From: a virus
Length of the DNA stretch: 24,455 nt
Direction: 5' to 3' (one strand)
Virus record (IMG/VR): IMGVR_UViG_3300030118_002112
Location: 1 to 24,455 of that record
Part shown: in pieces, positions 1 to 24,455 of the stretch
How the letters are laid out: each line of letters begins with the position of its first letter
Numbering within the stretch: position 1 is the stretch's first letter
Position numbers and translations under genes: made by a program
Notes under the pieces: model-generated
The model's input: only the letters and a program-made list of their open reading frames with translations
What the model was told of the DNA's origin: nothing
The model's database searches: none

Positions 1-809
1 CCAGCCAGGGTGCGCCATGATCCGTTTGCGGCTTTCAACAGATTCTGACTGATCTGCCATGACCGCACTGCTTCAGCATATGCCCGATCCAAAGCCTCTG
101 GTTTGAGCAAGTCACAGTTGTCGGCGTCGGCTATGTAGTAGCCAGACGCGGAGACAAACAGCAGTGACGGCGGCTCACCTGTAGCTTTGTTATAGACAGC
201 TTGCTGAATTTGTTGCTGCGCATTTGGCACCATGCCTTCCACCTTGGGTACGCGCCACGAGCGGGTGCCGTCTTTCTTAATTGGGTTGCGCAGGGGCGGC
301 TTGGCTTTGAGATCACACTGGATGCCGCCGCCGGAATAATCTTGATAGAGCATGATTGGCACATCAATCTTTGGCTCGTTGTGCCAGCGTTGATATTCAC
401 CTTCGATCATGTTGGCGTGTTTGAACGCCTCACGCACACCTTCTGCGGCGTGCAAAATCATGTCAGGAATATAGTCTTTGAACGCCTCAAACTCTTCAGC
501 GTCCTTGCCGTCATCCCAATCTCTTGGCTTGTATTTGTTGAAGCGCTGCATGGCCTCTGCAATGGCCTTGGTTTCTTCCATGCCATCTTGCTGACCAATC
601 AGCGGCTGATACTTGTCGAGGCCCAGTATTTTGTTTGCGCCGTCCTGCACAACGATGCCACACAGGGGGCGTGCTGCCATCGGCATCTTTACTTGCAAGT
701 GCCTACAATGCAGCTTCAAAACAAATTCCCATTTTGGTTGCGTAGCGCCAAATGCACTATCGTGTTTGGCGTTGAACTCTTCTCTGTACTCTACCGTTTC
801 TTGTGTCAT
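1..809 (-). CDS. RecB/Cas4-type PD-(D/E)XK nuclease, C-terminus beyond the window
   Basis: The minus strand is open from an ATG at 809 to the left edge (269 codons, no stop), so the C-terminus is missing. Visible features are an acidic-x-lysine motif, CDLKAK (D166, K168), after a glycine-rich turn, and a downstream QQAVY (Q202 to Y206) that matches the QxxxY motif of RecB/Cas4-like nucleases. The earlier catalytic acid may be D157 or D149. The cysteines do not form an obvious iron-sulphur set. Phages use such enzymes as exonucleases in recombination, replication or host DNA degradation; the role here is inferred. The gene diverges from the XRE gene at 899. An in-frame ATG at 814 hits a stop at once, so 809 is the only good start. 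The plus-strand reading frames over this stretch look like shadows. Confidence 0.8.
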   Translation of the reverse strand, partial: MTQETVEYREEFNAKHDSAFGATQPKWEFVLKLHCRHLQVKMPMAARPLCGIVVQDGANKILGLDKYQPLIGQQDGMEETKAIAEAMQRFNKYKPRDWDDGKDAEEFEAFKDYIPDMILHAAEGVREAFKHANMIEGEYQRWHNEPKIDVPIMLYQDYSGGGIQCDLKAKPPLRNPIKKDGTRSWRVPKVEGMVPNAQQQIQQAVYNKATGEPPSLLFVSASGYYIADADNCDLLKPEALDRAYAEAVRSWQISQNLLKAANGSWRTLA

Positions 810-898
810 AACATGCCTTATCGTGTCTAATCGTGTCAACTGTCAACACTAATTGCACACCAATTGACTATCTGTCAACAACAATGTAGAAAAAAAGG
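810..898. promoter_or_regulatory. divergent control region between nuclease and XRE gene
   Basis: This 89-base gap separates two divergent genes. It holds three TGTCAAC boxes (834-840, 841-847, 873-879) and a TCGTGTC direct repeat (821-827 and 831-837, ten bases apart). Read on the minus strand the boxes supply TTGACA -35 elements; the one at 846-841 is followed after 18 bases by GATAAG, a possible -10 for the nuclease gene. The same box recurs at 4767-4773 before the minus operon. Control by the XRE protein at 899 is inference. Confidence 0.5.
864..892 (+). promoter_or_regulatory. candidate promoter of the XRE gene, possibly giving a leaderless mRNA
   Basis: TTGACT (864-869), a 17-base spacer and TAGAAA (887-892) make a plausible sigma70-type promoter. 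Transcription would start at about 898-900, which is the ATG itself (899). The only purine-rich stretch, AAAAAAAGG, directly abuts the ATG, too close for a normal ribosome binding site. The -10 match is only moderate. Confidence 0.35.
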
Positions 899-1102
899 AT
901 GACGTTATCTGAGTATCTAAAATCAAAGAAGATCAGCCAGGCCAAGTTTGCTTATAAGTGCAACTTGTCAAGGGCCACTATTTGCCGAATACTCGACGGC
1001 AGTAGATATCCGTCGCCGGAGACCATGCGGCGTATCTTTTTGGCAAGTGATGGTGAGGTAAGGCCAAATGACTTTTTCAACGAGACCATGTCAAAACTGT
1101 GA
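899..1102 (+). CDS. small XRE/Cro-type helix-turn-helix regulator
   Basis: A 67-residue protein that is almost entirely one helix-turn-helix domain. Residues 12-36 fit the XRE pattern: ISQAKFA, then the recognition-helix stretch LSRATICRILDG, then SRYPSPETMRRI. The C-terminus, RPNDFFNE, resembles the end of many short phage Cro/CI-like proteins. It probably binds operators in the 810-898 region and controls its own and the divergent gene; the TGTCAAC boxes are the obvious candidate sites. The next gene starts inside this one (35-base overlap in another frame). No ribosome binding site is spaced normally before the ATG. Family confidence is good; whether it is a repressor or activator, and what it controls, is inferred. 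Confidence 0.8.
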   Translation: MTLSEYLKSKKISQAKFAYKCNLSRATICRILDGSRYPSPETMRRIFLASDGEVRPNDFFNETMSKL

Positions 1103-1256
1103 TGGCTCTGGCTGGGTGCGTGTAGCATCAAGTTGGGACGAGGGCGATGTCGTGCCTGACAGATGTTGGGAGTGCGACGGCACTGGCGAGTATCGTGTTT
1201 TTGATGATGAGTTTTATCAGGACTCCGACACCGACGCGCAGGGCGCTTTGAAGTGA
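1068..1256 (+). CDS. two-knuckle zinc-binding mini-protein (DnaJ-like CxxCxGxG)
   Basis: A 62-residue protein with two CxxCxGxG knuckles, CQNCDGSG (residues 8-15) and CWECDGTG (33-40), followed by a strongly acidic tail. Two such knuckles can hold one zinc ion, as in the central domain of DnaJ, but the J-domain and the other DnaJ parts are absent. It may be a small protein- or nucleic-acid-binding accessory. AGGTAAGG at 1056-1063 is a fair ribosome binding site for the ATG at 1068. The gene overlaps the XRE gene by 35 bases and shares GTGA with the next start, which suggests translational coupling. The exact function is unknown. Confidence 0.7.
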   Translation: MTFSTRPCQNCDGSGWVRVASSWDEGDVVPDRCWECDGTGEYRVFDDEFYQDSDTDAQGALK

Positions 1257-1639
1257 GTCGAATGTCACGCAACAAAGGCTCTGCGTTTGAGCGCTGGTGC
1301 GTGAACGAAATCAAGGACCATCTCGGCTATGAGAACGTGCGGCGCAATCTTTCTCAATATCAAGAGAAGGGCGGCGCAGATATCCTGATCCCGCATTGGT
1401 CGATTGAGTGTAAACGCTACGCTAAAGGCCCTGTGGGCGGCTCTGACGCCATGTGGGAGCAAGCTGTGGACTCCGCTGCCCTGCACAAGCTGTCGCCTTG
1501 TCTAATCGTAAAATATGACAGGCAAGAGCCAACCTGCCGCCTGTTTCTCTCCAGCGTCAATCCTGAGTTTAATGGCAGTGACGCAACGGTTCTCGTTTCT
1601 CTGCCAACTTGGTTCTATATCGTGCGAGAGGCTATTTAA
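1253..1639 (+). CDS. PD-(D/E)XK endonuclease, Holliday-junction-resolvase-like
   Basis: A 128-residue protein with the layout of small resolvase-type nucleases: NKGSAFERW with the N-terminal glutamate in the first helix, then GGADIL with the metal-binding aspartate, then IECKRY as the E-x-K motif. It is probably a structure-specific or Hjc-like DNA endonuclease acting on recombination or replication intermediates. I chose the GTG at 1253 because it overlaps the stop of the previous gene (GTGA). An in-frame ATG at 1262 is an equally possible start and would remove three residues. It lies in the same operon as the XRE gene and close to the other nuclease at the left edge. Fold class is confident; substrate is not. 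Confidence 0.8.
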   Translation: MSRMSRNKGSAFERWCVNEIKDHLGYENVRRNLSQYQEKGGADILIPHWSIECKRYAKGPVGGSDAMWEQAVDSAALHKLSPCLIVKYDRQEPTCRLFLSSVNPEFNGSDATVLVSLPTWFYIVREAI

Positions 1640-1642
1640 GAG

Positions 1643-2122
1643 ATGAGCCTGAAACTTGAGGTGCTGCCTATCACAATCAAAGAAGCAAACTCTTTTGTGG
1701 AAAACTTTCACCGTCATAATAAGCCGGTCAAAATTGGTTGCCGGTTTGCTCTTGGCGCATCATACGGTTCCGATCTAGTTGGAGTGGCAATTGTCGGTAG
1801 ACCCGTGGCTCGAATGTTGGATGATGATCTAACGGCTGAAATCAATCGAGTTTGTGTTTTAGATCATGCGCCAAAAAACACATGCAGTTTTCTTTATGGG
1901 AGATGTTGGCGAGTCTGGCAACAGATGGGCGGCAAAAGGATGGTTACTTATACGCTTCAAGAAGAGAGCGGGTCTTCTCTGCGAGGCGCGGGTTGGAGGG
2001 TTTTAGGAGAGGTAAAACCGCGAAAAGAACCTTGGTCTGGCCCGAATAGAGAAAGGCATTGGCAGCCGGTCTACGGTCAACTTAAATTTAGATGGGAACC
2101 AAGCTATGGCGATGCAGATTAG
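1643..2122 (+). CDS. XF1762 family phage protein (GNAT-like)
   Basis: A 159-residue protein that I recognise as the phage XF1762 family: an N-terminal FVENFHRHNKP motif, a GVAIVGRPVAR strand, INRVCVLDHAPKNTCSFLYGR, then TYTLQEESGSSLRGAGW. The pattern of arginine, cysteine and a late 'E-SGSSLRGAGW' element resembles an acetyltransferase-like fold, but no activity has been assigned to my knowledge. The ATG at 1643 lies three bases after the upstream stop, with a weak AAGAG before it, so coupling is likely. It is the last gene of the plus-strand early group and is followed by 269 bases without a gene. Family confidence is good, function unknown. Confidence 0.75.
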   Translation: MSLKLEVLPITIKEANSFVENFHRHNKPVKIGCRFALGASYGSDLVGVAIVGRPVARMLDDDLTAEINRVCVLDHAPKNTCSFLYGRCWRVWQQMGGKRMVTYTLQEESGSSLRGAGWRVLGEVKPRKEPWSGPNRERHWQPVYGQLKFRWEPSYGDAD

Positions 2123-2212
2123 GCCAGTATGTCCTACATTCTGTCCCTTGCCAGTCAACACGATCCATGATATTTAAGATTTGTTCTTAGCATTTGCCGT
2201 GCAGCAAACGAA

Positions 2213-2331
2213 GGCATTGCCTAGTAAGCATCGCAATGCCTACATGCTTTCCTTTTATTTATATAAAAAAAGGCATGGCTGAGTGCATCGCATAGCAGGC
2301 ATTGCTAAGGATCATTGCCGCGCAGCATTGC
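2213..2331. repeat. cluster of five GCATTGC/GCAATG boxes
   Basis: CATTGC or its complement occurs at 2215-2220, 2234-2239 (reverse), 2300-2305, 2313-2318 and 2326-2331. Four copies fit a longer form, RGCATTGC followed by a CTAG- or TAAG-like end. Two copies lie left and three right of the AT-rich palindrome at 2243-2277. A second cluster lies at 4937-4970. This could be a protein-binding array such as origin iterons or an operator; no function can be proven from sequence. Confidence 0.45.
2243..2277. other. AT-rich imperfect palindrome between the GCATTGC boxes
   Basis: CATGC (2243-2247) and GCATG (2273-2277) flank an AT-only core containing the perfect palindrome TTTATATAAA (2258-2267), bounded by CCTTTT and AAAAGG. 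It may be an easily melted site or a weak bidirectional hairpin. The whole span 2123-2359 otherwise shows no gene. Confidence 0.35.
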
Positions 2332-2359
2332 TAGAGCAACGCATTTCCTCCCTAAACTA

Positions 2360-2379
2360 AGAGGGGCTTTCGCCCCTCT
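2360..2379. terminator. bidirectional hairpin terminator between convergent operons
   Basis: GAGGGGC (2361-2367), loop TTTC, GCCCCTC (2372-2378), extended by an A-T pair, with a T-rich run CTCCTTTTCTCT after it on the plus strand. It lies between the end of the plus operon (2122) and the end of the minus operon (2392), so it can stop transcripts from both sides. Confidence 0.8.
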
Positions 2380-2391
2380 CCTTTTCTCTGG

Positions 2392-2637
2392 TCATGCAAT
2401 CCCCCACTCGTAAGCTGCTTGCTGCATGGCCGCCTGTAAAATGAGACGGTGCTTGTCTGTGCCTACCTTCACCGGGATGTCACGCATAAAATCCCGTTCA
2501 TTGCGTGTGTAGTGAATACGGTTCTTGATGGTAGACTCCTGCACCATCACGCGGCCCTTGTCGTCCAGACGAGCGCGGAAAGCGTAGGCTTTACCGAGAT
2601 GCCGGACTATCATCGGCTTCCAATCGTAATACATCAT
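2392..2637 (-). CDS. small phage protein of unknown function
   Basis: An 81-residue protein, last gene of the minus operon. It begins MMYYDWKPM and is rich in charged and aromatic residues (KNRIHYTRNERDF in the middle) with a C-terminal helix, LILQAAMQQAAYEW. I see no known motif, signal peptide or membrane segment. A longer in-frame reading up to 2685 exists, but the AGAAAGGATCAG cassette (2638-2655) places the start at 2637, and translation of the cassette itself would be required for the longer form. The stop lies 13 bases before the terminator stem (2360-2379). I do not recognise the family. Confidence 0.7.
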   Translation of the reverse strand: MMYYDWKPMIVRHLGKAYAFRARLDDKGRVMVQESTIKNRIHYTRNERDFMRDIPVKVGTDKHRLILQAAMQQAAYEWGIA

Positions 2638-2655
2638 CTTTCTGATCCTTTCTCT
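2638..2655 (-). promoter_or_regulatory. start-site cassette copy 1 (ribosome binding site)
   Basis: AGAGAAAGGATCAGAAAG read on the minus strand, directly before the ATG at 2637; AAAGGA ends eight bases before the start. AGAAAGGA is complementary to the extreme 3' end of proteobacterial 16S rRNA. It fixes this gene's start. Confidence 0.8.
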
Positions 2656-2656
2656 T

Positions 2657-2857
2657 TTACTTTTTGCGTGATACTCGCCAGCCAATCCTTGGCACCTTGT
2701 TGATGCTTACACTGCGGTTGCCGTGATACCAGCGCACACAGTCCTTGAAGCGCAGTGCCTCTATGTCTGTGTCGAAAAGCACCGACTCACCTATTTGCAT
2801 CTTTGCTGCCAAGTCTCCAGCTTCTGTGCGCGGTCTGCCAAACGTCGTTGCCTTCAT
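2657..2857 (-). CDS. small basic phage protein of unknown function
   Basis: A 66-residue protein with a basic N-terminus (MKATTFGRPR) and a basic C-terminus (RIGWRVSRKK) around an amphipathic middle, DIEALRFKDCVRWYHGN. The charge pattern would suit nucleic-acid binding, but there is no recognisable domain. The ATG at 2857 overlaps the stop of the upstream gene (ATGA) and follows cassette copy 2. Its own stop falls just before cassette copy 1, so gene and cassette alternate without spare bases. Function unknown; I do not recognise the family. Confidence 0.7.
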   Translation of the reverse strand: MKATTFGRPRTEAGDLAAKMQIGESVLFDTDIEALRFKDCVRWYHGNRSVSINKVPRIGWRVSRKK

Positions 2858-3099
2858 GTCTCTGATCCTTTCTCTGCATCAATAATGCGGCGCACTTTCT
2901 TGGAATGTCTGTGCTTGTGCAACAAAACACGCAACGCAACACAAGCGTCCTTGTTGTCCAAATCCTCTATGAAGTTTTCAATCTTCTCAACATGCCGTCG
3001 CCGCCTATTGTTCTCTATGTACTTTTCAAGATCGGGGTTATGCGGCAGACAATAGGTTACCATGCCGTTGCCATGAATTATCTTGGTGCCTCGTCTCAT
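2854..3099 (-). CDS. small basic phage protein with cassette-encoded EKGSET tail
   Basis: An 81-residue, strongly basic protein: MRRGTKIIHGNGMVTYCLPHNPDLEKY, then an arginine-rich stretch (NNRRRRHVEK) and helices ending HKHRHSKKVRRIIDA. Such a charge pattern is compatible with DNA or RNA binding, but no domain is recognised. The last six residues, EKGSET, are encoded by the start-site cassette of the next gene, and the stop overlaps that gene's ATG. The XRE-type gene upstream (3096-3296) ends in exactly the same six residues for the same reason. The start at 3099 follows cassette copy 3. Function unknown. Confidence 0.7.
   Translation of the reverse strand: MRRGTKIIHGNGMVTYCLPHNPDLEKYIENNRRRRHVEKIENFIEDLDNKDACVALRVLLHKHRHSKKVRRIIDAEKGSET
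2858..2875 (-). promoter_or_regulatory. start-site cassette copy 2, also coding
   Basis: AGAGAAAGGATCAGAGAC before the ATG at 2857, with AAAGGA eight bases from the start. It also encodes the C-terminal residues EKGSET of the upstream gene (2854-3099), so the same bases serve as codons and as ribosome binding site. Confidence 0.8.
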
Positions 3100-3296
3100 G
3101 TTTCTGATCCTTTCTCTGCTACCAGCTTGTCATAGACGCGCTGTGACTCCAGTAAAAGTGCTACAGGTTCCGGCACTTTTCGCTTGCCGCTTTCGTAGTA
3201 ATAAACAGCGTGCAGGCTTACACCTATACGCTTTGCCATTGCACCCTGAGACAGGCCCAGGCGCTGCCTTTCAGCTTTGAATTGTTCCGCTGTCAT
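3096..3296 (-). CDS. XRE-type helix-turn-helix protein
   Basis: A 66-residue single-domain regulator. Residues 13-40 fit the XRE helix-turn-helix well: LGLSQGAMAKRIGVSLHAVYYYESGKRKVPEP, including the Q of the first helix and the ESGKR turn. After a short helix it ends in EKGSET, encoded by the downstream gene's cassette, so the tail may be non-functional filler. It is a second, unrelated-length XRE protein beside the one at 899 and lies inside the minus operon, not at its head. Its upstream sequence AGAAAGGTATAGC is a degenerate cassette, and a strong hairpin lies just beyond (3318-3353), so it may be regulated separately. Targets unknown. Confidence 0.85.
   Translation of the reverse strand: MTAEQFKAERQRLGLSQGAMAKRIGVSLHAVYYYESGKRKVPEPVALLLESQRVYDKLVAEKGSET
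3100..3117 (-). promoter_or_regulatory. start-site cassette copy 3, also coding
   Basis: AGAGAAAGGATCAGAAAC before the ATG at 3099, AAAGGA eight bases from the start. In the upstream XRE-type gene the same bases encode EKGSET. Confidence 0.8.
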
Positions 3297-3317
3297 GCTA
3301 TACCTTTCTGGCTAGTG

Positions 3318-3353
3318 AAGGCAGGGGGTTTGCTGATCCTTTCCCCCTGCCTT
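3318..3353 (-). other. 11-bp hairpin with a start-site cassette in its loop
   Basis: AAGGCAGGGGG (3318-3328) pairs perfectly with CCCCCTGCCTT (3343-3353). The 14-base loop, on the minus-strand transcript, reads AAAGGATCAGCAAA, which is the core of the cassette used elsewhere as ribosome binding site. No start codon follows it closely. It lies between the stop at 3362 and the XRE-type start at 3296. It could be an attenuator, an RNA-processing site or a remnant of a lost gene. On the plus strand it is followed by TTTTCTCTC and could act as a terminator there. Confidence 0.65.
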
Positions 3354-3361
3354 TTCTCTCT

Positions 3362-3565
3362 CTATCGCTCTACAGGCTCAATGAAAGCGAAACCAGGGCC
3401 ATTGCCTTCTGGATCGCGTGAAAGGACAACGGCGATTTCCTCGCCGTCATCTGTGCGCATGATCAGCGCAGGCCACATATCTTCGTCATGGCCGCCGTCT
3501 TGCATTTCAAAGCCGATCACCTTGCAACCTACAAGTTGCCCAAAATATTTTTTATATGCGTCCAT
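3362..3565 (-). CDS. conserved-looking small acidic phage protein
   Basis: A 67-residue acidic protein: FGQLVGCKVIGFEMQDGG, then MWPALIMRTDDGEEIAVVLSRDPEGNGPGFAF. The alternating strand pattern and the DPEGNGPG element recall small phage proteins of unknown function that I have seen described only as hypothetical; that recognition is weak. No membrane segment. The start at 3565 is fixed by cassette copy 4. The upstream membrane-protein gene stops 19 bases before this ATG, and the cassette fills that gap. Confidence 0.7.
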   Translation of the reverse strand: MDAYKKYFGQLVGCKVIGFEMQDGGHDEDMWPALIMRTDDGEEIAVVLSRDPEGNGPGFAFIEPVER

Positions 3566-3583
3566 TATTCTGATCCTTTCTCT
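3566..3583 (-). promoter_or_regulatory. start-site cassette copy 4
   Basis: AGAGAAAGGATCAGAATA immediately before the ATG at 3565; AAAGGA is eight bases from the start, the same spacing as copies 1 to 3. Confidence 0.8.
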
Positions 3584-3584
3584 G

Positions 3585-3734
3585 TTAGCCTCTGATTAGG
3601 TCTAAGGGTGTGATGCAATAAGGGTGCGACCAATCATTTACCAGTGCGCAACCTGTAGCTATATTCAGCGCTAGGAAGGCCAGCAATAGGCCAACGCTTA
3701 GGGCTGTAATGGTGCCGATGATTATCCTGATCAT
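3585..3734 (-). CDS. 49-residue single-pass membrane protein
   Basis: MIRIIIGTITALSVGLLLAF followed by LALNIATGC forms one hydrophobic segment (about residues 2-30), then a short polar tail with two cysteines. It would sit in the inner membrane. The cysteine after the hydrophobic run does not make a convincing lipobox. The ATG at 3734 overlaps the stop of the upstream gene (ATGA), with GAGGTGG as ribosome binding site inside that gene, so it lacks the cassette. A longer in-frame reading to 3884 would add an arginine-rich stretch that is antisense-like shadow of the neighbouring gene. Function unknown; a tiny holin or membrane-signalling role is possible but unsupported. Confidence 0.6.
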   Translation of the reverse strand: MIRIIIGTITALSVGLLLAFLALNIATGCALVNDWSHPYCITPLDLIRG

Positions 3735-3922
3735 GCCACCACCTCGACGACCTTGGTTTCGACCTCGTAAAGCTCGGCAAACTCTTCTGCAAAGGCCTCG
3801 GCCCCCGCCTCTATGGTGTAGCGCAATGCGTCTCCGATCTCGCTTGTGCAGCCGAATTCGTCGTCTGATTTGCAGTAGCGCCACCCGAAACCGTCATTAG
3901 CCATGATGATATATTCCGTCAT
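3731..3922 (-). CDS. small acidic phage protein of unknown function
   Basis: A 63-residue protein, MTEYIIMANDGFGWRYCKSDD at the start and an acidic helical C-terminal half (GAEAFAEEFAELYEVETK). Overall it is strongly negative, which would suit a DNA mimic or an inhibitor of a host protein, but that is speculation. The start at 3922 follows cassette copy 5; the longer reading to 4009 overlaps the upstream gene and would have to translate through the cassette. Stop and next start overlap as ATGA. I do not recognise the family. Confidence 0.7.
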   Translation of the reverse strand: MTEYIIMANDGFGWRYCKSDDEFGCTSEIGDALRYTIEAGAEAFAEEFAELYEVETKVVEVVA

Positions 3923-3940
3923 TGTTCCTGATCCTTTCTT
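3923..3940 (-). promoter_or_regulatory. start-site cassette copy 5
   Basis: AAGAAAGGATCAGGAACA before the ATG at 3922; AAAGGA is nine bases from the start. The stop codon TAA of the upstream GP88-like gene (3939-3941) overlaps the first bases of the cassette. Confidence 0.8.
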
Positions 3941-4706
3941 AGTGAGTGATAAAGACAACAGGCTTTGACGCCTGCCAGCACAGGCCACATGCGCCGCAGT
4001 CAGGCGCAAGCGTCTCCTCGCCCTTCTTGGCTAGCTTGCCGGTGGCCTTGCTAATTTGTGTCGGGCATTTGAAAGCCTGTTTATCTGTGACAAGCTGTGC
4101 CGACCTAGCGTCGTCATATGACAGCGCGGCAAACTCTTGGCTGTAAGAGCCGGAGAAGCGCACAGCAAAGCGCATGCCGCATTCATTGCGCAGGGTGAGC
4201 AAAGCCTGCCCTATGGCACGCTCTTGGCTGTCCGTCGCGTCGGGTTGGTTGGCCGTGTATCCGTACACATGCAGCGCTGGAAACATGCCAAGCCACCTTG
4301 CCCATTGCGCGACGTATGCAACGGAAAAGAAGTCGCCAAGCACATGCAGACGCACAAGAAACCCTTTCGGGTGCTTGGCCTGATAGAAAGCTAAATCATC
4401 CTCTATCTGTGCAATCAGTGCGTCATCTGCCGCATAGCGTGTGGCGTTCATCATGTTGTTCCCATAGCAATCGCCCCAATGGATGCAGGAGCGGGGACAA
4501 GTCGCGCGTTCTTCCAGTGTCACGGTAAAGATAGGAAAGCCTGCCAGCTTGCCCTTGGTCACTCGCTTGCCTAGCTTGGTGTTGGTGCTTTTCTTCACCA
4601 CCCTTTCGCTTGCGGCCATACCGTCGGCCACACTCTTAGCGCGTAAGTCGTGATAGACACTGCGGCCAGCTATCACGGCCATTTCTGTTTTGGTCATCTG
4701 TTTCAT
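3939..4706 (-). CDS. GP88-like cysteine-rich phage protein
   Basis: A 255-residue protein resembling the phage 'gene product 88' family. Cysteines sit at C70-x3-C74-x5-C80 (ATCPRSCIHWGDCYG), C214, and C237-x2-C240-x2-C243 (CGACGLCW), which looks like a metal or iron-sulphur site. Between them are LVRLHVLGDFFS (residues 118-128), the tryptophan pair in AQWARW and the strand VYGYTA, all typical of the family as I remember it. The function of the family is not established. It heads the minus operon and is the largest member. The ATG at 4706 follows a variant cassette; a reading extending to 4994 would include noncoding repeats and a hydrophobic shadow, so I reject it. Confidence 0.65.
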   Translation of the reverse strand: MKQMTKTEMAVIAGRSVYHDLRAKSVADGMAASERVVKKSTNTKLGKRVTKGKLAGFPIFTVTLEERATCPRSCIHWGDCYGNNMMNATRYAADDALIAQIEDDLAFYQAKHPKGFLVRLHVLGDFFSVAYVAQWARWLGMFPALHVYGYTANQPDATDSQERAIGQALLTLRNECGMRFAVRFSGSYSQEFAALSYDDARSAQLVTDKQAFKCPTQISKATGKLAKKGEETLAPDCGACGLCWQASKPVVFITH

Positions 4707-4724
4707 AGTGTTTGATCCTTTGTC
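4707..4724 (-). promoter_or_regulatory. start-site cassette copy 6 (divergent)
   Basis: AAAGGATCAAACACT before the ATG at 4706, with AAAGGA nine bases from the start. The AGAG lead-in is lost (ACAAAGG), making this the least conserved of the full cassettes. It belongs to the first gene of the operon. Confidence 0.65.
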
Positions 4725-4744
4725 ATTGCTAGTGATAAAGAACC

Positions 4745-4772
4745 CTAACATTGGCAGGGGATAGACTGTCAA
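4745..4772 (-). promoter_or_regulatory. candidate promoter of the minus operon
   Basis: On the minus strand TTGACA (4772-4767) is followed after 16 bases by TGTTAG (4750-4745), a weak -10. The -35 lies inside a TGTCAAC box like those at 834-879, and AT-rich sequence (AAAAATGATATTTCAGAATTATT on the plus strand) lies upstream, as an UP element might. The stretch 4773-5077 beyond it carries no gene I can support. Confidence 0.4.
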
Positions 4773-4936
4773 CAAGAAAAATGATATTTCAGAATTATTC
4801 TTTGCAAAGCACAGCACAGCAAAGCATTTCCAGAACATGGCAAGGCAAGTAATGGCAACCGATCGGCACAGCGAATGGCTGGGTTGTGGTTGGGGTTTGC
4901 CACACACTACACGGCCAGCATGGACAGTGACGCGCG

Positions 4937-4970
4937 GCAATGCAGCGACGCAATGACAGCGCTGCAATGC
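4937..4970. repeat. second GCAATGC box cluster
   Basis: GCAATGC occurs at 4937-4943 and 4964-4970, and GCAATG at 4950-4955, all in one direction, within a gene-free stretch between the divergent minus operon and the terminase genes. Surrounding bases repeat short GCA-type words (CAGCAAAGC, GCATGGCAGGC). It shares its core with the cluster at 2213-2331. Confidence 0.4.
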
Positions 4971-5077
4971 AGCATGGCAGGCATAGGGGGGCATAAATCT
5001 AAGGCATCACCCCCACGACGCGCGGCACCTTTGCATGTACATTACTTGACCATTACCCACACACAGCCGGAGGAGAC

Positions 5078-5467
5078 ATGGCTAGGCTAACCCCAAGCAA
5101 AGCAGAGGCGATTGCATCGTTGGTGATGGACGGCCACAGTCTTGTGAGTGCTTGTAGGCAGGCGAAGATTAGTAGGTCGTCGTTGTATGCCAAGATGCAG
5201 GATGATGTTGAGTTAGGTAATCTTATCCGCAGGGCGCAGCAGCAGAGTGCTGAGAAGGCGTTAGAGGATGTAGAGGTTATGTATCAGGATCAGCTTGCTG
5301 GTAAGAAGAAGTATGATCCGAATGTGTTGAGGGACTATGCCCTGCATGTGCGTTGGAAGGTCGGCAAGGTCATGCCGGATCAGTATGGTGATGCGAAGAA
5401 CCGTGCTGGTGTAGAGGTGAGTGACGGCACGGTGCGCATTGTTTGGGAAAGCGATGCAGCAAGTTAA
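5078..5467 (+). CDS. terS: terminase small subunit
   Basis: A 129-residue protein directly before the large terminase. The N-terminal third has a helix-turn-helix (residues about 7-35: KAEAIASLVMDGHSLVSACRQAKISRSSLYA), as in DNA-recognising small terminase subunits; the middle is a long helix (LIRRAQQQSAEKALEDVEVMY) suitable for oligomerisation, and DYALHVRWKVGKVMPDQYGD follows, a pattern common in this family. It would select viral DNA and regulate the large subunit during packaging. A strong GGAGGAG lies four to seven bases before the ATG. Its end overlaps the large-subunit start by 14 bases. It opens the long plus-strand virion module. Confidence 0.85.
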   Translation: MARLTPSKAEAIASLVMDGHSLVSACRQAKISRSSLYAKMQDDVELGNLIRRAQQQSAEKALEDVEVMYQDQLAGKKKYDPNVLRDYALHVRWKVGKVMPDQYGDAKNRAGVEVSDGTVRIVWESDAAS

Positions 5468-6743
5468 GATTCCTTACAAGCCAAGAGAGTTACAGGCTGA
5501 GATGCACTCCAGCGTGAAGCGTTGGAACGTGCTTGTGATGCACCGCCGCTTTGGCAAGACAGTCTGGGCAGTCAATCATCTGATAAAATATGCACTGACT
5601 TGTGAGCTACCCAGGCCACGGGTTGCTTTTATTGCGCCTACCTTTACGCAGGCGAAGCGTATTGCTTGGGATTATGTAAAGTATTATGCGTCTGTAATCC
5701 CTGGCGTAAGTTTCAATGAGACTGAACTGCGTGTAGACTTTCCGAATGGTGGCAGGCTGATGCTGTTGTCTGCCGAGAATCCAGATAGTTTGAGAGGTAT
5801 CTATCTTGATCTATGTGTATTCGATGAGTTTGGCATGCAAAATCCCAGGGTGTGGGGGGAGGTTGTACGTCCTGCCCTGTCTGATAGAGAGGGTGCGGCT
5901 GTATTTTTAGGCACCCCGGCAGGCCATAATCATTTTTTTGATCTATTGGAACAGGCCAAATCAGAGACGGCCAATGGTTCTGACCAGTGGTATCACAAGG
6001 TTGTAAAAGCGTCTGAGAGCAATCTTGTTAAGGCAGAAGAGCTTGAAGCTGCGCAAGCGCAGATGACGCCGGAACAATATGAGCAGGAGTATGAGTGTTC
6101 ATTCACTGCTGCCATTATCGGAGCCTACTATGCAAAGCTGCTGGTTGATGCCGAAGATAGTGGAAGGGTTACAAGGACTCCATATGATCCTGCTTATCCT
6201 GTGCATACCGCATGGGATTTGGGTATAAACGACAGCACAGCTATCTGGTTTGCGCAGGTCTTTCGTGGTGGTGCGGTGAATATCATCGACTACTATGAAA
6301 GCTCTGGCGTTGGTCTTGACCACTACGCAGACATTCTCAAGCAAAAAGATTATCACTATGGCGACCACCTAGCACCGCATGACATTGAGGTGCGAGAGTT
6401 GGGGTCTGGTAAAAGTCGTCTGGAGACTGCATACTCGCTAGGCATACGTTTTCGTGTTATACCGAAAATGAAAGTTGCCGATGGCATCAATGCAGCTAGG
6501 CTGCTGATACCTAAATGTTGCTTTGATAGAGACAGGTGCGCGGATGGATTGGAAATGCTCAGACAGTATCGTCAGGATTGGGACGATAAAAGAAAAGTAT
6601 TTCGCGATCATCCGAGGCATGATTACACATCTCATTGTGCGGATGCGTTTAGGTATCTGGCTGTTGGGCTGGAAAACAGGGCAAGTGTTGGACGCCCTTC
6701 ACAGCAAACTGCGCTTAGTGAATACAATCCTTTCCAGATTTAG
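5454..6743 (+). CDS. terL: terminase large subunit (packaging ATPase-nuclease)
   Basis: A 429-residue motor protein that drives DNA into the prohead and cuts it. The ATPase part has the Walker A-like HRRFGKT (residues 30-36), Walker B LCVFDEFG (D124, E125) and the coupling motif FLGTPAG (151-157). The C-terminal RNase H-like nuclease shows TAWDLGIND (D255, D260), NIIDYYE (D279, E282) and CADAFRY (D397). All key residues seem intact. I chose ATG 5454, which has GGGAAAG before it and starts just ahead of the family-typical KPRELQ; an upstream in-frame ATG at 5421 would lie deep in the small-subunit gene. In T7 the terminase genes come after the tail genes, here they come before the portal. Confidence 0.95.
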   Translation: MQQVKIPYKPRELQAEMHSSVKRWNVLVMHRRFGKTVWAVNHLIKYALTCELPRPRVAFIAPTFTQAKRIAWDYVKYYASVIPGVSFNETELRVDFPNGGRLMLLSAENPDSLRGIYLDLCVFDEFGMQNPRVWGEVVRPALSDREGAAVFLGTPAGHNHFFDLLEQAKSETANGSDQWYHKVVKASESNLVKAEELEAAQAQMTPEQYEQEYECSFTAAIIGAYYAKLLVDAEDSGRVTRTPYDPAYPVHTAWDLGINDSTAIWFAQVFRGGAVNIIDYYESSGVGLDHYADILKQKDYHYGDHLAPHDIEVRELGSGKSRLETAYSLGIRFRVIPKMKVADGINAARLLIPKCCFDRDRCADGLEMLRQYRQDWDDKRKVFRDHPRHDYTSHCADAFRYLAVGLENRASVGRPSQQTALSEYNPFQI

Positions 6744-6749
6744 GAGACG

Positions 6750-7292
6750 ATGATGGGCGGTCCTGTCAGTACAGTTTTGAAACCAATCAAGCAGGTTGCA
6801 GATGTGGTGGCCGATCCGGTTACAAAGGTGGTTCAAGAAGCTGTGAAAGCACCTGCGGTTGCAATCAATGTAGCCGAAACACCATTGAAGGCAGCAACAA
6901 AAGCTGTAGAGGTTGCGTCTCAACCTGTACTGGAAGCAAGCAAAACGATTACCGAGACAGCCAAAGATGTTGTCGAGCCGCTCGAGAAGCCGGTGAAAAG
7001 GGCTGGCAGAGAGATAACAAACATTGCAGAAGATGCTATCAAACTCGCAGGCGAGGCTTTTGAAGAGGTTGTCGAGAAGCCGGTAAAGAAGGTTGGCACA
7101 GAGCTTGTTGATACAATCACTGGTATGGACAAAGAAGATCGTCGCGGCACAACACCTGTTGCAACGCCAGAGGTAACGCCAGAGGTGGTGCCAGATGACG
7201 GCGGTTTGCGTGGACGTAGGCGAGATACGCGCTCAAAGAAACCTGGTGCTGCTGGCACCCTTCTTGAGGGCGGGGGCGTTCTTTACGATTAG
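6750..7292 (+). CDS. helical repeat protein of unknown function in the head module
   Basis: A 180-residue protein made mostly of valine/alanine/lysine/glutamate amphipathic helices with imperfect internal repeats: EKPVKRAGREI (about residues 79-89) recurs as EKPVKKVGTEL (about 109-119), and related KPIKQVADVV, DPVTKVVQEA and TPLKAATKAV units precede them. The pattern resembles apolipoprotein-like or LEA-like surface helices. The tail is proline- and arginine-rich and ends GAAGTLLEGGGVLYD. AGGAG from the preceding stop codon region serves as ribosome binding site. It lies between terminase and portal; minor head or internal protein is possible but unproven. Confidence 0.7.
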   Translation: MMGGPVSTVLKPIKQVADVVADPVTKVVQEAVKAPAVAINVAETPLKAATKAVEVASQPVLEASKTITETAKDVVEPLEKPVKRAGREITNIAEDAIKLAGEAFEEVVEKPVKKVGTELVDTITGMDKEDRRGTTPVATPEVTPEVVPDDGGLRGRRRDTRSKKPGAAGTLLEGGGVLYD

Positions 7293-7301
7293 GAGTAAGC
7301 C

Positions 7302-7508
7302 ATGAGTTTTTTGACACCAAAGTTTCCTGCACCGCCACCACCGCCGCCTGTGCCGCCGAAGCCTGATATTGGCAGGGCGCGTAGCATGGCTGAAGAGGCT
7401 GAACGAGAAGAGCGTCAGCGTCGTCGTGGACGTGGCTCAACCATTGTTGCGGGTGCGCTTGGTGAGCAAACAGGACAAACTGGCGGCACCCCAACCTTGA
7501 TGAGTTAG
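7302..7508 (+). CDS. small proline-rich podovirus protein
   Basis: A 68-residue protein starting MSFLTPKFPAPPPPPPVPPK, then a charged helix (EEAEREERQRRRGRG) and STIVAGALG. Short proteins with a polyproline head and an RGRxSTI/LL tail often sit just upstream of the portal gene in marine and other podoviruses, as I remember; no function is known. Its C-terminal block (RGR followed by STIV) parallels the end of the 180-residue neighbour (RGRR followed by GTLL), suggesting a shared short motif. AGGAG lies eight bases before the ATG. The portal gene begins two bases after its stop. Confidence 0.7.
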   Translation: MSFLTPKFPAPPPPPPVPPKPDIGRARSMAEEAEREERQRRRGRGSTIVAGALGEQTGQTGGTPTLMS

Positions 7509-7510
7509 AT

Positions 7511-9100
7511 ATGGCAAAAGAAGCAGCGCCCATAATCAAACGCTACAACAGCCTGAAGTACAAGCGTGACAACTGGGACACGCACTATCAGGAACTTGCC
7601 GACTACATGTTGCCGCGCAAATCAGACGTTGTGAAAAAACGCTCTCGCGGCGAAAAGCGCATGGAGTTGATCTATGATGGCACAGCGCTGCAAGCCATAG
7701 ACCTCATGGCTGCTTTCCTGCACGGCATGCTTACCAGCGGTGCATCTCCGTGGTTTCACTTGGACATCAAAAACGAAGCGTTGAACCGCGACGATGATGT
7801 GCGTGAGTGGCTGCAAGATACCAGTATGCGTATGATGCAAGCGTTTCAAAGATCAAACTTTGAGACAGAGGTGCATGAGGCATATGTTGATCTCGTTGTG
7901 TTTGGCACAGCCTGCATGTTCTGTGAAATGGACAAAGACAAGCTGCGTTTCAGCACACGCCATATCTCGGAATACTATGTGTCTGAAGACCAGTATGGCA
8001 TGGTTAACACCGTGTATCGTCTTTACAAGTCAAGCGCACAACAAGCTGTAGAGCGGTTTGGTTATGACAATGTCGGTGACTTTATTCGCAAGACATTTGA
8101 GAAAAAGCCTGACGATGAGGTCGAGATTCTACACGCAGTCTCGCCGCGCATCCAAAGAGATGTGACCAAGGTAGACAATTTGAACATGCCGTTCATGTCT
8201 GTGTATGTCTGCAAAAAGTCAGAGATGATTATCAGCGAGGGTGGCTTTGAAGAACTGCCATATGTCGTGCCACGCTTTTTAAAAGCAACCGGCGAGACTA
8301 TGGGGCGCTCTCCTGCTATGACTGCCCTGCCAGATGTGAAGATGCTCAATCTCATGTCAAAGACAATCATACAGGCTGCGCAGAAGCAGATTGACCCGCC
8401 ATTGCTTGTGCCTGATGACGGCTTTCTTTTGCCTATCCGCACACAGCCAGGTGGTCTGAACTTTTTCCGCGCTGGCACAAGAGAAACAATCACACCGCTC
8501 AACACAGGTGCGAACATTCCTATTGGCTTGAGCATGGAAGAGCAACGTCGCGCTGCCATCCGACAAGCGTTCTATGTAGATCAGATTTTGACCGCAGGCT
8601 CTCCGCAGATGACAGCAACTGAAGTAATACAGCGGCAAGAAGAGCGTATGCGTGTCATCGGGCCTGTGCTTGGCAGGCTGATGAATGAGTTGTTGCGTCC
8701 GCTGATTGACCGTGTGTTTGCGCTAATGCTACGCGCAGATATGCTGGCAGTGCCGCCCACATCCTTGCAAGGCATAGATATCGACGTTGAATATGTTTCG
8801 CCGTTGGCAAGGGCGCAAAAATCAAGTGGCCTGAACAACACCATGAGGGCGCTTGAGATATTGTTGCCGTTGTCAGAGGGCTTGCCGGTTGCAGATCACA
8901 TTGATCCTGATGGACTTGTGCGTCATGTCACTGACTCTCTCGGTGTGCCAAAGGTCACATTAAAATCGCAGCGTGAGGTAAACGAGGTGCGTCAGCAACG
9001 TCAGCAAGCACAAGAAGAAGCTGCACAGCGTCAACGTGATCAAGAGGATGTCTACACTACAGCACAAGCAGCACAGGCTGTGAGGATGGTTGGCGAGTGA
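7511..9100 (+). CDS. portal (head-to-tail connector) protein
   Basis: A 529-residue protein of the T7 gp8-like head-to-tail connecting family (T7 gp8 is 536 residues). The start, IIKRYNSLKYKRDNWDTHYQELADYMLPRK, is typical, followed by YDGTALQAIDLMAAFLHGMLTSGASPWFHL, and later GETMGRSPAMTALPDVKMLNLMSK and the channel-side helix YVDQILTAGSPQMTATEVIQRQEERM. It forms the ring at one capsid vertex through which DNA enters and leaves. The C-terminus is a glutamine-rich helix. No good ribosome binding site is seen before the ATG at 7511, so coupling to the upstream gene is likely. Its stop overlaps the next gene's GTG. Confidence 0.93.
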   Translation: MAKEAAPIIKRYNSLKYKRDNWDTHYQELADYMLPRKSDVVKKRSRGEKRMELIYDGTALQAIDLMAAFLHGMLTSGASPWFHLDIKNEALNRDDDVREWLQDTSMRMMQAFQRSNFETEVHEAYVDLVVFGTACMFCEMDKDKLRFSTRHISEYYVSEDQYGMVNTVYRLYKSSAQQAVERFGYDNVGDFIRKTFEKKPDDEVEILHAVSPRIQRDVTKVDNLNMPFMSVYVCKKSEMIISEGGFEELPYVVPRFLKATGETMGRSPAMTALPDVKMLNLMSKTIIQAAQKQIDPPLLVPDDGFLLPIRTQPGGLNFFRAGTRETITPLNTGANIPIGLSMEEQRRAAIRQAFYVDQILTAGSPQMTATEVIQRQEERMRVIGPVLGRLMNELLRPLIDRVFALMLRADMLAVPPTSLQGIDIDVEYVSPLARAQKSSGLNNTMRALEILLPLSEGLPVADHIDPDGLVRHVTDSLGVPKVTLKSQREVNEVRQQRQQAQEEAAQRQRDQEDVYTTAQAAQAVRMVGE

Positions 9101-9297
9101 AGGATATTGACCGACTAAAATTTATGTACCGTGAAACATTCGACACAGAACACGGTCAAAAGGTTCTGAAAGATTTAGAGGCACGCTCAAACTGGCGTGC
9201 TTCTAGCTATGTGGCTGGCGATGCTAATGCCACAGCTTTTGAAGAGGGCAAGCGTGCCGTTCTTCTACACATCCACAACATGATGATTAAGGAGTAA
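9097..9297 (+). CDS. Bbp19-like small phage protein
   Basis: A 66-residue protein: FMYRETFDTEHGQKVLKDL, then NWRASSYVAGDANATAFEEGKRAVLLHIHNMM. The pattern F-x-x-TF-x-x-GQ-VL-x-DL and GD-x-x-ATAF-EGKR matches the small phage family named after Bbp19 of Bordetella phage BPP-1. Its role is unknown; it is habitually near portal and capsid genes. The start is GTG at 9097 overlapping the portal stop (GTGA). An internal ATG at 9124 would remove part of the conserved start. The AGGAG for the scaffold gene is encoded in its last codons. Confidence 0.75.
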   Translation: MKDIDRLKFMYRETFDTEHGQKVLKDLEARSNWRASSYVAGDANATAFEEGKRAVLLHIHNMMIKE

Positions 9298-9299
9298 CT

Positions 9300-10142
9300 A
9301 TGTCAGAGGAAGCTATCGAACAGGTAGCCCAGCCTGAAGCAGCGCCGCTGGAAACACCAGCAGAGGTTGCTCAAGGCGGGTCTGGTGACGATTTCTTGTC
9401 GATGATACCAGAAGAAATAAGAGAGCATCCAAGTCTTTCGCCTATCAAGGATGTCTCAAACCTTGCAAGGTCGTATGTCAATGCGCAGCGTTTGATTGGC
9501 GCAGACAAACTGCCTTTGCCTGCCAATCCTTCAGATGCAGACCTAGACAACATTTACAGCAAGCTCGGCAGACCAGAGAGTGCAGATGGGTATGATATTG
9601 CAGCAGACGGTGCAATAGTTACAGAAGATGTTGCCAAGTCATACGCAGAGGCTGCACATGCCTTGCGTCTTACGCCAGATCAGGCAAGCGGTATTCTTGA
9701 GTATTATAAGGGCATTGCATCTACTGCATCTGAAATGAGCATTGAAGCTGAAACTCAGCAGCGAAACTCTACTGAAATGGCGTTGCGTCAAGAGTGGGGC
9801 GACGAGTTTGATGCCAGGATTGCGGATGCAGGAAAGATTGCAAAACAGTTTGGCAGTGCAGAGTTGCTTGATATGCAACTTGCAGATGGCACCAAGGTCG
9901 GCAATCATCCAGAGTTTATCCGTGCGTTTGCAAATATGGCAGAGTTCCGTTCAAGTGTTACAAGTGAAGACACTGTTTCGGATTCTGCGCAAACCAGCTT
10001 GCAGTCGCGTCAGTCCGCACAGGAAGAGATACAGGCGATCATGCACGGTCCTAATTACATGAACAGAAAAGACCCTGTTGCACGCCAAGCGGCGATTGAT
10101 AGAGTCAATGAACTTATGGGCGTATTGCATGGAACAGAATGA
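9300..10142 (+). CDS. scaffolding / capsid assembly protein
   Basis: A 280-residue acidic protein located between portal and major capsid, as T7 gp9 (307 residues) is. It begins with a low-complexity acidic head (MSEEAIEQVAQPEAAPLE), continues with FLSMIPEEIREHPSLSPIKDVSNLARSYVNAQRLIG, a pattern seen in scaffolds of many podoviruses, then LRLTPDQASGILEYYKG, WGDEFDARIADAGK and a charged C-terminal helix, RQAAIDRVNELMGVLHG, that probably contacts the capsid protein. It would guide capsid assembly and leave before maturation. AAGGAG lies a few bases before the ATG at 9300. The end overlaps the next gene by 14 bases. Confidence 0.85.
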   Translation: MSEEAIEQVAQPEAAPLETPAEVAQGGSGDDFLSMIPEEIREHPSLSPIKDVSNLARSYVNAQRLIGADKLPLPANPSDADLDNIYSKLGRPESADGYDIAADGAIVTEDVAKSYAEAAHALRLTPDQASGILEYYKGIASTASEMSIEAETQQRNSTEMALRQEWGDEFDARIADAGKIAKQFGSAELLDMQLADGTKVGNHPEFIRAFANMAEFRSSVTSEDTVSDSAQTSLQSRQSAQEEIQAIMHGPNYMNRKDPVARQAAIDRVNELMGVLHGTE

Positions 10143-10359
10143 GTTGATAGAAATACGCTTAGAGTGTTTACGTTACGCAATCGAGTATGGTAGTGCGCGT
10201 GACGTTTTAGAACCTCACCTGCTTGCAGATAAATACTTTGAGTGGGTGATGCGGGGTAGCGATGAAAAACGTCCTGCTGGCAGTCGGAAAGACGACAGCG
10301 CCACAAGCGCTAAAAAAGCCAGGAGCGTCCGCAAGGGTAGCGCACCGACATTAGTGTAA
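10129..10359 (+). CDS. small protein between scaffold and capsid, unknown function
   Basis: A 76-residue protein: MEQNELIEIRLECLRYAIEYG, then a helix, ARDVLEPHLLADKYFEWVMRG, then a lysine/serine-rich tail (KKARSVRKGSAPTLV). The N-terminal helical half looks like a tiny phage protein often found beside scaffold genes; the basic tail suggests DNA or acidic-partner contact. I prefer the ATG at 10129 to an upstream in-frame ATG at 10078, because the extra residues read as the scaffold shadow. It overlaps the scaffold end by 14 bases. Function unknown. Confidence 0.6.
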   Translation: MEQNELIEIRLECLRYAIEYGSARDVLEPHLLADKYFEWVMRGSDEKRPAGSRKDDSATSAKKARSVRKGSAPTLV

Positions 10360-10385
10360 ACGAAACCGTGTGAGAGGAGGACAGT

Positions 10386-11264
10386 ATGTCCCAACAAATC
10401 ACCACGGCGTTTGTACAACAGTATTCTGCCAATGTGCAGATGCTATCCCAACAGATGGGTTCTCGTCTGCGGGATGCGGTGCGCCTTGAGACTGTTGTAG
10501 GTAAGAACGCCTTCATCGACCAGATCGGTAGTGTGACTGCGCAACTGCGTAGCAGCCGCCATGCCGATACACCACAGATCGACACGCCACATCAGAGGCG
10601 TCGTCTTTCAATTGCATCATACGAATTTGCCGACCTGATTGATGACCAGGACAAGGTGCGTATGTTGATCGACCCGACATCAAGCTATGCCCAAGCTGCT
10701 GCCGCAGCGATGGGACGCGCTATGGATGATGTCATCATCACCGCTGCACTTGGAACTGCCAGCACTGGCGAAACAGGTTCCGGTTCAGCAACCTTGGATG
10801 CTACCGCAAACATGGTTGGCTCCGCATCGTCAAATGACGGTCTGACTATCGCAAAGCTCACTGAAGCCAAGCGCAAGATGGACCTCAACGACGTTGATCC
10901 TTCAATCCCGCGCTACATTGCTGTAGGGCCGAAGCAGATCGAAGACCTGCTTGGCACAACGCAGGTAACGTCATCGGATTTCAACACAATCAAGGCACTG
11001 GTTCAGGGTGACGTGGATACCTTCATGGGCTTCCAGTTCATCATGACCAATCGTCTGGACATTGATTCCAATGACATTCGCTCCTGCTTTGCATGGGCTG
11101 AAGATGGTATCACTCTTGGTATTGGCAAAGATGTGCAAGCCAGGATTGATGAGCGCAACGACAAAGGTTATGCGACCCAGGTTTACTACTGCATGGACAT
11201 TGGTGCTGTGCGGATGGAAGAAGCCAAAGTTGTCAAAATCTTCTGTGACGAAACCCCAGACTAA
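10386..11264 (+). CDS. major capsid protein
   Basis: A 292-residue protein preceded by a strong GAGAGGAGG ribosome binding site, as expected for the most abundant virion protein. It lies directly after scaffold, as T7 gene 10 does. Typical elements are FVQQYSANVQMLSQQMGSRLR at the start, ADTPQIDTPHQRRRLSIASYEFADLIDDQDKVRMLID (a hallmark of one phage capsid family), the glycine-rich EAKRKMDLNDVDPSIPRYIAVGP and the C-terminal YYCMDIGAVRMEEAKVVKI. The HK97-type fold is inferred from the family. Capsid proteins of this kind are about 300-350 residues, so length is normal. Confidence 0.9.
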   Translation: MSQQITTAFVQQYSANVQMLSQQMGSRLRDAVRLETVVGKNAFIDQIGSVTAQLRSSRHADTPQIDTPHQRRRLSIASYEFADLIDDQDKVRMLIDPTSSYAQAAAAAMGRAMDDVIITAALGTASTGETGSGSATLDATANMVGSASSNDGLTIAKLTEAKRKMDLNDVDPSIPRYIAVGPKQIEDLLGTTQVTSSDFNTIKALVQGDVDTFMGFQFIMTNRLDIDSNDIRSCFAWAEDGITLGIGKDVQARIDERNDKGYATQVYYCMDIGAVRMEEAKVVKIFCDETPD

Positions 11265-11278
11265 GAGAGGAGTAGGTT

Positions 11279-11788
11279 ATGGCTAATGTAAATACGACTC
11301 TCGTATCCAACCTTCTGGCGCTGCCGCAAGTGGCATCTCCTGCAAGGACTTTGCACGGCACGAAGCGTGTTGCAATGGGAACAATCGCACTGGCCGCTGG
11401 CGACCTTTCTGCCAGCGACACAGTGATGCTTGCTCCTATTCCTTCAAATGCAGCAATCGTGAGCATCAAACTTTTCAATGATGATCTCGATTCTGGCACA
11501 ACCAACACCTGTGATGTTGGCATTTACTCAGAGAGCGACGGCACTTTCACCGCGCTTGATGATGATGCCTACGCATCTGCAATCACAGACCTCCGCGCTG
11601 CGGTGGGTGGTGTTGGTACAGATGTCACGTTTGAAGCGCGTAACATCAACCTGCTTGGTCAGCGAGTATGGGAGGATGCGGGTCAAACCTCAGACCCAGG
11701 TGGATACCTGTTTATCGGTCTGCTGTTTGATGCAGCGGGTGACACCGCAGGCGACCTCTCATTCGTGATTGAGTATGTCGTGAACTAA
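11279..11788 (+). CDS. putative head decoration or minor structural protein
   Basis: A 169-residue, beta-rich, low-charge protein following the capsid gene: GTIALAAGDLSASDTVMLAPIPSNAAIVSIKLFNDDLD, TCDVGIYSESDGTF, and a C-terminal GGYLFIGLLFDAAGDTAGDLSFVIEYVVN. Position and composition suit a capsid decoration or head-stabilising protein, but I do not recognise a family. AGAGGAGTAGG before the ATG is a strong ribosome binding site, implying high output like the capsid. It is followed by two hairpins (11794-11856). Confidence in it being a virion protein is good, in its exact role low. Confidence 0.65.
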   Translation: MANVNTTLVSNLLALPQVASPARTLHGTKRVAMGTIALAAGDLSASDTVMLAPIPSNAAIVSIKLFNDDLDSGTTNTCDVGIYSESDGTFTALDDDAYASAITDLRAAVGGVGTDVTFEARNINLLGQRVWEDAGQTSDPGGYLFIGLLFDAAGDTAGDLSFVIEYVVN

Positions 11789-11793
11789 ACTTG

Positions 11794-11856
11794 GGAGGGC
11801 GGCAACGCCCTCTCTAACGCTTGTGGGGAAGGGTCCCGATCAGTTCCCTTCCCCGC
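11794..11856 (+). terminator. two tandem hairpins between capsid and tail genes
   Basis: First hairpin: GAGGGCG (11795-11801), GCAA tetraloop, CGCCCTC (11806-11812). Second: GTGGGGAAGGG (11823-11833) pairing with CCCTTCCCCGC (11846-11856) around a 12-base loop. Neither is followed by a long T run, so they look like a leaky terminator, RNA-stabilising structures or processing sites that separate high capsid output from lower tail output. They fill the only sizeable gap (90 bases) in the virion operon. Confidence 0.6.
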
Positions 11857-11878
11857 TACATGCAAGGGGTTTCATGCT

Positions 11879-12475
11879 ATGCCTTCAGTGGTCGATATTT
11901 GTAACGAGGCGATGGACCTGTTAGGCGCTGCAACTATCACCGCCCTGACAGAAAACTCCAAAGAAGCCAGATTGTGTAACCGCCGGTTTGAAACCGTGCG
12001 TGACTCTGTTCTCCGCGCACACCCTTGGAATGTAGCCATCACCCGTGCAACGCTTGCCAAAGACTCTGCTGCACCGGCCTTTGGATTTACCAGCCAGTTC
12101 ACTTTGCCGACAGACCCGTTCTGTCTGCGTGTTTTGTCTTTCTTCAACAGTAACGTGGACAGTGAGATAGCTGCCTACGACACACAGGTCATGTTCAAGG
12201 TTGAGGGGCGCAAGATACTCAGCGACGAAGACACATGCCAGATTGTGTATATCGCCAGAGTAGAAGACACAGAGTTGTTTGACTCGCTGCTGTCTAGCTC
12301 TATCGCACACAAACTTGCATCAGAAACAGCGTATGCAATCACCGGCAGCACCAGTGTCGCACAAGGCATGCAACAGCTTTACGAGCTACGCCTGCGTGAG
12401 GCTAGATCAATAGATGCTATGGAGGGCATGCCCGATAAGATCATTGCTGATGATTTTGTGAATATAAGGTTCTAG
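11879..12475 (+). CDS. tail tubular protein A-like (T7 gp11-like)
   Basis: A 198-residue protein, close to T7 gp11 (196), in the matching position before the tubular B gene. Typical elements are VVDICNEAMDLLGAATI at the start, ARLCNRRFETVRDSVLRAHPWNVAI, a core strand LPTDPFCLRVLSF and the helical end LYELRLREARSIDAMEG. It forms the adaptor ring joining portal and nozzle. The ATG at 11879 follows CAAGGGG at a somewhat long distance. The stop at 12475 is one base before the next ATG region, so the two tail genes are coupled. Confidence 0.85.
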   Translation: MPSVVDICNEAMDLLGAATITALTENSKEARLCNRRFETVRDSVLRAHPWNVAITRATLAKDSAAPAFGFTSQFTLPTDPFCLRVLSFFNSNVDSEIAAYDTQVMFKVEGRKILSDEDTCQIVYIARVEDTELFDSLLSSSIAHKLASETAYAITGSTSVAQGMQQLYELRLREARSIDAMEGMPDKIIADDFVNIRF

Positions 12476-12476
12476 G

Positions 12477-14894
12477 ATGGCGCGTGTTTCAACTATTGTC
12501 ACAAACTTTCAAGCCGGTGAGTTTTCACCACGTTTGGAAGGGCGCATAGATTTACAGAAATACAACTCTGGCGCACAAAAGCTAGAGAACATGCTTATCT
12601 TTCCGCAGGGTGGCATAACCCGTCGTCCTGGCACTAAGTACGCTGGCACATCAAAAGACGGCGGCAAAGTGCGCCTCATCAACTTTGAGTTTAGTGACGA
12701 GCAAGCATATGTGCTTGAGTTTGGCGCAAACTACATACGTTTTTACAAAGACGGCGGCATACTTACTGAAGCAACCAAAACCATCACAGGCGCTACAGCA
12801 GCTAACCCTGTTGTTATCACGTCAAGCTCTCATGGTTTCAGCAATGGTGACAGAGTGTTCATCTCTGGCGTTGCTGGCATGGTTGAACTAAACAACCGCG
12901 AGTTTACGGTAGCCAACCAAACCACAAACACTTTTGAACTGTCCGGCATCAATGGCAGCGCGTTCACGGCATACAGCAGCGGTGGCACTGCCGGTAAGAT
13001 TGTTGAGGTCACGACCACATACAGTGCTACAGAAATCTTTGAGCTAAATCATGTGCAGTCAGCAGATGTTTTGTTTTTGGCTCACAAAGACCATGAGCCT
13101 GCAAAGCTGACGAGGCTGACAACCACCAGTTTCAGTTTGGCCGACATAGATTTTATTGATGGTCCGTATGAGGACGAAAACTCAACAACGACCACGATAA
13201 CCGCAAGCGCCAACACTGGCACAGTGACTTTGACTGCATCCGCTGATTTGTTTGATGCGTCTAAAGATGTTGGGTCGCTTTTCAGATTCAGAGATGTGAT
13301 TGAGGTATCTCACAATGAGTGGGATACAAGCGATCAATATTCACAAAATGACATCATTCACTTCAACGGAAATGTTTACAAAAAGACTGACGCAGGCACG
13401 AACGAAGCAACAGGCGCACAGGCTCCTGTGCATCTGTCTGGTTCAGAGATTTATGGAAATCACACTTGGCAGTATCAGCATAGCGGCACAGGTTTTGTAA
13501 AAATCACTGCTGTTACAAACGCAACTACGGCTACCGCGGTGGTACAGAACAGCGGAACTAATAGTCTTATCAATGACTTAGTGCTGCCGGCAAACGCCAC
13601 CGCAGGCACAACTCGTTGGTCGCGTGGTGCCTTCAGCGTGCGCAACGGTTTTCCAAGAGCCATTGCGTTCTTTGAAGAGCGTTTGTTTTTTGCAGGCACA
13701 ACAGCACAGCCGCAGACAATCTTTGGTTCTGTCACGGCTGACTTTGAAAACCACACCCCTGGCACTGTTGATGACAATGCAATCAATGTGACGATTGCAT
13801 CAGATTCCGTAAATGTCATCAAGCACATGATACAGGGACGTTTCTTACAAATCCTGACATCAAGCGCAGAGTTTACGATGTCTGGTGGCACAGGCACGCA
13901 GCCGATTACGCCAACAAACGTAAATGTTCTTAGAGAAACCACTTTTGGATCATCAAGTGTTCGCCCGATACGCGCTGGCTCTAGCACTATCCTGATTCAA
14001 AAAGGGCAGGAGAAGGTCAAAGAGGTCACTTTCGATTTGGATACTGATGGTCTAGTTGGACGCGATCTCACCATTTTGGCAGAGCATCTGGCGCGTGGTG
14101 GTCTTACCGACATGATCTGGCAGCAAGAGCCAGAGCTAATTCTTTGGTTTGTGCGTGCGGACGGTGTTTTGATTGGGCTGTCCTATGACCCACAGAATCA
14201 AACAGTGGGATGGCACACCCATCCAATTGGCAATAGTGGCGTGGTCGAAAGCATTACCGCTATCCCATCTGGGGAAGAAGACCAGGTTTATCTGTCAGTC
14301 AAGCGCACCATCAACAGTTCAACTGTGCGTCATATCGTGTTCATGGAAAAGATTGAGTTTGGCAGCGATGTATCAGATGCGTTCTTTGTTGATTCTGGCC
14401 TGACATACGATAGCAGTGCCACGACAACCATCACTGGACTGAACCATCTTGAGGGGGAGACAGTGCAAATTCTTGCGGATGGTTCTGCACACGCAAACAA
14501 AACTGTCTCAGGTGGCGCTATAACACTGGATCGTAGCGCCTCTACGGTGCATGTGGGCTACTCTTTTGACTCCAAGGTGCAAACCCTGCGGATGGAGGGT
14601 GGAGCCGATGACGGCGTCTCTCAGGGCAAAATAAAGCGTATCCACGGTGCGACGGTGCGTTTCCTAGATACAGTCGGTGCAGAGATTGGCCCTGATGAAA
14701 ACAATCTTGATCGGTTGCCATTTCGTGATAGTTCGATGGCGATGGATGCAGCCATACCAATGTTTGATGGCGACAAAGAAATATCTTTCCCATCTGGCTA
14801 CGATAATGATGCAAGGGTGTTTATCAGACAGTCTCAGCCTCTACCCATGACAGTTTTGGCAGTGATGCGGAGGTCAAACACTTTCGATGCTTAA
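12477..14894 (+). CDS. tail tubular protein B-like / nozzle (T7 gp12-like)
   Basis: An 805-residue protein, near T7 gp12 (794) and in the same place. It opens with TNFQAGEFSPRLEGRIDLQKY and NMLIFPQGGITRRPGTKYAG, the hallmark of this tail family. An inserted beta domain at about residues 106-175 (TAANPVVITSSSHGFSNGD, GTAGKI) resembles the E1 FCCH-type domain found in many phage tail proteins, and a region at about 277-335 (EWDTSDQYSQNDIIHFNGNVYKK) resembles a small carbohydrate-binding module. The latter halves carry the long beta body with FEERLFFAGTTAQPQTIFGS. It forms the tail nozzle. Inserted domains may touch the host surface; this is inference. Confidence 0.85.
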   Translation: MARVSTIVTNFQAGEFSPRLEGRIDLQKYNSGAQKLENMLIFPQGGITRRPGTKYAGTSKDGGKVRLINFEFSDEQAYVLEFGANYIRFYKDGGILTEATKTITGATAANPVVITSSSHGFSNGDRVFISGVAGMVELNNREFTVANQTTNTFELSGINGSAFTAYSSGGTAGKIVEVTTTYSATEIFELNHVQSADVLFLAHKDHEPAKLTRLTTTSFSLADIDFIDGPYEDENSTTTTITASANTGTVTLTASADLFDASKDVGSLFRFRDVIEVSHNEWDTSDQYSQNDIIHFNGNVYKKTDAGTNEATGAQAPVHLSGSEIYGNHTWQYQHSGTGFVKITAVTNATTATAVVQNSGTNSLINDLVLPANATAGTTRWSRGAFSVRNGFPRAIAFFEERLFFAGTTAQPQTIFGSVTADFENHTPGTVDDNAINVTIASDSVNVIKHMIQGRFLQILTSSAEFTMSGGTGTQPITPTNVNVLRETTFGSSSVRPIRAGSSTILIQKGQEKVKEVTFDLDTDGLVGRDLTILAEHLARGGLTDMIWQQEPELILWFVRADGVLIGLSYDPQNQTVGWHTHPIGNSGVVESITAIPSGEEDQVYLSVKRTINSSTVRHIVFMEKIEFGSDVSDAFFVDSGLTYDSSATTTITGLNHLEGETVQILADGSAHANKTVSGGAITLDRSASTVHVGYSFDSKVQTLRMEGGADDGVSQGKIKRIHGATVRFLDTVGAEIGPDENNLDRLPFRDSSMAMDAAIPMFDGDKEISFPSGYDNDARVFIRQSQPLPMTVLAVMRRSNTFDA

Positions 14895-15309
14895 ACTGCG
14901 TCCATTCAAGATTGATGATGTATTCAAGGTGAAACTTGACTATGAGCTTCCGCGTGAGGGGCGTTGCAGCTTGGTGGAGCATCCAAACATTGATGCGTTC
15001 ACACTTGAAGATGACGATGAAATACTTGCAGTCGGTGGGGCGCACATCATGTGGCCTGGTGTGGCAGAGGCTTGGGTTTTGGTATCGCCTAGCGGCAAGC
15101 AGCATGGGCGTCTGTTCGCACGTTATGCAAAACGTCGTTTTGAAGGTATGCTGAAAGAGAACAGCATTAGAAGGATGCAGGCCACCATCCATGTTACAGA
15201 CGAGCCAGCGATGCGTTTTGTTGAATGGCTTGGGTTTGAGAAGGAAGGCTTGATGCGTAAGTACGGTGTAGAGGGTGAAGACTACATCAGAGTAGCGAGG
15301 ATCGCGTAA
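14887..15309 (+). CDS. GNAT-like acetyltransferase-fold protein at the gp13 position
   Basis: A 140-residue protein with the GNAT layout: a start strand MLKLRPFKIDDV, EILAVGGAHIMWPGVAEAWVLVSPSGKQHGR (the region where the acetyl-CoA pocket would form), and the C-terminal IHVTDEPAMRFVEWLGFEKEGLMRKYG, typical of GNAT motif B. The usual Q/RxxGxG/A motif is degenerate, so catalysis is doubtful. It occupies the place of T7 gene 13 (138 residues), between nozzle and internal virion B. Start overlaps the previous stop by eight bases. Either an enzyme, or a GNAT fold recruited as virion or assembly factor. Confidence 0.75.
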   Translation: MLKLRPFKIDDVFKVKLDYELPREGRCSLVEHPNIDAFTLEDDDEILAVGGAHIMWPGVAEAWVLVSPSGKQHGRLFARYAKRRFEGMLKENSIRRMQATIHVTDEPAMRFVEWLGFEKEGLMRKYGVEGEDYIRVARIA

Positions 15310-15839
15310 TGGACCCAGCAACTATTGCAGCGGCAGCGAGTGTTGCCCAAGGAGTCCTGGGTTTCAAAGGCAATCGCGCTATGGCGAAGCAAGCGCGACA
15401 GATCGGGGAATATCAAGAAACAGTAATTAAGAATGAAGCAGAGGTTGTTGCGCGTCGTCGCACAAGTCAAGAGATTGCTGTAAGGCAACAGGCTGAGCGT
15501 TTGAAAGGCACACAAAGAGTTGCTACAGCGAAGTCTGGTGTGCAGATGGTTGGAAGCCCTTTGCAGGCGTTGGCAGATACATATTTCAGCACAGAGCGTG
15601 ATGCACAGCGTATTCAATACGCAGGCTCCCTTGAGCAAACGATGGCAGCATCTCAAGCGGCTATGGCAAGGATAGAAGGCAAAAGTCGCGCTGCTGCTTT
15701 CAACATGCAGGCTGTAAGCAGTCTTCTTTCTGCCGCTGGTGGTTATGCTTCCGCAAAACAGCAGGATCAGATACTTGGTCAACAAAATGCTGCATTTGAG
15801 CTTAGACAACAAGATTATCAGCGTCGGTTGAGGGAATAA
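15309..15839 (+). CDS. internal virion protein B-like (T7 gp14-like)
   Basis: A 176-residue protein (T7 gp14 has 196) in the gp14 position. It starts MDPATIAAAASVAQGVLGF, a small hydrophobic alanine-rich segment, then long helices rich in Q, A and R (QARQIGEYQETVIKNEAEVVARRRTSQ), a conserved-looking KSGVQMVGSPLQALADTYF and a second alanine/glycine patch, VSSLLSAAGGYASAKQ. In the T7 group this protein is ejected and forms the outer-membrane pore. Start overlaps the previous stop (TAATG), and its own stop overlaps the next ATG in the same way. Confidence 0.8.
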   Translation: MDPATIAAAASVAQGVLGFKGNRAMAKQARQIGEYQETVIKNEAEVVARRRTSQEIAVRQQAERLKGTQRVATAKSGVQMVGSPLQALADTYFSTERDAQRIQYAGSLEQTMAASQAAMARIEGKSRAAAFNMQAVSSLLSAAGGYASAKQQDQILGQQNAAFELRQQDYQRRLRE

Positions 15840-18388
15840 TGCCAAAGATACCATTATACAATCAGGGTGGGCCTTCTCCGGTTGAGCTAGCCGCAGGGCG
15901 TCTGGGAGCTAGGCCGAATGAGGCTGCATTAGCAGCGCCTGCAAGAGCTTTGACGGAGCTTGGCGAAACTATTGGCAGAACAGGTAGAGGTTTTGCAGAG
16001 GGCGAGATGCGCGTTCAGCAGAGCAAGCTACGTTTTGAAGAAGAGAAGGCAAGGATTGATTTCAACTTTCAAAAAGCAGAGCAAGATCAAGCTGACCGCA
16101 TTTATTTAAAAAATTTAGACAGAAGCACACGGGAAAATCTGATTCCTAAGTTGCTGGAAGACACCAGCACAAGTGCAAGCGCTGCGAAAGAGAAGTTTGC
16201 GGCAGAAGGTGTGCAAATACTGGATAACATCAGAGGTCAGAACTTGCGACCAAGCCTTGAGGCTGCGGCTTTGCAGACGGCAGAAAACGCCATCTTGTCG
16301 GTGTCTCTTCAGGCACAAGAGAAAGGCTTCAAAACACAGCTTAAATTAGCAAATGACTCAGACAATGAGTCTTTAGACATTGCCAAAAATCAACTGTCTC
16401 AGTTTCCTGAAGGCAGTCCAGAGTATGAGTTGGCTACAAAAACAGCAGCAGATATTTTTGAACAGGCTTCAAATGAAAACAGATCGGGGTCATTGAAGTT
16501 CAACCCACGCACGTTTGAAAACAGCGTTTTCATTGAGGCTACAAATCTAAGCATTGCAAAGGCTGAAGAGGAGAATGATCTTAATGCTTTAGATCAAGTC
16601 CTGGCAGATGTGAAGAACAACAAGTCTCTGGGCGCGGCCAAGCAAACAGAAGCTGCAAGTGTTATCAGGGCCACAAAAAAGCGTGTCCAGAACAATATCT
16701 TTCAAGGTGTAAGAGAAACATTGCTTGAGGCAAACCTTTCGTCTTCAGAAGCATCGCAAATTTCAGAGCTTCTTGAGTCGGATGAAGATGTCGTTTTTGA
16801 AAGGGCGACAGGCTCAGAAATTGTTTTGCCTGTGCAAGACATGACGGTTGGCGCACGTTTGACGCTCAAAAAAGATTTGGCAGACATAAGCAAAGAAGCG
16901 CAACAGGGTTTGCGTGATGATTTGTCTGCAAACATCTCAGGTGACTTCGATTCCGGCGGTGTTGAGGGCGCGGTCACAAAAATAACCTCGCTTGCAAACG
17001 ACCCAGATGTTGAGGATGAAGACCTTGAGGCAGCAATCTTAGCAACGGCAAATGAGTTGTTGGCTGAAAGTCAGGCTGCTTTTGATGCAGGTGATTTTGA
17101 CAATGCAGACCTACATGCAAACGCAGCACAAGAATTAGTTGGCTCTACCTTTGGAGATATTGGTGAGTTGCGTCAACGCACAGGTGCCGTTGGCACATCT
17201 GCAAACCGAATATTTTCATCAGCGAGTGGGATTAAAGCAAAAGGTATAGATGAACGTGGCAAGGTTGCTGCGGTAAGTGTCGCTGCCGCTCAAATGGAAG
17301 CTGGCACATTTGATGTGTTAGGCACAGAAACTAAGCCTGCCGATCAGAAGGCAGCTTTGATAAGTGTGCTTGCGGACAAAACACCGGCACAACAATTCAA
17401 GGTTCTTGCTAATAACAACCTTACTTTCGCACCTCTCAAAGGCTCTTTGATTGGAGCAGCTACGGAAGGTTTGAGTGCAACTTACAATGAAGAGACTGTC
17501 ACCAAAGCGCTTGAAACATACAGATTAGCCAAGCCGTTTGGCGATGCGGTTGTCAACAATCACACTGATGAAACCACTAGAGCTTTTTTTGAATCTATCA
17601 TCGCCTTAGAAAGTTTTGGCACTGAAACATCTGATGCGATCAGACAGGTAAACCTGTCTTCACAAACAGAAATAGATGTAAGCGCAAGATACAACACCGT
17701 CAAAGCTGCGGTTGATGGAATACAAGATAAAAGCGTTACGAGAATTTTTGGTTTTGATTTTTCAGGTGAGCGCGTTGAAAACCGTGTGTATTTACAAGAG
17801 AGCATCGAAAGGGTGTCCAAAATATACATTGGACTTGGCACTTTGTCCGCAGAAGATGCTGTTGAAAAAGCAGCAGCAGATGTTCTTTCAACGCACCTAA
17901 ACTTGCGTGGCATTTTAACCCCAAAGTCTCCGTCCTATCCCGTAGATATTGAGAAGATGGTTGATCTGGCGGCTGAAGACTTTGTGAAACAAAATCCAAC
18001 TTTTGACGTGGATGAAATATCTCTGTTCCCAGCACCAGGGCGTGTTGATGAATACTTTGTTTTGCAAAACGGTGTGGTCGTGACCGGCACAGATGTGAAT
18101 GTTTACACGCTTGAAGACTTGCAGGCTCTCCGAGAGCAAGACAAGGCAGCAAGTGATGCAGTGCTTATCGAAGATTTTATGAAAGCAAGAGGCCTTACAG
18201 AGCCGCAACAAATCAGAGATGAAATACAAGAATTAAACAGAGAAGCGAATGAACTTACCGGCATCAATCTGAGTCGGATTCGACAAGAGCAAGGCGATGA
18301 AGCTGCTGCTTCAGCTATCGCAGAGCGCGTAGCAAAGTTGGCACGCGCAAAACAACTGCAAGATAAACTTAATGAAATGCAAGAGTAA
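15839..18388 (+). CDS. internal virion protein C-like (T7 gp15-like)
   Basis: An 849-residue, mostly helical, acidic protein (T7 gp15 has 747) in the gp15 position. It starts MPKIPLYNQGGPSPVELAAG, a beginning typical of such phage internal proteins, followed by long predicted coiled helices (VQQSKLRFEEEKARIDFNFQKAEQDQADR), a large alpha-solenoid-like middle and a C-terminal coiled-coil, RVAKLARAKQLQDKLNEMQE. No enzymatic motif is visible. By analogy it forms the periplasmic ejection tube. TAATG junction upstream; the next gene starts two bases after its stop. Confidence 0.75.
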   Translation: MPKIPLYNQGGPSPVELAAGRLGARPNEAALAAPARALTELGETIGRTGRGFAEGEMRVQQSKLRFEEEKARIDFNFQKAEQDQADRIYLKNLDRSTRENLIPKLLEDTSTSASAAKEKFAAEGVQILDNIRGQNLRPSLEAAALQTAENAILSVSLQAQEKGFKTQLKLANDSDNESLDIAKNQLSQFPEGSPEYELATKTAADIFEQASNENRSGSLKFNPRTFENSVFIEATNLSIAKAEEENDLNALDQVLADVKNNKSLGAAKQTEAASVIRATKKRVQNNIFQGVRETLLEANLSSSEASQISELLESDEDVVFERATGSEIVLPVQDMTVGARLTLKKDLADISKEAQQGLRDDLSANISGDFDSGGVEGAVTKITSLANDPDVEDEDLEAAILATANELLAESQAAFDAGDFDNADLHANAAQELVGSTFGDIGELRQRTGAVGTSANRIFSSASGIKAKGIDERGKVAAVSVAAAQMEAGTFDVLGTETKPADQKAALISVLADKTPAQQFKVLANNNLTFAPLKGSLIGAATEGLSATYNEETVTKALETYRLAKPFGDAVVNNHTDETTRAFFESIIALESFGTETSDAIRQVNLSSQTEIDVSARYNTVKAAVDGIQDKSVTRIFGFDFSGERVENRVYLQESIERVSKIYIGLGTLSAEDAVEKAAADVLSTHLNLRGILTPKSPSYPVDIEKMVDLAAEDFVKQNPTFDVDEISLFPAPGRVDEYFVLQNGVVVTGTDVNVYTLEDLQALREQDKAASDAVLIEDFMKARGLTEPQQIRDEIQELNREANELTGINLSRIRQEQGDEAAASAIAERVAKLARAKQLQDKLNEMQE

Positions 18389-18390
18389 GA

Positions 18391-21300
18391 ATGGCGCTTG
18401 ATCCTGACAAAATTCAGATACGCAGACCATTCAGCCTGCTGGAACAGCAAGAGGCTGAGCGTTTGTATGAAGAAGACAGGGCAAAAGTCACCTTTGGACA
18501 GGCTGTAGATGCTGCTTTTGCAGAAGAAAACACCATGTCGTGGCTCTTTGGCGGCCTGCCAGACTATGAGCCTGACCCAGATTTCCGTTTGACGCCTGAA
18601 AATCTTGCAGAGCTTACAGAGGGCATCCCTGAAGATCGGCGCGGGTTCATAACTGAGGCAGTCAGCCTGCCACATGCGCAGAAACTGCGTGAAAGGGCGC
18701 TTGCATCCCTTAAAAATCAAGAGACTTTGACAAAATACGGCTGGGGTGGCGTGGGTTTGCAGGTTGCCGCTGCAACTTTAGATGTGCCAGCGATTGCAGC
18801 AACGATTTTTACTGAAGGCGCTTTGGCACCTGTGATTTGGGGTGGCAAGGCAACTAGGTTGGCGAGGACATTCCGTGCTGCTGCGTCGAGTGGTGCGTCT
18901 GCGGCAGCGATTGAGTCCTATTTGGTGTCTCAGAACGCCATGAAAGACCCGTACGACATTTTGTACGCTGCTGCTGGTGGTTTTGTACTTGGCGGCGCTA
19001 CAGATAGCGTGTTTGGCGCTATATCGCGCAAACGCTACCGTGATGCCGGTCTTAAAATTATGAATGATACAGATCAGGCGCAGGCCGCAGACGTAAATAC
19101 AGCCATGATAGATCGCGGCATAGATACTGGCGTTGGCGCTGCGGAAAACCCTGCTTCTAGGCCCATGCAGGACTTTGATATCCGTCGCGGCACTCAAGAA
19201 TTGATTGATGAAACAGACGCAGAGCCTATGGCAGCGTTTGGCAAAATCAGATTTGACATGGTGGGTCAGCTTAAAAGCAGTGCAATCGGTCTGACGCGGC
19301 GCGTTGCGTCGTTTCTTGGTGAGGATGCTGTTCAACCAGGCGAAATCACTGCTGATCTGATGAAAACTGTTGGCACAAAGCGTGTCACAAACAAATTCTA
19401 CAACACTTATGATCGCACATATAATGAATGGGCCAAGGGCAGTGATATTGGCCTTGTGAAAAGACGATTTGACTCAAGGCGTTCAGAGTTTGGCAGGCTC
19501 GTTTCAGACGAGATAGAAGAGCCAGGATCATCGACCAATCCGCACATCATAGAAGCTGCAAACAATGTTCGCGCCCTTTTTAGAGATATGCTGGAAGAGG
19601 CAAAACGCTCTGGTGTGAAGGGCTTTGACAGCATACCAGAAAACCCAAGATATTTTAGTCATTTGTGGGACGGGCATAGATATCTTGCTGCCAAAAAAGA
19701 CTTTGGCAAAAAGTTGCCAGAGCTTTTGAAGAAGTCATTGCTCACAGCCAATCGCACTCTTGAGGAAGATATGGCAGATGCGATTGCTAATGGCATGGTC
19801 AAGAAAATTATCAAACGTGAAATTGGCATGGATGCTGGGTTGGCAAGAATGTTCAGCACATCAAACAAAGAAGCGTTGCGTGACATTTTGTTGGAAGAGG
19901 AGATCGTTACAGAAGCGCAAGCAGACAGAATTATTGACCAGCTAGACTTTGATAGAGAGGGTGTAAGCCCTAGAGCCAGACGCAGGCTTGAGTTCGATCT
20001 TAGTGCTTCTGTAGAGCAAAACGGCAAAACTCTACACATCAAAGACCTGATGGAACGAGACACTGAGGCTGTTGTAAATGCCTATGTAAATCAAATGCAG
20101 GGCAGGATAGCCCTGGCTAAGAAGGGCATAGAGTCAGACGCTGACTTTGAAAAAATAAAAAAGGACATCATTGCGGCTGGTGAAGAGTTAAATCTTGAAG
20201 ATCAGGCAGCAAAAGACATTCAAAAGCTAGATGTTTTGTATGCGCTGATTGCAGGACGCACATCGCCTCTGATTGCAAACCCAAGCGCAGATGGGAATAG
20301 ACTGATAAGATTGTTGATGGACTACAGCTTCATCAGGGTTATGAACCAGGTGGGTTTTGCTCAGATTGCTGAATTAGGCAACGCAGTATCTATTGATGGC
20401 ACCACGGCTTTGTTACGGGTGATTCCAGAGTGGAGAGCGATGGTCTCAAGAACTGCAAACGGGGAGCTTGAAGACAAAGTTTCGCGTGAATTAGAGGCTT
20501 TCGTTGCGCCTGGTGTTGATAGAAACATCAACGCGGCACTCAACAAGTACAGTTATGAAGATATGTATGGACTAGGCAAGGGCGACACCATCGACAAGGC
20601 CATCGGTGTGATGCAGCCCCTCAAGCGTCTGACTGCCGATATTTCAGGTTTAGCTGGTATTACCGCTCTGTTTGAGCGTACCGCAGCAAAGATTGCAGCG
20701 CAGTCTTTAGTTGATTTGGCGTCTGGTGTCAGGAAGGCACGCATGAAACGGCTTGGTAACAGCACTCTTGACCAAGACATAGCAAGGCGACTCAAGAGTT
20801 TTGGCTTAGATGAGGAAATGTGGCCGCGTGTTGTAAACCAAATTAAAAAACACACAATAACTGTGCCGTCTATGTTCTCTCGTAGGCGCAAGCTCAAAGC
20901 TATCAATATGGACGCTTGGGACGATATAGATGCCAGAGATGCTTTGACGTATGGCATCGCAAGGTGGACGAGGCAATCAATTCAGCAGAACGATGTTGGA
21001 AATCTAAACATTCATATGACCAGCACGATGGGTAAGGTTTTGAGCCAGTTCAGAGCCTTTATGCTGGTGTCTCATGCCAAACAATTTTTGCATAATATTG
21101 AGCGTCGAGACTTTGCTGCATTTTCGTCTATGATGTGGTCACTGTTTTACGGTGGTAACGCATATATTTTGCAAACCCATGTCAACGCGCAGGGTAGAGA
21201 AGATAAAGACAAGTTTTTAGAAGAAAGTTTATCAGCAACTGAGATTGCCAAAGCTGCTTTTGTTAGAAGCTCTTGGGCAGCGTTGCTGCCAGGTGTTGCA

Positions 21301-21591
21301 GACACCACTCTTGCGATTGCAGGACAAGACCCATTCTTTGGCTACAAAAGATCGACAGGCCTTGCTTCAAATCTTGTAACAGGCAATCCTGTGTTCGATT
21401 TGCTAGACACTGCACAAAGCGTAGCGCGTGGTGGTTCACGCGCTTTGTTCAATGAGGAGTATCAGTGGTCGCGTGGTCAGCAGCGTGCATTGAACTCTTT
21501 GTTGCCGTTTCAGAACGCTGTTGGCATCAAAAATGTTCTGAATACAATGATGGATGGCCTGCCTGAAAGCTCAAGAGTGACTGAACAGTAA
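18391..21591 (+). CDS. internal virion protein D-like (T7 gp16-like), without visible transglycosylase
   Basis: A 1066-residue protein in the gp16 position (T7 gp16 has 1318). Residues 115-205 hold apolar stretches, VGLQVAAATLDVPAIAATIF and ILYAAAGGFVLGGATDSVFGAI, that could enter a membrane during ejection. The rest is helical and charged; near the C-terminus RSSWAALLPGVADTTLAIAG is again apolar. I see no lytic transglycosylase domain at the N-terminus, where T7 gp16 has one, which explains part of the length difference. The long middle (FDSRRSEFGRLVSDEIEEPG, PENPRYFSHLWDGHRY) resembles other podovirus ejection proteins. RBS is weak; coupling to the previous gene is likely. Confidence 0.75.
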   Translation: MALDPDKIQIRRPFSLLEQQEAERLYEEDRAKVTFGQAVDAAFAEENTMSWLFGGLPDYEPDPDFRLTPENLAELTEGIPEDRRGFITEAVSLPHAQKLRERALASLKNQETLTKYGWGGVGLQVAAATLDVPAIAATIFTEGALAPVIWGGKATRLARTFRAAASSGASAAAIESYLVSQNAMKDPYDILYAAAGGFVLGGATDSVFGAISRKRYRDAGLKIMNDTDQAQAADVNTAMIDRGIDTGVGAAENPASRPMQDFDIRRGTQELIDETDAEPMAAFGKIRFDMVGQLKSSAIGLTRRVASFLGEDAVQPGEITADLMKTVGTKRVTNKFYNTYDRTYNEWAKGSDIGLVKRRFDSRRSEFGRLVSDEIEEPGSSTNPHIIEAANNVRALFRDMLEEAKRSGVKGFDSIPENPRYFSHLWDGHRYLAAKKDFGKKLPELLKKSLLTANRTLEEDMADAIANGMVKKIIKREIGMDAGLARMFSTSNKEALRDILLEEEIVTEAQADRIIDQLDFDREGVSPRARRRLEFDLSASVEQNGKTLHIKDLMERDTEAVVNAYVNQMQGRIALAKKGIESDADFEKIKKDIIAAGEELNLEDQAAKDIQKLDVLYALIAGRTSPLIANPSADGNRLIRLLMDYSFIRVMNQVGFAQIAELGNAVSIDGTTALLRVIPEWRAMVSRTANGELEDKVSRELEAFVAPGVDRNINAALNKYSYEDMYGLGKGDTIDKAIGVMQPLKRLTADISGLAGITALFERTAAKIAAQSLVDLASGVRKARMKRLGNSTLDQDIARRLKSFGLDEEMWPRVVNQIKKHTITVPSMFSRRRKLKAINMDAWDDIDARDALTYGIARWTRQSIQQNDVGNLNIHMTSTMGKVLSQFRAFMLVSHAKQFLHNIERRDFAAFSSMMWSLFYGGNAYILQTHVNAQGREDKDKFLEESLSATEIAKAAFVRSSWAALLPGVADTTLAIAGQDPFFGYKRSTGLASNLVTGNPVFDLLDTAQSVARGGSRALFNEEYQWSRGQQRALNSLLPFQNAVGIKNVLNTMMDGLPESSRVTEQ

Positions 21592-21622
21592 AAATGCGGT
21601 ATAAAGCGTGTAGGAGTAACAA

Positions 21623-22867
21623 ATGACGGTCAGCAGTCTTACAACCAAGAACAGTTATAGTGGCAATGGTAGCACGTCTGCCTTCAGCTATACGTTCAAG
21701 ATTTTTGATGATGACGATGTTACGGTTATTATCCGCACTGACTCGACGGGAACAGAAACCGTCAAGACCAAGACCACGCACTACACAGTGTCCGGTGTGG
21801 GTAACGCAGGCGGCGGCACCATCACATTCACATCTGGCAACATCCCAGCGTCAGGCGAGACTGTTCTTCTGTTGCGAAACACACCGCTTACGCAGGCTAC
21901 AGATTACACGCCAAACGACCCCTTCCCCGCCGCAACGCACGAAGACGCGCTAGATAAACTCACCCTTATCTCTCAGGACACTCAGGAGGAGATTGACCGC
22001 TCTATCAAGCTGTCGCGTGCCAACACGATGACCAGCACAGAGTTTACGGTGCCAGCGGCGACAAGGGCCAACAAGATATTTGCCTTTGACGGCAGCGGAG
22101 AGCTTGCGGTTACGCAAGAGATTGGCACTTTCAAAGGCGATTGGGCTGCAAGCACCGCATATGCAGTGCGTGATTTGGTCAAAGACACCAGCACAGACAA
22201 TATCTTCATCGTCAACACGGCACACACAAGCTCTGGCGCACAGCCGCTCACCACAAACGCTAACAGCGCCAAGTATGACCTGATTGTTGATGCTGCATCT
22301 GCGACCACAAGTGCCACAAATGCTGCATCATCGGCTACCGCAGCGGCAGCTAGTGCTTCAACTGCCTCAACTCAGGCGTCAAATGCCTCTACAAGCGCCT
22401 CAACGGCCTCGACCCAGGCATCAAATGCCTCGACATCAGCATCTGCGGCAGCGACGTCGGCTACGGCTGCGGCAACATCCGCTACAGCGGCGGCTTCATC
22501 TGCATCGTCAGCGGCGTCCTCAGCGGCATCTATTCCAAGTGTTGGCATATCTGAAAACAACATTTTCCAAGCTACTACAGGCGTAGCAGACAACGACTTT
22601 CTACGCGTAGATGGTGCGAAGGTTGAGGGTCGTTCAGCATCTGAGGTACTGTCAGACATAGGCGCTCAAGCATCTTTGACCTTTGGCATCTCAAACACCA
22701 ACGCAGTCAAGATTGACAGCGCATCCGTGGCTGATGACGAATATGCGCGATTTACTGCAAACGGTTTGGAAAGCCGATCAAATGCAGAGGTTTTGTCAGA
22801 TATCGGCGCAACATCAGCTACCGCTGCGGCGAATGAGGCAACTGCGTTAGCCATAGCGCTTGGATAG
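21623..22867 (+). CDS. tail fibre with T7 gp17-like N-terminus and Ala/Ser heptad stalk
   Basis: A 414-residue fibre. Residues 5-130 match the virion-attachment domain of T7-type fibres (YSGNGSTSAFSYTFKIFDD, TTHYTVSGVGNAGGGTITF, DALDKLTLISQDTQEEIDRS). Residues about 171-205 (GDWAASTAYAVRDLV) look like a small carbohydrate-binding-type unit. Residues 230-303 are ten or so strict heptads of the form SATAAAT / QASNAST, a stalk. Then two related units, NDFLRVDGAKVEGRSASEVLSDIGA (325-348 region) and DEYARFTANGLESRSNAEVLSDIGA (372-396 region). There is no large receptor-binding tip, so tip function may lie in the following small proteins. AGGAG precedes the ATG. Confidence 0.85.
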   Translation: MTVSSLTTKNSYSGNGSTSAFSYTFKIFDDDDVTVIIRTDSTGTETVKTKTTHYTVSGVGNAGGGTITFTSGNIPASGETVLLLRNTPLTQATDYTPNDPFPAATHEDALDKLTLISQDTQEEIDRSIKLSRANTMTSTEFTVPAATRANKIFAFDGSGELAVTQEIGTFKGDWAASTAYAVRDLVKDTSTDNIFIVNTAHTSSGAQPLTTNANSAKYDLIVDAASATTSATNAASSATAAAASASTASTQASNASTSASTASTQASNASTSASAAATSATAAATSATAAASSASSAASSAASIPSVGISENNIFQATTGVADNDFLRVDGAKVEGRSASEVLSDIGAQASLTFGISNTNAVKIDSASVADDEYARFTANGLESRSNAEVLSDIGATSATAAANEATALAIALG

Positions 22868-22876
22868 GAGACAACA

Positions 22877-23224
22877 ATGGCAAACACTTTCAAGGTCATA
22901 ACCAAGGCGGGGGTGACATCGTTAGATGTTATCTACACTGTAGCAAGCTCAACGACGACAGTTGTGTTGGGGCTGGTGTTGGGTAACACTACAACAAGCC
23001 AGGTAACGGCAACGGTCACTCTGAACACAGACACCGCCGCAAGGTCAGGTGCAAATGATGAGGCTAACCAGCCGGTTGAGTTGGTCACAAACGCACCGAT
23101 ACCAGCAGCGTCTAGTTTAGAACTGTTGGCTGGCAACAAAGTGGTTTTGGAAACGACAGATGAAATCAAAGTATCTGCAAGCGGTGCAACAGATGTAGCG
23201 CTATCGGTAATGGAGATCACCTGA
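22877..23224 (+). CDS. small beta-rich virion-associated protein
   Basis: A 115-residue, threonine- and valine-rich protein, MANTFKVITKAGVTSLDVIYTV, then SSTTTVVLGLVLGNTTTSQVTATVTL and SSLELLAGNKVVLETTDEIKV. I have seen proteins with the MANxFK head and the 'GLxLGNTTTSQVTxxV' core in marine phages next to fibre genes, without assigned function. A beta-sandwich is likely. AGGAG lies before the ATG, and its stop overlaps the next start (TGATG). Probably a fibre or head accessory. Confidence 0.65.
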   Translation: MANTFKVITKAGVTSLDVIYTVASSTTTVVLGLVLGNTTTSQVTATVTLNTDTAARSGANDEANQPVELVTNAPIPAASSLELLAGNKVVLETTDEIKVSASGATDVALSVMEIT

Positions 23225-23673
23225 TGCCATTCATCGGTAATCCTGTAGTTTCACAGTTCCAATCGCGTCCCGCGACACAAGAGTTCAATGGTGATGGGTC
23301 AACTACGACCTTCACGCTAAATCAAACTGTGGCGCAAGAGGACATCATTGTTTCTGTTGATGGTGTTGTGCAGGAAAGCGTGGATGCTTTTACGGTGCCG
23401 GATGGCACAACTCTCACATTTACTGCTGCCCCGTCCAGTGGCACAGGCAATATATTTGTTATTTACCTTGGCGTGGCCGCGTCATCGGTGACACCGGCTG
23501 CCGCCAACAAAGGCAACTTTAAGGCCGGTGGCTTGTTCCGCACTAATGCACAGTCATTGACAACCAACATAACCATCCTTGCAACTGAGAACGCAAACGT
23601 GACAGGCCCGTTCACTGTAGCCAGTGGCGTGACCCTGACCGTTGAAAGCGGCGGGACATTGGTGACGCTATGA
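23224..23673 (+). CDS. small fibre-type protein with two repeat-family modules
   Basis: A 149-residue protein. Residues 16-86 (ATQEFNGDGSTTTFTLNQ, EDIIVSVDGVVQESVDAFTV, GNIFVIYLG) form a beta module common near the N-termini of marine phage fibres. The C-terminal end, TGPFTVASGVTLTVESGGTLVTL, is the repetitive beta-strand ending seen on many short fibre proteins. It probably attaches to the virion or the main fibre. The start overlaps the previous stop by one base, and the stop overlaps the next ATG by four (ATGA). Confidence 0.65.
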   Translation: MPFIGNPVVSQFQSRPATQEFNGDGSTTTFTLNQTVAQEDIIVSVDGVVQESVDAFTVPDGTTLTFTAAPSSGTGNIFVIYLGVAASSVTPAAANKGNFKAGGLFRTNAQSLTTNITILATENANVTGPFTVASGVTLTVESGGTLVTL

Positions 23674-24029
23674 GTACGTTGAAGGCAGATACCATCCAAA
23701 GCACCAGCGGCGGTGCGGCCACGCTGACGAAGCAGAGTGCTGCAAAACAAACAATCCAGTATGATGGAGGCACAAACAGTATTGAAGGTTCTTTAAACAC
23801 TTCATCTGTGACAGACAATGGGACAGGAAACTTTACGATTAACTATGCAAACAATTTTTCAAGCACTGGAACACAGTCTTCTACTTCTTCTGTTTTCGCT
23901 GTTTCTAGTCAAAACAGAACGCATCAATATGGAGCAATGACTACAAGCACTATTCTGATGATACTTATGAATGGTGGCTCTTTAATAGACATTGTAGGAT
24001 ACGGTGCAGTATTTGGAGACCTAGCATGA
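23670..24029 (+). CDS. MSTLKADT-type fibre accessory, paralogue 1
   Basis: A 119-residue protein starting MSTLKADTIQSTSGGAATLT. Middle residues LNTSSVTDNGTGNFTINYAN match in pattern the FNIASGTDSGTGDYEFTLTN of the next gene, and both end in FGDLA. Such heads occur in small marine phage proteins near fibres. No catalytic motif. The last codons also contain GGAG, the ribosome binding site for the next gene. Start and stop both overlap neighbours as ATGA. Host-recognition or fibre-tip role is inferred from position. Confidence 0.65.
   Translation: MSTLKADTIQSTSGGAATLTKQSAAKQTIQYDGGTNSIEGSLNTSSVTDNGTGNFTINYANNFSSTGTQSSTSSVFAVSSQNRTHQYGAMTTSTILMILMNGGSLIDIVGYGAVFGDLA
24011..24026 (+). repeat. gene-junction repeat copy 1 (FGDLA codons plus ribosome binding site)
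   Basis: ATTTGGAGACCTAGCA encodes the C-terminal FGDLA of one gene, and its GGAG is the ribosome binding site for the ATG at 24026. The same 16 bases recur at 24391-24406 with one change. Confidence 0.75.
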
Positions 24030-24409
24030 GTACCATTCTTGTAAACACGCTGACTGGTACTAGCACTGCTGGCTCTATTGCAGTCACAGGTGAGGGTAAC
24101 AGCACGACCACAAACTTGCAGCAGGGTTTGGCGAAGGCGTGGTGTAGAGCAGGGTCTGCTGCACAACTTAACGATAGTTTTAACATAGCTAGTGGCACCG
24201 ATTCTGGTACAGGCGATTACGAATTTACCCTTACAAATAATATGGCAAGCACTACGGCAGCAGGTTCTGCAACAGCGGTTAGTTCTTTGGCAAGGATAGC
24301 TACGATGCACAGTGTACAAACAACAGGATATGGTATTGAAAATTATAATGATTCTGGTAGCAAAGCCGATAACGGGACGCATCACCAGACATTTGGAGAC
24401 CTCGCATAA
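24026..24409 (+). CDS. MSTLKADT-type fibre accessory, paralogue 2
   Basis: A 127-residue protein, MSTILVNTLTGTSTAGSIAV, then LQQGLAKAWCRAGSAAQLNDSFNIASGTDSGTGDYEFTLTNN. The 'GLAKAW ... DSFN..S..D.GTG.Y' block is a familiar module of small marine phage proteins. The end, FGDLA, is shared with the gene before. One cysteine, no catalytic motif. Compared with its neighbour the head and the GTG block are kept while the last third differs, which fits a diversifying recognition part. Overlaps its neighbours as ATGA and TAATG. Confidence 0.65.
   Translation: MSTILVNTLTGTSTAGSIAVTGEGNSTTTNLQQGLAKAWCRAGSAAQLNDSFNIASGTDSGTGDYEFTLTNNMASTTAAGSATAVSSLARIATMHSVQTTGYGIENYNDSGSKADNGTHHQTFGDLA
24391..24406 (+). 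repeat. gene-junction repeat copy 2 (FGDLA codons plus ribosome binding site)
   Basis: ATTTGGAGACCTCGCA, 15 of 16 bases identical with 24011-24026. It ends the second paralogue and supplies GGAG for the start at 24409. Confidence 0.75.
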
Positions 24410-24455
24410 TGCCTAGTTTCGGAACACTCAAAGCAGATACCCTGACGCACTCGAC
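24409..24455 (+). CDS. third MSTLKADT-type gene, C-terminus beyond the window
   Basis: Only 15 codons are inside the window: MPSFGTLKADTLTHS. The block TLKADT is the same as in the gene at 23670 (STLKADT), so this is very likely another member of the tandem family. The ATG at 24409 overlaps the previous TAA and follows GGAG in the junction repeat. Nothing can be said of the rest. Confidence 0.55.
   Translation, partial: MPSFGTLKADTLTHS

Follow-up and report, generated by a model that had tools for sequence, protein, structure and literature searches.

The window, by which is meant the whole stretch of DNA analysed, is an uncultivated virus record of 24,455 bases, and its minus strand carries a leftward operon of small genes. 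The first of these is a GP88-family gene encoding 255 aa (3939–4706), preceded by a short start-site cassette of the form ACAAAGGATCAA. It is followed by a small gene with a cassette (3731–3922), a small gene without one, the start of which overlaps the preceding stop as ATGA (3585–3734), and a further small gene with a cassette (3362–3565). A Cro-like helix-turn-helix (HTH) regulator gene of 66 aa with a structured leader (3096–3296) comes next, and the operon ends with three cassette-bearing genes at 2854–3099, 2657–2857 and 2392–2637. Judging from its position and content, the operon is probably expressed early, and the HTH gene is present in the operon of nearly all relatives. The genes behind the cassettes had been described in the initial annotation as unrelated, and the seven genes considered do represent seven different families, which excludes recent gene duplication, and with it common descent, as the source of the repeats.

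Several other features lie around the operon. A Mom-like DNA modification protein is encoded at 1643–2122 on the plus strand (PF25680, E 7e-7; phrog_1384, E 6e-38), adjoined by a RusA/PDDEXK-like nuclease gene (1253–1639). Clusters of GCATTGC/GCAATGC at 2214–2331 and 4937–4970 flank the operon, and similar clusters are found beside it in genomes G001, G002, G004, G005, G006 and G010; these are possibly protein-binding or origin repeats. A match to the alphaproteobacterial suhB/mmgR small RNA family (RF00519) at 2329–2394 on the plus strand scored 29.5 bits (E 0.0037), below the family cut-off of 41. It covers a hairpin that resembles a terminator, where the minus operon ends, and TTTCCTCCCTAA is also found in G001 only.

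In the whole window, the sequence AGAAAGGATCAG occurs in five exact copies where none is expected (shuffled sequence: mean 0.00, maximum 0), on the minus strand only and only before starts. The copies lie at 2642–2653 before the start at 2637, at 2862–2873 before 2857 within the end of the preceding gene, at 3104–3115 before 3099 within the end of the HTH gene, at 3570–3581 before 3565, and at 3928–3939 before 3922. The variant ACAAAGGATCAA at 4712–4723 precedes the start of the GP88-like gene at 4706. The near-identical cassettes initially reported at six starts are thus five exact copies and one variant, and the reported spacing also holds at all six, AAAGGA standing 8 nt from the ATG at starts 2637, 2857, 3099 and 3565 and 9 nt at 3922 and 4706. 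When three mismatches were allowed, no enrichment of the cassette pattern was seen (28 found, 21 expected), and the signal therefore resides in the near-exact copies. The motif search of the genome and its relatives that had been proposed with the annotation returned copies before starts and on one strand, with one extra copy, GGAAAGGATCAG at 3333–3344, in a hairpin loop away from any start. The start at 3296 (CCAGAAAGGTATAGC) had been regarded as a degenerate cassette; it is not clearly a decayed cassette, and in relatives the leader of the HTH gene is of a kind of its own. The cassettes at 3099 and 2857 overlap the end of the preceding ORF, where they encode ...AEKGSET, but protein coding has no explanatory power because the cassettes are intergenic at most starts. 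A role as a GATC methylation site was also rejected, since the window shows no enrichment of GATC, with 82 sites against 95 expected.

The portal protein and terminase share at best 58% and 51% identity, respectively, with those of HTVC010P-type pelagiphages. The GP88-like gene has relatives with 67–69% identity in two Roseobacter phages, so the host of the window phage is likely a marine alphaproteobacterium. Of the loci retrieved from IMG/VR that have AAAGGATCA three or more times on one strand, all but locus L231 belong to this phage group; the cassette-bearing phages are a group of uncultured marine phages. Among cultured HTVC010P-type pelagiphages, no cassette was found at the listed starts of HTVC010P and Greip. 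Membership of the group in the CRP-810-type roseophages is unlikely, as the relatives found here are 32–37 kb in length and near-complete CRP-810-type genomes are 52–68 kb (PMC11288001).

Gene calls were made independently for 11 genomes of the phage group. Among starts with AAGGA in position, the next bases are TCA at 46 of 76 on the minus strand and at 0 of 41 on the plus strand (p = 2e-12), and the 46 genes fall into 34 protein families. The consensus in the phage group is AGAAAGGATCA(A/G). In 12 early operons anchored on AAGG alone, the positions T, C, A and A/G outside the 16S-pairing part carry 0.8 to 1.25 bits each, compared with 0.02 to 0.37 bits at the same positions of plus-strand genes. 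The part without 16S pairing is thus nearly as conserved as the pairing part, as had been proposed for the window. Free variation of the TCAGA part around a retained AAGGA, which the initial annotation had named as the mark of a mere ribosome binding site, was not the pattern in the relatives, where TCA is kept at about 1 bit per position. Each cassette genome has 5–8 copies of AAAGGATCA, and each of 14 genomes has the cassette in one orientation only; it occurs at 0 of 343 plus genes and at 44 of 92 early genes, hence not at every one. The two start cassettes that were folded showed no strong structure, and a GGATCA-centred stem of at least 6 bp was found in only 9 of 281 start-type contexts. 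An element, ACTAGCAA, is also seen upstream of many starts.

The 5′ half of the cassette, AGAAAGGA, is a Shine-Dalgarno element of the ordinary kind, placed in normal register. It is the complement of UCCUUUCU, and the predicted pairing with a 16S rRNA tail of this kind is borne out by the 16S-type end TGGATCACCTCCTTTCT found in two of three Rhodobacterales genomes searched, from which the actual host may differ. The cassette had been thought to pair further out than the usual GGAGG. By base pairing, however, AGAAAGGA followed by 8 nt would occupy the same register as GGAGG followed by 6 nt, so the Shine-Dalgarno element is not displaced. The plus-strand structural genes in the window have mostly AGGAG-type or weaker sites. 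The 5′ end of 16S rRNA is UUUGAUCC; pairing of GGAUCA with this end was set aside because the segment is buried in the 30S subunit.

Nearly all of the relatives examined have a stem-loop in the HTH leader. In the window this stem-loop occupies 3318–3353 on the minus strand, with an 11-bp stem (AAGGCAGGGGG/CCCCCTGCCTT), a 14-nt loop (AAAGGATCAGCAAA, 3329–3342) that holds the extra cassette copy, and a folding z of −3.45; about 21 nt separate its end from the start codon. A CACTAGC element lies 3′ of the hairpin (3311–3317, minus strand) and also upstream of the first cassette (4728–4734 region) and in sister lineages. An Rfam search with the hairpin matched no known RNA family. Homologous hairpins occur in relatives of the window phage, and across the cassette phages the leader of this one gene displays GGATCA in a loop closed by stems of at least three unrelated kinds: type A stems are AAGGCAGGGGG, ATGGCGGGGG or CGGCGGGGG, the type B stem is TGACTGGT, and type C stems are CATAGGC, CATGGGT, CACGGGT, CATGGGC, CATGGCT or CAGGGC. 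In the type C alignment (12 distinct leaders), 96.1% of cells are paired and seven pairs are changed on both sides, four of them in the GGATCA hairpin. The covariation score is 0.306, against a mean of 0.147 for shuffles, of which 0 of 500 reached it, and at most 0.135 for slid versions; the misplacement of locus L088 by one gap in alignment A2 loses pairs and adds none. The type C loop GGATCAAG is invariant and lacks AAAGGA, so a Shine-Dalgarno role cannot explain its retention. As the main evidence on this point, the type C hairpins suggest that a reader distinct from the 16S rRNA tail recognises the word in RNA.

Further hairpins were observed in these leaders and operons. In loci L144, L219, L230, L235, L238, L264, L268, L269, L088, L181, L182 and L183, the GGATCAAG hairpin is preceded by a second covarying hairpin, which has a conserved GTTGGAT loop and, at the base, AGAAAGGG. 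L104 has, within a single early operon on the minus strand, two different hairpins located near 5496 and 8060 (AAGCATTGG..CCAATGCTT and GGGTTGTG..CACAACCC), and both have GCATCA in their loops.

The base after ATCA tracks lineage alike in loops and at starts. Type A phages have ATCAG in the loop, with 53 ATCAG and 34 ATCAA starts, and types B and C have ATCAA in the loop, with 83 ATCAA and 8 ATCAG starts; these counts come from related phages and are hence not independent. In a third, sister lineage (L114, L097 and L277), another word, GAATTGGC, is found in loop and starts alike: the loop is GAATTGGCTAA, and AAGGAATTGGCAC(A/G)ATG is found at only one or two starts per genome. Since the lineages are related, the agreement between loop and start words rests on few independent changes. 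In another sister lineage some starts read ACTAGCAAAAGGAATCAA, and the hairpin, with its short loop AUUGC, lacks the start word. The persistence of the hairpin without the start word in sister lineages implies that it has another function as well. At the same position, the early operons of G011–G015 have other start words (ACTAGCAAAAGGAATCAA, ACTAGCAA..GAGAGAGGGCAAA).

On balance, the cassette probably combines a ribosome site with an RNA operator for a putative factor acting in trans, which is most likely a phage or host RNA-binding protein. Its 5′ half would serve as the Shine-Dalgarno element and its 3′ half, GGATCA plus A/G, as the operator, through which the factor would act on translation of the leftward small-gene operon as a set. 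Bound to GGAUCA(A/G) in the mRNA, the factor could compete with or help the ribosome at early starts, repression and activation being indistinguishable from sequence. The same core in the HTH leader loop would be a second, structured binding site, which may couple the regulator gene to the same factor by feedback, sensing or titration. We infer the binding, the protein nature of the factor and the control of translation from these comparisons. It is a reasonable possibility, if short of a probable one, that this is a novel type of translational regulon in which a single factor reads the word both single-stranded at starts and in the hairpin loop, and that lineages switched both jointly as recognition and site co-evolved. 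A Pfam search of the operon proteins found no RNA-binding family, and inspection by eye of the conserved families of the phage group gave no obvious candidate reader. A phage RNA fully complementary to AAAGGATCA was also sought, and the opposite strand of the cassette genomes has 0 copies of such a complement, which favours a protein over an RNA reader. The initial annotation had raised the idea of a second reader, in the form of a protein, a small RNA or a recombination system; the covarying hairpins lend this idea indirect support, specifically at the RNA level.

The foremost alternative is that the cassette is only a strong ribosome binding site, in which TCA(R) is a spacer inherited by copying and has no separate function. 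The match of AGAAAGGA to the 16S tail and its normal spacing agree with this, and TCAR avoids further pairing and structure, as a neutral spacer could. Such a spacer is nevertheless unlikely, given that, across 34 unrelated families, TCAR almost equals the pairing part in conservation, and that hairpin loops lacking the Shine-Dalgarno part retain GGATCAAG even as their stems change. Nor is the cassette a host-wide habit of ribosome-site usage, an explanation that was rejected on its rare and scattered occurrence in 101 genomes of the order of Roseivivax, in which AAAGGATCA stands before ATG about 0–13 times per 3–5 Mb (permuted word, 0–6).

Cassettes could also be recombination linkers, that is, short homologies for the exchange of early-gene modules that are kept by this traffic. 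In comparisons between 40 operons, the ends of homologous blocks were no more than 20 nt from a cassette in 183 of 625 cases (56 expected) and 281 of 569 cases (51 expected), three to five times the chance level, and the same upstream flank is seen ahead of different downstream genes. However, cassettes coincide with gene borders, at which breaks in phage mosaics occur in any case, and a linker leaves unexplained both the fixed distance to the ATG and the display of the word in the loops of covarying hairpins. As a full explanation it ranks behind the spacer and is improbable; as a process it can coexist with reading of the cassette by the ribosome and a second factor.

Least probable of the three is a second reader other than an RNA-binding protein, either a small RNA or a protein that binds DNA at a stoperator-like HTH repressor site. 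The one-sided orientation and repetition of the sites resemble stoperators (compared in PMC3203893), an HTH gene is at hand in nearly all relatives, and the weak suhB/mmgR-like match lies at the operon end. Against this, compensatory stem changes point to RNA and not DNA, a DNA reader would not account for sites at a fixed distance to the ATG, and a small RNA is disfavoured by the missing full complement of AAAGGATCA. In L5 stoperators, a repressor bound to DNA blocks transcription; the covarying stems and fixed ATG spacing found here would speak for RNA instead.

As a kind, the cassette is a start-associated sequence (SAS). SASs were first described in cluster K mycobacteriophages (PMC3203893), and the likeness drawn to them in the initial annotation, in another phage and host group, is confirmed: the cassettes are short repeats, almost identical in sequence, that lie no more than a few nt from start codons, in one orientation, before non-structural genes only, in 34 gene families and with conservation past the 16S-pairing part. 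Those of cluster K are likewise short, near-identical repeats in ribosome-binding-site position, in one orientation, before non-structural genes of unrelated families, conserved beyond rRNA pairing and with variants between subgroups (PMC3203893). The cassette is not the cluster K element itself, however. The cluster K consensus GGGATAGGAGCCC was not found as a consensus here, and the host group differs. About half of cluster K SASs have upstream 17-bp inverted repeats termed ESAS (PMC3203893). RNA pairing is not supported by these repeats, which have been interpreted as promoters or as sites for a protein (PMC3203893, PMC11373665). No such element is apparent here, as judged from the GGATCA-centred stems at starts (9/281); instead, at one gene, the word is presented in the loop of an RNA hairpin whose stem covaries. 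The initial annotation had compared the cassette with the SASs of cluster K alone, but SAS-like repeats are also described in Microbacterium cluster EF phages (GGGAAAGGACCCC; PMC7302621) and in Citrobacter phage Mordin (PMC4611695). These too are conserved repeats at or upstream of several small-gene starts; their sequences differ, and the portions of the two reports available mention no word-bearing hairpin loop. The role of SASs is not established for cluster K, EF or Mordin (PMC11373665, PMC12699233).

Phage precedents exist for each half of the proposed reading. T4 RegA is one protein that reads many start regions, in about 30 mRNAs, and the T4/RB69 gp43 operator is a hairpin upstream of the ribosome binding site that has a conserved loop and regulates one gene (PMC3014915). 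Unlike the cassettes, RegA sites lack clear sequence conservation or structure (PMC3014915), and in contrast to both systems, one word here serves linear start sites and a hairpin loop. No Pfam match to a RegA-like protein was obtained among the ten proteins scanned from the window, which is incomplete, the other families being inspected by eye, and no gp43-type reader was found in the phages studied here. Within the literature searched, the phage group, the word-bearing RNA hairpin and the joint change of loop and start words are new.

What reads start-associated sequences is a question that has stood since 2011. In the phages described here, the non-pairing part of such a sequence is apparently read as RNA, as suggested by its display in the loops of covarying stems and by the joint change of loop and start words. 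The system lends itself to a clear reporter design and provides a short RNA bait; one prediction is a common factor that would act on many small early genes of marine phages.
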